A DNA stretch of 64,000 nucleotides from Aureimonas phyllosphaerae (lineage in GTDB: Bacteria > Pseudomonadota > Alphaproteobacteria > Rhizobiales > Rhizobiaceae). Under the pieces are notes generated by a model. That model made no database searches, had not been told where the DNA came from, and was given only the letters and a program-made list of their open reading frames with translations. The stretch is taken from contig NZ_FOOA01000003.1 of assembly GCF_900113065.1 (NCBI RefSeq), forward strand, positions 1 through 64,000, in the 5' to 3' direction. Position 1 is the stretch's first letter, and each line of letters starts with the position of its first letter. This document shows, piece after piece, positions 1 through 64,000 of this stretch. The position numbers and the translations under genes were made by a program.

Positions 1-2
1 TC

Positions 3-434
3 GACAAGGCGGGCCGCGCCACCACGATCGAGGAGAAGCCCGCCAACCCCGCCTCGAACTGGGCCGTCACCGGCCTCTACTTCTACGACGGGCGGGCGTC
101 GGAGCTGGCGCGCGGCCTCAAGCCCTCGCCGCGCGGCGAGCTCGAGATCACCGACCTCAACCGGATCTATCTCGAAGAGGGCTCGCTCAGCGTCCAGTGC
201 ATGGGGCGGGGCTTTGCCTGGCTCGACACCGGCACGCCGGACTCGCTTCTGGAGGCGGCCGAGTTCGTGCGCACGCTGGAGCACCGCCAGGGCTTCAAGA
301 TCGCCTGCCCCGAGGAGATCGCCTTCAACCTCGGCTTCATCGACGCCGACCAGCTGGAGCGCCTCGGCCGGGAACTCGGCAAGAGCACCTACGGCATCTA
401 CCTCCAGAAGATCGCCCGCCAGTCCCGCGACTGA
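3..434 (+). CDS. rmlA: Glucose-1-phosphate thymidylyltransferase, C-terminal part (5' end outside window)
   Basis: The frame is open from the window edge, so only the last 143 residues are seen. RmlA couples glucose-1-phosphate to dTTP, giving dTDP-glucose, the first step to dTDP-L-rhamnose. The visible part carries the family motifs [10 protein letters not shown] and [11 protein letters not shown] (the substrate loop), and ends with the usual helical tail ([14 protein letters not shown]). The next genes encode a polysaccharide ABC exporter and a glycosyltransferase, so the rhamnose precursor probably feeds a surface polysaccharide. rmlB, rmlC and rmlD would be expected upstream of the window. 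Recognition is firm; the start and full length cannot be judged. Confidence 0.93.
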
Positions 435-567
435 CCGACACCACCCGGCTTGTGCGCCGGCACACCCGCAAGGTATCAGGACCCGCCGCAAGACAGGGCC
501 GGGTCTGACCCGTTCGAACGACGATGGCCGACGCCGCCGCCAAGGGGTGTCGTGAAGGACAAGACGC

Positions 568-1410
568 GTGAAAGCAGCCACCAGCGCCCGGACCTGGGTC
601 ACCGACGGCCATCAGGACCGCGCGGCCATGCTTCGCGCGGCCGGCGCAGATTTCCTCGCCGGGCTGCGCATGCACGAGCTGTGGCTCTTCCTCGGCTGGC
701 GAGACGTCCAGAAGCACTACAGCCGTTCGGTGCTTGGCCCCCTCTGGCTGACGCTCTCGATGGGCGTCATGGTGGCAGGCCTCGGCGTTCTCTACTCGCA
801 GATCTTCCGGCAGGACATCAGCTCCTACCTGCCATTCCTAGCGATCGGCTTCATCATGTGGGGCCTGATCTCCGGCCTCATCACAGGCGCCTGCGACATC
901 TACTCGTCGGCAGCCGCCTCCGTGCGGCAGGTGCGGATGCCGCTCAGCGTTTACGTCTTCCAGTTCGTCTGGCGCCAGCTGCTGACCTTCGGCCACAACT
1001 TCGTCATCTACATCCTCGTCGCGATCATCTTCGGCATCTGGCCCGGCATGACGGGCCTCCTGTTCTTCCCGGCGCTGCTGATCCTGATCCTGAACGGCGT
1101 CTTCGCCGGCATGATCCTCGGACCGCTCTGCGCCCGTTTCCGCGACATCCCGCTGATCATCGCGAGCGTCGTCCAGGTCGTGTTCTTCATGACGCCGATC
1201 CTGTGGAGCTCGCACATGCTGCCCGACCGGGCGGTGCTGCTGGCGATCAACCCGTTCTATCACCTCATCGAGATCCTGCGCGATCCGCTGCTCGGCCAGC
1301 CGGCGCTGCTGCAGAACTGGTTGGCCTGCATCGGCCTGACGATCCTCATGGGTACGATCGCCGTCCTCTTCTTCGCGCGCTTCCGCGCCCGCATCGCCTA
1401 CTGGGCCTGA
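568..1410 (+). CDS. Polysaccharide ABC exporter, membrane subunit (Wzm/KpsM type)
   Basis: A 280-residue ABC-2 type permease with about six hydrophobic segments between residues 45 and 275. The N-terminal amphipathic part (WLFLGWRDVQKHYSRSVLGP) is the usual entry to this family. Wzm/KpsM proteins pair with a Wzt/KpsT ATPase and move a finished polysaccharide from its lipid carrier across the inner membrane. The ATPase gene starts 5 bases after the stop, so the two are co-transcribed. The start is a GTG; no strong Shine-Dalgarno is seen. Whether the cargo is O-antigen or capsule cannot be told from the permease alone. Confidence 0.9.
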   Translation: MKAATSARTWVTDGHQDRAAMLRAAGADFLAGLRMHELWLFLGWRDVQKHYSRSVLGPLWLTLSMGVMVAGLGVLYSQIFRQDISSYLPFLAIGFIMWGLISGLITGACDIYSSAAASVRQVRMPLSVYVFQFVWRQLLTFGHNFVIYILVAIIFGIWPGMTGLLFFPALLILILNGVFAGMILGPLCARFRDIPLIIASVVQVVFFMTPILWSSHMLPDRAVLLAINPFYHLIEILRDPLLGQPALLQNWLACIGLTILMGTIAVLFFARFRARIAYWA

Positions 1411-1415
1411 CCGTC

Positions 1416-2168
1416 ATGGCGTCGATCACCTTCGAGAACGTCAGCGTCGACATTCCGGTCTTCAACGCGACCAACCGGTCGCTGAAGAACAACATCATCT
1501 CGGTGGCCACCGGCGGTCAGATCAGTCCGCGCGACACCAAGCGGATGAGCGTGCGGGCGATCGACGGCCTGAACCTGCGCCTCGACCACGGCACGCGGGT
1601 CGGTCTCGTCGGCCACAACGGCGCGGGCAAGTCGACCATGCTGCGCGTCATGGCCGGCATCTACGCGCCGACAGGCGGGCGCGTCGTCGTCGAGGGCGAC
1701 GTCGCCCCGATGTTCGACCTCGCCTTCGGCATGGATCCCGACGCCACCGGCTGGGACAACATCATCCTGCGCGGTCGGCTCCTCGGCTTTTCCAAGTCCG
1801 AAATCCGCAAGCGCATGGATGAGATCGGCGCGGTCAGCGACCTCGGCGGCTTCCTCGACATGCCGATGCGCACCTACTCCACCGGCATGGCGACCCGCCT
1901 CGCCTTCGCGGTATCGACCTCGATCCGGCCCGACATCCTCCTGATCGACGAGGGCATCGGCGCGGGCGATGCGGCCTTCATCCAGCAGGCGAAGGAGCGC
2001 ATGCGCTCGTTCATCGGCGAAGCTGGCCTCCTCGTGCTCGCCTCGCACTCCGACGACCTCCTGCGCCAATGGTGCACGACCGCGCTCTGGATGGAGCACG
2101 GCCGGATGCGCATGCACGGGCCGATCGAGGAGGTGCTAGCCGCCTACCAGGCGTCGCTGCACGGCTGA
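1416..2168 (+). CDS. Polysaccharide ABC exporter, ATPase subunit (Wzt/KpsT type, short form)
   Basis: A 250-residue ABC ATPase. Walker A is GHNGAGKST (residues 66-74), the signature is the divergent YSTGM (154-158) typical of polysaccharide exporters, and Walker B is ILLIDE (174-179). An N-terminal stretch of about 45 residues precedes the nucleotide-binding core, as in Wzt proteins. The protein ends right after the core and lacks the roughly 150-residue C-terminal carbohydrate-binding domain of Wzt proteins that read a capped O-antigen. That points to a KpsT-like exporter or one with a separate recognition module. The start ATG follows the permease stop by 5 bases. Confidence 0.9.
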   Translation: MASITFENVSVDIPVFNATNRSLKNNIISVATGGQISPRDTKRMSVRAIDGLNLRLDHGTRVGLVGHNGAGKSTMLRVMAGIYAPTGGRVVVEGDVAPMFDLAFGMDPDATGWDNIILRGRLLGFSKSEIRKRMDEIGAVSDLGGFLDMPMRTYSTGMATRLAFAVSTSIRPDILLIDEGIGAGDAAFIQQAKERMRSFIGEAGLLVLASHSDDLLRQWCTTALWMEHGRMRMHGPIEEVLAAYQASLHG

Positions 2169-2279
2169 CCTCCGTCGCGCGGACACTGTTCGACGCCGAG
2201 AACACGCCCCCGGTTCCGTTGGAATTCGCCACATGGTCGGGTTCCCGCGGCGATACCGACCCGCGCGACGCGACCGCAA

Positions 2280-3317
2280 TCAGCGCAAACGCAGCACCAT
2301 GCGCCAGCCGGCCCGCATGATGCGGAATACCCCAATTCGCTCGAGGAACTGGGACCGCTCGAAGGATCGCAGGGCCCGCAGCCGGATCCGGGCGCGGCGC
2401 TGCATCCCCTGCGGCAGGAACGGAATGATGTGCTGCAGATCGGCAACCGACCGATCGTAGAGCGCTCGGTCACGGAGCATCGCAGCCCGCTGAAGCTCCC
2501 CGAAGACCGTCATGTAGAAGCGCTGTGCGATGATCGTCTTCCACTGCGGCATTAGTGGCATGTCGGAATTGTCGAAGTCGTTGTAGAGCTTCTCGAAATA
2601 GATCATCCGCGAGCGGGCCATCCGCGGCGAATACGACGTCGAACCGGTGTAGATGCACCAGTAGGATAGCGACTTCGGCAGGAACACGTTGTCCCATCCC
2701 GCGTAGAACAGCCGGATGAAAAGGTCGTCGTCCTCGTAGCCGCTGAGGCGTTCGTCGAAGCGGCCGACGTCCTCGAACGCCTCGCGCGCGATCAGCGAGG
2801 CCGACGGAAGGATGAACATGTCCTCGGAAAGGCAGCGCGCCAGTTGGGTCTTCGGATGCTCTTGCGGCAGCATCTGGAGCATGCAGCGATTGCGGACGCG
2901 ACCGAAGCGGTCGCATTCGTCGAGATCGCTGTAGACCCATCCGAGCTTGAAGCGATCTCCCGCCTCGAACGGCTTGATCAGTTCCTCGATGTGGTTGGGA
3001 TACCAGCCGTCGTCCTGGTCCAGAAGCGCAATGAGACGGCTCGTGGAATGGGCGACCGCAAAATTGCGTGCCGAAGACTGGCCGCCATTCTCCTTCTTCA
3101 GGAGGCGGATTGACGAGTGTTCCTCGGCGAGGCGCTCGACGATCGCCGCGCCGCCATCGGTCGATCCGTCGTCCACGACGATGAATTCGTCCGGCTTGCG
3201 GGTCTGCGACAGGACCGTCCGGATCGAACGTTCGATGAATTCCGCGCCGTTATACAGCGCGATGATGGCAACGACGGAATACGGGGATTCGCCAGCAGCC
3301 TCGGAGGTCACGGTCAA
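2280..3317 (-). CDS. Glycosyltransferase family 2
   Basis: A GT-A fold transferase of about 345 residues. Visible motifs are VVDDGSTDGG (residues 48-57), NGGQSSARN (77-85) and LLDQDDGW (98-105, the DXD-type metal site), followed by the YEDDDLFIRL acidic segment near residue 190 typical of the second half of the active site. It moves a sugar from an NDP-sugar to an acceptor at the cytoplasmic face. It lies convergent to the exporter genes, consistent with a role in the same surface polysaccharide. The longest frame starts with TTG (3317); a GTG at 3311 is equally possible. Donor and acceptor are unknown. Confidence 0.88.
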   Translation of the reverse strand: MTVTSEAAGESPYSVVAIIALYNGAEFIERSIRTVLSQTRKPDEFIVVDDGSTDGGAAIVERLAEEHSSIRLLKKENGGQSSARNFAVAHSTSRLIALLDQDDGWYPNHIEELIKPFEAGDRFKLGWVYSDLDECDRFGRVRNRCMLQMLPQEHPKTQLARCLSEDMFILPSASLIAREAFEDVGRFDERLSGYEDDDLFIRLFYAGWDNVFLPKSLSYWCIYTGSTSYSPRMARSRMIYFEKLYNDFDNSDMPLMPQWKTIIAQRFYMTVFGELQRAAMLRDRALYDRSVADLQHIIPFLPQGMQRRARIRLRALRSFERSQFLERIGVFRIMRAGWRMVLRLR

Positions 3318-3486
3318 ACGAACTGTCTCGCCAAATACTCAACTGACCGCAGCGTTTCTCACGTTTCGGGCAAAATTGAAATCGCGACGCCCCGGTGGGC
3401 GCCGCGAACGTCCAACCATGGTTGCCAGAAACGACGCTGACCGAAGGTCGGAACCGGCCTCCCCCTCACCTCCAGAGGCGATGGAC

Positions 3487-4488
<1,002 letters not shown>

Positions 4489-4512
4489 GTCTGGATCTCC
4501 CGAAACGGCTTC

Positions 4513-5343
4513 TTACTTCACGGCGCCAAAGGTCAGGCCGCGGACGAGCTGCTTCTGGGAGAACCAGCCGATGATGAGGATGGGCGCGATGGCGAGCGTC
4601 GAGGCCGCCGAAAGCTTGGCGTAGAAGTTGCCTTGCGGGCTCGAGAACGACGCGATGAAGGCCGTCAGCGGCGCCGCGTTCGTGGTCGTCAGCAGCAGCG
4701 TCCAGAACGCCTCGTTCCAGGCGAGGATCACGTTGAGGAGCACCGTCGATGCGATGCCCGGCAGCGCCATCGGCGCCAGCACCCGGAAGAGCTCCTGCCG
4801 CAGGTTCGCGCCGTCCATGCGCGCAGCTTCCAGGATTTCGCCGGGGATCTCCTTGAAGTAGGTGTAGAGCATCCAGACGATGATCGGCAGGTTGATCAGG
4901 AAGAGGATCACGATCAGGCCGAAGCGGCTGTCGAGAAGGCCGAAGTTGCGGAACAGGATCGTCACCGGCACTAGCGCGCCGACGGCCGGCATCATCTTCG
5001 TCGACAGCATCCACAGGAGCACGCCGCGAGTCTTCGGCGTCGGCGAGAAGGCCATCGCCCAGGCGGCGGGGATCGCGAAGATCAGGCCGAGCGCCGTCGA
5101 GCCGAGCGACAGGTAGACCGAGTTCAGGAGGAAGGCGAAGTAGTTCCGCTGCTCCTGGATCGCCACGTAGTTCTCGGTCGTCCAGTCGAAGAACAGGAAC
5201 TTCGGCGGGATCGAGATCGCGTCGAGCTCGGTCTTGAACGAGGTCAGGACCGTCCAGAGAATCGGAAAGAAGATCAGGAGACCGACGGCCCAGGCAAGCA
5301 CCGTCATGCCGATCTTGCGCTGGGTGGAAACGCGGCGCGCCAT
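4513..5343 (-). CDS. smoG: Polyol/sugar ABC transporter permease (SmoG/MalG type)
   Basis: A 276-residue binding-protein-dependent permease with six hydrophobic segments. The EAA loop that contacts the ATPase reads EILEAARMDGANLRQELFRV. The family C-terminal tail is present (FSQKQLVRGLTFGAVK). The ATG at 5343 (MARRVSTQ) was chosen because it lies one base past the stop of the preceding permease gene and leaves a normal short cytoplasmic N-terminus; the open frame runs 43 codons further into that gene. With the SmoF-like partner it forms the membrane channel of a polyol importer. Confidence 0.88.
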   Translation of the reverse strand: MARRVSTQRKIGMTVLAWAVGLLIFFPILWTVLTSFKTELDAISIPPKFLFFDWTTENYVAIQEQRNYFAFLLNSVYLSLGSTALGLIFAIPAAWAMAFSPTPKTRGVLLWMLSTKMMPAVGALVPVTILFRNFGLLDSRFGLIVILFLINLPIIVWMLYTYFKEIPGEILEAARMDGANLRQELFRVLAPMALPGIASTVLLNVILAWNEAFWTLLLTTTNAAPLTAFIASFSSPQGNFYAKLSAASTLAIAPILIIGWFSQKQLVRGLTFGAVK

Positions 5344-5344
5344 A

Positions 5345-6208
5345 TCAGGCCTCCAGATTCTTGCCGACGAGGCGCACGAGGAAGATCGAGACGATGTTGG
5401 CGAGCACGACGGCGACGATGCCGCCGGCCGACGCCGTACCGACATCCCCTTCCAGCGAGATGATCGAGGCAATCAGGAACGGTAGATTGGACGAAGAGAC
5501 GCCGCCGCCCGTCGTCACGAAGATCTCGGCATAGACCGACAGGAGAAAGATCGTCTGGATCAGGATCACCACGGTGATCGCCCGCTTCATGTGCGGCAGC
5601 GTGATGTACCAGAAGATCGAGAGCGCCTTCGCGCCGTCCATCTCGGCCGCCTCCTTCTGATCCTCGGAGAGCGACTGCAGCGAGGTGAGGAGGATCAGCG
5701 TCGCGAACGGCAGCCACTGCCAGGCGACGATGATGATGATCGACAGGAGCGGGTAGTTGGTCAGCCAGTCGATCGGCGGCAGGCCGATCGCGGTGAGCCC
5801 TTGCGCGATGACGCCGTAGACCGGGTTCATCATCATGTTCTTCCAGACGAGCGCCGCCACCGTCGGCATGACGAAGAACGGTGCGAGGACAAGAAGGCGC
5901 ACCGGCGACTGGCCGAAGAACTGCTGGTCGAGAAGGAGCGCGATCAAGGTGCCGCCGATGACGGTGATGCACAGCACTCCCGCGACGAGGATCAGCGTGT
6001 TCTGGAAGGCGCTGATGAAGCGCGGGTCGGTCAGGAAGTAGGTGTAGTTCTCGATCCCGATGAAAGGCGTCAGCGGGTCGTAGAACGTATAGCGGAGCGT
6101 CGAGAACCAGAGCGTCAGCGCCAGCGGGACGATCATCCAGATGAAGAGCGCGATGACGGACGGCGCCATCATCAGGCGCGCTGCGGACCGCGTATGCGTT
6201 GTCGCCAT
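5345..6208 (-). CDS. smoF: Polyol/sugar ABC transporter permease (SmoF/MalF type)
   Basis: A 287-residue permease with six hydrophobic segments and the EAA motif in QKEAAEMDGAKALSIFWYI. The start at 6208 (MATTHTRSAARLMMAPS) has GGAG seven bases upstream. The longer open frame adds 28 basic residues not expected in this family. It pairs with the SmoG-like permease immediately downstream; stop and start nearly abut. It is separated from the binding-protein gene by 177 bases, a gap that may hold an attenuating structure or leave the binding protein in excess, as is common for these operons. Confidence 0.88.
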   Translation of the reverse strand: MATTHTRSAARLMMAPSVIALFIWMIVPLALTLWFSTLRYTFYDPLTPFIGIENYTYFLTDPRFISAFQNTLILVAGVLCITVIGGTLIALLLDQQFFGQSPVRLLVLAPFFVMPTVAALVWKNMMMNPVYGVIAQGLTAIGLPPIDWLTNYPLLSIIIIVAWQWLPFATLILLTSLQSLSEDQKEAAEMDGAKALSIFWYITLPHMKRAITVVILIQTIFLLSVYAEIFVTTGGGVSSSNLPFLIASIISLEGDVGTASAGGIVAVVLANIVSIFLVRLVGKNLEA

Positions 6209-6385
6209 GGGATCGCTCCGAAAAAGGCCGATGCGGCGCGACGAACCGAACCCTTGCGGTCGGCGTCCAGCGCGGCGACGGGAAATTCTCACGGGGAAGC
6301 GGATGCGGCGCGGCCGTTCGGGCCGCGCCTGCCGTCCGAAAGTCGGAAGGCTCCTCGGCTTGAGAGCCGGGGAGCCCGAGGCGGC

Positions 6386-7705
6386 TTACTTGATGTAGCC
6401 GGCGCGCGTCATTTCGCGGGTGGCCTGCGCCTGTGCGGCAGCCAGCGCCTGGTCGACGCTCTGCTGGCCTGACAGCGCCGCGGCCATCACCTGACCGACC
6501 GCGGTGCCGAGACCCTGGAACTCGGGGATCGCGGCGAACTGCAGGCCGACATAGGGCTTGTCCGGGCCCATAGACGGATCGGCCTTGTTGATCGCGGCCA
6601 GCGTCTGCGCGGCGAAGGGCGCGGCCTTCGTGTAGTTCTCGTTCGCGTAGAGCGAGGAGCGCGTGCCCGGAGGGACGTTCGCCCAGCCTTCCTTCGACGC
6701 CACGAGCTCGGCGTAGGCCTTCGAGGTCGCCCAGGAGATGAAGGTCTCTGCGGCTTCCTTCTTCTGCGACGAAGCCGGGATGCCGAGCGACCAGGCCCAG
6801 AGCCAGTTCGCGCCCTCGTTCGGGCAATTGTTGGTGCCGCAGGGCGCCGGCGCGAAGCCCACCTTGTCGGCCACCTGGCTCTGCTTCGGATCGGTCACGA
6901 ACGAGGCGGCGACGGTGGCGTCCATCCACATGCCGCACTTGCCTTGGCCGAACAGCGAGAGGTTCTCGTTGAAGCCGTTGGCAGCGGCGCCCGGAGGTCC
7001 GTACTTCGTCATCAGGTCGACGTAGAGGGTGACGGCCTTCTTCCAGCCTTCGCTCTCGAACTGCGGCTTCCAGGACGCATCGAAGTAGTTCGCCCCGAAC
7101 TCGCGCGCCATGTTGCCGAGGAAGGCCATGTTCTCGCCCCAGCCCGGTTTGCCGCGCAGGCAGATGCCGTAGACGCCGGCATTCTTGTCGGTCATCTTCT
7201 CGGCGGCCTGCGAGATGAAGTCCCAGGTCGGCTTCTCGGGCATCGTCAGCCCGGCCTTCTCAAGAAGATCCTTGCGATAGAGCGTCATCACGCTCTCGGC
7301 GTAGAACGGCGCGGCGTAGAGCTTGCCGTCTGTCGACAGCGCCGTGCGGATCGGCGGCAGGAGATCGTCGGCATCGTACTCGGCGCCGAGATTGTCGAGC
7401 GGCGCCAGCCACTGCTGCTTCGACCAGATCGGAACCTCGTAGGTGCCGATCGTCATGATGTCGAACTGCCCGCCCTTGGTGGCGATGTCGGTCGTCACGC
7501 GCTGACGCAGGATGTTCTCTTCCAGGGTGACCCAGTTCACCTGAATATCTGGGTGAGCCTTCGTGAACTCACCCGTCAGACCCTGCATGCGGATCATGTC
7601 GCTGTTATTGACCGTGCCGATCGTCAGCGTCGTCTGCGCCTGCGCCGGCAGCGCGACCGAAGCCGCAAGCGCCATGGCGCCGGCAATCCAAAACCGTTGA
7701 TTCAT
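6386..7705 (-). CDS. smoE: Polyol-binding periplasmic protein of an ABC importer (SmoE type)
   Basis: A 439-residue family 1 solute-binding protein. A Sec signal peptide (residues 1 to about 23, ending PAQAQ) precedes the mature start TTLTIGTVNNSDMIRMQ. From memory this opening, together with WVTLEENILRQRVTTDIATK and GGQFDIMTIGTYEVPIW, closely matches Rhodobacter SmoE, the sorbitol/mannitol-binding protein. The ATG at 7705 has GGGAGG about nine bases upstream; the longer frame adds 13 residues before the signal and is unlikely. It should bind a hexitol in the periplasm and deliver it to SmoFG. No polyol dehydrogenase lies beside it, so the actual ligand is inferred. Confidence 0.88.
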   Translation of the reverse strand: MNQRFWIAGAMALAASVALPAQAQTTLTIGTVNNSDMIRMQGLTGEFTKAHPDIQVNWVTLEENILRQRVTTDIATKGGQFDIMTIGTYEVPIWSKQQWLAPLDNLGAEYDADDLLPPIRTALSTDGKLYAAPFYAESVMTLYRKDLLEKAGLTMPEKPTWDFISQAAEKMTDKNAGVYGICLRGKPGWGENMAFLGNMAREFGANYFDASWKPQFESEGWKKAVTLYVDLMTKYGPPGAAANGFNENLSLFGQGKCGMWMDATVAASFVTDPKQSQVADKVGFAPAPCGTNNCPNEGANWLWAWSLGIPASSQKKEAAETFISWATSKAYAELVASKEGWANVPPGTRSSLYANENYTKAAPFAAQTLAAINKADPSMGPDKPYVGLQFAAIPEFQGLGTAVGQVMAAALSGQQSVDQALAAAQAQATREMTRAGYIK

Positions 7706-7791
7706 CGTCAGAAGCCTCCCAGCCCCACATGGGCAAATACCCACTCTGCGAGCAAATTCTCACCCGTATGCGCAGGTGTCAAATGATTCAC

Positions 7792-7808
7792 ACGCTGCAA
7801 TGCAGCGT
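7792..7808. promoter_or_regulatory. Perfect 17-base inverted repeat upstream of smoE, candidate SorC operator
   Basis: ACGCTGCAATGCAGCGT is an exact dyad with one central base. It lies 87-103 bases upstream of the smoE start, between the transporter operon and its adjacent SorC-family regulator gene. A closely similar repeat (GCTGC-ACA-GCAGC) occurs at 8970-8982 beyond the regulator start. The shared GCTGCAnnGCAGC pattern makes both candidate binding sites. Nothing else in this 146-base gap is recognisable apart from a CACC-N10-GGTG dyad at 7761-7778. Confidence 0.5.
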
Positions 7809-7851
7809 ATCCCACGGACTTTCCCGCCCGGCGCCCTCCCCTGCGCCGCCT

Positions 7852-8808
7852 TCAATTCCCGACCAGGGCGGATGCAGTGATCTCGTCGGTGATGAGCCCG
7901 CCGATCAGACCCCCTTTCAGGGCCGCGAGGATACTGTCGCGTTTCGACGCACCCATCGCGACGCCGATCACTTCGGTTCCGACGGCAAGAGGGAACGGCG
8001 GGCTGACCACGCGCTTGTTGAAGGCGCAGTCGAGAATCCGTCCGTCGGCATCGTAGACCCAGCCGACGACCTCGCCGATGCCCCCGGTCGCGACGAGTTC
8101 GTCCCGCTCCGATTCGGAGATGAAGCGATCCATCAGGAGTTGTGCCTGCGGGCCGACCTCGCCGATGCCGACGAAGGCGATATCGGCCTGGCGGGCCAGT
8201 TGCAGCGATGCCTGGACGACCTTCTGCTGATGTAGAAGCGCGCGCTCCTGCGGCGAGGTCGCGACCACCGGCAGTGGCATCGGGTAGTGGGCTGCATCGA
8301 TCTTGTCGGCGAGCGAGAAGATCACGTTGTAGATCGCGGCCGAGCCATCCGGCGCGATGTTGCCCGTAAGCGAGACCAGTCGATGTTGCGGACACTTCAT
8401 CCGCGGCAGGCTTTCCACAGCCGCGCGGAGCGTCCGCCCGGTTCCGACGCCGATCACCAGCGGATCGGGGCGCAGGAGCGTGCGCTCCAGCCGGGCCGCG
8501 CAGGCTTCCGCGATGCCAAGGGTCGTCGAGGGCGATTCGGGGTCCGACGGCACCACTTCGGCGGAGCGCAGGCCGAAGCGCTCCACCAGTCGGGCGCCGA
8601 GTTCAAGGCAGGCGGCGATGGGATGGTCGATGCGAACCTTGACGAGCCCGGCCGACACCGACAGCGACACGAGGCGCTGGGCGCCCTGCCGCGAAATGCC
8701 GAGCTTGACGGCGATCTCCTCCTGCGTGTTGCCCGCGATGTAGTAGAGCCAGCCGGCGCGCGCCGCGTCGTCGAGACGGGCCGAAGCCTCCTCCGTCGCC
8801 TTGCTCAT
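7852..8808 (-). CDS. SorC-family sugar-responsive transcriptional regulator
   Basis: A 318-residue protein with an N-terminal helix-turn-helix (EEIAVKLGISRQGAQRLVSL, about residues 31-50) and a C-terminal SorC/DeoR sugar-phosphate-binding domain. Typical segments are GVGTGRTLRAAVESLP, VSLTGNIAPDGSA and FVGIGEVG. Such proteins bind operators as tetramers and respond to a phosphorylated sugar or polyol. It lies directly upstream of, and on the same strand as, the smo operon, so it is the probable local regulator. The start at 8808 was chosen because AGGGAG lies nine bases upstream and the length fits the family; the frame stays open to 8976. Confidence 0.88.
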   Translation of the reverse strand: MSKATEEASARLDDAARAGWLYYIAGNTQEEIAVKLGISRQGAQRLVSLSVSAGLVKVRIDHPIAACLELGARLVERFGLRSAEVVPSDPESPSTTLGIAEACAARLERTLLRPDPLVIGVGTGRTLRAAVESLPRMKCPQHRLVSLTGNIAPDGSAAIYNVIFSLADKIDAAHYPMPLPVVATSPQERALLHQQKVVQASLQLARQADIAFVGIGEVGPQAQLLMDRFISESERDELVATGGIGEVVGWVYDADGRILDCAFNKRVVSPPFPLAVGTEVIGVAMGASKRDSILAALKGGLIGGLITDEITASALVGN

Positions 8809-8969
8809 CCCCGCCTGCTCCCTCGTCATGATGCCGGGCGCTACGCCGACCGTCCTCCGTCGCCGGAGATGCAGGTCCCGCATCCCATCGCCCGGCCGCG
8901 TTCGTGGGCAGAATATCGCATCGACGGCCTCTGGCATCTTGGAATCTCGCGCATTTCGCGCATTCTGAT

Positions 8970-8982
8970 GCTGCACAGCAGC
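8970..8982. promoter_or_regulatory. Inverted repeat GCTGC-ACA-GCAGC, candidate second SorC operator
   Basis: This 13-base dyad lies in the divergent region between the SorC-family gene (start 8808) and the ATP-grasp gene (start 8996). Its arms match the arms of the repeat at 7794-7806 with the same overall length. It sits against the Shine-Dalgarno of the rightward gene, so binding there could affect either transcript. Confidence 0.35.
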
Positions 8983-8995
8983 GAGGAGACGGGGC

Positions 8996-10408
8996 GTGGC
9001 TGGATTCGACGAGATGCTGAACGGAAGCGACGGCGTACGTGCTCCCTATCGCCGTTTCCAATCCTGGTACGAGAAGCAGGTGCCGGCGACGCTTGCCGCC
9101 AAGGCCGGCGAGGCCGAAAGCTTTTTTCGTCGCACCGGCATCACTTTCAACGTCTACGGAAAGGAGGAGGCCGCCGAACGGCTGATCCCGTTCGATCTCG
9201 TGCCGCGCATCATCTCGGGCTCGGAATGGTCGGTCCTCGCCGAAGGCATCGAGCAGCGCGTTCGCGGCCTCAACGCCTTCCTCGACGACATCTACCACAA
9301 TCAGGAGATCGTGAAGGCCGGCATCGTGCCCGAGCGCCTGATCGAGGGCAACGAAGCCTTCATCCCGCAGATGGTCGGCTTCCGGCCGCCCGGCGGGGTC
9401 TACACCCACATCATCGGCGTCGACATCGTGCGCACCGCCGAGAACCAGTTCTACGTCCTGGAGGACAACGCGCGGACCCCGTCCGGCGTGTCCTACATGA
9501 TCGAGAACCGGGAAACGATGATGCAGATGTTTCCCGAGCTTTTCGCGCAGAACCGCGTGCGGCCGGTCGAGACCTATCCGCGGCACCTTCGCCGCTCGCT
9601 CCAGGCGACGGCCCCGTCCGCGACGACCGGCGTTCCCCGCGTCGCGATCCTGACGCCCGGCATCCACAACTCCGCCTATTACGAGCATGCCTTCCTCGCC
9701 GACCAGATGGGCGTGGAACTCGTCGAAGGATCGGACCTCAAGCTCATCGACGGGCGTATCGCGATGCGCACGACCGAGGGCTATCTGCCGATCGACGTCC
9801 TCTACCGCCGGGTCGACGACGCCTATCTCGATCCCCTCTCCTTCAAGCCGGACTCGCTTCTCGGCGTCCCCGGCATCATGGAGGTCTACAAGAACGGCGG
9901 CATCACCATCGCCAACGCGCCCGGCACCGGCATCTCCGACGACAAGGCGATCTACTCCTACATGCCGGCGATCGTGGAGTTCTACACCGGCCGCAAGGCA
10001 ATCCTCGAGAACGTCCCGACCTGGCGCTGCGCCGAAGCGGACAGCCTCGCCTACGTGCTCGAGCACCTCGCCGAACTGGTGGTGAAGGAGGTGCACGGTT
10101 CCGGCGGCTACGGGATGCTGGTCGGCCCGGCCGCCTCGAAGCCCGAGCGCGAGGCCTTTGCCGCAAAGCTGCGCGAGCGGCCCGGCAACTACATCGCCCA
10201 GCCGACGCTGGCCCTTTCGACGGTGCCGATCCTGACCGAAAAGGGCCTGGCGCCGCGCCATGTCGACCTGCGACCCTTCGTGCTGGTGTCGGACACCGTG
10301 AAGATCATCCCGGGCGGGCTCACGCGCGTCGCCCTCACCGAGGGCTCGCTGGTGGTCAATTCGAGCCAGGGCGGGGGCACAAAGGACACTTGGGTTCTGG
10401 AGGACTGA
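8996..10408 (+). CDS. Circularly permuted ATP-grasp type 2 protein
   Basis: A 470-residue protein of the circularly permuted ATP-grasp type 2 family (older DUF404/DUF407). Segments seen include GGVYTHIIGVDIVRTAENQF, EDNARTPSGVSYMIENR and ERPGNYIAQPTLALSTVP. ATP-grasp enzymes join a carboxylate to an amine through an acyl phosphate, so a peptide-like ligation is expected, but the substrate of this family is not known to me. The GTG start has GAGGAG seven bases upstream. It is followed by the alpha-E and Anbu genes, a recurrent conserved neighbourhood suggesting synthesis and breakdown of one small peptide. Confidence 0.9.
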   Translation: MAGFDEMLNGSDGVRAPYRRFQSWYEKQVPATLAAKAGEAESFFRRTGITFNVYGKEEAAERLIPFDLVPRIISGSEWSVLAEGIEQRVRGLNAFLDDIYHNQEIVKAGIVPERLIEGNEAFIPQMVGFRPPGGVYTHIIGVDIVRTAENQFYVLEDNARTPSGVSYMIENRETMMQMFPELFAQNRVRPVETYPRHLRRSLQATAPSATTGVPRVAILTPGIHNSAYYEHAFLADQMGVELVEGSDLKLIDGRIAMRTTEGYLPIDVLYRRVDDAYLDPLSFKPDSLLGVPGIMEVYKNGGITIANAPGTGISDDKAIYSYMPAIVEFYTGRKAILENVPTWRCAEADSLAYVLEHLAELVVKEVHGSGGYGMLVGPAASKPEREAFAAKLRERPGNYIAQPTLALSTVPILTEKGLAPRHVDLRPFVLVSDTVKIIPGGLTRVALTEGSLVVNSSQGGGTKDTWVLED

Positions 10409-10465
10409 CGGAAACGACGCCCCTCCTCCCCCATCGAACCGCTCACCAAGGATCGTCGACCGCCC

Positions 10466-11407
10466 ATGCCTCTTCTCGGACGTACCGCCAACGGCCTCTT
10501 CTGGATGCAGCGCTACATCGAGCGCGCCGAGAACATGGCGCGTCTTCTCGATGCCGGCCTGCGACTGTCGCTCACCAACCTGTCGGCGGAGCCCGACGAG
10601 TGGCAGTCCGTCCTGGTGTCGGCGGGCGTCGAAAGCGGCTACCTCGCCAAGTATCCGGAATACGATCCCGAGCACATCATCGACTACATGCTGCGCGACC
10701 TCGACAATCCGTCGAGCGTCCTGTCGTCGATCGGCGTGGCGCGTACCAACGGTCGCATGGTCCGCACCGCCCTGACGCGCGAGACGTGGGAGGCGCTGAA
10801 CGAAAGCTGGATGATGCTGCGCCAGCGCCTGTCCCGCCCCGTCGAGGACCTGCCCGCCCTCCTCGATTTCGTGAAGGCGCGCACGGCGCTGATCCGCGGC
10901 ACGTTCTACGGCACGATGCTGCGCAACACGATCTTCGACTTCTGCAACCTCGGCACCTTCATCGAGCGGGCTGACAACACCGCGCGCATCCTCGACGTGA
11001 AATACTGGGTGCTCCTGCCGGAGCACTCCTCAATCGGCTCGTCGCTCGACAACTACCAGTGGGGCTCGATCCTCCGTTCGGTCTCGGCGCTGCGCTCCTA
11101 TGCCTGGGAATACGACGCCGACTTCCGGGCGATGGACATCATCGACTTCCTCCTTCTGAACAAGCGCATGCCGCGCTCGCTCGCCTATTCCTACCGCTGC
11201 ATCAACGACAGCCTGGACTTCCTCGCGCGCGCCTACGGTGTCGAGCACGACTGCCACGCCACGGCCCGCGCGATTGCCGCGCGGCTGGAGGACCGGTCGG
11301 TGATGGAGATCATCGATGGGGGACTGCACGAGTTCCTGGAGACGCTGATCGTCGAGAACAATCGCCTCTCCAACGAGATCGCACGCTCCTACAGCTTCTA
11401 CTCCTGA
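10466..11407 (+). CDS. Alpha-E domain protein (DUF403)
   Basis: A 313-residue, predominantly helical protein of the bacterial alpha-E domain family. It opens with the family signature LLGRTANGLFWMQRYIERAE (residues 3-22) and repeats a similar helix later (NLGTFIERADNTARILDVKY). No catalytic site is known to me. In most genomes it follows the circularly permuted ATP-grasp gene, as here with a 57-base gap, and the two are sometimes fused, so a physical complex is likely. Function is inferred only from this association. Confidence 0.9.
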   Translation: MPLLGRTANGLFWMQRYIERAENMARLLDAGLRLSLTNLSAEPDEWQSVLVSAGVESGYLAKYPEYDPEHIIDYMLRDLDNPSSVLSSIGVARTNGRMVRTALTRETWEALNESWMMLRQRLSRPVEDLPALLDFVKARTALIRGTFYGTMLRNTIFDFCNLGTFIERADNTARILDVKYWVLLPEHSSIGSSLDNYQWGSILRSVSALRSYAWEYDADFRAMDIIDFLLLNKRMPRSLAYSYRCINDSLDFLARAYGVEHDCHATARAIAARLEDRSVMEIIDGGLHEFLETLIVENNRLSNEIARSYSFYS

Positions 11408-11415
11408 GGCGTCCC

Positions 11416-11435
11416 GTGCGGCCCGAAAGCCGCAC
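11416..11435. other. Short intercistronic hairpin
   Basis: GTGCGGC-CCGAAA-GCCGCAC forms a seven-base-pair stem just after the alpha-E stop. No T-tract follows on either strand, so it is not a classical terminator. It may slow transcription or protect mRNA between the alpha-E and Anbu genes. The rest of the 136-base gap holds no gene. Confidence 0.3.
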
Positions 11436-11543
11436 CCGGAATATGTTCGTCGGAGCCCACTTGCCCGCGCGACTGACACCGGGGATACCGCTTGTCCGAT
11501 AGTTGGAGAACGCCGGACGCGGCGTGAAAGCGGAGACTGCAAC

Positions 11544-12290
11544 GTGACCTATTGCGTCGGGCTTCTCCTGAAGCGTGGCCTCGTCTTCATGTCCGACACG
11601 CGCACCAACGCGGGCATCGACAACATTTCCGTCGTGACCAAGCTCCGGTCCTGGAACGTGCCGGGCGAGCGGTTCCTGACCCTGCTGAGCGCGGGAAACC
11701 TGGCGACGACGCAATCGACGATCTCGCTTCTGGAGGAGCGCGGCCTTGCGCCCGCCCAGCGCAAGTCGGCCCTTCTCAGTCAGCCTTCCATGTTCCAGAC
11801 GGCCAAGCTGATCGGCGAGACCTTGCGCGAGGTCATCTCCTACACCTCCGACAGCGGACAGGAGGCGAGCGGCCGTTTCTCCGGCAGCTTCATTCTGGGC
11901 GGGCAGATCGCGGGCGGCCAGCCGCGCCTGTTCATGATCTACCCGGAAGGCAACTTCATCGAGGCCGGCCCGGACAACCCGTTCTTCCAGATCGGCGAGC
12001 ACAAGTACGGCCGGCCGATCCTGGTGCGGACCTACGATCCCGACATGCCGCTGGAGGACGCGGTGAAGCTCCTCCTCGTGTCGTTCGATTCGACCATCAA
12101 GTCGAACCTCTCGGTCGGGCTGCCGATCGATGTGCAGGTCTACGAGACCGACAGCCTGCAGGCCGGTTTTCGGCAGCGGTTCGACGACCGCGATCCCTAC
12201 TACCGGACGATTTCGGACGGCTGGTCCGATGCCCTGAAGTCGGCCTTCGAGAGCCTGCCGCCGTTCGTGCCGACACGTCGCGACGCTTGA
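11544..12290 (+). CDS. Anbu: proteasome-like peptidase
   Basis: A 248-residue Ntn-hydrolase of the 20S proteasome/HslV superfamily, matching the Anbu group. After removal of the initiator Met the protein begins TYCVGLLLKRG, placing the catalytic Thr at position 1. Asp17 in FMSDTRTNAG and Lys32 in VVTKLRSW are at the expected catalytic positions. Anbu assembles into a ring or open helix rather than a capped proteasome, and its natural substrate is unknown to me. The GTG start has GGAG eight bases upstream. The gene closes the ATP-grasp/alpha-E/Anbu set; the transglutaminase-like gene usually found between alpha-E and Anbu is absent. Confidence 0.92.
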   Translation: MTYCVGLLLKRGLVFMSDTRTNAGIDNISVVTKLRSWNVPGERFLTLLSAGNLATTQSTISLLEERGLAPAQRKSALLSQPSMFQTAKLIGETLREVISYTSDSGQEASGRFSGSFILGGQIAGGQPRLFMIYPEGNFIEAGPDNPFFQIGEHKYGRPILVRTYDPDMPLEDAVKLLLVSFDSTIKSNLSVGLPIDVQVYETDSLQAGFRQRFDDRDPYYRTISDGWSDALKSAFESLPPFVPTRRDA

Positions 12291-12297
12291 ACGCAGC

Positions 12298-12654
12298 CTA
12301 ACGAAGAAGCCCCTTCGCCGCGAGGTCGGCGAGGTGCGCCTGCCAGAGCGCATCCTTCTCGGTGCCGAGTCGGTCGAGATAGGACCAGGTGAAGAGCCCG
12401 GAGTCGTGCCCGTCGTCGAAGACGATGCGCACCGCATAGTGGCCGATCGGACGGATGTCGCTGATCGCGACCTCGCTCTTGCCGGCGACCGTGACCCGCT
12501 GCTCGGGCGAATGCCCCTGCACTTCGGCGGAGGGCGAGAGGACGCGCAGCATCTCCGCGGTGAGTTCATGGCGCCGCCCGTCGGCGTAGCGAAGCGTCAG
12601 GAGGCGGCGGTCGCGCGAGACGGCCAACTGTTCGGGTGCGGTCACGCCAGTCAT
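12298..12654 (-). CDS. DUF971 domain protein
   Basis: A 118-residue protein consisting of a DUF971 domain (the fold of the gamma-butyrobetaine hydroxylase N-terminus). Family features are [20 protein letters not shown] near the N-terminus and [20 protein letters not shown] then [10 protein letters not shown] near the C-terminus. Alphaproteobacterial members are often near iron-sulfur or cofactor genes; here moaA is divergent. No catalytic role is known to me. The ATG at 12654 ([10 protein letters not shown]) fits family length; the open frame extends 40 codons further without a plausible start signal. Confidence 0.82.
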
Positions 12655-12758
12655 GGTCTGCGTCCGTTCTCGTCCTCGTTCGGGTTGACCCCATGCACCC
12701 CCGAAGCCACATTCACAAGGCAAGGCAACGAGAAGGGGGCGGTTTTCCGCCCGGCGAC

Positions 12759-13796
12759 ATGCTCGACATCCCAACCGTCCAACGTGCAGCGCCGTCCAAG
12801 GCGGGGCTGGTCGATCCCTTCGGTCGGCATGTCACCTATCTCCGCGTCTCGGTCACCGACCGCTGTGATTTCCGCTGCGTCTACTGCATGGCCGAAGACA
12901 TGCAGTTCCTGCCCAAGCGCGATCTTCTGACACTCGAGGAGCTCGACCGGATCTCGTCCGCCTTCGTGGAACGGGGCGTAAAGCGCCTTCGCCTGACGGG
13001 CGGCGAGCCGCTTGTCCGCCGCAACCTGATGCAGCTGGTCCGCCGGCTGTCGCGTCACCTTGAGAGCGGCGCGCTGCAGGAGCTGACGCTCACCACCAAC
13101 GGGTCGCAACTGGCGAAGTTCGCCGACGAACTCGCGGACTGCGGCGTCCGCCGCATCAACGTCTCGCTGGATACGATGGACCCCGAGCGCTTCCGCCGCA
13201 TCACCCGGCGCGGCGACTTCGCCACGGTCATGGACGGCATCCGCGCGGCCCAGGCGGCGGGCATCCGCATCAAGCTGAACGCCGTGGCGCTAAAGGGCGT
13301 AAATGAGGACGAACTGTCCGAGATGGTGCGCTGGTCGCACGGACAGGGCATGGACCTGACGCTGATCGAAACCATGCCGCTCGGCGAGATCGACGAGGAC
13401 CGTACCGACCGCTACCTGCCGCTGAGCGTGGTGCGCGAGCGACTGTCGCGGGAGTTCACGCTCTCCGACCTGCCGGAGCGGACCGGGGGACCGGCCCGCT
13501 ACGTCTCGGTCACGGAAACCGGCGGCAAGCTCGGTTTCATCACCCCGATGACCCACAACTTCTGCGAAGGCTGCAACCGCGTCCGCCTTACCTGCACCGG
13601 CACGCTCTTCATGTGCCTCGGGCAGGAGGACGCGGCCGATCTGCGTTCGGTGATGCGTTCCAGCGAAAGCGACGAGGCTCTGCACCGCGCCATCGACGCC
13701 GCGATCGCGCGCAAGCCGAAGGGCCACGATTTCGTGATCGATCGCACGACCAGCCGACCCAGCGTCTCGCGGCACATGAGCGTGACCGGCGGCTGA
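12759..13796 (+). CDS. moaA: GTP 3',8-cyclase (molybdenum cofactor biosynthesis protein A)
   Basis: A 345-residue radical SAM enzyme. The N-terminal [4Fe-4S] motif is CDFRCVYC, the second cluster is held by [11 protein letters not shown] and a Cys 14 residues further on (LFMCLGQED), and the protein ends in the essential Gly-Gly (SVTGG). MoaA with MoaC turns GTP into cyclic pyranopterin monophosphate, the first molybdopterin intermediate. The start at 12759 (MLDIPTVQ) fits family length; upstream frame extension overlaps the divergent gene. mobA lies 1.4 kb downstream, so the region supplies two ends of the pathway. I saw no molybdenum-cofactor riboswitch in the 104-base leader. Confidence 0.94.
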
Positions 13797-13870
13797 ATTC
13801 ATTCGTCGGAACCGAACGGGGCGCTGCGCATTTTCGCCGCAGTAGAACCTTGTTAGGACTGGAGAGAGAC

Positions 13871-14110
13871 ATGACGTCCACCTGGAAAACCGCGCTGGTG
13901 CTCGGCGCTGCGACCCTGACCATGGCCGGCTGCACCACGACCGAGCGCACCGTGGGCGGTGCCGTGATCGGCGGTACGGGTGGCGCCGTGATCGGTAACG
14001 CGATCGGTGGCTCGGGCGGCGCTGTGATCGGCGGTCTGGCCGGCGGTACGACCGGTGCGCTCGTCGGCCGCGATATGGGTCGCCGCGACCGCGGATATTC
14101 CCGCTACTGA
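13871..14110 (+). CDS. Small glycine-zipper lipoprotein
   Basis: A 79-residue lipoprotein. The signal peptide ends in a lipobox (TMAGC, Cys at about residue 21). The mature part is a glycine-zipper region of repeated GGAVIGG units (GGTGGAVIGNAIGGSGGAVIGG, split here by position: residues 30-58) able to form a membrane-active hairpin, followed by a short basic tail. Such proteins sit in the outer membrane of many alphaproteobacteria and are often stress-induced. GGAGAGAG precedes the ATG. A strong terminator follows, so it is a single-gene unit. GGAAC at 13808-13812 resembles an EcfG -35 box but the -10 is poor. Confidence 0.85.
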   Translation: MTSTWKTALVLGAATLTMAGCTTTERTVGGAVIGGTGGAVIGNAIGGSGGAVIGGLAGGTTGALVGRDMGRRDRGYSRY

Positions 14111-14130
14111 TCGAGTTTCACGCTCGTCTG

Positions 14131-14168
14131 AAATCACCCCGCAACACGAGTTGCGGGGTGATTTGTTT
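14131..14168 (+). terminator. Rho-independent terminator after the glycine-zipper lipoprotein gene
   Basis: A perfect 15-base-pair stem (14131-14145 with 14150-14164, core CACCCCGCAAC) with loop ACGA is followed by a T-rich run on the plus strand. Because the stem is flanked by A-rich sequence on its left arm it could also work weakly leftwards. Confidence 0.9.
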
Positions 14169-14251
14169 ATTGGACGGCTTTCGTGGTGAGCACCTCGCCA
14201 AGCCGCTACGGACACGTTACGCCTGACTGACGATTCGTCCGGTTCCGTTCC

Positions 14252-15157
14252 GTGTCCTCTGCTTCTGTCCGCTTCGCATCGCTCGGCGCCAACCTGCAGG
14301 CGAGCATCCTGATGACGCTGTCGATGGCGACCTTCGCCACAAACGACATGCTGACCAAGTTCGCCACGCAATCGATCGAGCCGGTCCAGATCATGGCCGT
14401 GCGCGGTGTGATGGCGTCGCTCCTGCTGTTCCTCTTCGCCCGCTGGCGAAAGGCTGCCCTGTCCTTTTCAGTCCTGCGCGAACCTGCGGTTCTGGTTCGC
14501 GCCTTCGCCGACATCTGCACCACGCTGACCTACCTGAACGCCCTGCGGCATCTGCCGCTCGCCAACACGGCCGCGATCTTCCAGGCGCTGCCTCTGACGA
14601 TCACCCTTGGCGCCTTTCTGTTCCTCGGCGAAAGCGTGGGTTGGCGTCGGTGGACCGCAATCGCGGTCGGCTTCGCGGGCGTCCTCGTCATCCTCGCGCC
14701 GGGAGTGGACGGGTTCAACGTCTACGGGCTGTGGGTGCTGGCTTCCGTCGTCTTCGCAGCCATGCGCGACTTGGCGACCCGTCGGATGCCTCCGAATCTG
14801 TCGTCGCCACAGATCGCGCTCGTGACCTCGATCGCCGTGACCCTCACCGGCTTCGCGTTTTTGCCCGTCGTCGGCTGGCGACCGATGTCGGGATCGGTCT
14901 GGATCATTCTCGTGTTCGCTTCGATGACGTTGGCCTGTGGCTACGCCTTGATCGTCGCGGCGGTGCGCCTTGGCGAAATGAGTTTCGTCGCGCCGTTCCG
15001 CTACACGATCCTCCTGTTTTCCATCATCCTCGGCATGTTGGCCTTCGGCGAGCGCCCGACGGCGCGCGAGACGCTGGGCTCGCTGATCGTCGTCGGCAGT
15101 GGCCTCTATACCCTCCATCGGGAGGCGCGCCGACGACCCGCCAGCAGCGCCGCGTGA
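14252..15157 (+). CDS. EamA/DMT-family inner-membrane transporter
   Basis: A 301-residue protein with ten hydrophobic segments arranged as two EamA repeats of five. Typical loops are MAVRGVMASLLLF and PLANTAAIFQALPLTITLGA in repeat one and GEMSFVAPFRYTILLFSIIL in repeat two. DMT proteins usually export metabolites or amino acids by proton antiport; the substrate cannot be read from sequence. The gene has a GTG start. Its stop overlaps the GTG start of mobA, so the two are translationally coupled although no functional link to molybdenum cofactor is known to me. Confidence 0.87.
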   Translation: MSSASVRFASLGANLQASILMTLSMATFATNDMLTKFATQSIEPVQIMAVRGVMASLLLFLFARWRKAALSFSVLREPAVLVRAFADICTTLTYLNALRHLPLANTAAIFQALPLTITLGAFLFLGESVGWRRWTAIAVGFAGVLVILAPGVDGFNVYGLWVLASVVFAAMRDLATRRMPPNLSSPQIALVTSIAVTLTGFAFLPVVGWRPMSGSVWIILVFASMTLACGYALIVAAVRLGEMSFVAPFRYTILLFSIILGMLAFGERPTARETLGSLIVVGSGLYTLHREARRRPASSAA

Positions 15158-15789
15158 GTCGGACCGCACCGATCGTCATCGGCCTGATTTTTGCAGGAGG
15201 CCGGTCGTCGCGGATGGGGCCGGGCCAGCCAAAGCCTCTCCTTTGCATAGGCGAACGCAGCATGATCGGTCGGGTGGCCGACCGTCTGCGGCCGCATGTC
15301 GCCGAGCTTCTGGTCGCGACCGATCGGCCGGACCTCTACGCCGGTCTCGATGCGGGCTGCCTTCGGGATCATGTGCCGGGCTACGCCGGCCCGCTGGCCG
15401 GACTCCAGACCGGCGCGCGCCACGCCTTGGCCACCCAATCTCGCGACGCGCGCCTCCTCAGTGCGCCATCGGATACGCCCTTCCTTCCTGAGGACTTCGT
15501 GCCCCGCCTTCTCGGGGGAACGCGCAGCGAGAGGTTACGGGTCGCATCCTCGAGCGGACGCTTGCATCCCGTCTGCGCCCTGTGGCCGGCGGTCGCGCTC
15601 GAATTTCTCGCCGACCAGCACCTCGATGCTCAAGCCGCGCCATCGCTTCGATCCGTGATGGAACGCTTTGACGTCGAGGAAGTCCCATTCCCTTCGTCGC
15701 CCGCGGCGCCGGGCGGCGATCCGTTCTTCAACGTCAACACCCCAGACGACCTTGGCCTGGCGCGGGAATTTGCGCTTTCTCGGGGATGA
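15154..15789 (+). CDS. mobA: Molybdenum cofactor guanylyltransferase
   Basis: A 211-residue nucleotidyltransferase. The N-terminal GTP-binding motif FAGGRSSRMG with the downstream QPKPLL lysine is that of MobA, and the central APSDTPFLPEDFV (normally CDxPFLP) and C-terminal FFNVNTPDDL are family hallmarks. MobA attaches GMP to molybdopterin to give the bis-MGD cofactor of DMSO-reductase family enzymes. Its GTG start overlaps the stop of the EamA gene (GTGA). The position usually occupied by Cys in the CDTPF motif is Ser-Asp here, a mild variation. MocA-type cytidylyltransferase is a less likely alternative. Confidence 0.85.
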   Translation: MSRTAPIVIGLIFAGGRSSRMGPGQPKPLLCIGERSMIGRVADRLRPHVAELLVATDRPDLYAGLDAGCLRDHVPGYAGPLAGLQTGARHALATQSRDARLLSAPSDTPFLPEDFVPRLLGGTRSERLRVASSSGRLHPVCALWPAVALEFLADQHLDAQAAPSLRSVMERFDVEEVPFPSSPAAPGGDPFFNVNTPDDLGLAREFALSRG

Positions 15790-15911
15790 GGCGCCGCCGT
15801 TGCTGTCGGACGGGTTGCCAAAATTGACGGAAACGGCAACATCGCCCCTTCGAGAAGCATGCTCATAAGGCAGGCACGGTCTATTTCGGCTCGGCAGGAC
15901 ACCCAAGGCCC

Positions 15912-16709
15912 ATGACAAAGATCCAGAACCTCCTGGCAGCCGTCGCGCTGACCGCCCTCGCCGTCGTCCCCGCCGCGGCGCAGGAGAGCGATGCGAACAA
16001 GACCTGGACCGAGGTCCGCATCGGCTCGGAGGGCGCTTATCCTCCGTTCAATTACCTCGACGCCTCGGGCAAGCTGCTCGGCTTCGACATAGACATCGCC
16101 AATGCGCTCTGCGACCAGATGAAGGTGACGTGCACCTTCGTGACGCAGGACTGGGACGGCATGATCCCCGCCCTCCAGAACAACCGCTTCGACGCGATCA
16201 TCGCTTCGATGTCGATCACGCCGGAGCGCTCGCAGCAGGTGCTCTTCACCAACAAGTACTATAATTCTCCGGGCGCGCTGGCCGTGCCGAAGGACTCCGA
16301 CATTGCCGACACGAGTGCCGCTTCGCTCGCCGGCAAAGCGATCGGCGCACAGGGTTCGACGACCCACGCGCAGGCCGTCCAGAAGTTCTTCCCCGATGCC
16401 GACGTGCGCGTCTATCCGACCGCGGAGGAGTACAAGCTCGACATCGAGAACGGTCGCTTGGATGCCGTCAGCGACGACGTGGTGGTGTTGACGCAGTGGC
16501 TCGAGAGCCCGGCGGGCGCCTGCTGCAAGCTTCTCGGTACGCTCCCCGTCGATGAGTCTATCTACGGGCCGGGAGCCGGCATCGCGCTTCGCAAGGGCGA
16601 CGAGAAGCTCAAGAAGATGTTCGACGACGCCATCGTGGCCATCCGCGAGAACGGCACCTACAAGACGATCAACGACAAGTACTTCAAGTTCGACGTCTAC
16701 GGCGGCTGA
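15912..16709 (+). CDS. Polar amino-acid ABC transporter, periplasmic binding protein (HisJ/OccT-like)
   Basis: A 265-residue family 3 solute-binding protein with a signal peptide of about 23 residues (cleavage near AAAQES). Recognisable segments are EGAYPPFNYLDASGKLLGFD, DWDGMIPALQNNRFDAIIAS, MSITPERSQQVLFTNKYY and the C-terminal IRENGTYKTINDKYFKFDVY, all typical of basic amino acid or opine binders. A Cys pair in AGACCKLLG is unusual but resembles the HisJ/ArgT disulfide region. It feeds the two permeases encoded next. The ligand (arginine, lysine, octopine-like) is not determined. Confidence 0.9.
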   Translation: MTKIQNLLAAVALTALAVVPAAAQESDANKTWTEVRIGSEGAYPPFNYLDASGKLLGFDIDIANALCDQMKVTCTFVTQDWDGMIPALQNNRFDAIIASMSITPERSQQVLFTNKYYNSPGALAVPKDSDIADTSAASLAGKAIGAQGSTTHAQAVQKFFPDADVRVYPTAEEYKLDIENGRLDAVSDDVVVLTQWLESPAGACCKLLGTLPVDESIYGPGAGIALRKGDEKLKKMFDDAIVAIRENGTYKTINDKYFKFDVYGG

Positions 16710-16798
16710 TCGAGGTCGTCCGAGTTCGCGCCGGACCCGCGCCATCGTGCCGGGCCCGGCGCTCTTGTCTTTCAGCGTCGGCGGGTTGCGATCGGCAG

Positions 16799-17506
16799 AT
16801 GGACTATCTTTCGCTACTCGCCTACGGCGACACCGGCTGGGGTGACGAGATCGCTCGCGGCGTGATCGTCACCGTATCGCTGGCTCTGGCGACCCTTCCC
16901 TTCGGCCTCCTGCTCGGGCTCGGGCTCGCTCTCGCCAAGCGCGGCGAGGACCCTGGACTGCGGCTCTCCGCCGACATCTACACCACCCTGTTTCGTGGCC
17001 TTCCCGAGCTCCTGACACTCTTCCTGGTCTACTACGGCGGCCAGAACCTCCTGAATGCGGCCACTGGTGCGCTCGGCCTCGGCCAGTGGACACTGTCGAG
17101 CTTCGTATCCGGAATGGTCGCGCTCGGCCTCGTGTTCGCGGCCTACTCGTCCGAAGTCTTCCTGTCGGCCTTCCGCGCCATCCCCGATGGTCAGTGGGAG
17201 GGCGCCAAGGCGCTCGGTCTGCCGCACCGGCGGATCCTGTGGCTGGTGATCCTGCCGCAGCTTCTGCGCATCAGCCTTCCCGGCCTCTCCAACGTCTGGC
17301 TGAACCTCCTGAAGGATACGGCGCTCGTGTCGGTGATCGGCCTTGCGGACATCATGCGCGAGACCGGCGTTGCGGCGCGGGTGACGCGCGAGCCGTTCTT
17401 CTTCTTCGGATTCGCTTGCGTCCTCTATCTCGTCCTGACCCTCGTGTCGGCCGTCGGTCTGCGGCGGCTCGAACTTTGGACCAAGCGCGGCGAGGTGGCG
17501 CGATGA
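16799..17506 (+). CDS. Polar amino-acid ABC transporter permease 1 (HisQ/OccQ-like)
   Basis: A 235-residue permease of the HisM/Q family with five hydrophobic segments. The EAA-type loop is FRAIPDGQWEGAKALGLPHR (about residues 125-144) and is followed by the LPQLLRISLPGLSNVWLNLL segment. It forms half of the membrane pore for the binding protein encoded 89 bases upstream. Its stop overlaps the start of the second permease by ATGA, so the two subunits are coupled. Confidence 0.9.
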   Translation: MDYLSLLAYGDTGWGDEIARGVIVTVSLALATLPFGLLLGLGLALAKRGEDPGLRLSADIYTTLFRGLPELLTLFLVYYGGQNLLNAATGALGLGQWTLSSFVSGMVALGLVFAAYSSEVFLSAFRAIPDGQWEGAKALGLPHRRILWLVILPQLLRISLPGLSNVWLNLLKDTALVSVIGLADIMRETGVAARVTREPFFFFGFACVLYLVLTLVSAVGLRRLELWTKRGEVAR

Positions 17507-18300
17507 GCCTGGCACCTCCTCCTGTCCGCCGCCCTCGTCCCGGAGTGACCGGCCTTCTGACGCTGGGGCTCTGGGCAGTCGGCGGCGTCGCCCTTCTGGT
17601 CTATCTCGTCCGGGCCTGGAACCCAGACCTCATCGCGACCTACGGTCCGGTGTACCTTAGGGGCCTCTGGACGACGCTGACGATCGTCACCCTGTCCTAC
17701 GTGCTCGGGGCAGTCCTATCCGTGCCGATCGCGGCGGGCCGCATGGCTCGGAACGGGCTCGCGCGCGGCGCCGCGTTCTCATACGTCTCGTTCTTCCGCG
17801 GCACGCCGCTGATCGCGCAGGTCTTTTTGATCTACTACGGCTTCGGCACGTTCCGGTCAGCTTTCGAGATGGTTGGCCTCTGGTGGTTCTTCCGAGACGC
17901 CTGGTATTGCGCGATCTTCGCGCTCTCTCTCAACACGGCCGCCTACCAAGCTGAAATCCTGCGCGGCGCGATCCAGAGCGTGGCGCAAGGACAGTGGGAG
18001 GGCGCCCGGGCGCTCGCCCTACCCCGCAGCGTCACGATCCGACGCGTGATCGCACCGCAGGCGATGATCGTCGCCCTGCGACCCTACGCGAACGAGTTCA
18101 TCCTCATGGTCAAGGCGTCGGCGATCGTCGCGATCATCAGCGTGTTCGATCTGTTCGGCGAAACGCGCCGCGCGTTCTCGCGCAGCTTCGATATCCAGAC
18201 CTATGTCTGGGCCGCGATCTTCTATCTCGCGCTCGTCGAGATCGTCCGTCGCCTTACCAACCTTGCCGAGTCGCGGCTGACGAGGCACCTCCAGCGCTGA
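17503..18300 (+). CDS. Polar amino-acid ABC transporter permease 2 (HisM/OccM-like)
   Basis: A 265-residue HisM/Q-family permease, partner of the preceding one, with a longer N-terminus. The ATPase-contact loop reads AIQSVAQGQWEGARALALPR, and SYVSFFRGTPLIAQVFLIYY marks the family's conserved first half. The ATG lies inside the upstream stop (ATGA). The usual fourth gene of this system, the HisP/GlnQ-type ATPase, does not follow; the next gene is an oppositely oriented TetR regulator. The importer must borrow an ATPase encoded elsewhere or be inactive. Confidence 0.9.
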   Translation: MSLAPPPVRRPRPGVTGLLTLGLWAVGGVALLVYLVRAWNPDLIATYGPVYLRGLWTTLTIVTLSYVLGAVLSVPIAAGRMARNGLARGAAFSYVSFFRGTPLIAQVFLIYYGFGTFRSAFEMVGLWWFFRDAWYCAIFALSLNTAAYQAEILRGAIQSVAQGQWEGARALALPRSVTIRRVIAPQAMIVALRPYANEFILMVKASAIVAIISVFDLFGETRRAFSRSFDIQTYVWAAIFYLALVEIVRRLTNLAESRLTRHLQR

Positions 18301-18328
18301 CACTGGAGAAGCGCTGCGGCCCCTTGGC

Positions 18329-19120
18329 CTAAGTGGCTGGTGCGGCTCCTCTCAGAAAGAGATCCACGGCATACTGGGTGCGGAGCGCAATGGCATCCGC
18401 CCCATCCGTCTTGGGGACGCCGTAGATGCTGGCACGGATATCGCCGCCGCAGATCGCCTGGACGAACTGGTTGGCAAGGAACTCCGGTGGCATGTCGCGA
18501 ACTTCTCCACGTTCGCAAGCCCGGGCGAAGACGTTCGTCAAAGCGACGATGATCGGTCGCAGGACACGGCTCTCCGAGTAGTCCGCCAGTTCGGGATGCC
18601 GATGCCCCTCGGCAGCGAGAAGCCGAAAGAGCGAGATCGTCCGCGGGGCGAACGTGTTGGTTCGCAGCCAGACGGCGATCTGGGGAAGGACCTCCGCAAT
18701 CGGGCCTGTCTGTGTCTCCAGAACCCGCAAGGCGTCGTAGTTGAACAGAATCTGGTGGTGCAGCGCCGCCTCGAACAGACGCTGCTTGGACGGAAACCGA
18801 TCGTAGAGCGTCCGCTTCGACGTGCGGGCCTCGGCTGCGACCGAATCCATGCTCGTCGCACTGTAACCGGCTTCGAGGAACTGGCGGAAGGCAATTTCGA
18901 GGATCGTATGCGATAGACCGGCCGCGGCAGTTTTGGTCGGGCGTCCGCGCCGCCGCTCGGCTCCCACGGTCTGGTTCGGCCCGTCGCCGACACTGTGATG
19001 CGTCGTTTCTCCCCCGTCCACCAAGCTGCCTTTCCCGCTCGAATTGAAACGCCGATCAACTTCTCGCCACGCCCGTTCCCGAATTTCGGATACGAGGCCT
19101 TGCGTCCTCTCCGTGATCAT
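18329..19120 (-). CDS. TetR/AcrR-family transcriptional regulator
   Basis: Up to 263 residues. The TetR DNA-binding domain occupies about residues 68-115 (ILEIAFRQFLEAGYSATSMD, then AEARTSKRTLYDRFPSKQRL), followed by a helical ligand-binding region ending in LRTQYAVDLFLRGA. The N-terminal 60 residues before the domain are longer than usual; a GTG-type start closer to the RRRGRP motif is possible. It is divergent from a 3-hydroxyisobutyrate-dehydrogenase-like gene, with an 84-base shared promoter region containing inverted repeats, so it probably controls that gene and itself. The ligand is unknown. Confidence 0.86.
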   Translation of the reverse strand: MITERTQGLVSEIRERAWREVDRRFNSSGKGSLVDGGETTHHSVGDGPNQTVGAERRRGRPTKTAAAGLSHTILEIAFRQFLEAGYSATSMDSVAAEARTSKRTLYDRFPSKQRLFEAALHHQILFNYDALRVLETQTGPIAEVLPQIAVWLRTNTFAPRTISLFRLLAAEGHRHPELADYSESRVLRPIIVALTNVFARACERGEVRDMPPEFLANQFVQAICGGDIRASIYGVPKTDGADAIALRTQYAVDLFLRGAAPAT

Positions 19121-19143
19121 TCTCTACCCGTCTGCGATCAGGC

Positions 19144-19165
19144 AGCTGAACACTGTTGTACAGCT
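19144..19165. promoter_or_regulatory. Nested inverted repeats in the TetR / dehydrogenase divergent promoter
   Basis: AGCTG (19144-19148) and CAGCT (19161-19165) frame two smaller exact dyads, AACA-C-TGTT (19149-19157) and CTGT-TGT-ACAG (19153-19163). The cluster lies midway between the divergent starts, where a TetR dimer would repress both genes. It is a prediction from position and symmetry only. Confidence 0.4.
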
Positions 19166-19204
19166 AAACTTTTCGCAGTGTTCGGCAAACGGAGGGACGT
19201 TCGA

Positions 19205-20071
19205 ATGGTTGCAACCAGCTTCATCGGCATGGGTGTCATGGGCTTCCCTATGGCCGGCCATCTGGCGGCGAAGGGTCACGACGTCACCGTGTACAACCGT
19301 AGCGCCGGCAAGGCCGATGCGTGGGTCGGGAAGCACGGCGGCCGGAGCGCATCGACACCGCGCGAAGCGGCACATGAGGCCGACATCGTCTTCGTCTGCG
19401 TCGGCAACGACGACGACGTGCGCTCCGTCATCTACGGCGAGGACGGGGCCATGGCCGGCATGAAGGCCGGAGCGATCCTCGTCGACCACACGACGGCGTC
19501 CGCCGAACTCGCCCGCGAACTGGAGACGGGCCTGCGCGACAAGGGCCTCCGCTTCCTCGACGCGCCGGTATCCGGCGGACAGGCAGGCGCGGAAAACGGC
19601 GTCCTCACCGTGATGGTCGGTGGCGAGGCCGACACGTTCGAGGCGGCGCGCCCGGTCATCGAGGCCTACTCGCGAATGATCGGCCTGATGGGGCCGGCGG
19701 GCTCCGGCCAGCTGACCAAGATGATGAACCAGATCTGCATCGCGGGCCTCGTGCAGGGGCTGTCGGAAGCCGTGCATTTCGGCCAGCGGGCCGGTCTCGA
19801 CATCTCCAAGGTCGTCGAGGTGATCTCCAAGGGCGCGGCGGGCTCCTGGCAGATGGAGAACCGCCACAAGACGATGGACGAAGGCCGCTACGACTTCGGC
19901 TTCGCGGTCGAATGGATGCGCAAGGACCTCGGCATCTGCCTCGCCGAGGCCAAGCGCAACGGCGCCTCACTCCCTGCGACTGCGCTGATCGACCAGTTCT
20001 ACGCCGAGGTCGAAGCCATGGGCGGCAAGCGCTGGGACACGTCCTCGCTGCTCGCGCGCCTCAACCGCTGA
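19205..20071 (+). CDS. NAD(P)-dependent beta-hydroxyacid dehydrogenase (3-hydroxyisobutyrate dehydrogenase family)
   Basis: A 288-residue enzyme. The Rossmann motif is FIGMGVMGFPMAGHL (residues 6-20), the substrate signature is DAPVSGGQAGAENG, and the catalytic Lys sits in GQLTKMMNQI. The C-terminal helical domain ends with the usual MGGKRWDTSSLLARL. Members oxidise 3-hydroxyisobutyrate, tartronate semialdehyde or related beta-hydroxyacids. The presence of GAENGVLTVMVGG and GRYDFGFAVEWMRKDL also suits the glyoxylate/succinic semialdehyde reductase subgroup, so the substrate is open. The ATG has GGAGGG nearby and belongs to a single-gene unit divergent from the TetR gene. Confidence 0.88.
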   Translation: MVATSFIGMGVMGFPMAGHLAAKGHDVTVYNRSAGKADAWVGKHGGRSASTPREAAHEADIVFVCVGNDDDVRSVIYGEDGAMAGMKAGAILVDHTTASAELARELETGLRDKGLRFLDAPVSGGQAGAENGVLTVMVGGEADTFEAARPVIEAYSRMIGLMGPAGSGQLTKMMNQICIAGLVQGLSEAVHFGQRAGLDISKVVEVISKGAAGSWQMENRHKTMDEGRYDFGFAVEWMRKDLGICLAEAKRNGASLPATALIDQFYAEVEAMGGKRWDTSSLLARLNR

Positions 20072-20093
20072 AACGTCCGGCCGGCGGGAGGGG

Positions 20094-20579
20094 TCAGCTC
20101 TCCCGCTGGTCCTTGTCCAGCACGAGATAATCGAGCGGAAGCTCGGTCGTGTACTTAATCTGCTCCATCGCGAACGCCGAGGAGACGTCGCGGATCTCGA
20201 TCCTGGCGATCAGCCGCTTGTAGAACGAATCGTAGGCCGCGATGTCGGGCACGACGACACGCAGGAGATAATCGACGTCGCCGCTCATGCGGTAGAACTC
20301 GATGACCTCAGGAAACTCCTGAACCACCTCGGAAAAGCGCTTCAGCCATTCCACCGAGTGAGAACCGGTCCGCACCGACACAAAGACCGTCACCCGCGCG
20401 TTGACCTTGACCGGATCGAGGACCGCGACGCGCCGGACGATGACGCCTTCCTCCTCCAGCTTCTGGATGCGGCGCCAGCACGGCGTCGTGGACAGCCCGA
20501 CGCGCTTTGCGACGTCGGCGACCGCCAGCGTCGCATCTTCCTGCAGGAGCCGAAGAATCTTCTTGTCGAGCCTGTCCAA
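20094..20579 (-). CDS. Lrp/AsnC-family transcriptional regulator
   Basis: A 161-residue AsnC-type regulator. The N-terminal helix-turn-helix is within VADVAKRVGLSTTPCWRRIQ (residues 20-39) and the C-terminal RAM domain covers residues 65-150 with the usual GDVDYLLRVVVPDIAAYDSF strand-helix. Such proteins sense amino acids and form octamers. The start is TTG at 20579, preceded by AAGGGG; no better ATG or GTG is available in frame. It lies tail-to-tail with the hydroxyacid dehydrogenase gene and head-to-head with the histidine kinase gene. Its target is unknown. Confidence 0.9.
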   Translation of the reverse strand: MDRLDKKILRLLQEDATLAVADVAKRVGLSTTPCWRRIQKLEEEGVIVRRVAVLDPVKVNARVTVFVSVRTGSHSVEWLKRFSEVVQEFPEVIEFYRMSGDVDYLLRVVVPDIAAYDSFYKRLIARIEIRDVSSAFAMEQIKYTTELPLDYLVLDKDQRES

Positions 20580-20739
20580 GCCGTTTCCCCTTCCGGGCAG
20601 ACCGAGGCGTCCGGCGACCCCTCGCCGCCATCTTGCCGTCGATCCACGATCTTTCGAGGTTTCTTAAGCCAATTCTTTAAGTTTTCCGCAACAGGATGAT
20701 GCCGAACGACTGCATGCAACCCTTGCCCGAACCGTTTCG

Positions 20740-22248
20740 ATGTCGCTTGCCGCCCCGCCATCCCTGGACAAGTCAAGCATGCCCCGAGGCGGAGCGGGCG
20801 GCCAGCGCGTGGAACTGGCGCGCACGCTACGCCGGACGCGCGACCAGCTGATCTCGGCCGATGGCATGCCGCCGCGAATCGAACTGGAGCTTTTGCGCCA
20901 GCACGTTCCCCAGTTCTCGGCCGGCCTGCCGATTCTGGCGATCATCGTCGGTGCCGCCGGCGCCCTCTTCGCGCTCGCCGATCTGCCGGTGATGATCGCC
21001 TGGGTCTGCCTCAATCTCCTGACGGCCCTGCCGCTGCTCGTGATGCTGCGCGCCTTCGAGAAGACAGCCCCGTCGATGGTCGCGGCCTTCTCGTGGCGTC
21101 GGCGCTTCCAGGCCTGTCACGTCGTTCTCGGCGTGCCCTGGGCGATCCTGATGCTGTGGCCGACCTGCAAGGCCTGCGGCTTCGAGGCGCTCGATGCGGT
21201 CCGCCTCGCGGTGGCGGTCGCGGCGATCGCGACCCTCGCGCTGATCGGCGCGAGTCTCAAGGGCGTCGTACTCTGGAGCTTCGGGCCGCTGGCCCTCGCC
21301 GCCGCCTATCTCACCTCGACCACCGACGACCCGTCGCGCATGGCTCTCCATGGCGTCCTGCTGGCCGCCGTTCCGTTCTTCGCGGTGGTGTCCAGCCGGT
21401 TGCGTGCGTCGAAGGTGGATCGCATCCGCCACCGCACGGAGCGCGACCAGTTCACCTTCGAGATCGAGGCGGCGCGGATCGCGTCCGATCAGGCCCGCCA
21501 ACGCGCGGAGGAAGCGAACCTTGCCAAATCGCAATTCCTGGCAACGATGAGCCACGAATTGCGTACGCCGCTCAATGCGATCCTCGGGTTTTCCGAAGTG
21601 ATCAGTGAAGAGATTCTCGGCCCCGTCGGCAACGACACGTATCGCGACTATGCACGCGACATCCATAATTCGGGACAGCACCTTCTCGACCTCATCAACG
21701 AAATCCTCGACCTTTCGCGCGTCGAGGCCGGTCGCTACACGCTGAACGAGGAGGCCGTGAGTCTCGTCGCGATCGCCAAGGCCGCCATCGGCTTCGTGCA
21801 GATGAAGGCCGACACCAAGCGGATCGAGATTCGCGCCGAGTTCGAGCCGGACCTGCCGCAGCTCTGGGGCGACCCGCGCTCGCTTCGGCAGGTGATTCTC
21901 AATCTCCTGTCGAACGCCGTGAAGTTCACGCCGCCGAAGGGGCACATTCTCGTGCGGGTCGGCTGGACGGCAGGCGGCGGGCAATACGTGTCCGTGCGTG
22001 ACAACGGCCCGGGGATTCCGAAGGAGGAGATGCCGCTCGTCCTGTCCTCGTTCGGCCAGGGAACCAACGCCATCAAGAGCGCCGAGCAGGGCACGGGCCT
22101 CGGCCTGCCCATCGTTCAGGCGCTGGTCAGCCTGCACAACGGCTCGTTCGAGTTGAGTTCCGCACCCGGTCAGGGAACCGAAGCGCTCGCCACGTTCCCC
22201 CATGCGCGCGTTCTCGAAGTCATGCCGGCGCTGAGCGATCTGTCCTAG
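20740..22248 (+). CDS. Membrane sensor histidine kinase
   Basis: A 502-residue kinase. Residues 60-230 hold about six hydrophobic segments without a large periplasmic loop, then a coiled coil (EIEAARIASDQARQRAEEA) leads to the HisKA domain with phospho-His in ATMSHELRTPLNAILGFSEV. The ATPase domain shows the N box LLSNAVKF, G1 DNGPGIP and G2 GTGLGLPIVQA. The HisKA motif resembles the alphaproteobacterial PleC/DivJ/PdhS group, so cell-cycle or CtrA-related signalling is possible. No response regulator gene is adjacent. It has its own promoter region, divergent from the AsnC-type gene. Confidence 0.9.
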   Translation: MSLAAPPSLDKSSMPRGGAGGQRVELARTLRRTRDQLISADGMPPRIELELLRQHVPQFSAGLPILAIIVGAAGALFALADLPVMIAWVCLNLLTALPLLVMLRAFEKTAPSMVAAFSWRRRFQACHVVLGVPWAILMLWPTCKACGFEALDAVRLAVAVAAIATLALIGASLKGVVLWSFGPLALAAAYLTSTTDDPSRMALHGVLLAAVPFFAVVSSRLRASKVDRIRHRTERDQFTFEIEAARIASDQARQRAEEANLAKSQFLATMSHELRTPLNAILGFSEVISEEILGPVGNDTYRDYARDIHNSGQHLLDLINEILDLSRVEAGRYTLNEEAVSLVAIAKAAIGFVQMKADTKRIEIRAEFEPDLPQLWGDPRSLRQVILNLLSNAVKFTPPKGHILVRVGWTAGGGQYVSVRDNGPGIPKEEMPLVLSSFGQGTNAIKSAEQGTGLGLPIVQALVSLHNGSFELSSAPGQGTEALATFPHARVLEVMPALSDLS

Positions 22249-22318
22249 CGGCGCGGAGCGAACACGTCGCAGCGAGGCGACGTTGCGGTGCGTCTGGCGC
22301 CGCCATATCTCCTTCCCC

Positions 22319-22510
22319 ATGACATCGATGTCCGCGCCTCTCGCCTCCCCTTGCGTTCGCGTCTGCGCCCTCGATGCCGCCGGCGCTCTATGCATCGGCT
22401 GCGGGCGCACGATCGAGGAGATCGCCGGCTGGTCCGGCATGTCCGAGGAAGGGCGCTTGGCCGTCATGGGCGAACTCGACGAGCGCCTGCGTCAGGTAGA
22501 GGCGCTTTGA
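22319..22510 (+). CDS. DUF1289 small cysteine-rich protein
   Basis: A 63-residue protein of the DUF1289 family. Four cysteines are arranged as SPCVRVCALD and ALCIGCGRTIEE, a likely zinc or iron-sulfur site, followed by the conserved EEIAGWSGMSEEGRLAVM helix. Function is not known to me. The ATG at 22319 gives the family length; an in-frame TTG at 22283 would add 12 residues. The stop lies one base before the start of the aspartic protease gene, so they form an operon. Confidence 0.85.
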   Translation: MTSMSAPLASPCVRVCALDAAGALCIGCGRTIEEIAGWSGMSEEGRLAVMGELDERLRQVEAL

Positions 22511-22511
22511 G

Positions 22512-23213
22512 ATGCGGTCCGGCACCCTACTCGTGGTCCTGTTGGCGGTCGTCGGCCTAGCACTCTCGGCGCTGACCTTCGGCGGCGGCGAGGTGCTCGG
22601 CCTTCGGGACGATGCGTTTGCCTCGTTGGTCTACATGGGCCTCTGGATCACGCTTCTCGGCTCCGGTCTCCTCGTGGCCTTTCGCGGACGGTGGGGTGAA
22701 GCTGCTCGCAGCGCGGCGATCTGGATCGCCGCATTCGCGGTGCTGATCGCGGCGTATGCGTTCGGTCCCGAGCTTCGCACGGTCGGTGATCGGATGATGG
22801 CGGTGCTCGTGCCCGGTCGCACGGCGACCCTCAGTGGCGCCGACGGTCAGGTGATGGTGGCGCGCGGAGACGGTAGCCATTTCGCACTCGACGCCGAGGT
22901 GAACGGCCGGCGCGTTCCGTTCCTCGTCGATACGGGAGCGAGCGTCATCGCCCTCGACCCGGACACGGCGGCGGCGATCGGCATCGATCCGGCGAGCCTT
23001 CGATACACGGCACGCATCCGGACCGCGAACGGAGACACCGTGGCCGCGCCCGTCACGCTCGACAGTGTTCGCGTCGGCAACATCGAGCGGCGGCGCGTCC
23101 CGGCCGTCGTGACCCAGGGCGACGGGATCGGCGTCAATCTCCTCGGCATGAGCTTTCTCGGCACGCTGTCGTCGCTCGACTTCCGCGGCGACCGGCTGGT
23201 GCTTTCGGACTGA
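22512..23213 (+). CDS. Membrane-anchored retropepsin-like aspartic protease (TIGR02281 type)
   Basis: A 233-residue protein. Three N-terminal hydrophobic segments (residues 5-22, 40-56 and 66-82) anchor a periplasmic or cytosolic retropepsin-like domain at residues 110-233, with the catalytic motif FLVDTGAS and the hydrophobic LLGMSFL preceding the last strands. Clan AA single-motif proteases act as dimers. This family is common in alphaproteobacteria; substrates are not known to me. It is coupled to the DUF1289 gene upstream. Confidence 0.88.
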   Translation: MRSGTLLVVLLAVVGLALSALTFGGGEVLGLRDDAFASLVYMGLWITLLGSGLLVAFRGRWGEAARSAAIWIAAFAVLIAAYAFGPELRTVGDRMMAVLVPGRTATLSGADGQVMVARGDGSHFALDAEVNGRRVPFLVDTGASVIALDPDTAAAIGIDPASLRYTARIRTANGDTVAAPVTLDSVRVGNIERRRVPAVVTQGDGIGVNLLGMSFLGTLSSLDFRGDRLVLSD

Positions 23214-23219
23214 CGGCGA

Positions 23220-24035
23220 TCAGAACGCGCTGACCATGAAGCGAAGCGCCACCGTCAGCAGGAAGAGACCGAACCCCACCTCCAACTGACGCCTGGTCAG
23301 GCGGTGCGCCAGCGTCGCACCAAGCTTCACGGTCGGCATCGACATCGGGATCAGGATCGCAAGGGCGGCAAGACTGACATTGCCGAGGCTGAGCGGGGGG
23401 AGGTCCGGGTGCCCCCAGCCGCCGACGATGAAGGGCACGATGCCGGGGATCGCGATCAGGACGCCGACACCCGCGGATGTCGCGACCGCCTGATGCATTG
23501 GACGGCCGTAGAGCGTCATGAACGTGTTGTTCAGCACCCCGCCGCCGATCCCCATGATCGCCGACAGGCCACCGATCAGCAGTCCCGCCACCGTGCGTCC
23601 GACACGGCCCGGCAGGTCGCTGCCGAGCACGAAGGGCAGCTTGCCGATCAGCATGCGCAGCCCGAGCACGAGAGCGATGGCGGCAAAGATTGCGGCCAGC
23701 ACGTCGGACGGCAGAAGGTTGGCGATGGCGCCGCCAAGAATTGCACCCAGCGGCACCGTGATCAGCCACTGCTTCAGCAACACCAGGTCGACGGCGCCGC
23801 GTGCCATATGGGCACGAAGCGAGCGGATCGACGTCGGGATGATCAGCGCGAGCGACGTGCCCACCGCGACCTGCATCCGCACGCCGGACGCGACATCGAG
23901 CGTCGTCAGCACCTGATAAAGGACCGGGACCGTGACGGCGCCGCCGCCGATCCCTAAAAGGCCCGCGAGGAAGCCGGACAGGAGGGCGCCCGCAGCGAGC
24001 AGGGCCGCAAGCGTCCCGATTTCCGCCCAATCCAT
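23220..24035 (-). CDS. TauE/SafE-family anion exporter (TSUP)
   Basis: A 271-residue membrane protein with about eight hydrophobic segments in two repeats. The first repeat has the signature GLLGIGGGAVTVPVLYQVL and the second has GGLSAIMGIGGGVLNNTFM, both diagnostic of TauE/SafE. Members export sulfite, sulfoacetate or related organosulfur anions. No sulfonate-catabolism gene is adjacent, so the substrate is open. It ends convergently six bases from the aspartic protease gene. Confidence 0.9.
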   Translation of the reverse strand: MDWAEIGTLAALLAAGALLSGFLAGLLGIGGGAVTVPVLYQVLTTLDVASGVRMQVAVGTSLALIIPTSIRSLRAHMARGAVDLVLLKQWLITVPLGAILGGAIANLLPSDVLAAIFAAIALVLGLRMLIGKLPFVLGSDLPGRVGRTVAGLLIGGLSAIMGIGGGVLNNTFMTLYGRPMHQAVATSAGVGVLIAIPGIVPFIVGGWGHPDLPPLSLGNVSLAALAILIPMSMPTVKLGATLAHRLTRRQLEVGFGLFLLTVALRFMVSAF

Positions 24036-24053
24036 TGCAGAAGGTCCTCGCCG

Positions 24054-25052
24054 TCAGGCCGCAGCCGCGTTTGCAGGATCGAGCTGCACCTCGGCAAAGG
24101 CGTCGCGAAGAAGTTCCGGCGTCGCTCCCGGACGGACCGCTCGTTCCGACAGGATCTGACGCCAACGACGAGCGCCCGGCAGGCCGGTGAACAGCCCGAT
24201 CATGTGGCGCGTGACGTTCGACAGGCGGCCGCCGGCGGCCATGTGCCGCTCGGCATAGGCCGCCATCGCGTCGATCAAGGCGGGGTAGTCGACCGGGACC
24301 GGCGGCTCGCCATGGCAAAGCTCGCCGACGCGTGCGAGTTCGGACGGTGTCTGGTAAGCGCCCCGCCCCATCATCACGCCATCGACGCGGTTCAGATGCG
24401 ATGCCGCGGCCTCGGTCGTCGCGAGCCCCCCGTTGAGGCCGACGAACATCTCGGGCAGTCGCTGCTTCAGCCGATAGACGCGCTCGTAGTCGAGCGGCGG
24501 TATCTCGCGGTTCTCTTTGGGGCTCAGCCCCTGCAGCCACGCCTTGCGCGCGTGAACCCAGATCGCCGAGACGCCGGCTTCCACGGCCCGGTCGGCCAAC
24601 ACATCGAGCGCGGGCTCCGGGTCCTGCTCGTCGACGCCGATCCGACATTTCACCGTGACCGGGATTGCGACCGCCTCGCGCATCGCGGCGAGGCAGCGTC
24701 CGACGAGGTCGGGATCGCGCATCAGGCAGGCACCGAAGGCACCTGACTGAACCCGGTCCGATGGGCAGCCGACATTCAGGTTAATCTCATCGTAGCCAAA
24801 GGCTTCACCGATCCGTGCGGCTTCCGCGAGCTTGGCCGGATCGGACCCGCCGATCTGGAGCGCGAGCGGGTGTTCGGCGGCATCGAAGCCGAGAAGCCGG
24901 TCCCGGTCACCGTGCAGGATCGCATCGGCGACCACCATCTCGGTGTAGAGAAGCGCGCGGGGCGCCAGCTGCCGGTGCAGGTAGCGACAATGACGATCGG
25001 TCCAGTCGATCATCGGCGCGACGGCGAACCGGACGGGGAGATAGGGGCGCAT
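24054..25052 (-). CDS. dusA: tRNA-dihydrouridine(20/20a) synthase
   Basis: A 332-residue flavoenzyme that reduces uridines in the tRNA D-loop. The opening [20 protein letters not shown] and the catalytic Cys in [19 protein letters not shown] are those of DusA, the [10 protein letters not shown] form distinguishing it from DusB and DusC. FMN-binding segments [11 protein letters not shown] and [10 protein letters not shown] are present. It is 19 bases downstream of the TauE gene on the same strand end and divergent from acpXL. Confidence 0.94.
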
Positions 25053-25178
25053 GGGGTCCGGGCCGTTTTCGCGAGCGACGGGATAAAAGAGGAGCCGGCG
25101 GGTTCGCTTTGCAAACGCTGGAGGATTGCATATAGGTTCGCCGCACGAACGATCCGACAGATTTACGAGGAAGATCCC

Positions 25179-25460
25179 TTGTCTTCAACCTTCGACCGGG
25201 TCGCCGACATCATCGCCGAGACCAGCGAGATCGACCGCGACCAGATCACCCCCGAGAGCCATACGATCGACGACCTCGGCATCGATTCGCTCGACTTCCT
25301 CGACATCGTCTTCGCGATCGACAAGGAATTCGGCATCAAGATTCCGCTCGAGAAGTGGACGCAGCAGGTCAACGAAGGCGCAGCTTCCACCGAGGAGTAC
25401 TTCGTCATGAAGAACCTCTGCGCCAAGATCGACGAGCTGCGGGCCGCCAAGGCGGTCTGA
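25179..25460 (+). CDS. acpXL: Very-long-chain acyl carrier protein AcpXL
   Basis: A 93-residue acyl carrier protein. The phosphopantetheine site is [15 protein letters not shown], and the extended C-terminus ([20 protein letters not shown]) distinguishes AcpXL from the housekeeping AcpP. AcpXL carries the C28-type hydroxyacyl chain that LpxXL places on lipid A in rhizobia and relatives. The start is TTG at 25179 with GAGGAAG upstream; no in-frame ATG exists nearer the domain. It heads an operon of the matching synthases, a dehydrogenase and the acyltransferase. Confidence 0.95.
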
Positions 25461-25538
25461 CCCGGCCGACCGCACGATCGAGCACCTATCTTCCGCGGGC
25501 GCCCGGCGCGCCCGCGCCTACCCTTGACGGAACCGACC

Positions 25539-26744
25539 ATGGATCAGCCCGCGCGAGACGTCTTGATCACCGGGGTCGGCCTGGTTTCCTCGCTCGGCGA
25601 GGGCGTCGAGACGCATCTGGCTCGGCTGGCCCCGCACGGCAACATCCAGCCGGCGATCGAGAGCGTCGAGCCGACCGGGCATTTCGTCCATCCCCTCCCC
25701 CCGATCGACTGGTCGCTGCAGATCCCGAAGAAAAGCGACCAGCGCCAGATGGAAACCTGGCAGAAGCTCGGCGTCTATGCGGCCGGTCTTGCCCTGACGG
25801 ATGCGGATGTCGCAGCCGACGAGGCGACGCGTGCGAAGGTGGACATGATCGTCGCGGCCGGCGGCGGTGAGCGCGATCCAGACGTCGACGCCCTCGTGAT
25901 GGCGCGCGCGCGCGGCCAGGACGATCCGCTTCCGATGATGAACGAGCTTCTGTCGAGCGAACTGCGCCCGACGCTGTTTCTCGCGCAATTATCCAACCTC
26001 ATGGCCGGCAATATCTCGATCGTCCACAAGGTGACGGGCTCCTCGCGCACCTTCATGGGTGAGGAAAGCGCCGGCATCTCCGCCGTGCAGGTCGCCGCAG
26101 CGCGCATCCTTGCCGGCCAGAGCCGCATCTGCCTCGTCGGCGGCGCCTTCTCGGCCGCTCGCAAGGACCTTCTCGTGAACTACGAGCTCGGCGGATACCT
26201 TCTTGGCGGCGACTGGCGGCCCGTGCCCGCCCGCACGAGCGCGGACGCCGGCTTTGTCCCGGGAAGCGTCGGAGCCTTTCTGGTGCTCGAAGAGGCCGAG
26301 CACGCTCGGGCACGCGGCGCGACGGCCTATGGGCGTCTCAGTTTCGTCGCCGGCGATCGCGGACCGCGTAGCGATGGACGACTTGCAGAGCGCCTCGGGC
26401 GTCTGTTCGACGAGAGCGGCGTCAGCGACGAGGAGCTTCTCGTCCTGTCCGGCGCAAGCGGACAGGACGAGGCCACGAGCGAGGAACTGACGCTTCTCAA
26501 CCGCCGGTTCCCGCAGGCGGCCGTTCGCACCTTCGGAAGCGCCGTCGGCCACGCGATGGAGGCACATTTTCCAACCGGCGTCGCACTGGCCGCCATTCAC
26601 CTGTCGGCCGGTCGCCTCCCCGCACCTGCTGCCGGCGGTGAGGAACGCCCCGCCGACTTCGCCCCGTCCTGCGCTCTCGTGACCAGCGTTGGCCACGTCC
26701 GGGGCGAGGGCGTTGCGCTGGTCGAGGCGATCGAGCCCCGCTGA
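25539..26744 (+). CDS. Ketoacyl synthase homologue of the AcpXL system, lacking the catalytic Cys (FabF2XL position)
   Basis: A 401-residue thiolase-fold protein related to FabF (start MDQPARDVLITGVGLVSSLG). Where active synthases have TACASG, this one reads FMGEESAGISAV, so the nucleophilic Cys is replaced by Glu. The first catalytic His motif (HGTST) is also missing; the region reads GASGQDEATSEE. A GH is kept in SAVGHAMEAH. It therefore resembles the chain-length-factor partner of type II polyketide synthases more than an independent enzyme. It lies directly before the fully equipped synthase gene, with a 3-base gap, which fits a heterodimer. An in-frame TTG lies five codons upstream. Confidence 0.82.
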   Translation: MDQPARDVLITGVGLVSSLGEGVETHLARLAPHGNIQPAIESVEPTGHFVHPLPPIDWSLQIPKKSDQRQMETWQKLGVYAAGLALTDADVAADEATRAKVDMIVAAGGGERDPDVDALVMARARGQDDPLPMMNELLSSELRPTLFLAQLSNLMAGNISIVHKVTGSSRTFMGEESAGISAVQVAAARILAGQSRICLVGGAFSAARKDLLVNYELGGYLLGGDWRPVPARTSADAGFVPGSVGAFLVLEEAEHARARGATAYGRLSFVAGDRGPRSDGRLAERLGRLFDESGVSDEELLVLSGASGQDEATSEELTLLNRRFPQAAVRTFGSAVGHAMEAHFPTGVALAAIHLSAGRLPAPAAGGEERPADFAPSCALVTSVGHVRGEGVALVEAIEPR

Positions 26745-26747
26745 AGC

Positions 26748-28076
26748 ATGACTGTTGAGCCGGGCGCTCCGGCGCAAGGACGGATGGAACGGATGACGTC
26801 TCGCGATCTCGATTTTCAGGGTCGGCCGATGGTCGCGGTCACCGGCGTCGGCGTTGTGTCGTCGCTCGGTCGCGGCGTTGCCGACAATTGGGCGGCCCTG
26901 ACCGCCGGCCGATCCGGCATTCATCGAATCACGCGGTTTCCGACCGACAACCTGCGCACTACGATCGCCGGCACCGTCGATTTCATGGCCGTCGAGCCGT
27001 GGAGCGGCATTGCACTGTCCTATGCGCTGGCGGAGGCCGCGGGGACGGAGGCCATCGCTATGGCGGGCCTCGACCCCACGGCTTTCGGCGCCCCGCTGTT
27101 TCTGGCCGCGCCGCCGATCGAGCTCGAATGGTCGCAGCGGCTTGTGCTGGACAAGCTCTCGGGCGAGGCGCGCGAAGAAGCGGGCTACGACCGGCTTCTC
27201 GAACTCGCGCGCACCAACCGTTCCGCCGCGATCTACGACCTGACGCTGTTCGGCGGCATCTCGGAGCGCCTGGCCGATACGCTCGGCACGCGCGGCCTGC
27301 CGATAACGCTGTCGACCGCCTGCGCGTCCGGCGCGAGCGCAATCCAGCTCGGGCTGGAAGCCATCCGGCGCGGCGACGCCGAACGCTGCATCGCCATCGG
27401 TACCGACGGCTCGGTCGGCGCCGAAGCCCTGATCCGCTTCTCGCTCCTGTCCGCCCTGTCGACGCAGAACGAGAATCCCGAGCGCGCCTCGAAGCCGTTC
27501 TCGAAGGACCGCGACGGCTTCGTGATGGCCGAGGGCGCAGGGGCGCTGGTGCTCGAGTCCCTGGCGTCTGCCCGTGCCCGCGGCGTCGAAATCCTCGGCG
27601 TCGTCCACGGCATCGGCGAGCAAGCGGACGACTTCCACCGCACCCGCTCCAAGCCGGACGGCTCGCCAATCATCTCGACCATCCGCGCCGGCCTCGACGA
27701 TGCCGGCCTGACGCCAGCCGACATCGGCTACATCAACGCCCACGGCACGTCGACACCGGAAAACGACCGGATGGAATACACCGGTCTTGCGGCCGTATTC
27801 GGCGATGCGATCGCCTCGGTGCCGATCTCGTCCAACAAGTCGATGATCGGCCACACGCTGACGGCCGCCGGGGCGATCGAGGCCGTGGTTTCGATCCTGT
27901 CGATGCGCAACGGCACGCTTCCGCCGACGATCAACTACCAGCAGCCCGATCCGGCCATCCCGCTCGACGTGGTGCCGAACACGGCGCGCTCGGCCGATGT
28001 ATCGGCTGTCCTGTCCAATTCCTTCGGTTTCGGCGGCCAGAACGTTTCGCTCGTTCTCGGCCGCGAGCCGCGCTGA
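26748..28076 (+). CDS. Beta-ketoacyl-ACP synthase of the AcpXL system (FabF1XL position)
   Basis: A FabF-type synthase of up to 442 residues, elongating the very long acyl chain on AcpXL. All catalytic residues are visible: Cys in LSTACASGASAI, His in INAHGTSTPEN, and His in NKSMIGHTLTAAGAIEA. The C-terminal SNSFGFGGQNVSLVL is standard. The start at 26748 follows the previous stop by three bases; alternatives at 26784 and 26793 (MTSRDLDFQGRP) would remove 12 or 15 residues and fit relatives better. It probably works with the Cys-less homologue encoded just upstream. Confidence 0.9.
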   Translation: MTVEPGAPAQGRMERMTSRDLDFQGRPMVAVTGVGVVSSLGRGVADNWAALTAGRSGIHRITRFPTDNLRTTIAGTVDFMAVEPWSGIALSYALAEAAGTEAIAMAGLDPTAFGAPLFLAAPPIELEWSQRLVLDKLSGEAREEAGYDRLLELARTNRSAAIYDLTLFGGISERLADTLGTRGLPITLSTACASGASAIQLGLEAIRRGDAERCIAIGTDGSVGAEALIRFSLLSALSTQNENPERASKPFSKDRDGFVMAEGAGALVLESLASARARGVEILGVVHGIGEQADDFHRTRSKPDGSPIISTIRAGLDDAGLTPADIGYINAHGTSTPENDRMEYTGLAAVFGDAIASVPISSNKSMIGHTLTAAGAIEAVVSILSMRNGTLPPTINYQQPDPAIPLDVVPNTARSADVSAVLSNSFGFGGQNVSLVLGREPR

Positions 28077-28096
28077 CCGTTCTTCCAGGAGCTTCC

Positions 28097-29140
28097 ATGC
28101 GAGCCTTGCAACTCGTCGCCGACCGAGACCTGCGGACCGTCGAGGTCGACGCGCCGGGCGCCCCCGGTCCCGGCGAGGTGACGGTCCGCATCCAGGTCGT
28201 CGCGCTGAACCATATCGACGTCTGGGGTTGGCGTGGCATGGCCTTCGCCAAGCGCAAGCTGCCGCTGACGATCGGCGCGGAGGCGTCGGGCGTCGTCGAG
28301 ACGCTGGGCGCGGGCACCTCCGGGCTGGTGCCCGGTCAGCTCGTCTCGATCTACGGCGCGCGCACCTGCGGGCTCTGCCATGCCTGCCGCGAAGGCCGCG
28401 ACAATCTCTGCGAGCATGTCGGCGGTGTGCACGGCTTCCATCTCGACGGCTTCGCGCAGGAGCGCATCAACCTGCCCGCGCGCCTGCTCGTGCCGGCTCC
28501 TCCGGGCTGCGATGCCGTCGGCGCAGCGCTGGCGCCCGTCACCTTCGGCACGGTCGAGCACATGCTCTTCGACAACGCCAAGCTCCAGCCCGGCGAGACC
28601 ATCCTCGTCCATGCCGGCGGCTCCGGCATCGGCACGGCGGCCATCCAACTCGCCAAGCGCCATGGCGCGACGGTGATCACGACAGTCGGCTCCGACGAGA
28701 AGATCGAGCCGGCCAAGGCGCTCGGCGCCGATCACGTCATCAACTACCGCACCGACCGCTTCGAGGGCGTCGTGCGCAAGCTGACTCGAAAGAAGGGCGT
28801 CGACGTCGTCTTCGAGCATGTCGGCAAGGACACGTTCGCGGGCTCGATGCTCTGCCTGAAGCGTGGGGGCCGGCTGGTCACTTGCGGTTCGACCTCGGGC
28901 GTCTCGACCGAGGTCAATCTGATGATGCTGTTCCAGCAGCAGCTCAAGCTCCTCGGCTCGTTCGGCTGCCGAATGGAGAACATGGCCGACGCGATGGAGA
29001 AGATGGCGCGCGGCTGGGTGAAGCCCGTGATCGACACCGAGGTCGGCTTCGACGACATCGACGTCGCGCTGAAGCGCATGGAAGGCCGGCAGGTATTCGG
29101 CAAGATCGTGCTGCGCGTGGATCGCGACATCGCCGCATGA
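28097..29140 (+). CDS. Zinc-type alcohol dehydrogenase-like reductase of the AcpXL cluster
   Basis: A 347-residue medium-chain dehydrogenase/reductase. The structural zinc motif is CGLCHACREGRDNLC and the Rossmann motif is HAGGSGIGTAAIQLA. In rhizobial acpXL clusters a gene of this type sits in the same place and is thought to act as enoyl- or ketoacyl-reductase for the long chain; that role is inferred. The ATG at 28097 has AGGAG seven bases upstream. Its stop overlaps the lpxXL start (ATGA), so the two are coupled. Confidence 0.9.
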   Translation: MRALQLVADRDLRTVEVDAPGAPGPGEVTVRIQVVALNHIDVWGWRGMAFAKRKLPLTIGAEASGVVETLGAGTSGLVPGQLVSIYGARTCGLCHACREGRDNLCEHVGGVHGFHLDGFAQERINLPARLLVPAPPGCDAVGAALAPVTFGTVEHMLFDNAKLQPGETILVHAGGSGIGTAAIQLAKRHGATVITTVGSDEKIEPAKALGADHVINYRTDRFEGVVRKLTRKKGVDVVFEHVGKDTFAGSMLCLKRGGRLVTCGSTSGVSTEVNLMMLFQQQLKLLGSFGCRMENMADAMEKMARGWVKPVIDTEVGFDDIDVALKRMEGRQVFGKIVLRVDRDIAA

Positions 29141-30060
29141 GCGGACGGTTGCTGGAACGTGTCTGGAAGCGGCAGCGGCAGTCGCGCGACTGGCTCGTTG
29201 CTCAGGCCCTGTTCGCGATGCTCGCCGTGCTCAGGCAGTTTCCGGCGCGCAAGGGTCTGGCGTTCGCCGACCGGCTTGCCCGATGGATCGGCCCGAAGAC
29301 CTCGCGGCATCGGATCGCCATCGAGAACCTGACGCTCGCCTACCCCGAGAAGAGCGCTGCCGAGATCGAGGACATCGCCCGGCGCAACTGGGGCCAGATG
29401 GGTCGCATTGCGGCGGAATACGTCTTTCTCGACGAGATCTTCGACTTCGACCCCGCGCGCGAGCCGGGCACGGGAATGGTCGAGGTCGAGGGGATCGACC
29501 TGTTCCTCCGGCTGCGCGACAACCCGAAGCCGATCATCTTCTTCACCGCTCACCTCGGCTCGTTCGAACTTCTGCCGATCTGCGCCGCAACCTTCGGGCT
29601 CAATCTGACGGCGCTCTTCCGTCAACCGAACAATCGCTACATCGCGCGTAAGGTTCTGTCGGCTCGGCGCACGCGCGGCGGACATCTCGTTCCCTCCAAG
29701 GCCGGGGCGGCCTGGGCGCTAGCCGGCACGCTGGAGGCCGGCGGCAATGTCGGCATGCTGGTGGACCAGAAGTTCAAGCGCGGCGAGCCGACGACCTTCT
29801 TCGGGCGCCCCTGCCGCACCAATCCCCTCGTTCCCAAACTCGCCCGCAAGTTCGATTGCGACATCCACCCTGCCCGTTGCGTGCGTCTTCCGGGCGGGCG
29901 CTACCGGCTGTCGCTCGAGCCCCGGCTGGAACTCAAGCGCTCCGCCAACGGCGAGATCGACGTCGCGGGGAGCTGTCAGCAGCTGAACGACGTCGTGGAG
30001 CGCTGGGTGCGCGAGAATCCGGACCAATGGATGTGGTTTCACCGACGCTGGCAGGTGTGA
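29137..30060 (+). CDS. lpxXL: Lipid A very-long-chain acyltransferase
   Basis: A 307-residue LpxL/HtrB-family acyltransferase with an N-terminal hydrophobic segment (LVAQALFAMLAVLRQF). The catalytic HX4E motif is HLGSFE, followed by the family's LFRQPNNRYI and GMLVDQKFKRGEPTTFFGRP. The C-terminal NPDQWMWFHRRW is standard. It transfers the 27-hydroxyoctacosanoyl-type chain from AcpXL to lipid A at the inner membrane. It closes the operon that begins with acpXL, which is the reason for choosing LpxXL over LpxL. Confidence 0.92.
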   Translation: MSGRLLERVWKRQRQSRDWLVAQALFAMLAVLRQFPARKGLAFADRLARWIGPKTSRHRIAIENLTLAYPEKSAAEIEDIARRNWGQMGRIAAEYVFLDEIFDFDPAREPGTGMVEVEGIDLFLRLRDNPKPIIFFTAHLGSFELLPICAATFGLNLTALFRQPNNRYIARKVLSARRTRGGHLVPSKAGAAWALAGTLEAGGNVGMLVDQKFKRGEPTTFFGRPCRTNPLVPKLARKFDCDIHPARCVRLPGGRYRLSLEPRLELKRSANGEIDVAGSCQQLNDVVERWVRENPDQWMWFHRRWQV

Positions 30061-30143
30061 CGCGCACGTCAAGATCGCACACAAGCGATCCGCTTCCTTA
30101 ACCTTCGTCGCCTAGGGTCCCTTGGCGAAGGAATCCGGGTGCG

Positions 30144-32144
30144 ATGATCACATTCCTCAAACGGTATTCGGCAACGGCGATTGGCGCGGGCGCGGTGCTT
30201 GCGGCGGTATCGGTCGCGGGCGTGTATATCAGCAAGGAGACGGTCTCCAGCCTGCTTGCCTCGACCGCGCAGCAGCGCGTCGGGGGCTTCGTGACCTATC
30301 TCGAAGAGACGAAGGGGGCCGTCGAAGCGCTCCTGACCGGCATCTCCCGCGATCCCGAACTCGAAAGCGAAATCCGGTCCGTCGCCCTGGCATCGGGCCT
30401 GACCAACTTCACGATCTTCAACCTTGCCGGCGAACCCCAGTTCTCGCTGAAATCCGAGGACCATGCCTGGCTGCTGCGCGAGCGCCCCGGCGGCATCAAC
30501 GGTCTGGAAAAGCTCGCGGTCAGTGCCGTCGAGCGTCCCGGCCAGTGGAGCGAGGTGGTTCGATCAGCTTCGGGTGAAAGCCTTGTAATCTCACCGCTCG
30601 AACGCGCCGGAACGCGTCAGGCCTTCGTATCGGTCGCGCCCGACATGTCCGGGGTGGAGGAAAATCTCGCCAAGACCGTCGGACTAGCGGTGGCTGGCCT
30701 GATCGGCGTTCTCGTGACGGGCGCCGGTGTCCCGGGCCTCATCTATATTCGGCGCAAGTGGCGCATCGAACAGGCCGACGAGCGCATCCAGTTCCTCGCC
30801 AATCACGATACATTGACCAAGCTCCTCAATCGAAAGCGGATCGAGGAGGAAGCGGGGCGGATCCTCGCGACTTGCCGCGCCACGCGCGAGCGCCTCGCGG
30901 TCTGGGCCGTCGACATCAAGGGCCTTGGGGATATCAACCAAACGGTCAGCCAGGCCGGCGGCGACGAGCTTCTGCGGACCGTCGCCGATCGCCTGATGCG
31001 CATCAACGATCGCAACGATCTCGTCGCCCGCACGGGCGCCGACGACTTCATGATCGTCCAGCGCAACCTGCGCGGCATGAACGATGTCGAGGCGTTGGCG
31101 CGGCGGATCCAACAGGAGATCGAGGCGCCGGTCACGATCGAGGGGATCGAACTGACGCCGCAGCTGTGCATGGGCGTGGCGCTGGTGCCCGAGCACGGGC
31201 GCACCATTGGCGAGCTGTTCCAGAACGCAGAACTCGCCGTGCTCGTCCACAAGAGCACGAAGCAAGGCGACTTCGTCCTGTTCGAGCCATCGATGGACGA
31301 GGAGGCGACGCGTCGCCGGATGATTGAACGGCGCATGCGCGAAGCTCTGGAGCACGAGCAATTCGAGCTTTTCTACCAGCCGATCGTGCGCGCCAGCGAC
31401 CAGACGATCCTCGGCTTCGAGAGTCTGATCCGACTGCCCGATGGCAAGGGCGGCTATATCCCGCCCTCGGTCTTCATCCCGATCGCCGAGGCGCGAGGCT
31501 ACATCAAGGCGATCGGCGACTGGGTTCTTCGCGAAGCGACGCGCCAGATCGCGCTGTGGCCGGAAGAGCTGTTCATTTCCGTCAATCTCTCGGCCGTGCA
31601 GTTCCGCGACGGGGATCTCGTCTCCATCGTCCGCAACGCGCTGGAAGCTGCCGGCATCGCAGGCCGCCGGCTGGAGATCGAGGTCGTCGAAAGCCTGCTT
31701 CTCGATCGGTCCGACACGATCCTCGAGCAGTTGCAACAACTGAAGACACTCGGTGTGTCGATCGCGATGGACGACTTCGGCACGGGCTACTCGTCGCTCG
31801 GCTATCTCTGGCGCTTCCCCTTCGACAAGCTGAAGATCGACCAGTCCTTCATGATCGCCTTCGAGCAGGGCGAGCCGAACATACGCCACATCATCGGGAC
31901 GATCGTCAGTCTCGGACACCACATGAACCTGAAAGTGGTAACCGAAGGCATCGAGACGCCTGCGCAGGCGAAGATGCTGATGGAAATCGGTTGCGATCAG
32001 TTGCAGGGCTACCTGTTCGGAAAGCCGGCTCCCGCTGAACGCGTGGCGGCCGAACTCCTCACCTCGCTGTCCAAGCGCGCGGTGGTTTCGGATGCCTCGA
32101 CGACGTCGATCCCCGTCGGCGAACCGATCGCCTCGCTGGCTTGA
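30144..32144 (+). CDS. Membrane GGDEF-EAL protein, probable c-di-GMP phosphodiesterase
   Basis: A 666-residue protein. Two hydrophobic segments (residues 10-28 and about 173-195) flank a periplasmic sensor region. The GGDEF domain (about 215-380) has RTGADDF at the active site, so cyclase activity is doubtful. The EAL domain (about 395-640) reads GFESLIRLPDG at the EAL position, with the essential Glu kept, and preserves VNLSAVQFR, EVVESLL, DDFGTGYSSL, KIDQSFM and VTEGIET, so it should hydrolyse c-di-GMP. The degenerate GGDEF may bind GTP as an activator. AAGGA precedes the ATG. It stands alone between the lipid A operon and a receiver-domain gene. Confidence 0.9.
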   Translation: MITFLKRYSATAIGAGAVLAAVSVAGVYISKETVSSLLASTAQQRVGGFVTYLEETKGAVEALLTGISRDPELESEIRSVALASGLTNFTIFNLAGEPQFSLKSEDHAWLLRERPGGINGLEKLAVSAVERPGQWSEVVRSASGESLVISPLERAGTRQAFVSVAPDMSGVEENLAKTVGLAVAGLIGVLVTGAGVPGLIYIRRKWRIEQADERIQFLANHDTLTKLLNRKRIEEEAGRILATCRATRERLAVWAVDIKGLGDINQTVSQAGGDELLRTVADRLMRINDRNDLVARTGADDFMIVQRNLRGMNDVEALARRIQQEIEAPVTIEGIELTPQLCMGVALVPEHGRTIGELFQNAELAVLVHKSTKQGDFVLFEPSMDEEATRRRMIERRMREALEHEQFELFYQPIVRASDQTILGFESLIRLPDGKGGYIPPSVFIPIAEARGYIKAIGDWVLREATRQIALWPEELFISVNLSAVQFRDGDLVSIVRNALEAAGIAGRRLEIEVVESLLLDRSDTILEQLQQLKTLGVSIAMDDFGTGYSSLGYLWRFPFDKLKIDQSFMIAFEQGEPNIRHIIGTIVSLGHHMNLKVVTEGIETPAQAKMLMEIGCDQLQGYLFGKPAPAERVAAELLTSLSKRAVVSDASTTSIPVGEPIASLA

Positions 32145-32285
32145 GACCTGACGCCACAACCGGCGGCTAAAGGGCTCGCCGCTGGCATGGTAAATGAAAA
32201 GTCAAGAAGTCGCTGGAAATTTATTTCTTGTTAAGGCGAACCTTGTGCGAAGCAGGTCGTTGTACGGGAAACGAGGGCTTCTTCG

Positions 32286-32615
32286 ATGCGCGTACTGATC
32301 CTGGAAGATGAACCGCTGATCGCAATGGACCTCGAGGACATCGTGGTCGAGACGCTGCAGGCGGACTGCGTCTGGGCCAGCAGCCTGACGGATGGTCTTC
32401 GGCGTATCCAAGAAGGCGTCGACTTCGCACTTCTGGACTTCGATCTGGGTGGTCACAATTCGACGTCGATCGCCCGGACGCTTGAGGACCTCAAGGTGCC
32501 CTTCTGCTTCGTGTCCGGAAGCCTCTCCGACGTTCCCAGCCGGTTCAGCCGGATCCCGAAGATCGCCAAGCCCTATCGTCCTGCGGATATCGTGCGGGCG
32601 TTGACGGCGGCCTGA
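32286..32615 (+). CDS. Single-domain response regulator (receiver only)
   Basis: A 109-residue receiver domain with nothing attached. The acidic pocket is LEDEP (residues 6-10), the phospho-acceptor Asp is in ALLDFDLGG (about residue 51), and the conserved Lys is in KIAKPYRP. Single-domain regulators in this order often act as phosphate sinks or as adaptors for HWE kinases. No kinase is adjacent. The GGDEF-EAL gene lies upstream, separated by 141 bases. Confidence 0.87.
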   Translation: MRVLILEDEPLIAMDLEDIVVETLQADCVWASSLTDGLRRIQEGVDFALLDFDLGGHNSTSIARTLEDLKVPFCFVSGSLSDVPSRFSRIPKIAKPYRPADIVRALTAA

Positions 32616-32766
32616 AATCTGCGCTCGGGCCGAAAGGACCTCTGCCTCCGCGCTGGCTCCGGTACGCGAGACCTGATCCGGAGCGCGCCAGCGCGGCGAC
32701 ACCCAGATCATCGCCCTTTATGCTTACCAAGCGACTAACGGCTCTCATCCCGTTCCAGCGGGCATG

Positions 32767-32791
32767 AAAAAAGGCCGGCGAACCGGCCTTT
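32767..32791 (-). terminator. Rho-independent terminator of the entericidin gene
   Basis: Stem 32770-32778 / 32783-32791 (AAAGGCCGG with CCGGCCTTT), four-base loop. On the minus strand it is followed by six T residues, so it ends leftward transcription from the entericidin gene. It could also stop rightward transcripts weakly (TTTCTCGTT). Confidence 0.85.
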
Positions 32792-32824
32792 CTCGTTAGC
32801 ACGGCTTGGAGGCGAACGCCCTCC

Positions 32825-32971
32825 TTAGCGAGCCACGTCCTTGACCGCAGCGCCGGTCGCATCGACCGTGTTGCCGACGTCACGGCCCACGCCGCGCACG
32901 GTATTGGCGCAACCGGAAACCACCATGACGGCAGCGAGCGTTGCGGCGACGACGGAAATGCGACGGATCAT
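32825..32971 (-). CDS. Entericidin-family small lipoprotein
   Basis: A 48-residue protein: MIRRISVVAATLAAVMVVSG, then lipobox Cys21, then CANTVRGVGRDVGNTVD and a short charged end. The mature 28 residues fit the entericidin A/B family, small outer-membrane lipoproteins of the stationary-phase and stress response. GAGGAG lies upstream of the ATG. A canonical EcfG promoter (33007-33031) is placed for a transcript starting about 30 bases before the gene, and a terminator follows. The gene is thus a complete stress-controlled unit. Confidence 0.88.
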   Translation of the reverse strand: MIRRISVVAATLAAVMVVSGCANTVRGVGRDVGNTVDATGAAVKDVAR

Positions 32972-33006
32972 GACCAAACTCCTCAGGGTCCCGATTGCGG
33001 CGAAGA

Positions 33007-33031
33007 AACGGCAACTGCGACATTCGGTTCC
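33007..33031 (-). promoter_or_regulatory. EcfG-type general stress promoter
   Basis: On the minus strand GGAAC (33031-33027), a 16-base spacer, then CGTT (33010-33007). This matches the alphaproteobacterial EcfG/SigT consensus GGAAC-N16/17-CGTT exactly. The -10 box is 36 bases from the entericidin start. Confidence 0.8.
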
Positions 33032-33209
33032 CTGAAGCGAACATATTTTGACGCGACCGGAATTTGCGGGTCATCATCGGCAGCGGCGCGACCTGTCTGA
33101 CAGTTGAAGGCGTATCGCTTTCCACCGTACCGCCTCAGGCTTATGTCTGTTGGGGCAGGCCGTTCGTCGGCAGCGCTCGGGCAACTGCCGCGACAGGGAA
33201 GGAGCAGGC

Positions 33210-34169
33210 ATGAAGTGGAAGGACGCCATCTGGCCCATCGTGGGTCTCGCGGCCGTGGTCCTCTCCTGCTGGATCCTCTACAAGGAAGTGCGAGGCCTCT
33301 CGCTCGACGACATCTGGGTGAGCTTTCAGAACGTGAGCTTCGGGCAGTGGGCGCTGTCGATCCTCTGTGCCCTGCTCGCCTATGCCGTACTTGCCTATTA
33401 CGACCGGCTGGCGCTTCGGCATCTTGGCCGCAGCGTGTCTCTCCCTTTCGTGGCGGCGACCTCGTTCACGACCTACGCCCTGTCGCACAACATCGGTGCA
33501 TCGGTCTTTTCCGGGGCCGTCGTGCGCTATCGCGCCTACAGCTCGCGCGGGCTGACACCGTCCGAGATCGCGTTGCTCATCGCCTTCTGCTCGTTCACCT
33601 TCGCGCTCGGCATCCTTGTCCTCACCGCCCTGACGCAACTCGCCGACCCCGGCATGATCCGTCGCTATGTTGACGTCGATCCCTGGGTGCCGATCGGGTT
33701 GGCCGTCCTGATCCTGCTTCTGGTGGGGCTCTATGTCTTCGGCAGCTTCCGCGGCTTCCGGCCGCGCAAGATCGGAGGTTTTCTGCTGCAATACCCGAGG
33801 CGCGACGTCGTTCTGCGTCAGCTTATCGCCGCCCCGCTGGAGATCGTGGCCGCCGCGGGCATCATCTACTTCGCGCTGCCGCCGGAGACCAATCCGGGTT
33901 TCGTGATCGTGCTCGCGATCTTCGTCGTGTCGTTCTCCCTAGCGCTGGTGTCGCACGCGCCGGGCGGCCTCGGTGTCCTGGAGGTCACGTTCCTCACCGG
34001 ACTGTCCGACGTGCCGGAGACCGACGTTCTCGCGGCCCTCTTCGTGTTCCGGATCCTCTATCTCCTGATCCCGTTCGCGGTCGCGATCGTAATGGTCCTG
34101 AGCTTCGAGCAGAATGCGATGCGCCAGCGTCGCCGGTCGTCGGCCGGCGTCCCCGCGCCGCGGGCCTGA
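33210..34169 (+). CDS. UPF0104 / lysylphosphatidylglycerol synthase-like flippase domain protein
   Basis: A 319-residue membrane protein with about eight hydrophobic segments, equivalent to the flippase half of MprF without a catalytic domain. Family segments include TTYALSHNIGASVFSGAVVR, LIAFCSFTFALGILVL and SHAPGGLGVLEVTFL. A role in moving a lipid across the inner membrane is inferred from MprF. AAGGAG precedes the chosen ATG at 33210; the frame extends 20 codons upstream without a better start. It is convergent with the DUF1194 gene. Confidence 0.86.
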   Translation: MKWKDAIWPIVGLAAVVLSCWILYKEVRGLSLDDIWVSFQNVSFGQWALSILCALLAYAVLAYYDRLALRHLGRSVSLPFVAATSFTTYALSHNIGASVFSGAVVRYRAYSSRGLTPSEIALLIAFCSFTFALGILVLTALTQLADPGMIRRYVDVDPWVPIGLAVLILLLVGLYVFGSFRGFRPRKIGGFLLQYPRRDVVLRQLIAAPLEIVAAAGIIYFALPPETNPGFVIVLAIFVVSFSLALVSHAPGGLGVLEVTFLTGLSDVPETDVLAALFVFRILYLLIPFAVAIVMVLSFEQNAMRQRRRSSAGVPAPRA

Positions 34170-34190
34170 ACGCGCAAACGGCCGTAACGC

Positions 34191-35003
34191 TCAGCGCTGC
34201 CAGCGTTCCTGCCATTGGGCTTCGCCGATGAGACAGTTCGCGGGTGCCCCTTCCATTGCCGCGGGGACGATGCGGTCCTGCCTCGCGCGGATCGGCCAGA
34301 GCCCGGCCAGTTCGAGGACCAGCTTGCGCCTAACCGCCTGCGGGAACTGCGCCCAGTCGTTCACGGGGATCATGAACGAGCCCGGACCGCCGATCACGCA
34401 ATCGGTGTAGTAGCGGTCAAGATCCCGGATCGATCCCCAACCGCCGCGAAGATCTTCACCCTGCGTCATCAGCGGCAGGCCGTTGATCGTGATGCCACGC
34501 GCCACCGCCGCATCGCGCGCGTCGGTGACCGGGCGCCCCTGATTGTTCGGCCCGTCGCCCGAGACGTCGATGACGCGGCGCATACCCTCGAAGCCGTTGC
34601 GGTCGAACAGACCGGCCGCGAAATCGATCGCCGAGGAGATGGAGGTCCGCCGCATCCGGTCCGGCCGCGCCTCGGACAGGCGATAGGCGAAGGCTTCGGC
34701 GGCTTCCTTGCCGTCGATCAGCGTCCAGGGCAGCACCACCTGCTGCGACGTGTCGCCGGCCCATTCGACATAGGTGACCGCTACGCGGCCGTGCATGCCG
34801 TCGGTGATCGCCTGCTGCAGTTCGGCGGAGCGGAAGGCGGCGACGTAGCCGTCCCGCTGGATGTCGAGCTCGCCGTAGTCCATCGACCACGAAACGTCGA
34901 CTGCAATCACCAGCTCGACGTCGACCGGCTCCTCGCCCGCGGCCTTGGCGGGGATCGAGTTCAGGAGCGATCCGCAGATCGCGAGGGCGACGAGCTTCAG
35001 CAT
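34191..35003 (-). CDS. DUF1194 secreted VWA-like protein
   Basis: A 270-residue protein with a signal peptide (residues 1-21, ending AKAAG). The rest is a DUF1194 domain, a von Willebrand A-like fold with the MIDAS motif DVSWSMD near residue 36, TSISSAIDFAAGLF, and VIDVSGDGPNNQGRP. A metal-dependent binding role in the periplasm is plausible; no partner is known to me. The 143-base gap to the next, divergent gene is the likely promoter region. Confidence 0.85.
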   Translation of the reverse strand: MLKLVALAICGSLLNSIPAKAAGEEPVDVELVIAVDVSWSMDYGELDIQRDGYVAAFRSAELQQAITDGMHGRVAVTYVEWAGDTSQQVVLPWTLIDGKEAAEAFAYRLSEARPDRMRRTSISSAIDFAAGLFDRNGFEGMRRVIDVSGDGPNNQGRPVTDARDAAVARGITINGLPLMTQGEDLRGGWGSIRDLDRYYTDCVIGGPGSFMIPVNDWAQFPQAVRRKLVLELAGLWPIRARQDRIVPAAMEGAPANCLIGEAQWQERWQR

Positions 35004-35146
35004 CGCATCAACGTCCGCCCATTCCGATTCGGATGCAAGTCCCGAACGAAAGGCTGCGACGACGGATGCCGTCGAGACGGTACTTAATGGCGGCTTAAGG
35101 CCGTTTTGTCAGAGTGTGGACGACCCGCAACTGCCGGAAGCCGTCG

Positions 35147-36895
35147 ATGTCCCTCCCCCTCGAAACCCGCATCGGCGCCCATCGCGTGCCACACGTATCG
35201 CCCTCGTCCGCGATCCTGTCGCCGCTCGCGATCGGACTGGCGACGGTGCTGGTGGCGGCGCTCCTGCTCAGCCTGCCGATCTCGCTGCCAATCGGTGCAA
35301 TGTACTGGGACGTCGTCGTCTTCATCGACGGGGGCTGGCGCGTGCTCAACGGGCAGACGCCGTCGGTCGACTTCTTCGCGCCCGTCGGCCCGCTCGGTTA
35401 CTGGCTCTTTGCGGCAGGTCTCGAGATCTTCGCCAAGCCGCAGCCGCTCCTGCTGGCGCAGTGGATGCTGCTGCCGGTGACGCTCGCCGGCCTCCTTCCC
35501 GTGCTCGTGCGCATCGACAGGAGCTCGCGCACGCTGGCTTTAGCACTTCTGCTGCCGTTCCTCCTGTTTCAGCTTCTGCCGACCAATCTCGAGCAGTTCT
35601 CGTCCTATCCCGGGTTCGACGGCTTCGGGATCTACAACCGCCATGGAACGCAGCTTCTCTACGTGCTGATGGTCGCGCTCGTGTTCGAGCGCCGTCAGCG
35701 CGTGCTCCTGTTCGTCATCGCTTGGATCTGCGCGGCGCTGTTCCTGTCGAAGATCACCGGTTTCATCGCGGCGGGCGGGCTTTGCGCCTTCGCGTTCGCG
35801 GCCGGACGGGTGCGCCTGTCGACAGCGGTCGGTGCGCTCGCGGCCTTCGCGGCGGTGCTGGCTGGACTGGAGGCGACGACCGGCGTCGTCAGCGCCTATC
35901 TCGGCGATATCGCTTCGCTCGTCGGCATGAACGAGGGTGTTCTCATCAGCCGCTTCGTCCAGGCGGCTTCGATCCATTTCGGCATCTTCGCCTCGGGTTG
36001 CCTCCTCTTTGCCGCCCTCCTGTTCCTCGACAGCCGCCCCATCGCCTCGACGATCGGCGCCGCCGCGCGTCATCCCCTGCGCGCCGCGACCTGGGTCGCG
36101 CTTCTCGATCGGAACGCCGTCTGGCTGGGCGTCGCGCTCCTCGCAGGCCTGTTTTTCGAGACGCAGAACACGGGCGGTCAGGCCTTCATCTTCATTTGGC
36201 CGGTGCTGGTGCGCATCGCCTGCGACGCCTCGCGCCATTCCCAGCGCGCGACGGTTGCCGTTCTCGTCCTCGTCGCAGCCGTCGCGATGCCTCCGTTCGT
36301 CAACGTCCTGCACCGCTCGGCTCGGGCCGTCGTCGGGCAGCTGATGTACGTGAAGGTGCCGGCACAGAACCTGAAGGCCCTCGACAGCGTGACCCAGCGG
36401 CCCGAGGTGATCGACCGGGCGGCGCACATGATCGACAACTACGTCGCCTATCCCCGGACCTACGAGGCGCTGGCCGCCGACGGGCAGCTGCCGATCTTCA
36501 GCCTCTATTCCGAGCTCGATTTCCAGGCGGCCTGGCTGATGACGGCCAACGAGGCGGTGGACGCGATCCGCGCCTACGAGACGGCCCATGGGGTGCGGTT
36601 CGAGACGATCATGAACCTCAATTTCGTGAACCCCTTCCCGTACGCCCTGGGCCGTCAGGGCACGCCGTTCATCGCGATCGGCGCCGATCCGTTCCGTGCC
36701 ATCCCGCCGCCGAACGCCCGGACGATCGAGGCCGTCCGCAACACGGACCTCGCGCTCCTGCCGCTCTGCCCGGTGACGGTGGCGAACCAGACGATCCAGA
36801 AGATCTATGCGGAAGGCCTGCGCGACCACGTCGCCGTGCCGCTGTCGCGGTGCTGGACGGCGTATATTCGCCCCGGACTGATCCGGGGCAATTGA
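35147..36895 (+). CDS. Uncharacterised polytopic membrane protein, GT-C-like
   Basis: A 582-residue protein with about ten hydrophobic segments across residues 25-420 and a soluble C-terminal part of about 170 residues. The first outer loop has conserved-looking acidic residues (YWDVVVFIDGGWRVLNGQTP, then VDFFAPVGPLGYWL), the arrangement of GT-C glycosyltransferases that use polyprenyl-phosphate sugars. I cannot place it in a named family. GGAAG precedes the ATG at 35147. It is convergent with an operon that appears to make and flip a polyprenyl-phosphate sugar, so it could be the transferase that uses that donor in the periplasm; this is inference. Confidence 0.7.
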   Translation: MSLPLETRIGAHRVPHVSPSSAILSPLAIGLATVLVAALLLSLPISLPIGAMYWDVVVFIDGGWRVLNGQTPSVDFFAPVGPLGYWLFAAGLEIFAKPQPLLLAQWMLLPVTLAGLLPVLVRIDRSSRTLALALLLPFLLFQLLPTNLEQFSSYPGFDGFGIYNRHGTQLLYVLMVALVFERRQRVLLFVIAWICAALFLSKITGFIAAGGLCAFAFAAGRVRLSTAVGALAAFAAVLAGLEATTGVVSAYLGDIASLVGMNEGVLISRFVQAASIHFGIFASGCLLFAALLFLDSRPIASTIGAAARHPLRAATWVALLDRNAVWLGVALLAGLFFETQNTGGQAFIFIWPVLVRIACDASRHSQRATVAVLVLVAAVAMPPFVNVLHRSARAVVGQLMYVKVPAQNLKALDSVTQRPEVIDRAAHMIDNYVAYPRTYEALAADGQLPIFSLYSELDFQAAWLMTANEAVDAIRAYETAHGVRFETIMNLNFVNPFPYALGRQGTPFIAIGADPFRAIPPPNARTIEAVRNTDLALLPLCPVTVANQTIQKIYAEGLRDHVAVPLSRCWTAYIRPGLIRGN

Positions 36896-36904
36896 GGCGA
36901 CAAC

Positions 36905-36936
36905 AAAAAGGCCGGGTCGATCGACCCGGCCTTTTT
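36905..36936. terminator. Bidirectional rho-independent terminator between convergent genes
   Basis: A perfect 32-base palindrome with arms AAAAAGGCCGGGTCGA and its exact complement, giving A5 on one side and T5 on the other. It terminates both the rightward GT-C-like gene and the leftward aminotransferase operon. Confidence 0.9.
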
Positions 36937-36959
36937 CGTGACGGGTATGAGCCTCCGGC

Positions 36960-38414
36960 TCAGCCCATCTGCGTCTTCACGAAGTCCTTGACGATCGAGA
37001 CGATGCCGCGGCCGAGAAGCTCGTCCAGCGCGTCGCAGAACTGGTCGACGTTCTCGTGGGAGCAGATCAGCGGCGGCTCCAGGCGGATGACGTTGCGATT
37101 GTACTCGGTGAAGGCGACGAGGCAGTCGTAGTCCTTGAGGAGCAGCGCCCCGATGAAGCCCGACAGCGAGCCCTTCAGCTTGTCGTCGAGGAGCGCCACC
37201 ACGGGACGCAGCGCGAAGGGCAGCGTCTGCGAGAAGTCGTGGAACTCGAGGCCGACCATCAGCCCCCTGCCGCGGACCTCCTTGATGATCGACGGGTACT
37301 TCTGCTGAATCGCCTGGAGGCGCTCCTTCAGGTACGCGCCGACCACCTCGGCATTGCCGATGAGATCTTCGTCGTAGAGCGTGTTCAGAGCCTCGATCGA
37401 AGTGGCGCAGCCCTCGCCGATACCGCCGAACGTGGCATGGGCATGGATCATCGCCGTCTTCGGCGTGCCGTAGGCCTTCATGTAGACGTCGCGCTTGGCG
37501 ATCATCGCGGCCATCGCCGCCTTGCCGCCGCCGAAGCTCTTGGCGAGCGCGGTCACGTCCGGCACGACGCCGTGGTGCTCGAAGGCGTAGAAGCGACCGG
37601 TGCGCCCGTAGCCGCACTGCACCTCGTCGGCGACCCAAATGACCTTATGCTGGTCGCACAGCGCGCGAACGCCCTGCCAGTATTCGGTCGGCGCCTCGAC
37701 GATGCCGCCGCCGCCCTGCACCGTCTCCAGCACCACGACGCCAACGTCCGGGTCGGAGCGAACGACGGCGGTCAGCGCCGCGAGGTCGCCGAAGGGCACG
37801 CGATAGGTGTTCTCGACCAGCTTGAACTCGCCCTTGTAGAGCGGCGAGTCGGTGATCGAGAGGACGCCTTTGGTCTTGCCATGGAACGAGTTCTCGGCAT
37901 GGACGATCTTGCAGTTCTTGCGACCGCTAGCGCGCTCGGCGACCTTGATCGCCGCTTCCATGGCTTCCGAGCCGGACGAGCCGAGGAACACCATGTCGAG
38001 GTCGCCGGGCGAGCACGCCGCGACGTTCTTGGCCAGCGCCGCCGCGTACTGCGACAGGAAGGCGATGGCGATCTCGTGGCGCTTCTCGTCCTGGAACTGC
38101 TTGCGTGCGCCCACGATCCGCGGGTGGTTGTGGCCGAAGGCGAGCGAGCCGAAGCCGCCGAAGAAGTCGAGGATCTTCCGGCCGTTCTGGTCGATGTAGA
38201 ACATGCCCTCGGCGCGCTCGACCTTCACCTTGTGGAAGCCGAGCAGCTTCATGAAGTGGAACTGGCCGGGGTTGATGTGCTCCTTGAACACGTCGGCCAT
38301 GGTGCCGACGTCCATGGCCTTCGCCTGGTCGAGGGTCAGCATGTCGGGCTTGGGCGGCCCGAGGCGCGGGGCGTCGTCGAGCGCGGGGGCGGTGGTCGTC
38401 GGACGATCAAGCAT
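36960..38414 (-). CDS. Class III PLP-dependent aminotransferase
   Basis: A 484-residue fold-type I class III aminotransferase. The PLP Lys is in TALAKSFGGGKAAM, with the phosphate site GSSGSEAMEAAIKVA, the Asp of WVADEVQCGYGRTG and the arginine-containing C-terminal RNVIRLEPPL. Class III enzymes normally use omega-amines (ornithine, GABA, putrescine); the hopanoid enzyme HpnO is also of this class. Here it is the last gene of an operon for polyprenyl-phosphate sugar chemistry, so a keto-sugar substrate is conceivable. The gap to the preceding SDR gene is 12 bases. Family assignment is firm, substrate unknown. Confidence 0.87.
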   Translation of the reverse strand: MLDRPTTTAPALDDAPRLGPPKPDMLTLDQAKAMDVGTMADVFKEHINPGQFHFMKLLGFHKVKVERAEGMFYIDQNGRKILDFFGGFGSLAFGHNHPRIVGARKQFQDEKRHEIAIAFLSQYAAALAKNVAACSPGDLDMVFLGSSGSEAMEAAIKVAERASGRKNCKIVHAENSFHGKTKGVLSITDSPLYKGEFKLVENTYRVPFGDLAALTAVVRSDPDVGVVVLETVQGGGGIVEAPTEYWQGVRALCDQHKVIWVADEVQCGYGRTGRFYAFEHHGVVPDVTALAKSFGGGKAAMAAMIAKRDVYMKAYGTPKTAMIHAHATFGGIGEGCATSIEALNTLYDEDLIGNAEVVGAYLKERLQAIQQKYPSIIKEVRGRGLMVGLEFHDFSQTLPFALRPVVALLDDKLKGSLSGFIGALLLKDYDCLVAFTEYNRNVIRLEPPLICSHENVDQFCDALDELLGRGIVSIVKDFVKTQMG

Positions 38415-38426
38415 GGCGCGGGCTCC

Positions 38427-39440
38427 TCACTCGGCCGGCTGGGGATAGGCGGAGCGGGCGGCCGAGCGGCCCTCCTTCTTCGCGCGATACTCTGTATAGG
38501 CGGCGATTAGCATGTCCTCGTCGCGGTACTGCGGCACCCAGCCGAGGTCGCGCTTGCCCTTCGAGACGTCGAGCACGCATTCCTCGTCGGCGATGAGGTA
38601 CTGCTCGGGGTCCATCAGCGGCATGTTCAGCCAGTCGAGGAAATCGAGCGTGCGCTTCACCGCAAAGCCTGGCGTCGGGATCAGGATCGACTTCGAGCCG
38701 GCATGGCGCACGAGGTCGCCGAGAAGCTTCTTCACCGGCGGCGGGTTGAGCGAGCCGAGATTGTAGGCCTCGTTCGGAACGCCCGCCTTCCAGGCGAGAC
38801 GCGCCGCCTCGGCGCAGTCGAAGACCGAGATGAACTGATAGGGGTTGCGACCCGAGCCGATCATCGGCACCGGCAGGTTCGCGTCGATCAGCTTGAACAG
38901 CTTCTCGAGGATGCCGAGACGCCCCGGCCCGATGATGAGACGCGGGCGGAACAGCGAGATGTTCATGCCGCGCCGGCGCCAGTCGGCCGCCAGGACCTCG
39001 GTGTCGAGCTTCGACTGGCCGTACTCGCCGAGCGGCGCGACCGGATGATCCTCGGTCATCGGCGTCGTGACGGTGTGGCCGTAGATCATGTCGGTGGTGA
39101 AATGGACGAGCCGGCCGGCGCCCGCGCGGTCCATCGCCTCGATGATGTGCTTCGTGCCGTCGTAGTTGACGGGGTAGAAGAACTCGTGGCGCTTGGCACG
39201 CACCTGAAGCGGCGACAGCATCTTGGCCGACAGGTTGTAGACCATGTCGGCCGCTGCGATCGGCACCCGGTTCACGGCGGCCGCATCGGTGACGTCGACG
39301 TCGAGATGCGTGGCGCGGGCGTAGTGCGGCAGGTCGGCCTTGGCGATGTCGGCGACCACGACCTCTTCGCCGTCTGAGACGAGGCGCTGGGCGAGATGGC
39401 GGCCGACGAAACCGTCGCCGCCGAAGATCACGTGCTTCAT
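38427..39440 (-). CDS. Extended SDR, NAD(P)-dependent sugar epimerase/dehydratase family
   Basis: A 337-residue extended short-chain dehydrogenase. The nucleotide motif is VIFGGDGFVGRHLAQRL, the catalytic Thr-Tyr-Lys are in HFTTDMIYG and YGQSK, and the C-terminal part matches NAD-epimerase proteins (VFDCAEAARLAWKAG, NEAYNLGS). It likely oxidises, reduces or epimerises a sugar at the cytoplasmic face. AAGGAG lies eight bases before the ATG at 39440. Its start overlaps the stop of the flippase gene (ATGA). In a DprE1/DprE2-like scheme it could supply the second, reductive step, although DprE2 is a classical SDR. Confidence 0.87.
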   Translation of the reverse strand: MKHVIFGGDGFVGRHLAQRLVSDGEEVVVADIAKADLPHYARATHLDVDVTDAAAVNRVPIAAADMVYNLSAKMLSPLQVRAKRHEFFYPVNYDGTKHIIEAMDRAGAGRLVHFTTDMIYGHTVTTPMTEDHPVAPLGEYGQSKLDTEVLAADWRRRGMNISLFRPRLIIGPGRLGILEKLFKLIDANLPVPMIGSGRNPYQFISVFDCAEAARLAWKAGVPNEAYNLGSLNPPPVKKLLGDLVRHAGSKSILIPTPGFAVKRTLDFLDWLNMPLMDPEQYLIADEECVLDVSKGKRDLGWVPQYRDEDMLIAAYTEYRAKKEGRSAARSAYPQPAE

Positions 39441-39877
39441 CGAATGGCTCCTTCGGTGGAATGGGTCTTGGCGGTGATGGTCACCGGCACGTCGTCGGCG
39501 ATCGTAGAGCCCGTGCGGGCGATCAGGATCGTGCCGACGCAGATGAGAGCGATGCCGCCGATGCGAGCCGCGTTCAGTTCCTCGCCGAAGAGGAACCAGG
39601 CCGCGAAGGCGACGACGACGTAGGCGAGGCTGAGGAAGGGGTAGGCGTATGTCAGCTCGACCTTCGACAGCACGAAGAGGTGCGAGGCCATCGAGATCAC
39701 GAAGGTCAGGAGCCCCAGGAAGATGAAGGGGCTGAAGACGATCGAGAGGATCTTGAGGATCGGGTTGACGCCCGCGAAGCTCAAGGGGCCGAGCTGCATC
39801 ATCCCGTATTTCAGGAGCATCTGCGCGGCCGCGTTGGTGAACACTGTGAAGAGGATGAAGGGGATGTACCGGCTCAC
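39437..39877 (-). CDS. Small DMT-family transporter resembling ArnE/ArnF flippase subunits
   Basis: A 146-residue protein with four hydrophobic segments and the size and topology of ArnE/ArnF, which flip undecaprenyl-phosphate-aminoarabinose. Segments are FILFTVFTNAAAQMLLKYGM, VISMASHLFVLSKVELTYAY and PFLSLAYVVVAFAAWFLFGE. The Arn flippase is a heterodimer; only one gene is present here, so a homodimer is expected. The start is GTG with GGGAGG upstream. It lies between a DprE1-like oxidase gene and the SDR gene, which argues for a lipid-linked sugar as cargo. Confidence 0.8.
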   Translation of the reverse strand: MSRYIPFILFTVFTNAAAQMLLKYGMMQLGPLSFAGVNPILKILSIVFSPFIFLGLLTFVISMASHLFVLSKVELTYAYPFLSLAYVVVAFAAWFLFGEELNAARIGGIALICVGTILIARTGSTIADDVPVTITAKTHSTEGAIR

Positions 39878-40006
39878 GCCTTGCCTCCCGGCTGTTGGAT
39901 CTCGGGCCGGATCCTTGGCGGAGCCGGTATGCCATGCGGTAAAGACGAGGCGGGCTCGCGCGGTTGTGAACCGGCATTTCCCCCGCCAGCGTCAATCAAT
40001 CCTTGC

Positions 40007-41356
40007 CTACGCGGCCGCGCCGAAGTGCTGCCGTCCTGCATCGAGCCGCAGCGCCGTGCGGCGCCAGAAGTCCGAGACGATCGCGGGGTCGCGCATCGCC
40101 TCCAGCCGGCGCCATCGCGGGAAGGAGGCGGCGAAGACCTCCGGTGACATGCGGGCGTCCTTGTAGGGGTTTACCGCACCGCCCGCCTCGATCGTGATCC
40201 GGTCGAGCTCGTCCATCAGGGCGAGCGTCGGGGCGCCGCGATTGGGGAAGTCGAGCGTCAGCGTGTAGCCGCGGCGCGGGAAGCTCAGGAGCCCCGGGCT
40301 CGGCAGGTCGCCGAACCGCTTGAGCACGGTGAGGAACGAGCCCTGACCGTGGGCCACCGCGCATTCCATCAGCGCCCGCACCGCCTGCCGACCCATTTCC
40401 TCCGGCACGACGCTCTGGTGCTGGCGAAGGCCCTGCGGCCCGTAGAGCCGGTTCCAGCCGCCGATGCGGTCGAGCGGATAGAAGAACCCATCGAAGGGCA
40501 CGTTGCGCGTGACCTCCGCCCGGCGAAGCTTGCGGAAGTTCAGCTCGTTGAACGCCTTCAGCGCCACTCCCCGCAGGGGACTGACCGGCGGCGTGAACGG
40601 CACCGAAAACAGCGGCCGCCGGGCCCGGCCCGTGTGATCGCCCTTGCCGGCATGGTCGCCGCAGATCAGGTGGCCGCGGCCGAAGCGGGCCCCCCGCGCC
40701 AGCTGGTCGATCCAGGCGACGGCGTATTCGTGACGCTCGTCGGCCTCCGCGGCCCGCGCGAAGTAATCGTCGAGGCAGGACAGTCGATGCGTCGTCTCAC
40801 AGATGGTCAGGGACGGCACGGCGAGCAGCCGAAGGCGGACCCGCGTCACGATGCCCGTCAGCCCGAGCCCTCCGATCGTGGCGGCGAAGACGTCGGCGTT
40901 CTGCGTGCGAGAGCAGACGAGCGTGCCAAGGTCGGAGCGCATCAGCGTGAAGGCTTCGACCCAGGCCCCGAAGCTGCCGCGACGGTGATGGTTCTTGCCG
41001 TGGACGTCGTTGGCGAGAGCCCCGCCGAGCGTGACGAACTGGGTGCCCGGCGTCACCGGAAGGAACCAGCCGTGCGGGGCGATCCGCTCGGTGATCTCGT
41101 GGAGGAGGACACCGGCTTCCGCCTCGATCACCCCTTCCTGCAGGTCGAGGGAGAGGATGCGGTTGCGCACGCGCATGTCGACGAGGACGCCCGTCTCGTT
41201 GAGGCACGTATCGCCGTAGGATCGGCCGTTGCCGCGCGGCAGAAGCCCGGCTTCATTGGGCGCGACCGGGAACACGGCCGCCTGCGGCGCCTCGATCGCC
41301 CGTCGCCCCTCCGGCGGGGGTGGCATCCGCCCCCAGTTCTCGTAGAGCTCAGGCAT
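40007..41356 (-). CDS. FAD-binding oxidoreductase, DprE1-like
   Basis: A 449-residue vanillyl-alcohol-oxidase-type flavoprotein. The FAD motif is LPRGNGRSYGD, and LGGALANDVHGKNHHRRGSF is the hallmark of DprE1, the mycobacterial decaprenylphosphoryl-ribose oxidase. The catalytic Lys (DprE1 K418) is kept in NPYKDARM. The Cys that benzothiazinones modify in DprE1 (ICVDFP) is Thr here (TLTLDFP). It should oxidise C2 of a polyprenyl-phosphate pentose to a ketone. Its start overlaps the end of the HAD-UbiA gene by eight bases, so the two are coupled. Confidence 0.87.
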   Translation of the reverse strand: MPELYENWGRMPPPPEGRRAIEAPQAAVFPVAPNEAGLLPRGNGRSYGDTCLNETGVLVDMRVRNRILSLDLQEGVIEAEAGVLLHEITERIAPHGWFLPVTPGTQFVTLGGALANDVHGKNHHRRGSFGAWVEAFTLMRSDLGTLVCSRTQNADVFAATIGGLGLTGIVTRVRLRLLAVPSLTICETTHRLSCLDDYFARAAEADERHEYAVAWIDQLARGARFGRGHLICGDHAGKGDHTGRARRPLFSVPFTPPVSPLRGVALKAFNELNFRKLRRAEVTRNVPFDGFFYPLDRIGGWNRLYGPQGLRQHQSVVPEEMGRQAVRALMECAVAHGQGSFLTVLKRFGDLPSPGLLSFPRRGYTLTLDFPNRGAPTLALMDELDRITIEAGGAVNPYKDARMSPEVFAASFPRWRRLEAMRDPAIVSDFWRRTALRLDAGRQHFGAAA

Positions 41357-42791
41357 AGGCCGCCACCAGGAACATGCAGGCGCCGAGCACCATCATGATC
41401 TGCGAGCGCCAGTCGTGCATGATGAAGACGACCGGATCCTCGTGCATGTGGTTGCGGCGAGCGAGAACCCAGATGCGCACGATGATGTAGAGGACGAGCG
41501 GGCAGAGCGGCCAGAGAAGATAGGGGTGCGAGTAAAGTTCGCGGACCTCGGCGCTGTCGATGTAAAGAGCGAGAACCATCACCGCCGCAAAGCCGGAGGC
41601 CATGCCCGCCTGCCCCACCGTGTCGAGGTCGACGTCGACATAGCCGCGACCGGTCGAGGAGCGGTTCGCGCCGCCGCCGAAATCCATGATCTCGACGAAG
41701 CGCTTCACCAGCGCCAGCGACAGGAAGAAGAAGATCGAGAAGGCGAGGAGCCAGAAGGACTCGTTGGAGTCGATCGCCATGGCACCGGCGATGATGCGCG
41801 TCGTATAGAGTCCGGCGAGCGTCAGGACGTCGATCAGGAGCATGCGCTTCAGCGCGAAGGAATAGGCGGTGGTCGCGACCATGTAGAAGGCGAGCGTCGC
41901 CATGAACTCCCATGGCAGGACAGCCGCAATCGCGAAGGACGACAGGAACAGGCCCGCCGCCAGGGCCAGCCCGACCGGGATCGGCACGAGGCCGCTCGCG
42001 AAAGGACGCTTGCGCTTGGTCTTGTGGCGACGGTCGGCGGCCAGATCCAGAAGATCGTTCAGGATGTAGACCGAGGACGCCGCGAGCGAGAAGCAGATGA
42101 AGGCCAGAAGCGCCTTCAGCGCCATCGGCACGTCGAGGAATTCGTGGTTCAGCGCCATCGGCACGAACACGAGGACGTTCTTCGTCCACTGGTGCGGGCG
42201 CATGGCCTTCAGCATGCCGCGCGCGAGCGAACCGGTATCGGTGATGAGACGCGAGGGGCGCGTCGCCGCACCATGCCAGCGGCGGGCCGAGCGGTCGGGC
42301 TGGACCACGGTCGCGCTTTCGGCCGCTTCGAACAGGCAGACGTCGTCGTGCGAATTGCCGACATAGTCGAAGGCTTCGCCGTCGCAGCGAGCGCGGATAC
42401 GCTCAAGCTTGCGGGAAGCCGAAAGGTTGGTCGTCCGGTCGCTCGCCATCACCTCGTCGAAGAGACCGAGATGGGCGGACACGGCGTGGGCGAGACGCTC
42501 ATTGGAAGCGGTGGCCAGAATAATCGGCCGGCCGGCCTCGCGCTCGGCCTGCAGCGTGGCGACCACCTCCTCGCGATAGGGAAGTGTCGCCGCGTCGATC
42601 TCGGTGCGCGCCGCCAGCTCGTCCTTCAGGACAGCCTTGCCCTGAAAGGCCCAGCCGAACAGGCGCCAAAAGCCGAGCGGCTGCTGGCGCGCGAAGTGAA
42701 ACAGGCTTTCCCACAGTAGGTCTCCACGGATCAACGTTCCGTCGAGGTCGACGAACAAGGGTCGTCCCGTTCGAGTGACGTAGGTATCCAT
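41349..42791 (-). CDS. HAD phosphatase - UbiA prenyltransferase fusion
   Basis: A 480-residue two-domain protein. The N-terminal 190 residues form a HAD phosphatase (FVDLDGTLIRGD, ILATASN, GNSHDDVCLF). The C-terminal 290 residues form a UbiA-type prenyltransferase with about nine membrane segments, NDLLDLAADRRHKTKRKRP as the first Asp-rich motif and AFYMVATTAYSFALKRMLLI later. It combines the mycobacterial DPPR synthase and its phosphatase in one chain: ribose-phosphate is attached to polyprenyl phosphate and then dephosphorylated, giving the DprE1 substrate. It is first in the operon. The promoter should lie in 42792-42950. Confidence 0.88.
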   Translation of the reverse strand: MDTYVTRTGRPLFVDLDGTLIRGDLLWESLFHFARQQPLGFWRLFGWAFQGKAVLKDELAARTEIDAATLPYREEVVATLQAEREAGRPIILATASNERLAHAVSAHLGLFDEVMASDRTTNLSASRKLERIRARCDGEAFDYVGNSHDDVCLFEAAESATVVQPDRSARRWHGAATRPSRLITDTGSLARGMLKAMRPHQWTKNVLVFVPMALNHEFLDVPMALKALLAFICFSLAASSVYILNDLLDLAADRRHKTKRKRPFASGLVPIPVGLALAAGLFLSSFAIAAVLPWEFMATLAFYMVATTAYSFALKRMLLIDVLTLAGLYTTRIIAGAMAIDSNESFWLLAFSIFFFLSLALVKRFVEIMDFGGGANRSSTGRGYVDVDLDTVGQAGMASGFAAVMVLALYIDSAEVRELYSHPYLLWPLCPLVLYIIVRIWVLARRNHMHEDPVVFIMHDWRSQIMMVLGACMFLVAAYA

Positions 42792-43274
42792 GACATTATC
42801 CTTCCCGAGGCTTTGTCAGCTGCGGGGGACTATCTTCGTGGCGAGGTTTCCCCACGGTAAAACAAAGGAAAATCGTCCGGATATTGCCGAACATGCTTAA
42901 GAGGATGCCGCAGGAAACGCGGGCATTTGAAAGAGTTGGCACAGCTCTGAAACAGCGGCGTCGTCCGTTTTCTTGCGTGGAGCCTACCGAAGGGCGAAAG
43001 CGGGCATCACACAGCGGTGAGCCGTCCATCAGGGTCTGAAGAAGAGCAAATTAGGGCGTTGAAAACGCTCGCGAAACGCTCCCACCCCTCGCTTTCAGGC
43101 TCGCGCCGCGCGTGCTCTGAAGGCAACACTCGCGGAGCCAAGCCGGCAAGGTCGACTTGCGTTCGCTCGCTCGACATTATCTTGTTCACACGAGAGGCGG
43201 AGCGATACCGACCTTCCGATTCCAAAGTAACAGCCGCCCCGCATCGACGGACGGCGGCACCCTGGAGATCAACC
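42792..43274. other. Long intergenic region between the polyprenyl-sugar operon and the porin-like gene
   Basis: This 483-base gap is lower in GC than its surroundings and holds the divergent promoters of both transcription units. Short open frames in it (for example 42796-43029 minus) have no family features or ribosome site. A possible porin promoter is TTGCGT (43157-43162) with TATCTT (43178-43183), but the spacing is short. I see no RNA gene, though a small RNA cannot be excluded. Confidence 0.5.
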
Positions 43275-44093
43275 ATGAAGCGCCTTGCCCTGCTGCTCGC
43301 CTCGGCCGCCCTCGCCTCCCCGGCTTTCGCTGCCGACGTCGTCTACGAAGAGCCGGCAGCGCCGATGGCGGTGATGGCCCCGGTCTCCAACTGGACCGGC
43401 CTGTACCTCGGTATCCAGGGCGGCGGCGCCTTCAACCCGGACAACGGCGACAACCTCGCCATCGTCCCGAACTTCGGCGGTGCCGGCGCTGCCTTTCTGA
43501 CCAACGCCTTCGGCAACAACTTCTCGTCGGAGTTCGAGTCGAGCTTCATCGGCGGCGCGCACATCGGCTACGACTACCAGATCGACCGCTTCGTGGTCGG
43601 CGCCCTCGTGGACATCAACGCCCTCGACATCGCGCAGCGCTCCAGCGCCTTCTCGAACACGCCGGCCTTCTACACCGCCGAGCGCAGCCTCGACTATCTC
43701 GCGACCGGTCGCCTGCGCGCCGGCTACCTCGTCACCGACATGGCGCTCCTCTACGCCACGGGCGGTGTCGCGTACGGCGAGATCGACTACGGCTTCTCGA
43801 CCAACAGCCCGGCCGTCACGGCCGCCTTCCCGGCCGTCATCAACTCGGACGAGGACGACTGGGGCTACTCGGTCGGCGGTGGCATGGAAGTGAAGGTCAC
43901 GCAGAACATCTCGTTCGGCGCCGAGTACCTCTACACCAACCTCGGTGATGGCGGCTCCTCGACCATCCTGAACGGCGGACCGTTCGACGGTTCGGGCGCG
44001 GCGGTCATTCCGGGCCAGTTCACCGACTTCCGCTCGAGCGGCGACTTCGACTTCCACACGATCACGGCGAAGCTGTCCTACCGCTTCAATTGA
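43275..44093 (+). CDS. Outer-membrane beta-barrel protein (Omp25/Omp31-like)
   Basis: A 272-residue protein with a signal peptide (residues 1-20, ending AFAAD). The mature protein begins with a short linker, then SNWTGLYLGIQGGGAFN, the typical first strand of Omp25/31 porin-like proteins. Alternating strands continue through FIGGAHIGYDYQIDRFVVGA, RLRAGYLVTDMALLYATGG and FGAEYLYTNLGDGG, ending in the C-terminal SYRFN with terminal aromatic. It likely forms an eight-strand barrel that stabilises the envelope. A strong terminator follows; the gene is a single unit. Confidence 0.9.
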   Translation: MKRLALLLASAALASPAFAADVVYEEPAAPMAVMAPVSNWTGLYLGIQGGGAFNPDNGDNLAIVPNFGGAGAAFLTNAFGNNFSSEFESSFIGGAHIGYDYQIDRFVVGALVDINALDIAQRSSAFSNTPAFYTAERSLDYLATGRLRAGYLVTDMALLYATGGVAYGEIDYGFSTNSPAVTAAFPAVINSDEDDWGYSVGGGMEVKVTQNISFGAEYLYTNLGDGGSSTILNGGPFDGSGAAVIPGQFTDFRSSGDFDFHTITAKLSYRFN

Positions 44094-44111
44094 TCGAGCC
44101 TTCCGGCACAG

Positions 44112-44148
44112 AAAAGCCCGCCGCGTCGAAGGACGCGGCGGGCTTTTT
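44112..44148. terminator. Bidirectional terminator between the porin-like gene and rpiB
   Basis: A 16-base-pair stem (44112-44127 with 44132-44147; core GCCCGCCGCGTC) and loop GAAG, followed by T5 on the plus strand and T4 on the minus strand. It serves the two convergent genes. Confidence 0.9.
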
Positions 44149-44168
44149 CATGGCGCCGTCCGGGGCGC

Positions 44169-44630
44169 TCAGGACGCGTTGTACTTCCGGTCGAGCGCAT
44201 CGATGGCATCGACATTGGCGGCCGACGAGCCAGCCGGATCGAACTCGGATTCCAGGTACTTGTCGACGATCGCCTTGGCGAGCTCGGGGCCGATCACGCG
44301 GGCGCCCATCGTGATCACCTGCGCGTTGTTGCTCTTGGCGGCACGCTCGGCGGAATAGGTGTCGTGCGTCAGCGCGGCGCGGATGCCGGGCACCTTGTTG
44401 GCCGAGATGTTGACGCCGATGCCGGTGCCGCAGCACAGGATCGCGCGGTCGTACTCGCCGTCCACGACGGCCCGGGCGATGCGCTCGGAAGTCGTCGCAT
44501 ACTTCTCCGCCGACCCGTCCGGCGCCTGGCTGGCGTCGACGACCGTCAGGCCGGAGCGGCCGGCAAGGTGGTCCTTGATAGCCTGGACGAGGGGCTGGCC
44601 GGCGCTGTCGCCGCCGAGAATGATCTTCAT
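44169..44630 (-). CDS. rpiB: Ribose-5-phosphate isomerase B family (RpiB/EryI-like)
   Basis: A 153-residue RpiB-family isomerase. The active-site Cys is in [10 protein letters not shown], with GGDSAG at the N-terminus and [14 protein letters not shown] near the end. RpiB interconverts ribose-5-P and ribulose-5-P; a paralogue (EryI) in Brucella isomerises D-erythrulose-4-P to erythrose-4-P. It follows the SorC regulator gene on the same strand by 106 bases and is divergent from tkt and a second tpiA, the context of the EryI type. AGGTGAG precedes the ATG at 44630. Confidence 0.88.
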
Positions 44631-44736
44631 GGGTCTCACCTGATGGTTGAGGAGCGGGTCCGCGGATCCGGACCGACGACGCCGGGGCGCCCTCTCGTTC
44701 ATAATATCGCAGCCTTGTTCAAACGATCAAGGTCCT

Positions 44737-45708
44737 TCAACCACCCTTGGTCGCCTGATCGAGGGCGAGAATGCCGTGTGCGTTGGCGAGCGAGGTCGCG
44801 ATGACGTCGATGGCCCCAGTCCGCAGGGCGGCGAGGATCGGCATGGCCTTGGTCGGCTCCGCGGCCACCGCGATCGTCGTCGGGATCGCCCGGATGTCGG
44901 CGAGGCGCAGGCCGACGACCCGTCCGCCGAGGATCTCGTTCCGCTCGCGCCCGTCGATGTCGTAGAAGTCGTAGCCCATCAGATCGCCGACGACCCCGGC
45001 CGCCCGCGCGCCGAGAAGTTCCTCCCGGCGAAACCAACCCATCCGGGCCATGTGGCTTTCCTCGCCGAGGTCGCCGATGCCGACGAGCGCGAACGCGGCG
45101 CTCCGCCCGAGATCCAGCGTCTGCTTCACGGTCGGGTTCGCCATCAGGCCGGCGCGCAGCGTCGCGTCCGGCACGTAGGCCGGCGCGTAGAGCGTTTCGG
45201 GCACGCCGCCGAACCGACGTGCGAGCTTGCGGCAGATGTGGTCGGCGTTGGAGGGCTCCCCCGCCTGATGCGCGCCGCCGGTGGCGGAGACGAAGGTCGC
45301 ATGCTCCAGGAACGGGCGACCGCGCGTCTCGGCGACGGCTGCGATGTTGCGGCCCATGCCGACGGCGACGACCGCACCCTCGAAGAGTTCGCGCTCGAGA
45401 TAGTCCGCGACCAGCAGCGCCACCTCGGCGCGCTGCGCGTCGGCTTCCCGCCGGTCGACCGCGATCAGCGCCGCCTTGACGCCGAACCGCTCCCTCAGCC
45501 GTCGCTCGAGATCGGCTTCCACGGCACGGTGGACGCGGATCCGAACGTCCACGATCCCCGCATCGCGCGCCTGGCGCAGCAGGCGGTTCACTTTCATGCG
45601 AGACAGGCCGAGTTCGGCCGCAATCTCGGCCTGCGTGGCCTGCCCCTCATAGTAGCGGCGGGCGACCTGCATCATCGCATCGACATCGGCGGGTGCTAAG
45701 GTTTCCAT
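44737..45708 (-). CDS. SorC-family transcriptional regulator (EryD-like)
   Basis: A 323-residue SorC-family regulator. The helix-turn-helix is in QAEIAAELGLSRMKVNRLLR (about residues 26-45). The sugar-binding part has VAVGMGRNIAAVAET, FVSATGGAHQAGEPSNADHI and LVGIGDLGEES. EryD of Brucella is of this family and responds to erythritol. It is divergent from tkt; the region between holds a perfect TTCATATGAA dyad. It probably controls both tkt-tpiA-fba and itself with rpiB. Confidence 0.88.
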   Translation of the reverse strand: METLAPADVDAMMQVARRYYEGQATQAEIAAELGLSRMKVNRLLRQARDAGIVDVRIRVHRAVEADLERRLRERFGVKAALIAVDRREADAQRAEVALLVADYLERELFEGAVVAVGMGRNIAAVAETRGRPFLEHATFVSATGGAHQAGEPSNADHICRKLARRFGGVPETLYAPAYVPDATLRAGLMANPTVKQTLDLGRSAAFALVGIGDLGEESHMARMGWFRREELLGARAAGVVGDLMGYDFYDIDGRERNEILGGRVVGLRLADIRAIPTTIAVAAEPTKAMPILAALRTGAIDVIATSLANAHGILALDQATKGG

Positions 45709-45759
45709 GTTCGCTTCCGCAGGTCAGACTTCACGTATCGACGGCGATGAGCCATGGCT

Positions 45760-45791
45760 GTTCATATGGCAGGCATGCGTTCATATGAACG
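45760..45791. promoter_or_regulatory. TTCATATGAA operator region for the SorC regulator
   Basis: CGTTCATATGAACG (45778-45791) is a perfect 14-base palindrome. A half-matching copy, GTTCATATG, starts at 45760, 19 bases earlier, so the two sites lie on nearly the same helix face. They sit 52-83 bases from the regulator start and 138-170 bases before tkt. TTCA/TGAA arms are usual for SorC-family operators. Confidence 0.55.
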
Positions 45792-45928
45792 TTTTTCATG
45801 TCGCGCGGATTGATTCAAGCGCCGTGGCGTGGTTCTGCTGGCGCAGCACCGCGCGAGTCCGGCAGGCCGGGTCGCTTCGCGCAGGGCCCACTGAAGCGCC
45901 GCGACCAAGATCGAGGGAGACGACCACC

Positions 45929-47932
45929 GTGGACACGACACAAGCCCCCAGCCTGGATGCCAAGCAGATCCGCGCGATGGCCAGCGGCATCCGCTTCCTG
46001 TCGATGGACGCGGTGGAAAAGGCCAATTCCGGCCACCCGGGCATGCCGCTCGGCATGTCGGACGCGGCGACCGTCTTGTTCAGCCAGTTCATGAAGTTCG
46101 ACGCCAAGCGTCCGCACTGGCCCGACCGCGACCGCTTCGTGCTGTCGGCCGGCCACGGCTCGATGCTGCTCTACAGCCTGCTGCACCTCACGGGCTACGA
46201 GGACTTCACGATCGACGAGCTGAAGCGCTTCCGCCAGCTCGGCTCGAAGGCCGCCGGTCACCCCGAATTCGGCGAGGGCGCCGGCATCGAGACCACCACC
46301 GGCCCGCTCGGCCAGGGTCTCGCCACAGCCGTCGGCATGGCGCTGGGCGAGAAGATCCTGCGCGAGCGCTTCGGTGAAGAACTCGTCTCGCACTACACCT
46401 ACACGATCGCCGGCGACGGCTGCTTCATGGAGGGCGTGAGCCAGGAGGCGATCTCGCTCGCCGGCCACCTGAAGCTGAACAAGCTCATCGTCCTGTGGGA
46501 CGACAACCGCATCACGATCGACGGCGCGACCGACATCACGACGTCGGACGATCTCGCCGCCCGCGTGCAGGCGTCGGGCTGGGCGACGTCGGCCGTGGAC
46601 GGACATGACCCTGAGGCGGTCGCCGCCGCGATCGAGGCCGCGCGCCGCTCGGACAAGCCGACGCTCATCGCCTGCCGCACCACGATCGGCTACGGCGCCG
46701 GCAAGAAGGCCGGCACGTCCGGCGTCCACGGTTCGCCGATCGGCGCCGAGGGCATCGCGTTCGCCCGCGAGCATTTCGAGTGGGCGCACGAGCCCTTCGT
46801 GCTGCCCGACGTCGTCACCGACTTCTGGAAGGCCGTCGGCACGCGCGGCGCGGCGGAAGCCGATGCCTGGGAGAAGCGCCTCGCCGCTTCCGCCCATGCC
46901 GATGCGTGGAAGACCATCATGGCGGACGGCTTCGACGGCGACGCCGCCGCGATCCTCGCCGACGTGAAGGCGAAGTTCGCCTCCGACGCAGCGTCGGTCG
47001 CCACCCGTAAGGCCAGCCAGACGGTGATCGAGGCCCTGGTCGCGAAGTCCGCCAAGCTCATCGGCGGCTCGGCCGACCTTACCGGCTCGAACCTCACCAA
47101 GGCCGGCGCGATGAAGCCGGTGACGGCGACGGACGCGTCCGGCAACTACATCTACTATGGCGTGCGCGAGCACGGCATGGCCGCCGTCATGAACGGCCTG
47201 TCGCTGCACGGTGGCTTCACGCCCTTCGGCGGCACCTTCCTCTGCTTCTCCGATTACGCCCGCCCGGCCATGCGCCTGTCGGCACTGATGCACCAGCCGG
47301 TCGTCTACGTGATGACGCATGACTCGATCGGCCAGGGCGAAGACGGCCCGACGCACCAGCCGATCGAGCACCTCGCCTCGCTGCGCGCCATGCCGAACAT
47401 GCTGGTCATGCGCCCGGCCGACGGCGTCGAGACGGCGGAGTGCTGGGAAGCCGCGCTGGTCAACACGAAGTCGCCGACGACGCTGGTCCTGTCGCGCCAG
47501 AACCTGAAGGCGCTGCGCACCGGATCGGTGGGTGAGAATCTGTCGGCGAAGGGCGGCTACGTGCTTGTCGAGGCCGAGGGCGGCGCGCGTCAGGTGACGA
47601 TCCTTGCCACCGGCTCCGAAGTCGAGATCGCGGTCGCGGCGCAGAAGCTGCTCACCGAGAGCGGCGTTCGCGCGGCGGTGGTGTCCCTCCCCTGCTGGGA
47701 GCTCTTCGCCAAGCAGCCGAAATCCTATCGCGAGGAGGTGCTGGGCTCGGCGCCGCGCATCGCGGTCGAGGCCGCTTCGCCGTTCGGCTGGACGCGCTTC
47801 GTCGAGGAGGAGGACGACGTCGTCGGCCTGCCCGGCTTCGGCGCCTCGGCCCCCGGCGGCGATCTCTACAAGCATTTCGGGCTGACGCCCGAGAAGGTCG
47901 CCGAGAAGGCCCGCGCCAAGGTCGGCGCCTGA
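45929..47932 (+). CDS. tkt: Transketolase
   Basis: A 667-residue thiamine diphosphate enzyme moving two-carbon units between ketoses and aldoses (pentose phosphate and Calvin pathways). Features are KANSGHPGMPLGMSDAA, the ThDP motif GDGCFMEGVSQEA, and the pyrimidine-domain YYGVREHGMAAVMNGLSLHG and QGEDGPTHQPIEHLAS. The GTG at 45929 (VDTTQAPSLDAKQIRAMA) has GAGGGAG upstream and gives normal length; the frame stays open to 45707 through the operator region. It is divergent from the SorC gene. A terminator follows, so tpiA and fba need readthrough or their own promoter. Confidence 0.95.
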   Translation: MDTTQAPSLDAKQIRAMASGIRFLSMDAVEKANSGHPGMPLGMSDAATVLFSQFMKFDAKRPHWPDRDRFVLSAGHGSMLLYSLLHLTGYEDFTIDELKRFRQLGSKAAGHPEFGEGAGIETTTGPLGQGLATAVGMALGEKILRERFGEELVSHYTYTIAGDGCFMEGVSQEAISLAGHLKLNKLIVLWDDNRITIDGATDITTSDDLAARVQASGWATSAVDGHDPEAVAAAIEAARRSDKPTLIACRTTIGYGAGKKAGTSGVHGSPIGAEGIAFAREHFEWAHEPFVLPDVVTDFWKAVGTRGAAEADAWEKRLAASAHADAWKTIMADGFDGDAAAILADVKAKFASDAASVATRKASQTVIEALVAKSAKLIGGSADLTGSNLTKAGAMKPVTATDASGNYIYYGVREHGMAAVMNGLSLHGGFTPFGGTFLCFSDYARPAMRLSALMHQPVVYVMTHDSIGQGEDGPTHQPIEHLASLRAMPNMLVMRPADGVETAECWEAALVNTKSPTTLVLSRQNLKALRTGSVGENLSAKGGYVLVEAEGGARQVTILATGSEVEIAVAAQKLLTESGVRAAVVSLPCWELFAKQPKSYREEVLGSAPRIAVEAASPFGWTRFVEEEDDVVGLPGFGASAPGGDLYKHFGLTPEKVAEKARAKVGA

Positions 47933-47948
47933 CAGCTCAGAACACACC

Positions 47949-47994
47949 CGAACGGGGCCGGCCGAGCAGCATCGACCGGCCCCGTTCGTTTTTT
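47949..47994 (+). terminator. Rho-independent terminator after tkt
   Basis: A 13-base-pair stem (47949-47961 with 47976-47988; core GAACGGGGCCGG), a 14-base loop and six T residues. It lies 31 bases before tpiA and would give polarity in a tkt-tpiA-fba transcript. Confidence 0.85.
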
Positions 47995-48024
47995 CAGTCG
48001 CTTACGGGAGAGAAGGCGACCCGC

Positions 48025-48789
48025 ATGACCAAGCGTCCCTGGATCGGCACCAGCTGGAAGATGAACAAGACGATCGCGGAGGCTGACGCCTTCTGCGAGA
48101 CCGTCGCAAGATCCCCGTGGGCGAGCGACGATCGCGCCCAGCTTTTCGTGATCCCGCCCTTCACGGTTCTTCATCGTGTTGCCCAAGCACTCGACAAGAC
48201 CGACATCATCGTCGGCGCGCAGAACGTGCACTGGAAGGACGCCGGCGCCTGGACCGGCGAGGTGTCTCCGGTTCAGGTCAAGGACTGCGGCGGCCGCCTC
48301 GTCGAGATCGGGCATTCCGAGCGGCGCGAGCATTTTGGCGAGACCGACGAGACGGTCTCGCTTAAGACGGAAGCCGCCGTGCGCCATGGCCTCGTCGCCC
48401 TCGTCTGCATCGGTGACACGCGCGAGGAATACGACGCCGGCCGAACGGCCGAGGCGCTGCGTCGCCAGACCGAGGCCTTGATCTCGCGCGTCGAGTGGAG
48501 TCAGCCCGCCAAGGTCATCATCGCCTACGAGCCGGTCTGGTCGATCGGCGAAGGCGGGACGCCGGCCGAACCGAGTTTTGCGAACGAGCAGCATGCCCGC
48601 ATCAAGGAGCTGACCCGCGAGAAACTGGGCTTCGCCCTGCCCGTCCTCTACGGCGGCAGCGTCAATCCCGGCAACTGCGTCGAGCTGGCGAACCAAGAGC
48701 ATATCGACGGCCTGTTCATCGGCCGTTCCGCCTGGAATGCGGAGGGCTATCTCTCCATCGTGTCCGACGTCGCCTCGTCCCTGTCCTGA
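48025..48789 (+). CDS. tpiA: Triose-phosphate isomerase family (TpiA2/EryH-like)
   Basis: A 254-residue TIM-barrel isomerase. The catalytic residues are visible: Lys in GTSWKMNK, His in [12 protein letters not shown] and Glu in [10 protein letters not shown]; the phosphate loop is [10 protein letters not shown]. The opening [20 protein letters not shown] and the [11 protein letters not shown]-type insert are, from memory, those of the second TPI of erythritol clusters (EryH), which isomerises L-erythrulose-1-P, rather than the housekeeping TPI. Flanked by tkt and fba, it could equally serve triose phosphates. Confidence 0.88.
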
Positions 48790-48808
48790 CCCCGCCCGGA
48801 GAACCCCC

Positions 48809-49876
48809 TTGGCCCTGATCACGCTTCGCCAGCTTCTCGACCACGCCGCCGAGCACAGCTACGGCGTGCCCGCGTTCAACATCAACAACATGGAGCAGGG
48901 CCTCGCGATCCTGGCCGCGGCCGCCAAGACGGACTCGCCGGTGATCCTCCAGGCGAGCCGCGGCGCGCGCGCATATGCGAACGACCTCATCCTCGCGCGG
49001 CTGATCGAGGGTCTGTCGGAGATGCACCCGGACATCCCGATCTGCATGCATCTCGACCACGGCAACAACGAAGCGACCTGCATCACCGCCATCCAACACG
49101 GTTTCACCTCGGTGATGATGGACGGCTCGCTGAAGGAAGACGGCAAGTCGCTCGCCGACTATGCCTACAACGCGGCAATCACCCGCCGCGTGTCCGACAT
49201 GGCCCACTGGTGCGGCGCGTCGGTGGAAGGCGAGATCGGCGTCCTCGGCAGCCTCGAGACGGGCGGCGGCGAGCAGGAGGACGGCCACGGCTTCGAGGGA
49301 ACGCTCGACCACGACCAGTTGCTCACCGACCCCGAGGAAGCCGCCCGCTTCGTCGAGGACACGCATGTCGACGCGCTGGCGGTGGCCATGGGCACATCGC
49401 ACGGCGCCTACAAGTTCTCGCGCAAGCCGGACGGCGACGTGCTGGCGATGAACGTCATCGAGGCGATTCACCAGAAGCTGCCGAACACGCATCTCGTGAT
49501 GCACGGCTCGTCGTCGGTGCCGGAGGACCTTCAGGAGATCGTCAACAAGTACGGTGGCCAGATCAAGCCGACCTGGGGCGTGCCGGTCGAGGAGATCCAG
49601 CGCGGCATCCGCCACGGCGTGCGCAAGATCAACATCGACACCGATTGCCGCCTCGCGCTGACCGGCGCGATCCGCAAGGTCTTCGCGGAGAACCCGGAAG
49701 AGTTCGACCCGCGCAAGTATCTAGGCCCCGGCATGGCGGCGATCACCAAGCTCGCCGCCCAGCGCTTTGAGGAGTTCGGCACCGCCGGCCATGCCGGCAA
49801 CATCAAGGCGATCGACCTCGCCGACATGGCCAAGCGCTACAAGAACGGCAGCCTCAAGGTCTCGAACGCCGCCTGA
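48809..49876 (+). CDS. fba: Class II fructose-bisphosphate aldolase (CbbA type)
   Basis: A 355-residue zinc aldolase. Zinc-binding and catalytic segments are [29 protein letters not shown] and [13 protein letters not shown]. The long Calvin-subtype architecture ([40 protein letters not shown]) matches cbbA rather than E. coli fbaA. It joins triose phosphates to fructose-1,6-bisphosphate, or with erythrose-4-P gives sedoheptulose-1,7-bisphosphate. The start is TTG at 48809 with GGAG upstream; tpiA ends 19 bases earlier. Rubisco genes are not in the window. Confidence 0.93.
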
Positions 49877-49894
49877 CGGAGCTGGGTGCGGCGG

Positions 49895-51529
49895 TCAGGC
49901 CGCCGCGCCCCTCGCCTGCGTGTCCCCCGCGATGAGGTCCACAGCACGGCTCGCCAGCGCCATGACCGGCGCGTTGGTGTTGCCGGACGGGATCATCGGC
50001 ATTGCCGAACAGTCGATCACCCTCAAGCCCTCGACGCCGCGCACGCGCAGGGATGCGTCGAGTACGGCCCTCGGATCGCCGTCCGGACCCATCGGAGCCG
50101 ATCCCACCGGGTGGTAATTCGTCTTCACCGTCTTGCCGCAGAAGGCCTCGAGGCCAGCATCGTCCGTCACGTCGCGCCCGGGGAGAAGCTCGTCCCGGAT
50201 CCTGTCCGACAGCGGGCGCGACGCCAGCACCTGCCGTGCGAAGCGCAGCGAGGCGACCGTCAGGCGCAGGTCGTCGGGATGGCCGAAGAAGTTCGAGTCG
50301 ACGAGCGGCATCGCGTCGGGGTCGCCCGAGCGCAGTCGCACGCTCCCTCGTGCCTTGGGTCGCAGGAGACAGGACGTCAGCGTGACGCCGTGGCTCGGCT
50401 TGGCGCTCGACACGTCGCGGTCGAGATAGACGATGGGCGCGCAATAGAGCTGGATCGTCGGCCGCTCGCCCCCGTCCGGATCGTAGAACAGGCAGGACTC
50501 GATGCCCGTCGTCGTCACCGGACCGGAGGCGAAGAGCAGGTATTGCAGGCCGTTGCGCACCATCGGCCAGCCCTTGTCCTGACCGAAATAGCCGCTCGGC
50601 CCCTTGGTCGTCGCGATCACGGGGACCTCGTGATGGTCCTGAAGGCTGGATCCGAGACCCGGTAGATCAGCGCGGACATCGATCCCGTGCTCGCGCAGAT
50701 GATCTGCCGGTCCGAGACCCGACAGCATCATGAGTTTTGCGGTGTTGTAGGTGCCCGCGGCGAGGAGCACCTCGCGCGTTGCATGAACCGTCTTCGCCTG
50801 TCCGCCCACGCGGTAGGACAATCCGACCGCGCGCTCGCCCTCGAACAGGACGCGGTCCACCTGCGCCCCCGTGACGATCGTCAGGCGACGGTCGTTCAGG
50901 AGGTCGGCGATGAAGGCGGTGACGGCGTCGCAACGCTCCATCCGCCCGTTCCGCACGCCCATCGTATGCTGCATCACGCCGACGCCCGCCTGGCGCGCGC
51001 CGTTGAAGTCCGGATTGAGCGGGATACCCATTCCCTGCGCCGTCAGGAGATAATCCTGCGTCGTGTCGCAGAGCGCGCCGGGATCGGAGACGAGAAGCCC
51101 GCCGTCGATCCCGTGATAGCGATCGTTGAACTTGGTGTTTCGCTCCAGCGCGCGGAAGTGCGGCAGCAGGTCCTCGTAGGCCCAGCCGGAACCGCCCTCG
51201 AGATGGGCGTCCCAGCCATCGTAGTCCTCGCGCTGGCCGCGCATGTAGACCATGGCGTTGACTGCGCTGCCGCCGCCGAGCGCCTTCGCCTGCGGCACGA
51301 TCGGCGCCCGCCCGCCGAGACGCGGCTGCGCGGCGGTCTGGTGCATTTCGAGAAAGTCGTCGCGGGCGAGGTACTTCATGTACCCGGCCGGCATTCGCAT
51401 CAGCCGCGCCGTCTTCGCCGGGCCGCGCTCCAGGATCAGGACGCGGGCCCCGTGCTCCTTCACGAGTCGCATCGCGGAGACGCAGGCCGCCGTGCCGCCC
51501 CCGGCGATGACGTAGTCGTAGGCGCTCAT
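49895..51529 (-). CDS. GMC-family FAD oxidoreductase (choline dehydrogenase-like)
   Basis: A 544-residue GMC oxidoreductase. FAD-binding motif YVIAGGGTAACVSAMRLV, the GMC signature PQAKALGGGSAVNAMVYMRG, and the active-site His and Asn in NYHPVGSAPMG and PSGNTNAPVMALA are all present. Substrates of this branch include choline, alcohols and polyols. It is last of a three-gene leftward set with a phosphatase and a sugar kinase, which favours a polyol or sugar alcohol. The GGGTAAC variant of the usual GGGSAGC is notable but conservative. Confidence 0.88.
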   Translation of the reverse strand: MSAYDYVIAGGGTAACVSAMRLVKEHGARVLILERGPAKTARLMRMPAGYMKYLARDDFLEMHQTAAQPRLGGRAPIVPQAKALGGGSAVNAMVYMRGQREDYDGWDAHLEGGSGWAYEDLLPHFRALERNTKFNDRYHGIDGGLLVSDPGALCDTTQDYLLTAQGMGIPLNPDFNGARQAGVGVMQHTMGVRNGRMERCDAVTAFIADLLNDRRLTIVTGAQVDRVLFEGERAVGLSYRVGGQAKTVHATREVLLAAGTYNTAKLMMLSGLGPADHLREHGIDVRADLPGLGSSLQDHHEVPVIATTKGPSGYFGQDKGWPMVRNGLQYLLFASGPVTTTGIESCLFYDPDGGERPTIQLYCAPIVYLDRDVSSAKPSHGVTLTSCLLRPKARGSVRLRSGDPDAMPLVDSNFFGHPDDLRLTVASLRFARQVLASRPLSDRIRDELLPGRDVTDDAGLEAFCGKTVKTNYHPVGSAPMGPDGDPRAVLDASLRVRGVEGLRVIDCSAMPMIPSGNTNAPVMALASRAVDLIAGDTQARGAAA

Positions 51530-51614
51530 CGCAGTTCGTTTCCTCGATCGGGCAACGTCGTTGAATGCGCCGCCTCGGCCCCGAAGGTTGCCGAGTTGCC
51601 GCGCCGAAGCAAGC

Positions 51615-52406
51615 TCAGCCGTAGCGGGCGAGATCGCTCAAGGATGGGAAGAGTTCCGGTGAGGCGGCCACCAGCGCATTGCCCGAAAACAGGCTGTCGC
51701 CGGACAGGAAATCGCTGACCTGACCGCCGGCCCCTTCGATCACCGCCATCGCGCCGAGGCAGTCGTAGGCGTTGATGTGGGACTCGACGTAGCCGATCAG
51801 TCGGCCCGCCGCGACATAGGCGAGCGAAAGCGCCCCCGATCCGTCGCGATAGAACATGCCGCCGGATTCCAGAAGGCGCTGGAAGACCGGCAGGAGGTCG
51901 GAGGGCGGGCGCCGGGTCGAGTATCCCGTTGCGACCAGCCCCTCGCGCACGCTGGCGGCCGTCCGGACTCGGATCGGCCTGCCGTTCAGGGTCGCGCCCC
52001 GCCCGGCGCCGCCGGCGAAGAGTTCTTGGCGCACCGGTGCGAAGACCAGACCGAAGCGGTTGACGCCGCCCTCGACGAAGGCGATCGAGATGCACCAGCT
52101 CGACATGCCGCAGACGAAGGGCTGCGTGCCGTCGATCGGATCGACCACCCAAATGCCCTGGCCGGGCGCGAACTCGCTGCGTCCGCTTTCCTCACCGAAG
52201 AATGCATCGTCCGGGAAGCTCTCGGCCAACCGACCGCGGATCAGCTTCTCCACGGCGACGTCGGCCTCGCTGACGACGTCCTGCAGGCCCTTGGACGCGA
52301 TCGTCAGGGTCTCGACACGGGCGAAATAGTCGAGCGCCAGCGCTCCGGCCTCCCGGATCAGCACGAGCGCAAAGTCGAAGCGGCGGTCGAGTTCGCTGGA
52401 CTGCAT
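51615..52406 (-). CDS. Inositol monophosphatase family phosphatase
   Basis: A 263-residue Li-sensitive-type phosphatase. The metal site is FFGEESG, WVVDPIDGTQPFV (DPIDGT motif) and the C-terminal AYDCLGAMAVIEGAGGQV. Relatives dephosphorylate myo-inositol-1-P, histidinol-P or 3'-phosphoadenosine compounds. The C-terminal region departs from the usual WDxAAG (it reads YDCLGA), so substrate prediction is weak. The start at 52406 (MQSSELDRRFDF) gives family length. It lies 46 bases after the ROK kinase gene and 85 bases before the GMC gene. Confidence 0.87.
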   Translation of the reverse strand: MQSSELDRRFDFALVLIREAGALALDYFARVETLTIASKGLQDVVSEADVAVEKLIRGRLAESFPDDAFFGEESGRSEFAPGQGIWVVDPIDGTQPFVCGMSSWCISIAFVEGGVNRFGLVFAPVRQELFAGGAGRGATLNGRPIRVRTAASVREGLVATGYSTRRPPSDLLPVFQRLLESGGMFYRDGSGALSLAYVAAGRLIGYVESHINAYDCLGAMAVIEGAGGQVSDFLSGDSLFSGNALVAASPELFPSLSDLARYG

Positions 52407-52452
52407 GATAGGCCTTTCGAGAATCGGAGAAGAAATGCGGGGCGCGCTGCCG

Positions 52453-53352
52453 TCAGGCGTCCTTCCACAGCCAGGCGGCACCACGCACGCCGCTGGAATC
52501 GCCGTGGCGGGATGGGACGATCGGCGTGTGGAAGACGGTCGAGAACGTGTACCTCGCGATACGCCCCGGCAGTTCGTCGTAAAGCTCCGGAATGTTCGAC
52601 ATGCCGCCGCCCATGACGAAGACGTCCGGGTCCAGCGTGTTGACCACCACCGAAAGACCCCGCGCCGTCCGGTCGCAGTAGCGGTCCCAGATGAGGCCGG
52701 CCAGCCGGTCGCCGGCCCGCACCTTCTCCATCACCTCCCGCGCCTTCAGTTCGGTGCCGGTGTGGCGGGTGTATTCCGCCTCGAACGCCCGACCCGACAC
52801 CCATGTCTCGAGGCATCCGTGCTTGCCGCAGTAGCAAGGCTGGCCCGGCAGTTCGGACGCATGCGGCATCGGAAGCGGATTGTGACCCCATTCGCCGGCC
52901 GAGTTGTTGGGGCCGTGATGGGCCTTGCCTCCGACCGCGATGCCTGCGCCGGCACCGCTGCCGAGGATGACCGCAAAGACAACGTTGTAGCCGGCGCCCG
53001 CGCCGTCCACCGCCTCGGAGGCGGCGAGGCAGTCTGCGTCATTCTCGACCCGGAGCGGACGGCCGAGGCGCGCATGTAGATCGGCCTCGACAGGCCGATT
53101 GAGCAGCCAGGTGGAACTCGCGCCCTTTCCGAGGCGCGACTTCGGCTCCATCGAACCGGGAATGCCGATGCCGACCGAGCCTCGCTGACCCGTGGTCGCC
53201 TCCAGCCGGTCGATGATGTCGCGGATCTTGGTGATGCAGCCGTCGTAGTCGTGGCGCGGCGTGTCCTCGCGAAAGCGCGCGAGCTCTTGGCCTTCTAGCG
53301 ATAGCGCGACGCCCTCGATCTTGGTACCGCCCCAGTCGATCCCAATCAGCAT
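52453..53352 (-). CDS. ROK-family sugar kinase (fructokinase-like)
   Basis: A 299-residue ROK kinase. The ATP motif is IGIDWGGTKIEGVAL, the sugar-binding site is VENDADCLAASEA, and the zinc motif is CYCGKHGCLETWVSG, typical of ROK sugar kinases such as fructokinase (Mak) and N-acetylglucosamine kinase (NagK). It phosphorylates a hexose in the cytoplasm; fructose would fit the hexitol transporter elsewhere in the window. The start is 53352 (MLIGIDWGG). It heads the leftward set with the phosphatase and GMC oxidoreductase, divergent from selO across 176 bases. Confidence 0.89.
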   Translation of the reverse strand: MLIGIDWGGTKIEGVALSLEGQELARFREDTPRHDYDGCITKIRDIIDRLEATTGQRGSVGIGIPGSMEPKSRLGKGASSTWLLNRPVEADLHARLGRPLRVENDADCLAASEAVDGAGAGYNVVFAVILGSGAGAGIAVGGKAHHGPNNSAGEWGHNPLPMPHASELPGQPCYCGKHGCLETWVSGRAFEAEYTRHTGTELKAREVMEKVRAGDRLAGLIWDRYCDRTARGLSVVVNTLDPDVFVMGGGMSNIPELYDELPGRIARYTFSTVFHTPIVPSRHGDSSGVRGAAWLWKDA

Positions 53353-53528
53353 TGACACACCCTCCCACAGGATCGCCCGTCCGCGCCCATTCCCGCGCAA
53401 CGAACGTCATAAATGCTCATGATACCAGACGCCAGCGGAAGCTTGCCCGCGACCATGCTCGAACGGTGGAAAGTTCGGCCGTCCGGCCCCATCTCGGGTT
53501 CGGAAACACGACCCGGAGATCCCAACCG

Positions 53529-54998
53529 ATGGGCATCGCGATACCGTTCGACAACAGCTATGCGCGCCTGCCCAAGGGCTTCCACGCCTCGATCGCACCC
53601 AAACCTCTCGCACGGCCAGAGATCGTGAAGGTGAATTACGCACTGGCCACCGAACTCGGGATCGATCCCGCATCCCTCGAAACGGAGGAAGGCGCGGCCA
53701 TTTTGTCGGGCGCCGGCGCGGCGCCGGGCTCGGAGCCGATCGCCCTCGTCTATGCCGGCCATCAGTTCGGCCAGTTCGTGCCTCGCCTCGGCGACGGGCG
53801 CGCGCTGCTGCTTGGTGAGGTCGTCGATCGCAACGGACGGCGTCGTGACCTGCAGCTGAAGGGCTCGGGCATCACGCCCTATTCGCGGCAGGGCGACGGG
53901 CTGGCCGCGCTGGGTCCTGTGCTGCGTGAATATCTCGTCAGCGAGGCGATGCATGCGCTCGGCGTCCCGACCACGCGCTCGCTGGCGATCGTGACGACCG
54001 GCGAGACAGTCTACCGCAAAACGGAATTTCCCGGTGCCGTGCTCACGCGGGTCGCCGCTAGCCATATCCGCGTTGGCACGTTCCAGTATTTCGCCGCACG
54101 CGGCGAGGACGAGAACCTACGCGCCCTCGCAGATCACGCGATCGCCCGCCACCAGCCGGACGCCGTCGATGCGCCGGATCGCTATCGCCGGTTCCTGGAA
54201 GGGGTTGCCCGTCGACAGGGCGCGTTGATCGCGCGATGGATGCTGCTTGGCTTCGTGCATGGCGTCATGAACACCGACAACATGGCCGTGTCCGGCGAGA
54301 CGATCGACTACGGCCCTTGCGCCTTTCTCGATCGATACGATCCGGCCACGGTCTTCAGCTCGATCGATCGCGGCGGGCGATACGCATACGGCAACCAGCC
54401 GGCGATCGGGCAATGGAACCTGGCACGGCTCGCCGAATGCCTCCTGCCCCTGCTGTCGTCGGTCGAGGCGGAGGCGATGGAGCAGGCCACCGGCGCGCTT
54501 TCGCTCTATGCCGATGCCTTCAACGAGACCTATCGGCAGGGGCTCATCGAAAAGATCGGCCTTCCGGACGGCGACGAGGCCGACACGGCGCTCGCCGAGG
54601 ATCTCCTTGATCGCATGAAGATCGGCGGTGCCGACTTTACGGCGACCTTCCGCGCCCTCGCGCCGCTCGCCGAGGGGACGACTGGTGCCATGTCTGAGGT
54701 GGGGTTCGCAGACCCATCCTCCGTCCGTGAGTGGGAGGAAGCCTGGCGCAACAGGCTGGCGGCCCGGAACCTTGACCCCAAGCAGGTCGCGGGATCGATC
54801 CGACGGGTGAATCCGGCCTTCATCCCGCGCAACCAGCGCGTCGAGGAGGTGATCGCGGCGGCGGTGGAGAACGGCGATTTCGCCCCGTTCGAAGCCTTTC
54901 TTTCCGTTCTGATGAGGCCCTTCGACGATCAGCCGGCAGCCGCGCGCTGGGCCGACCCGGGTCCGGTCGCCCCCTATCGCACCTTCTGCGGCACCTGA
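53529..54998 (+). CDS. selO: Protein adenylyltransferase SelO
   Basis: A 489-residue pseudokinase-fold AMP-transferase (YdiU/SelO). Segments are YAGHQFGQFVPRLGDGRALL, LQLKGSGITPYSRQGDG, SEAMHALGVPTTRSLA and the metal site HGVMNTDNMAVSGETIDYGP. It AMPylates proteins under redox control through a C-terminal Cys or Sec; here the chain ends FCGT with Cys three residues from the end. No Sec codon is involved. The start at 53529 (MGIAIPFDNSY) is the family start; the frame runs on upstream without need. Confidence 0.93.
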   Translation: MGIAIPFDNSYARLPKGFHASIAPKPLARPEIVKVNYALATELGIDPASLETEEGAAILSGAGAAPGSEPIALVYAGHQFGQFVPRLGDGRALLLGEVVDRNGRRRDLQLKGSGITPYSRQGDGLAALGPVLREYLVSEAMHALGVPTTRSLAIVTTGETVYRKTEFPGAVLTRVAASHIRVGTFQYFAARGEDENLRALADHAIARHQPDAVDAPDRYRRFLEGVARRQGALIARWMLLGFVHGVMNTDNMAVSGETIDYGPCAFLDRYDPATVFSSIDRGGRYAYGNQPAIGQWNLARLAECLLPLLSSVEAEAMEQATGALSLYADAFNETYRQGLIEKIGLPDGDEADTALAEDLLDRMKIGGADFTATFRALAPLAEGTTGAMSEVGFADPSSVREWEEAWRNRLAARNLDPKQVAGSIRRVNPAFIPRNQRVEEVIAAAVENGDFAPFEAFLSVLMRPFDDQPAAARWADPGPVAPYRTFCGT

Positions 54999-55122
54999 CA
55001 GGGCGTCACGAACGCGTCATCTCCCACCGTGAGCCGAGACGGCCATTGGCGAACGGCTTCCACGCCTTAGTCTTGCTGGTGGTCGGTCCGAGAGGCTGGA
55101 TGACGCAACACGAGACGAGGCG

Positions 55123-55899
55123 GTGCCCCGGGCCATGCTTGAGCGAGCATACGATCCCTATTGCGGCAGCGCGCCCGTTCCGGGCGACCTTCTTCGGGCC
55201 TGGAACCTCGATCCGGTTTTGATTGCCGCCCTCTCGCTTGGCTTCATGGTCGGGCTCGCTGCGATCCGGAGGCACGGAGGCGACGTCGCCAGCCGTCGGC
55301 GATGGCTGATCGTCTGCCTTGCGGTCCTCGCGGTCACGCTGATCTCGCCGCTCTGTGCGCTGTCCTCAGCGCTCTTTTCCGCGCGCGTGGTGCATCACAT
55401 GCTGCTCGTAGCCGTGGCGGCACCCTTGCTGGCCCTCGCCTTTCCGCTGCGGCGGCCCGCCAGCGCCCGATCGTTGAGCGCGGCCGTGGCGGCTCACGTC
55501 CTGACGCTCTGGTTCTGGCACGCGCCGCAACCCTACGCTTTCGCGCTCTCGAGCGATGACGCCTACTGGCTGATGGAACTGACGCTGTTCGGATCGGCAG
55601 TCGCCTTCTGGCGCTGTGTGCTCGGCCCCGGCTCCGCGAGCGCGCCGGCCCTTTTCGCGCATCTGACGGTTATTGTGCAGATGGGCCTCCTCGGCGCCCT
55701 CATCACCTTCGCGCCGGGCGCGCTCTATGCGCAGCATGTCCTGACGACCGAACCTTTCGGCCTTTCGGCTCTGGACGACCAGCAACTCGCCGGCCTCGTC
55801 ATGTGGGTCCCGGCGCTGATCCCGTATCTCCTTGCGGCCCTTGGAGGCGTCGTCAAGCTGGCAGGCGGCGATGACGTAGGGGAAAGGTCGGTCGTTTGA
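55123..55899 (+). CDS. CtaG-family (caa3_CtaG) oxidase assembly membrane protein
   Basis: A 258-residue membrane protein of the caa3-type CtaG family with about seven hydrophobic segments. Histidines at segment ends (SARVVHHMLLVAVAAPLLAL, LTLWFWHAPQPYAF) suit a role in copper or heme delivery to oxidase subunits. It precedes a heme-copper oxidase operon, separated by two genes. The start is GTG at 55123 next to GACGAGG; an ATG at 55135 is possible. Its stop overlaps the next gene. Confidence 0.85.
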   Translation: MPRAMLERAYDPYCGSAPVPGDLLRAWNLDPVLIAALSLGFMVGLAAIRRHGGDVASRRRWLIVCLAVLAVTLISPLCALSSALFSARVVHHMLLVAVAAPLLALAFPLRRPASARSLSAAVAAHVLTLWFWHAPQPYAFALSSDDAYWLMELTLFGSAVAFWRCVLGPGSASAPALFAHLTVIVQMGLLGALITFAPGALYAQHVLTTEPFGLSALDDQQLAGLVMWVPALIPYLLAALGGVVKLAGGDDVGERSVV

Positions 55900-56402
55900 T
55901 CCTCGTCTGGGCGAAGAGCCTCCACATCGCTGCGCTGGTCGTCTGGGCCGCGGGTCTCCTGACGCTGCCGATTCTGATGAGCCAGCGCGAAGCACTCGGG
56001 CATGGACAGGAACTCCACCGGCTCCATGCGTTCACGCGGTTTGCTTATGTGGTCGTCGTCTCTCCAGCGGCCTTCGTCGCGGTGGGAACCGGAACGGCGC
56101 TGATCCTCCTGCGGGAGGTGTTCACGCCCTGGTTTGCCATCAAGCTGCTTCTGGTCGGTCTTCTTGTGACGATCCACGTGCGGCTTGGTCTTCTGGTTCT
56201 GTCGGTGTTCCGCGAAGAGGGCCATTTTCGAACCTGGCGCGTCGTCCTGTCGACCGTAGCCATCTGCAGCGTCCTGACGGGCATTCTCTGGGTCGTTCTG
56301 GCGAAGCCCGCCGTGTCGCTCGACTGGATGCCGGCCGCCGCTTTCGAGCCGGGCGGTCTCAGTCGCGTCGGCGAGGACGTCATTCGTCGTCTGACACCAT
56401 GA
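55896..56402 (+). CDS. CopD/HemJ-like four-helix membrane protein
   Basis: A 168-residue membrane protein with four hydrophobic segments. The opening VWAKSLHIAALVVWAAGLLT and the later FAIKLLLVGLLVTIHVRLG resemble HemJ (protoporphyrinogen oxidase) and the CopD/DUF2269 group, both with heme-ligand His in helix one. It starts with TTG overlapping the CtaG stop. In this oxidase locus a heme or copper role is likely; true HemJ function is doubtful because the conserved Met/Arg segments of HemJ are weak. Its 3' end overlaps the convergent DUF2231 gene by 23 bases. Confidence 0.7.
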   Translation: MILVWAKSLHIAALVVWAAGLLTLPILMSQREALGHGQELHRLHAFTRFAYVVVVSPAAFVAVGTGTALILLREVFTPWFAIKLLLVGLLVTIHVRLGLLVLSVFREEGHFRTWRVVLSTVAICSVLTGILWVVLAKPAVSLDWMPAAAFEPGGLSRVGEDVIRRLTP

Positions 56403-56880
56403 TGCCGACGCCATGATGCAGGATCAGTTTGCCGCCGTGCCATCCCGCCAGCCCCGTGAAGACGCTTCCCAGCACCGACAGGAACAGACCGACCGGCAGG
56501 ATAGACTCCGGGCTGGCGAGGCGCAGACCCCAATTCGTGGCGATGATCGAGATCAGCATCATCGCGGCGATCGCGTGGGTCCAACTCGCCGCCCGAGCGC
56601 GGATGCCCGGTACGAAGATCAGCTCCATGGTGCCGGCCATCGAGGCGAGCACGCCGAACCCGAGCGCTGCGCCGGCGGACCAGAGGCCGGCGCGAAGCCA
56701 GAAGTCGTCCCCCGACCACCAGTAGAAGATGTCGCAGCCGAGCGTTGCGATCACGAGCGCGATCGGGAAATGGACGGCCATGGCGTGGATCGGATGCCCC
56801 GCCACGGCGATCGCCGAGCTGACGTCCTTTTCCGCCACCCGTCGAAGAACCGGGCTCTTGCTCGTGACCGACTTGCTCAT
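56380..56880 (-). CDS. DUF2231 membrane protein
   Basis: A 166-residue protein with four hydrophobic segments of the DUF2231 type. The signature AGHPIHAMAVHFPIALVIAT has three closely spaced His residues that could bind heme or metal, and a fourth pair lies in KLILHHGVGIM. The gene is opposite to the oxidase operon and overlaps the end of the CopD/HemJ-like gene. Related proteins are annotated near cytochrome genes; function is not known to me. The ATG at 56880 (MSKSVTSKSP) is used; the frame is open far upstream over the oxidase subunit gene. Confidence 0.83.
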   Translation of the reverse strand: MSKSVTSKSPVLRRVAEKDVSSAIAVAGHPIHAMAVHFPIALVIATLGCDIFYWWSGDDFWLRAGLWSAGAALGFGVLASMAGTMELIFVPGIRARAASWTHAIAAMMLISIIATNWGLRLASPESILPVGLFLSVLGSVFTGLAGWHGGKLILHHGVGIMVSDDE

Positions 56881-56913
56881 CGACGGGTCTCTGCGTTGCG
56901 ATCCACTCGGCGA

Positions 56914-57597
56914 ATGCCTGGCAAAGGCATCTGGAGCATCTTCCTGCTTCTGCCACTCCTGGCCGGCTGCACGGGTCCTCTCTCGACGCTTCAGCCGGCC
57001 GGACCCGCCGCCGCTTCGACCGCGCTCCTCTGGTGGGTGATGCTGGCCGGGGCCACCGCGATCTTCGTGCTGGTCATGGCGCTGGTCGGCATCGCCTTCT
57101 GGAAACCGGGCATCGGGCGAAACGTGCCGCCGAAGCGTTGGCTCGTATGGGGCGGCCTGGCCTTTCCCGGCATCGTCCTGACCGCTCTCCTGGTCTTCGC
57201 CCTCGTCACGGGGGAGAGATTGCTGGCGCATCCCGGCACGCCGGGTCTTTATTCCGTGGAAGCCCATCCCTATCGCTGGGCATGGCGCTTCCGTTATGCC
57301 GACGGGCGCGAGAGCGCCGACGTCCTTCATCTCCCGGCCGGGCGCCCGGTCGATATACGGGTCGTCGGCACCGATGTGATCCACGCCTTCTGGGTTCCCC
57401 GGCTCGGCGGAAAGATTGACGCCATTCCCGGCCACGTGAACACGATCCGCCTGATGGCAGACCGACCCGGCACCTACGGCGGCGTCTGCGCCGAGTTCTG
57501 CGGGGTCGGCCATCCCGCCATGAAGTTCGAGGTCGTGGCGCATGCGCCGGACGATCTCGAAGCCGCACTGTCCCAACTCCCACAGGGCTCCCCATGA
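56914..57597 (+). CDS. coxB: Heme-copper oxidase subunit II with CuA site
   Basis: A 227-residue lipoprotein-type subunit II. The signal ends in a lipobox (LLLPLLAGC). Two transmembrane helices (about residues 38-62 and 78-98) lead to a cupredoxin domain. CuA ligands are all visible in VCAEFCGVGHPAMKFEV plus the early His in VIHAFWVPRLG, so the enzyme takes electrons from cytochrome c rather than quinol. The stop overlaps the start of the subunit I/III gene (ATGA). No fused cytochrome c domain is present. Confidence 0.9.
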   Translation: MPGKGIWSIFLLLPLLAGCTGPLSTLQPAGPAAASTALLWWVMLAGATAIFVLVMALVGIAFWKPGIGRNVPPKRWLVWGGLAFPGIVLTALLVFALVTGERLLAHPGTPGLYSVEAHPYRWAWRFRYADGRESADVLHLPAGRPVDIRVVGTDVIHAFWVPRLGGKIDAIPGHVNTIRLMADRPGTYGGVCAEFCGVGHPAMKFEVVAHAPDDLEAALSQLPQGSP

Positions 57598-60101
57598 GCG
57601 TGACCGAGCCCGTCCGGCTTCACCAGGAACTGGAGCGCATCTGGCGCACGCCGCGCGGGCTCGGCCAGCTGTCGGCCGTAAATCACACGGTGATCGGCCG
57701 CCGCTTCATCGTCGCGGCCTTCGTGTTCTTCGCCATCGGCGGCGTCCTGTCGATGCTGATCCGCGCGCAGCTCGCCTCGCCGCACAGCGCCTTCGTCGGC
57801 CCGGAACTCTACAACCAGATCTTCACCATGCACGGCACGGTGATGATGTTCCTGTTCGCCATCCCGATGTTCGAAGGGCTGGCGATGTACTTTCTTCCCA
57901 AGATGATGGGCGCGCGCGACCTCGCCTTCCCGCGCATGTCAGCCTACGGGTTCTGGTGCTATGTGTTCGGCGGCTCGATCCTGATCGTCGCCATGATGGT
58001 CGGCGTGGCGCCAGACAGCGGCTGGTTCATGTACACCCCGCTCTCGTCGGGCCGTTACTCGCCCGGTATCAACGCGGACGTCTGGCTGCTTGGCATCACC
58101 TTCGTCGAGATTTCGGCGATGGCCGCGGCGGTCGAGCTCACGGTGTCGATCCTGAAGGTGCGCGCGCCCGGCATGTCGCTCGCCCGCATGCCCATCTTCG
58201 CCTGGTATATCCTGATCACCGCCGGAATGATGCTGGTCGGTTTCCCGCCACTGATCCTAGGCTCGATCCTTCTCGAGATGGAGCGGGCCTTCGACCTGCC
58301 CTTTTTCGATCCCACGCGCGGCGGCGACGCGCTTCTGTGGCAGCACCTTTTCTGGCTCTTCGGCCACCCCGAGGTCTACATCATCTTCCTGCCGGCGGCG
58401 GGCATGATCTCGACCATCCTGCCGGTCCTCGTCGGACACCGGCTGCTCGGCTATTCCTGGATCGTCGTCTCGGTCACGGCCATGGGGTTCCTGAGCTTCG
58501 GGCTCTGGGTCCACCACATGTTCACGGTGGGCATTCCCCATCTGGCGCAGGCGTTCTTCTCGGCCGCGAGCGTGCTCGTGGCGGTGCCGACGGGCGTGCA
58601 GATCTTCCTGTGGATCGGCACGATGATGGCGGGGCGCCCCCGCCTCTCCCTTCCGATGCTCTACCTCATCGGCTTCTTCGTGGTCTTCGTCTGCGGCGGA
58701 TTGACGGGCGTCATGCTGGCGATCGTGCCGTTCGACTGGCAGGCTCACGACACGCATTTCGTGGTCGCCCACATGCACTACGTCCTCGTTGGCGGCTTCG
58801 TGTTCCCGATGCTGGCGGCGGCCTACTTCTACCTCCCGCATTTCAGCGGGCGTATGCCGCTCTATGGCGTCGGCCATGTCGCGTTCTGGCTGATCTTCGT
58901 CGGCTTCAACCTGACGTTCCTGATCATGCACCTGACCGGCCTTCTCGGCATGCCGCGCCGCTACTACACCTACGAGAGCGGTTACGGCTGGGACTGGCTG
59001 AATCTCGTCTCCTCGATCGGCGGCTTCATTACCACGATGGGCTTTGCCCTCGTCGCCTTCGACTTCATCTTCCAGTTCCGCTACGGGCGCATCGCCCCGC
59101 GCAATCCCTGGAAGTCCGGCGGTCTCGAATGGGCGACCGCAACGCCCCCGCCGTCCTACGGCTTTGCCTCGCTGCCCATGGTGGAAGGGCGCGATCCCCT
59201 GTTTTCCGATCCCGAAACGGGCCGGAAGCTCGCGTCCGGCCAAGGATACCTCGCAATTCCGCGCAACGACTGGCAGGAAACGCTGGTGGTCGAGATGGCG
59301 ACGGGGCGAGCGCAGGCGATCCAGATCCTGCCGCAGCCGACCTTCCTGCCACTGTGGACGGCCGTGTCGACCGGCGTCTTCGTCCTCTCGCTGCTGTTCA
59401 AGGTCTACCCGCTCTCGATCGCAGCCATCGTCTCGACGCTCGGGCTTTTACTCCTTTGGACGCGGGCGACAGGGGCGACCGTCGACCGTGGCGAGCTGGA
59501 CGCCGGGCATGGCCTTCGCCTCCCGATCCATCCGGAAACGTCGCGTCCACTGTCCTGGTGGGGCATGACCTTCGTGCTCCTGGCCGACGCGACGATGTTC
59601 GCCTCGCTCCTGTTCGGTGCGCTGTTCCTGTGGCTCGTCGCTCCGAGCTGGCCGCCACCTCTCATGACTGACCTGCCTGCAACGATCCTCGTCGCCGCAG
59701 CCGCGGCCCTCCTTGTCGCCGTCGGCGGAGCGGCCTTCGCGCTGCGTTCTTTGAAGAAGGGCTCGGGCCTTCCCGGAATGATCGTTGCGGTTGCCGGAAG
59801 CGCCGGCGCCACCGCGCTCCTCGGATGGCTCGTCTGGCAGGTACCCGAGCCCACAAGCCACGCGCATCTCGCGCTGACCGCGGCAATTCTCACCTATCTC
59901 GGCTTCCACGCCGCCGTCGGTCTCGTTTTCGCCCTGTTCGGTCTCTGGCGCATCCGAGCCGGCATTGTATCGGCGCGGCGCAGCGCCGACCTGTCGATCG
60001 GCGCGTTGTGGCACGGGTACACCGCCGCTACGGGGATCATTGGCCTGGCGTTCGTGGCCATCATGCCTTGGCTGGCTGCGGTGGAAAGGGTCGCGCCGTG
60101 A
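57594..60101 (+). CDS. Heme-copper oxidase subunit I fused to subunit III
   Basis: An 835-residue fusion. Residues 1 to about 590 are subunit I: low-spin heme His in TMHGTVMMFLF, CuB and crosslinked Tyr in FGHPEVYIIFLP, the His pair in LWVHHMFTVG and both heme ligands in DTHFVVAHMHYVLVGG. The pattern is that of A-type (aa3) oxidases. Residues 600-835 form a shortened subunit III with five hydrophobic segments (WWGMTFVLLADATMFASLLF, then HAALGL-like segments). Fusion of I and III occurs in some caa3 oxidases. It pumps protons while reducing oxygen at the inner membrane. Confidence 0.92.
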   Translation: MSVTEPVRLHQELERIWRTPRGLGQLSAVNHTVIGRRFIVAAFVFFAIGGVLSMLIRAQLASPHSAFVGPELYNQIFTMHGTVMMFLFAIPMFEGLAMYFLPKMMGARDLAFPRMSAYGFWCYVFGGSILIVAMMVGVAPDSGWFMYTPLSSGRYSPGINADVWLLGITFVEISAMAAAVELTVSILKVRAPGMSLARMPIFAWYILITAGMMLVGFPPLILGSILLEMERAFDLPFFDPTRGGDALLWQHLFWLFGHPEVYIIFLPAAGMISTILPVLVGHRLLGYSWIVVSVTAMGFLSFGLWVHHMFTVGIPHLAQAFFSAASVLVAVPTGVQIFLWIGTMMAGRPRLSLPMLYLIGFFVVFVCGGLTGVMLAIVPFDWQAHDTHFVVAHMHYVLVGGFVFPMLAAAYFYLPHFSGRMPLYGVGHVAFWLIFVGFNLTFLIMHLTGLLGMPRRYYTYESGYGWDWLNLVSSIGGFITTMGFALVAFDFIFQFRYGRIAPRNPWKSGGLEWATATPPPSYGFASLPMVEGRDPLFSDPETGRKLASGQGYLAIPRNDWQETLVVEMATGRAQAIQILPQPTFLPLWTAVSTGVFVLSLLFKVYPLSIAAIVSTLGLLLLWTRATGATVDRGELDAGHGLRLPIHPETSRPLSWWGMTFVLLADATMFASLLFGALFLWLVAPSWPPPLMTDLPATILVAAAAALLVAVGGAAFALRSLKKGSGLPGMIVAVAGSAGATALLGWLVWQVPEPTSHAHLALTAAILTYLGFHAAVGLVFALFGLWRIRAGIVSARRSADLSIGALWHGYTAATGIIGLAFVAIMPWLAAVERVAP

Positions 60102-60454
60102 TCGGGGATCGCTCCGCCGCCAATCTCATCGTGCTGGTTGCCGGACTCGTCGTCTGGAGTTCAGCCTTCGTCGCGCTCTATGCGCTTCTGTCGATCGGAT
60201 GCGCGTTCGGCTGGGAGGATCGAGACATCGGTCCGATCTCGCTGCAGCGAGCGGTTCTGATCGGCGTTTGGCTTCTCCACCTCGCCATTCTCGCCGGGCT
60301 GGTCAGGTGGACCTGGCGCCGCGCACAGCGGGCACCCGCTGACGAGGAGATGTCGCGCTTCTTTGCGCGGACCACCCTCGCTGCGGCCGTGGTGTCGGTC
60401 GCGGTGACGATCGTCAACTACGCGCCGATCCTGGGACTGTCCGCCTGCCTTTGA
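60098..60454 (+). CDS. Small membrane protein closing the oxidase operon (subunit IV-like)
   Basis: A 118-residue protein with three hydrophobic segments (residues 8-28, 45-67 and 90-112). Its position after the I/III fusion and GTGA overlap with the preceding stop make it part of the oxidase operon; a subunit IV role is inferred from position only, as no family motif is seen. Confidence 0.7.
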   Translation: MIGDRSAANLIVLVAGLVVWSSAFVALYALLSIGCAFGWEDRDIGPISLQRAVLIGVWLLHLAILAGLVRWTWRRAQRAPADEEMSRFFARTTLAAAVVSVAVTIVNYAPILGLSACL

Positions 60455-60464
60455 CCGGCATGGC

Positions 60465-60488
60465 CCGGGTCGAAGCACTTCGACCCGG
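60465..60488. other. Hairpin at the end of the oxidase operon
   Basis: CCGGGTCGAA (60465-60474) pairs exactly with 60479-60488 around loop GCAC. There is no T-tract, but it lies between the oxidase operon and a convergent small gene and may act with Rho or as an mRNA end. Confidence 0.5.
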
Positions 60489-60517
60489 CTGTGATCCCGT
60501 GTTGTGCGGTCGTTCCG

Positions 60518-60700
60518 TCAGCGGACGGCTTCGAACCCGTTGCACCAGGCGCGCCAGTCGGCACTGCCGGGGCGATACGGGTTGTCACGACGCGTGCGAT
60601 GGCTGCGGGCCGCATCCTCGCCTTCCATGCGCACCATGTCGTCGCGCGTCAGGGCGAAATTCGCTGCCTTCATCATTCGATTTTCCTTCACGATATCCAT
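60518..60700 (-). CDS. Rmf/CrpP-like small protein
   Basis: A 60-residue basic protein. The C-terminal half, GEDAARSHRTRRDNPYRP then GSADWRAWCNGFEAVR, has the (G)xxAARxxRxRxxNPYxPGSxxWxAWxxGF pattern of ribosome modulation factor and CrpP-like proteins. Rmf inactivates ribosomes as 100S dimers in stationary phase; plasmid CrpP was reported to modify ciprofloxacin. Which role, if any, applies here is unknown. GGGAGG precedes the ATG at 60700. It stands between the oxidase operon and glpR. Confidence 0.75.
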   Translation of the reverse strand: MDIVKENRMMKAANFALTRDDMVRMEGEDAARSHRTRRDNPYRPGSADWRAWCNGFEAVR

Positions 60701-60865
60701 CAGTCCCTCCCGTCTTCTGGATCACAACATTTGGTCAACCATGCGACGGGGCCGCTCTATAGGGCGGCTTCGGCTTCCGGCAAAGGGCCGCCAGCGAATT
60801 TTCTGGTCGATGGTTTCCGCGTGAAAACATGTGCCCGTTTCCTTTCGCACGCAACTGACACTATG

Positions 60866-60899
60866 TTTCGCTTCGTAGCATTCCGCTTTCGCTTTTCGC
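60866..60899. promoter_or_regulatory. GlpR-type repeats upstream of glpR
   Basis: TTTCGCTT (60866-60873), TTTCGC (60887-60892) and TTTTCGC (60893-60899) precede the glpR start at 60922. The same TTTCG core recurs upstream of glpD. The array suits DeoR-family autoregulation. Confidence 0.5.
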
Positions 60900-60921
60900 T
60901 CACAATCGAACGAGGGTCCGC

Positions 60922-61698
60922 ATGTTGTCCGAGCGTCAGGCCCGAATCGTCGAAACGGCCAAACGTGAGGGCAAGGTTCTCGTCGACGCCTTGGCTGGCC
61001 GGTTCGAGGTCAGCGTCCAGACGATCCGCAAGGACCTGAACGAGCTTTGCGAGCAGCGCCTGCTCTCGCGCATCCATGGTGGTGCGGTGCTGGGATCAGG
61101 GGCCGAGAACGTCGGCTACGATGCGCGCCGTGCCATCGCCGCCACGGAGAAGCTCGAGATCGGTCGCGCGGCCGCCGACCTCGTGCCCGATCGGTCCTCG
61201 CTCTTCATCAACATCGGCACGACGACGGAGGCGGCGGCCCAAGCGCTGCTGCATCATGCCGGTCTCCTCGTGATCACGAACAATCTCAACGTCGCCAACG
61301 TCATGCGCGCGAGCCCGCATATCGAGGTGATCGTGGTCGGCGGCGTGATCCGGCGCACCGACGGCGGCATCGTCGGGGAAGCCGCGGTCGACTTCATCCG
61401 ACAGTTCAAGGTCGACTTCGCCATCGTCGGCGTCTCGGCCATCGATTCCGACGGTGCCCTTCTCGACTTCGACTACCGCGAGGTTCGCGTAGCGCAGGCA
61501 ATCATGGCCAACGCCCGCCATGTGATCCTCGTTTCTGACTCCTCGAAGTTCGAGCGCAGCGCACCCGTTCGAATCGGCCACATCTCGCAGGTGCAAAGCT
61601 TCGTCACCGATCGCTGCGGCTCGGAGGAAGTGCGCGACATCTGCCGTCAGGCCGGGGTCCGACTGGTGGAAACTGCCGCAACGGCGGATCCGATCTGA
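60922..61698 (+). CDS. glpR: DeoR-family glycerol-3-phosphate regulon repressor
   Basis: A 258-residue DeoR-family repressor. The N-terminal winged helix contains LVDALAGRFEVSVQTIRKDL (residues 15-34) and the C-terminal sensor has FINIGTTTEAAAQALLHHAG, VVGGVIRRTDGGIVGEAAVD and ILVSDSSKFERSAPVRIGHI. GlpR releases DNA when bound to glycerol-3-phosphate. It lies just upstream of glpD and the glycerol ABC importer genes, which justifies the name. Repeated TTTCG elements precede both glpR and glpD. Confidence 0.92.
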   Translation: MLSERQARIVETAKREGKVLVDALAGRFEVSVQTIRKDLNELCEQRLLSRIHGGAVLGSGAENVGYDARRAIAATEKLEIGRAAADLVPDRSSLFINIGTTTEAAAQALLHHAGLLVITNNLNVANVMRASPHIEVIVVGGVIRRTDGGIVGEAAVDFIRQFKVDFAIVGVSAIDSDGALLDFDYREVRVAQAIMANARHVILVSDSSKFERSAPVRIGHISQVQSFVTDRCGSEEVRDICRQAGVRLVETAATADPI

Positions 61699-61709
61699 CG
61701 CCGCTTGAC

Positions 61710-61750
61710 TTTCGTTTGTTTTCGTTTGTAATCGCCTTACTTTCGCATTT
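61710..61750. promoter_or_regulatory. GlpR operator array before glpD
   Basis: Two adjacent exact 10-base repeats TTTCGTTTGT (61710-61719 and 61720-61729) and a related TTTCGCATTT (61741-61750) lie 37-77 bases before the glpD start. They match the TTTCG elements before glpR. Confidence 0.6.
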
Positions 61751-61786
61751 GCGCGGTTCTTGCTGCACTGCGAAAGCGGTGAGGTC

Positions 61787-63301
61787 ATGCAGCGCTTCGA
61801 CGTCTTCATTATCGGTGGCGGGATCAACGGCTGCGGCATCGCTCGCGACGCCGCGGGTCGCGGATACTCGGTCGGTCTGGCGGAAGCCAAGGATCTGGCG
61901 AGCGGTACGTCCTCATGGTCCACCAAGCTGATCCATGGCGGCCTGCGCTATCTCGAGCACTACGAGTTCCGCCTGGTGCGCGAGGCGCTAATGGAACGCG
62001 AGGTGCTCTGGGGCATCGCACCCCATATCATCGAGCCGCTGCGCTTCGTGCTGCCGCACCATGCGGGCCTGCGCCCGTCCTGGCTTCTGCGCCTCGGCCT
62101 CTTCCTCTACGATCATCTTGGCGGCCGGAAGAAGCTGGCGGCAACCCGCACAGTCGATCTTCGCGGCCCGCTCGGCGCGCCGCTGAAGCGCGAGTTCGCC
62201 AAGGGTTTCGAGTATTCCGACGCCCGCGTCGATGACACGCGGCTGGTGGTGCTCAACGCCCGCGACGCGCAGCGTCACGGCGCCTCGATCCGTGTGCGGA
62301 CCCGCGTCACGGGCGCCCGCCGCGAGGCCGACGGCTGGACGATCACGCTCGAGGACACCGAGACCGGCGCGGTCGAGACCGTTGCCGCGAGGTTTCTCGT
62401 GAATGCAGCCGGCCCCTGGGTCGATCAGGTGATCCGATCGGCGATGGGCCGGAACGACGCGCACAACATCCGTCTCGTCCAGGGCTCGCACATCGTCATG
62501 CGCAAGCTCTTCGATCACGACCGCGCCTACATCTTCCAGAACGCCGATGGCCGGATCATCTTTGCGATCCCCTACGAGCGCGACTTCACGCTCGTCGGCA
62601 CGACCGACCGCGATTACACCGGCGACCCGGCGAAGGCCGCGATCAGCGAGGAGGAGACGACCTACCTCCTCGACGCCGCGAGCGAATATTTCGAGACGCC
62701 GCTGCGGCGCGAGGACATCGTCTGGACCTTCTCGGGTGTGCGTCCCCTGTTCGACGACCACGCCTCGAAGGCGCAGGAGGCGACGCGCGACTATGTCCTG
62801 AAGGTGGACACGTCGGCGGGCGCGCCGCTTCTCAACATCTTCGGCGGCAAGATCACCACCTACCGTCGGCTCGCCGAAGACGTTCTCGGCTCGATCGAGA
62901 AGGCGCTCGGTGCCAAACGCGGCGCCTGGACCGGCGAGGCACCCCTGCCCGGCGGCAATTTTCCCGTGGACGGTCTCGGCCAGCTTGAGGCCGAACTTGC
63001 GTCACTATCCCCGGGACTTTCGAAGTCGACCCGGGAGCGCCTCGTCCGCGCCTATGGCACGGATGCTCTGGCCGTGGCGAAGGACGGGGGAGCCGACTGG
63101 GGTCGCGACCTCGGCCACGGCCTTTCCGAGCGCGAAGTCGCGTGGCTCGTTCGCAACGAATGGGCCCGCACGGTGGAAGACGTCCTGTGGCGTCGCTCCA
63201 AGCTCGGCCTGCGCTTTGCGCTGGACGAGACGGGACCGCTGGAAGAATGCCTGCGCGCCCTCGTCGCACGGGAGCGAAGTCCGGGGCTCGCCGCGGAATA
63301 A
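61787..63301 (+). CDS. glpD: Aerobic glycerol-3-phosphate dehydrogenase
   Basis: A 504-residue FAD enzyme oxidising glycerol-3-phosphate to DHAP at the membrane and passing electrons to ubiquinone. FAD motif FDVFIIGGGINGCGIARDAA, substrate region STKLIHGGLRYLEHYEFRLV, and VGTTDRDYTGDP and NIFGGKITTYRRLAED near the end are all typical. The start at 61787 (MQRFDVF) is the family start. The operator array upstream and glpR adjacency make regulation by GlpR clear. It is followed after 66 bases by the glycerol ABC importer. Confidence 0.95.
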   Translation: MQRFDVFIIGGGINGCGIARDAAGRGYSVGLAEAKDLASGTSSWSTKLIHGGLRYLEHYEFRLVREALMEREVLWGIAPHIIEPLRFVLPHHAGLRPSWLLRLGLFLYDHLGGRKKLAATRTVDLRGPLGAPLKREFAKGFEYSDARVDDTRLVVLNARDAQRHGASIRVRTRVTGARREADGWTITLEDTETGAVETVAARFLVNAAGPWVDQVIRSAMGRNDAHNIRLVQGSHIVMRKLFDHDRAYIFQNADGRIIFAIPYERDFTLVGTTDRDYTGDPAKAAISEEETTYLLDAASEYFETPLRREDIVWTFSGVRPLFDDHASKAQEATRDYVLKVDTSAGAPLLNIFGGKITTYRRLAEDVLGSIEKALGAKRGAWTGEAPLPGGNFPVDGLGQLEAELASLSPGLSKSTRERLVRAYGTDALAVAKDGGADWGRDLGHGLSEREVAWLVRNEWARTVEDVLWRRSKLGLRFALDETGPLEECLRALVARERSPGLAAE

Positions 63302-63367
63302 CGCGGTTCGCGCCGGAAGACGGGCGCGGTCGTGACACGGAAATCAAGGCTGCACGGGAGGAAACGG

Positions 63368-64000
63368 GTGCTGCTTTTGGAACAGGTCGGCAAGCGCGTC
63401 GGCGCCGAGACCCATATCGAGGACGTGAGCCTGACGCTGCAGCGCGGCTCGCTCAATGTCCTTCTGGGCCCGACCCTCTCGGGCAAGACGAGCCTCATGC
63501 GCCTGATGGCCGGGCTCGACCGGCCGACGAGCGGCCGTATCTTCATGGACGGGCGCGACGTGACGGGCGTGCCCGTGGCCAAGCGCAACGTCGCAATGGT
63601 CTACCAGCAGTTCATCAACTACCCCGCGATGACGGTGTTCGAGAACATCGCCTCGCCGTTGCGCGTGAAGGGGCGACCCGAAGCGGAGATCCGCGCCGAG
63701 GTGACGAATGCGGCCAAGCTGATGAAGCTCGAGCCCTATCTCGATCGCACCGTGCTCAATCTTTCCGGCGGCCAGCAGCAGCGGACAGCGCTGGCGCGTG
63801 CGCTCGTCAAGAAAGCCGACCTCGTGCTTCTCGACGAGCCGCTCGCCAATCTCGACTACAAGCTGCGTGAGGAACTGCGCGAGGAGCTGCCACGCATCTT
63901 CGCTGAGGGCGGCGCGATCTTCGTCTATGCGACGACGGAGCCGACCGAAGCGCTGCTTCTGGGCGGCAACACCGCCACCCTCTCCAAGGGACGCGTCACC
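63368..64000 (+). CDS. glpS: Glycerol ABC transporter ATPase GlpS (3' end outside window)
   Basis: The first 211 residues of an importer ATPase. Walker A is the unusual GPTLSGKTS characteristic of GlpS, followed by LMRLMAGLDRPTSGRIFMDG, the Q-loop MVYQQFINYPAM, the signature LSGGQQQRTALARAL and Walker B LVLLDEPLANLDYKL. GlpS with GlpT forms the double ATPase of the rhizobial GlpSTPQUV glycerol importer. The GTG at 63368 has GGGAGG seven bases upstream. glpT and the rest should follow outside the window. Confidence 0.9.
   Translation, partial: MLLLEQVGKRVGAETHIEDVSLTLQRGSLNVLLGPTLSGKTSLMRLMAGLDRPTSGRIFMDGRDVTGVPVAKRNVAMVYQQFINYPAMTVFENIASPLRVKGRPEAEIRAEVTNAAKLMKLEPYLDRTVLNLSGGQQQRTALARALVKKADLVLLDEPLANLDYKLREELREELPRIFAEGGAIFVYATTEPTEALLLGGNTATLSKGRVT

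Follow-up and report, generated by a model that had tools for sequence, protein, structure and literature searches.

In the 64,000-nucleotide stretch of DNA analysed here (the window), five genes follow one another on the minus strand and a sixth converges on them from the plus strand. The leftward series comprises a HAD-UbiA fusion (41349-42791; 480 aa; Pfam HAD at residues 13-154 and UbiA at 224-452), a DprE1-like FAD oxidase (40007-41356; 449 aa), a small EmrE/ArnE/ArnF-like membrane protein (39437-39877; 146 aa; Pfam EamA, 32.2 bits), an extended SDR (38427-39440; 337 aa; Pfam Epimerase, 118.2 bits) and a class III PLP aminotransferase (36960-38414; 484 aa; Aminotran_3, 282.1 bits). The convergent gene (35114-36895; start codon uncertain) encodes a protein of 593 aa with a predicted GT-C fold. 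All six genes of the original prediction, including its class III aminotransferase, were found in place. The tight spacing it described holds for the UbiA and DprE1 genes (8 bp overlap), the EmrE-like and SDR genes (4 bp overlap) and the SDR and aminotransferase genes (12 bp gap), but not for the DprE1 and EmrE-like genes, which are separated by a longer gap of 129 bp.

By homology, the HAD-UbiA fusion is predicted to combine a polyprenyl-phosphate phosphoribosyltransferase with its 5-phosphatase domain: it scores 628.1 bits with NCBIfam PRK08238 (cut-off 351), a PDB search up to E 1e-5 yields no relatives but two decaprenyl-phosphate phosphoribosyltransferase sequences (8j8j, 8j8k), and the stretch NDxxDxxxDRxHxTKxxRPxAxG is retained in comparison with them. 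The second protein remains under the cut-off of NF053785 (333.6 bits, cut-off 500); nevertheless, the distinct PDB sequences that it matches up to E 1e-10 are all DprE1 (9/9, best 216.6 bits) and the lysine of the KDxR motif is retained, suggesting an FAD oxidase that converts the 2'-OH into a 2-keto group. It is the one DprE1 of the genome, in which two other matches are weak (E 4.5e-7 and 4.7e-7). The EmrE-like protein is proposed as a candidate flippase, with scores under cut-off for both the ArnF (54.5 bits, cut-off 99) and the ArnE (38.2 bits) models and weak PDB matches to EmrE (E 0.02-0.07). The SDR, whose Pfam and NCBIfam searches were made with the sequence without its first four residues, carries the motifs GGDGFVG and Y140xxxK144. 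It is probably a C3 epimerase of the lipid-linked pentose, a role suggested by the three-component pentofuranose systems, in which the extended SDR ORF13 of Citrobacter youngae converts ribo into xylo and hence acts at C3 (PMC11127046).

Regarding the convergent protein, no Pfam or NCBIfam match was obtained up to E 0.001 and no match in a PDB sequence search with its profile. Its AlphaFold2 model (pLDDT 86.1, pTM 0.87) has as best PDB folds ArnT (5ezm, E 2.8e-5; 5f15), followed by ALG12 and AftA. The GT-C-like membrane protein anticipated at this position is thereby modelled as a GT-C fold nearest to ArnT, the aminoarabinose transferase. This proximity counts for the amination of a lipid-linked sugar at this locus, and the low TM-scores to ArnT, ALG12 and AftA (0.31-0.43) count against it.

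Conservation of the operon

The locus was compared with 80 relative loci, the best 80 of 395 relatives, which lean to close ones; genes were counted by tblastn, since simple gene calls missed or shadowed some of them (e.g., DprE1 in L135 and L136). Among these 81 loci, all five operon genes are present in 74, with identical order and strand in 74 of 74, and the operon is thus not a product of chance. It is kept in Aurantimonadaceae, Roseibium, Mesorhizobium and others, which counts for the amination reading, and L180, outside the order Hyphomicrobiales, has the five genes rearranged, with DprE1 and aminotransferase genes overlapping by 4 bp according to gene calls. Within Hyphomicrobiales, the aminotransferase was found in 6 of 121 sampled genomes, spread over five families. 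In the Mesorhizobium and Roseibium loci, the SDR and the aminotransferase are the slowest-evolving pair (75-81% identity to the window), compared with 51-61% for UbiA and DprE1.

Orthologues of the SDR and of the EmrE-like protein accompany the aminotransferase at 81/81 loci (best 80 of 395 relatives). In this same set, UbiA is absent from one operon, at a contig edge, and DprE1 from six. All six DprE1-less operons belong to genomes with a DprE1 at another locus, ruling out that DprE1 is dispensable, and a DprE1 is hence available for each of the 81 aminotransferase loci, adjoining in 75 and elsewhere in the genome in 6.

The predicted co-occurrence of the six genes was borne out for the five operon genes, which stay together in distant genera, but not for the GT-C protein, whose family lies near only 23 of the 81 loci (best 80 of 395 relatives) and is ruled out as a universal partner. 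Within the stretch fetched around each of these loci, another GT-C-like family, assigned by modelling, was found at 45, both families at none and neither at 13. The profiles of both families gave no match in 11 of these 13 loci (L030 and L031 left out), nor in L137 and L180, two further aminotransferase loci, nor in L142, L145 and L149; the first profile matches L136 and L138, and the second L134 and L141. Loci having neither family (13/81 among the window and the best 80 of 395 relatives; L137 and L180) count against the amination reading.

Complementarity of the aminotransferase and DprE2

DprE1 was found in 20 of the 121 Hyphomicrobiales genomes, including only 14 of the 115 that lack the aminotransferase. 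These 20 genomes divide, with no exception, into 6 with the aminotransferase and without DprE2 and 14 with DprE2 and without the aminotransferase (Fisher p 2.6e-5, kinship ignored and therefore optimistic, as genomes share ancestry). In the window's genome, the best DprE2 match (74.1 bits) is at the level of generic SDRs, compared with 176-206 bits in six canonical controls. In a wider, chosen set, with 25 loci hand-picked among the 80 best of the 395 relatives to cover different genera, five DprE1-less operons deliberately among them, 31 of the 32 genomes with the aminotransferase have no DprE2 match above 85.3 bits and one has DprE2. Two genomes, G121 and G122, possess both enzymes, which counts against the amination reading; the sole DprE1 found in them belongs to another cluster, which also holds UbiA and DprE2. 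Another genome, G037, has DprE1 and DprE2 with no HAD-UbiA match at the threshold used. Single stops flagged in the DprE1 matches of G121-G124 and in the SDR match of G043 are, according to gene calls, the genes' own end stops.

The split of the 20 DprE1 genomes and the presence of DprE1 elsewhere in all six genomes with DprE1-less operons argue that the aminotransferase stands in for DprE2. The complementarity also lends support to the predicted amination of the keto intermediate followed by flip and transfer, with the chemistry itself inferred. We consider it probable that the locus encodes a three-component pentofuranose surface-glycosylation system with an amination branch, in which the aminotransferase replaces DprE2 on the 2-keto product of DprE1. 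The reactions, aminated carbon, stereochemistry, flip and acceptor that we infer would be as follows. The HAD-UbiA protein would make polyprenyl-phosphate ribofuranose, DprE1 would oxidise C2 of this lipid-linked pentose to a ketone, and the aminotransferase would aminate the ketone to yield polyprenyl-phosphate 2-amino-2-deoxypentofuranose, in place of the reduction to arabinose by DprE2. The extended SDR would invert another carbon, presumably C3 as ORF13 does, the EmrE/ArnE-like protein would flip the amino-pentose lipid and the GT-C enzyme would transfer the amino sugar to a surface glycan.

A single genome, G043, retains the UbiA-DprE1-EmrE-SDR set without the aminotransferase and has DprE2 elsewhere; its DprE1 falls inside the clade of the aminotransferase-associated DprE1, and it is the only one of the 121 genomes, besides the six with the aminotransferase, to have an SDR orthologue. 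We lean, on a fine balance, towards a DprE1 branch scattered in Hyphomicrobiales in which the transaminated 2-keto lipid would become a 2-amino-2-deoxypentofuranose donor (of xylo or lyxo configuration, should the SDR invert C3), while G043-type genomes would form polyprenyl-phosphate lyxofuranose, a sugar present in no solved carbohydrate structure according to Kelly et al. (PMC11127046).

An alternative, which we hold to be unlikely, is that the SDR takes the place of DprE2, reducing the 2-keto group to a neutral pentose, with the aminotransferase modifying the acceptor, another carbon or similar. As the SDR is found at 81/81 aminotransferase loci (best 80 of 395 relatives), lack of DprE2 goes with the SDR as well as with the aminotransferase. 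Moreover, the closest solved relatives of the aminotransferase, PigE and putrescine aminotransferase, use aldehydes, as class III enzymes mostly do; these relatives and this habit of the class also count against the amination reading. However, G043, the only genome that separates replacement of DprE2 by the aminotransferase from replacement by the SDR, combines SDR and DprE2 without the aminotransferase; in this one genome DprE2 tracks the absence of the aminotransferase, and simple replacement by the SDR is disfavoured. Likewise, ORF13, the extended SDR of C. youngae, acts at C3 (PMC11127046).

It is quite improbable, in our opinion, that the SDR forms a C3 or C4 keto group which the aminotransferase then aminates, with DprE1 catalyzing a separate step, although the adjacency and slow evolution of SDR and aminotransferase (75-81% identity, versus 51-61% for UbiA and DprE1) would fit and the product would still be an Ara4N-like lipid-linked amino pentose. 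Such a route leaves unexplained both the DprE1 beside (75) or elsewhere in the genome of (6) the 81 aminotransferase loci (best 80 of 395 relatives) and the lack of DprE2 in 31 of 32 genomes.

That the enzyme, whose residues D263 and K292 are invariant in 6 orthologues, is an HpnO or a general amine or ornithine aminotransferase apart from the sugar pathway is very hard to sustain: its highest-scoring relatives outside its clade in the Hyphomicrobiales genome search are HpnO-like (33-35% identity), but the two enzymes form separate clades (support 100/100 and 99/98, its own being 100/100, in a tree that includes 17 of the available aminotransferases, with long branches flagged), no squalene-hopene cyclase was matched in the window's genome, and SDR and EmrE-like genes adjoin it at 81/81 loci (best 80 of 395 relatives). 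In addition, the operon-bearing species Roseibium album (L060) is reported to lack six key hopanoid genes, with C30 hopanoids not detected (PMC12583986). The earlier concern that the enzyme might be HpnO-like is thus not supported, HpnO identity being ruled out by the tree, the cyclase search and this literature. The ornithine alternative fared no better, the enzyme scoring under the cut-offs of TIGR00707 (267.1, cut-off 410.05) and TIGR01885 (217.7, cut-off 378.4); another protein of the genome (L002) passes PRK01278 (651.2 bits, cut-off 372).

Relation to known pentose pathways

The cell wall of the tuberculosis bacterium contains arabinose; DprE2 is the usual last enzyme of the route leading to this sugar and DprE1 is a much-studied drug target, whose product has, to our knowledge, one fate, arabinose. 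If the preferred reading, amination of the DprE1 product, is true, this ketone would have a second fate in several bacterial families and a new sugar donor would be at hand; we know of no other occurrence of polyprenyl-phosphate 2-amino-2-deoxypentofuranose as a sugar donor. Ara4N alters surface charge, and a cationic surface sugar would in that case probably be present on plant-associated and marine bacteria, with the aminotransferase as a marker gene for locating the glycan.

With the decaprenyl-phospho-arabinose pathway, the window shares UbiA and DprE1 homologues and a predicted 2-keto intermediate, whereas DprE2 is missing and an aminotransferase is found in its stead. In addition, the EmrE-like protein of the window has as its equivalent in position a GtrA-like one in six canonical order-mates (L142, L143, L144, L147, L156 and L160). 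The Ara4N pathway has in common with it an ArnE/ArnF-like flippase, an ArnT-like GT-C fold and a lipid-linked amino pentose, the latter predicted in the window. We take the window's pathway to start from PRPP and to rely on a class III aminotransferase, that of Ara4N starting from UDP-glucuronate and using an ArnB-type enzyme.

In Azorhizobium, the noeCHO genes of Nod factor arabinosylation, proposed to provide the D-arabinose precursor, resemble mycobacterial ones, and no aminotransferase is named in the parts of the source used here (PMC2443382). HpnO, in aminobacteriohopanetriol formation, is also a class III aminotransferase and aminates ribosylhopane, that is, a lipid-borne ribose on a polyisoprenoid, which counts for the amination reading (PMC12583986); it differs from the window's enzyme by its clade and its lipid, and no hopanoid cyclase was matched in the window's genome.

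The closest known frame is that of the three-component pentofuranose systems of Citrobacter youngae O1/O2 (ORF12-15), studied by Kelly et al. with synthetic farnesyl-phosphate donors (PMC11127046) and absent from the original prediction. While this frame is known, literature searches covering amino pentoses, transamination in connection with DprE1 and later work on GT136 brought up no description of an amination branch and nothing relevant besides PMC11127046, the main text of which has 0 mentions of an aminotransferase. Common to these systems and to the window are, by homology, a HAD plus UbiA polyprenyl-phosphate-ribofuranose synthase, an EmrE/ArnE-like flippase (under the ArnE/ArnF cut-offs in the window), an extended SDR and a GT-C transferase, the latter being classed in the window by its predicted fold and not established as GT136. 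To this frame, the window adds DprE1 and the aminotransferase (PMC11127046).

Composition and conservation of the operon

All six genes, five leftward and one converging on them, are present where the original prediction had placed them. Domain searches of the five operon products gave HAD plus UbiA, an oxidase, an ArnF-like protein, an SDR of the extended type and a class III aminotransferase (AT). In the window, the UbiA and DprE1 genes overlap by 8 bp and the EmrE and SDR genes by 4 bp, with spacings of 129 bp between DprE1 and EmrE and of 12 bp between SDR and AT. The HAD and UbiA domains are joined in a single protein (domain search), whose sole PDB relatives (to E 1e-5) are two decaprenyl-phosphate phosphoribosyltransferase sequences (8j8j and 8j8k). 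The DprE1-like protein (40007-41356) is a FAD-binding-4 oxidase by domain search, matches DprE1 exclusively in the PDB to E 1e-10 (9 distinct sequences, top 216.6 bits), retains the KDxR lysine and has a threonine at the position of the mycobacterial DprE1 cysteine, the residue to which benzothiazinones bind. As it scores 333.6 bits against the DprE1 equivalog model (curated cut-off 500), its sequence identifies it as a DprE1 homologue and not as a certified equivalog. A small membrane protein of EamA/ArnF type by domain search, the EmrE-like protein scores under both the ArnE and ArnF curated cut-offs; the SDR carries the GGDGFVG and Y140xxxK144 motifs. For AT, the nearest solved structures are PigE and putrescine aminotransferase, and D263 and K292 are kept in 6/6 aligned orthologues.

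Six of 121 Hyphomicrobiales genomes sampled carry an AT orthologue (67-100% identity), with a sharp drop to 33-35% identity for the next relatives; seven carry an SDR orthologue, namely these six and the genome G043. Among 367 genomes of the class, AT and SDR were found together only in the window's own genome and in G329, a genome outside Hyphomicrobiales which has all five genes in a different order, a UbiA without HAD domain and, by our gene calls, a 4 bp overlap between DprE1 and AT. A scan of genome contigs, from which the best 80 of 395 relatives were kept and to which a Neorhizobium plasmid locus was added, gave 81 loci containing EmrE, SDR and AT in every case, UbiA in 80 and DprE1 in 75. 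In this neighbourhood survey, which had been suggested with the original prediction, all five genes co-occur in 74/81 loci, with identical order and strand in 74/74; a FkbM methyltransferase relative is found in 20 of the 81. The window AT is 100% identical to those of two loci named Aureimonas (L018 and L019), which makes this genus very probable for the genome that holds the operon. Upstream of the operon, past an outer-membrane protein gene, stand genes for ribose-5-phosphate isomerase B, a SorC-like regulator and a transketolase (44169-47932), a trio placed likewise in L018, L019, L021 and L023, all Aureimonas. Past the GT-C gene lies a DUF1194 protein (34191-35003), whose family is found around 56 of the best 80 loci (of 395 relatives), including Mesorhizobium.

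Distribution of AT, DprE1 and DprE2

In the proposed mechanism, the first three steps, up to oxidation by DprE1, would follow from homology to known enzymes. In the fourth, AT would aminate the DprE1 ketone in place of the reductase DprE2, a step proposed from genomic complementarity, the amine position and the use of this ketone by a class III AT being putative and the main doubts. The SDR would act fifth, by analogy to ORF13 of Citrobacter youngae, and fold and neighbourhood suggest that flipping by the EmrE-like protein and transfer by the GT-C protein would complete the route.

If AT acts on the DprE1 product, AT genomes should need DprE1 and not DprE2. The 121-genome sample includes 20 genomes with DprE1 (E up to 1e-50) and 14 with DprE2 (E up to 1e-32); the 20 consist of the 14 with DprE2 and the six with AT, none having both or neither (Fisher p = 2.6e-5; 8.6e-5 with the own genome left out; 5e-4 with each family and state counted once; all optimistic owing to kinship). 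AT genomes span five families and DprE2 genomes nine, one family having both kinds. Amination of the keto intermediate by AT, as originally predicted, would fit this exclusion in 20/20 DprE1 genomes. The DprE2 model was also run on 39 selected genomes (six canonical controls, G043 and 32 with AT). Scores were 176-206 bits for 6/6 controls, 196 for G043 and 171 for G121, and did not exceed 85.3 in the remaining 31, every one with AT; one control has a second, unrelated match of 102.9 bits. None of these DprE2 proteins attains the curated cut-off of 250 bits; that of L142, a canonical UbiA, DprE1 and DprE2 locus, clears PRK07102 (343.8 bits, cut-off 267). UbiA, DprE1 and DprE2 genes stand together in a second cluster in G121 and in G122 (the latter outside the 39). 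G043, 100% complete by estimate, has UbiA-DprE1-EmrE-SDR with a convergent GT-C gene, no AT found in the genome, and a DprE2 sited elsewhere, 67% identical to a canonical one; with SDR and DprE2 and without AT, this single case indicates that DprE2 tracks the absence of AT and not that of SDR. G043 (L136, L189, L190) could make polyprenyl-phosphate lyxofuranose if its SDR inverts C3.

Six of the 81 operons (best 80 of 395 plus one) have no DprE1 (L030, L031, L035, L039, L041 and L048), and 6/6 of their genomes hold one DprE1 elsewhere, 40-48% identical, as compared with 14/115 genomes without AT in the 121-genome sample. No DprE2 was found in G123-G126, four of these six genomes; in G121 and G122 the displaced DprE1 adjoins DprE2. 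In the DprE1 tree, 22 of 23 AT-linked DprE1s and that of G043 form one clade (100/97), and those of G329 and the six displaced ones fall elsewhere, in two places. The operon DprE1 has thus been swapped for other DprE1s more than once, and such repeated replacement argues that DprE1 activity is needed.

HpnO and the glycosyltransferases

The worry that AT is HpnO-like was not borne out, HpnO being ruled out by the phylogeny and by the lack of any squalene-hopene cyclase match in the window's genome: among 27 proteins (IQ-TREE, with a long-branch warning), 17 operon ATs form one clade (100/100) and seven relatives at 33-35% identity (L016, L017 and L181-L185) another (99/98). In a check of neighbours at L181-L185, these relatives lie near HpnN and/or HpnH at L181, L182, L183 and L185; at L184, two neighbours were without any match. 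In the portions available of PMC12583986, Roseibium album is described as lacking all six key hopanoid genes, with C30 hopanoids not detected, and genera without shc include Aurantimonas, Fulvimarina, Jiella, Mesorhizobium, Roseibium and Tianweitania; a genome bearing the R. album name (L060) has the operon. As Aureimonas is tabulated there among genera with shc, the no-hopanoid argument for the window rests on the cyclase search of its own genome.

Regarding transfer, the 593-aa sixth protein had no domain or family match up to E 0.001. The structure prediction called for originally (AlphaFold2; pLDDT 86.1, pTM 0.87, i.e., confident) is nearest in the PDB to ArnT (5ezm, E 2.8e-5), ALG12 and AftA (TM-scores 0.31-0.43), and the modelled protein is assigned to the GT-C fold, with no finer assignment, as had been predicted. 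A second family of ~400 aa occurs in 45 of the 81 loci (best 80 of 395 plus one), directly downstream of AT in 40; it matches GT87 weakly in one of three scanned members (22.6 bits, cut-off 25), and its model resembles ALG9, ALG12, ArnT and EmbC, with no E below 0.001. The two families never share a locus, and 13 of the same 81 loci have neither; neither was found in the loci L137 and L180. In both, an invariant WD pair (W65-D66 and W62-D63) directly follows the first long helix, in keeping with the catalytic aspartate that PMC11127046 describes for GT-C enzymes.

Comparison with known systems

Related arrangements were also observed. SDR homologues adjoin a GMC oxidoreductase on pNGR234a of Sinorhizobium fredii NGR234 (L193:4845-8290; 27% identical, with an SMR transporter between) and on an Azospirillum sp. 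B510 plasmid (L191:9001-11602; 45% identical), arrangements that may form a parallel module in which a GMC enzyme takes the place of DprE1. HAD-UbiA loci with just a GtrA-type (L149-L155, L159) or EamA-type (L145) small protein, in which no DprE1 was seen, are probably systems with polyprenyl-phosphate ribose as final donor. L156, L158 and L160 are UbiA-DprE1-DprE2 clusters with another extended SDR and a FAD amine-oxidase-like protein.

Kelly et al. (2024; PMC11127046) describe three-component pentofuranose systems in which undecaprenyl-P-ribofuranose is made by a HAD plus UbiA synthase, presumably flipped by an EmrE/ArnE-like protein and used by a GT-C enzyme for periplasmic transfer of the sugar; an extended SDR, ORF13, converts ribo to xylo, and arabinose is accompanied by DprE1/DprE2 homologues. 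According to the same authors, lyxofuranose is absent from every solved carbohydrate structure. The word aminotransferase has 0 occurrences in the main text of that paper. For Azorhizobium noeCHO, a route to arabinose has been proposed (PMC2443382). Our literature search, with thin coverage of subscription journals, found nothing on an aminotransferase acting with DprE1. The operon belongs to a known kind of system, as a branch that the literature searched does not describe and that is spread over several Hyphomicrobiales families, and the AT/DprE2 pattern provides an unusually clean genomic test behind its putative amination branch.
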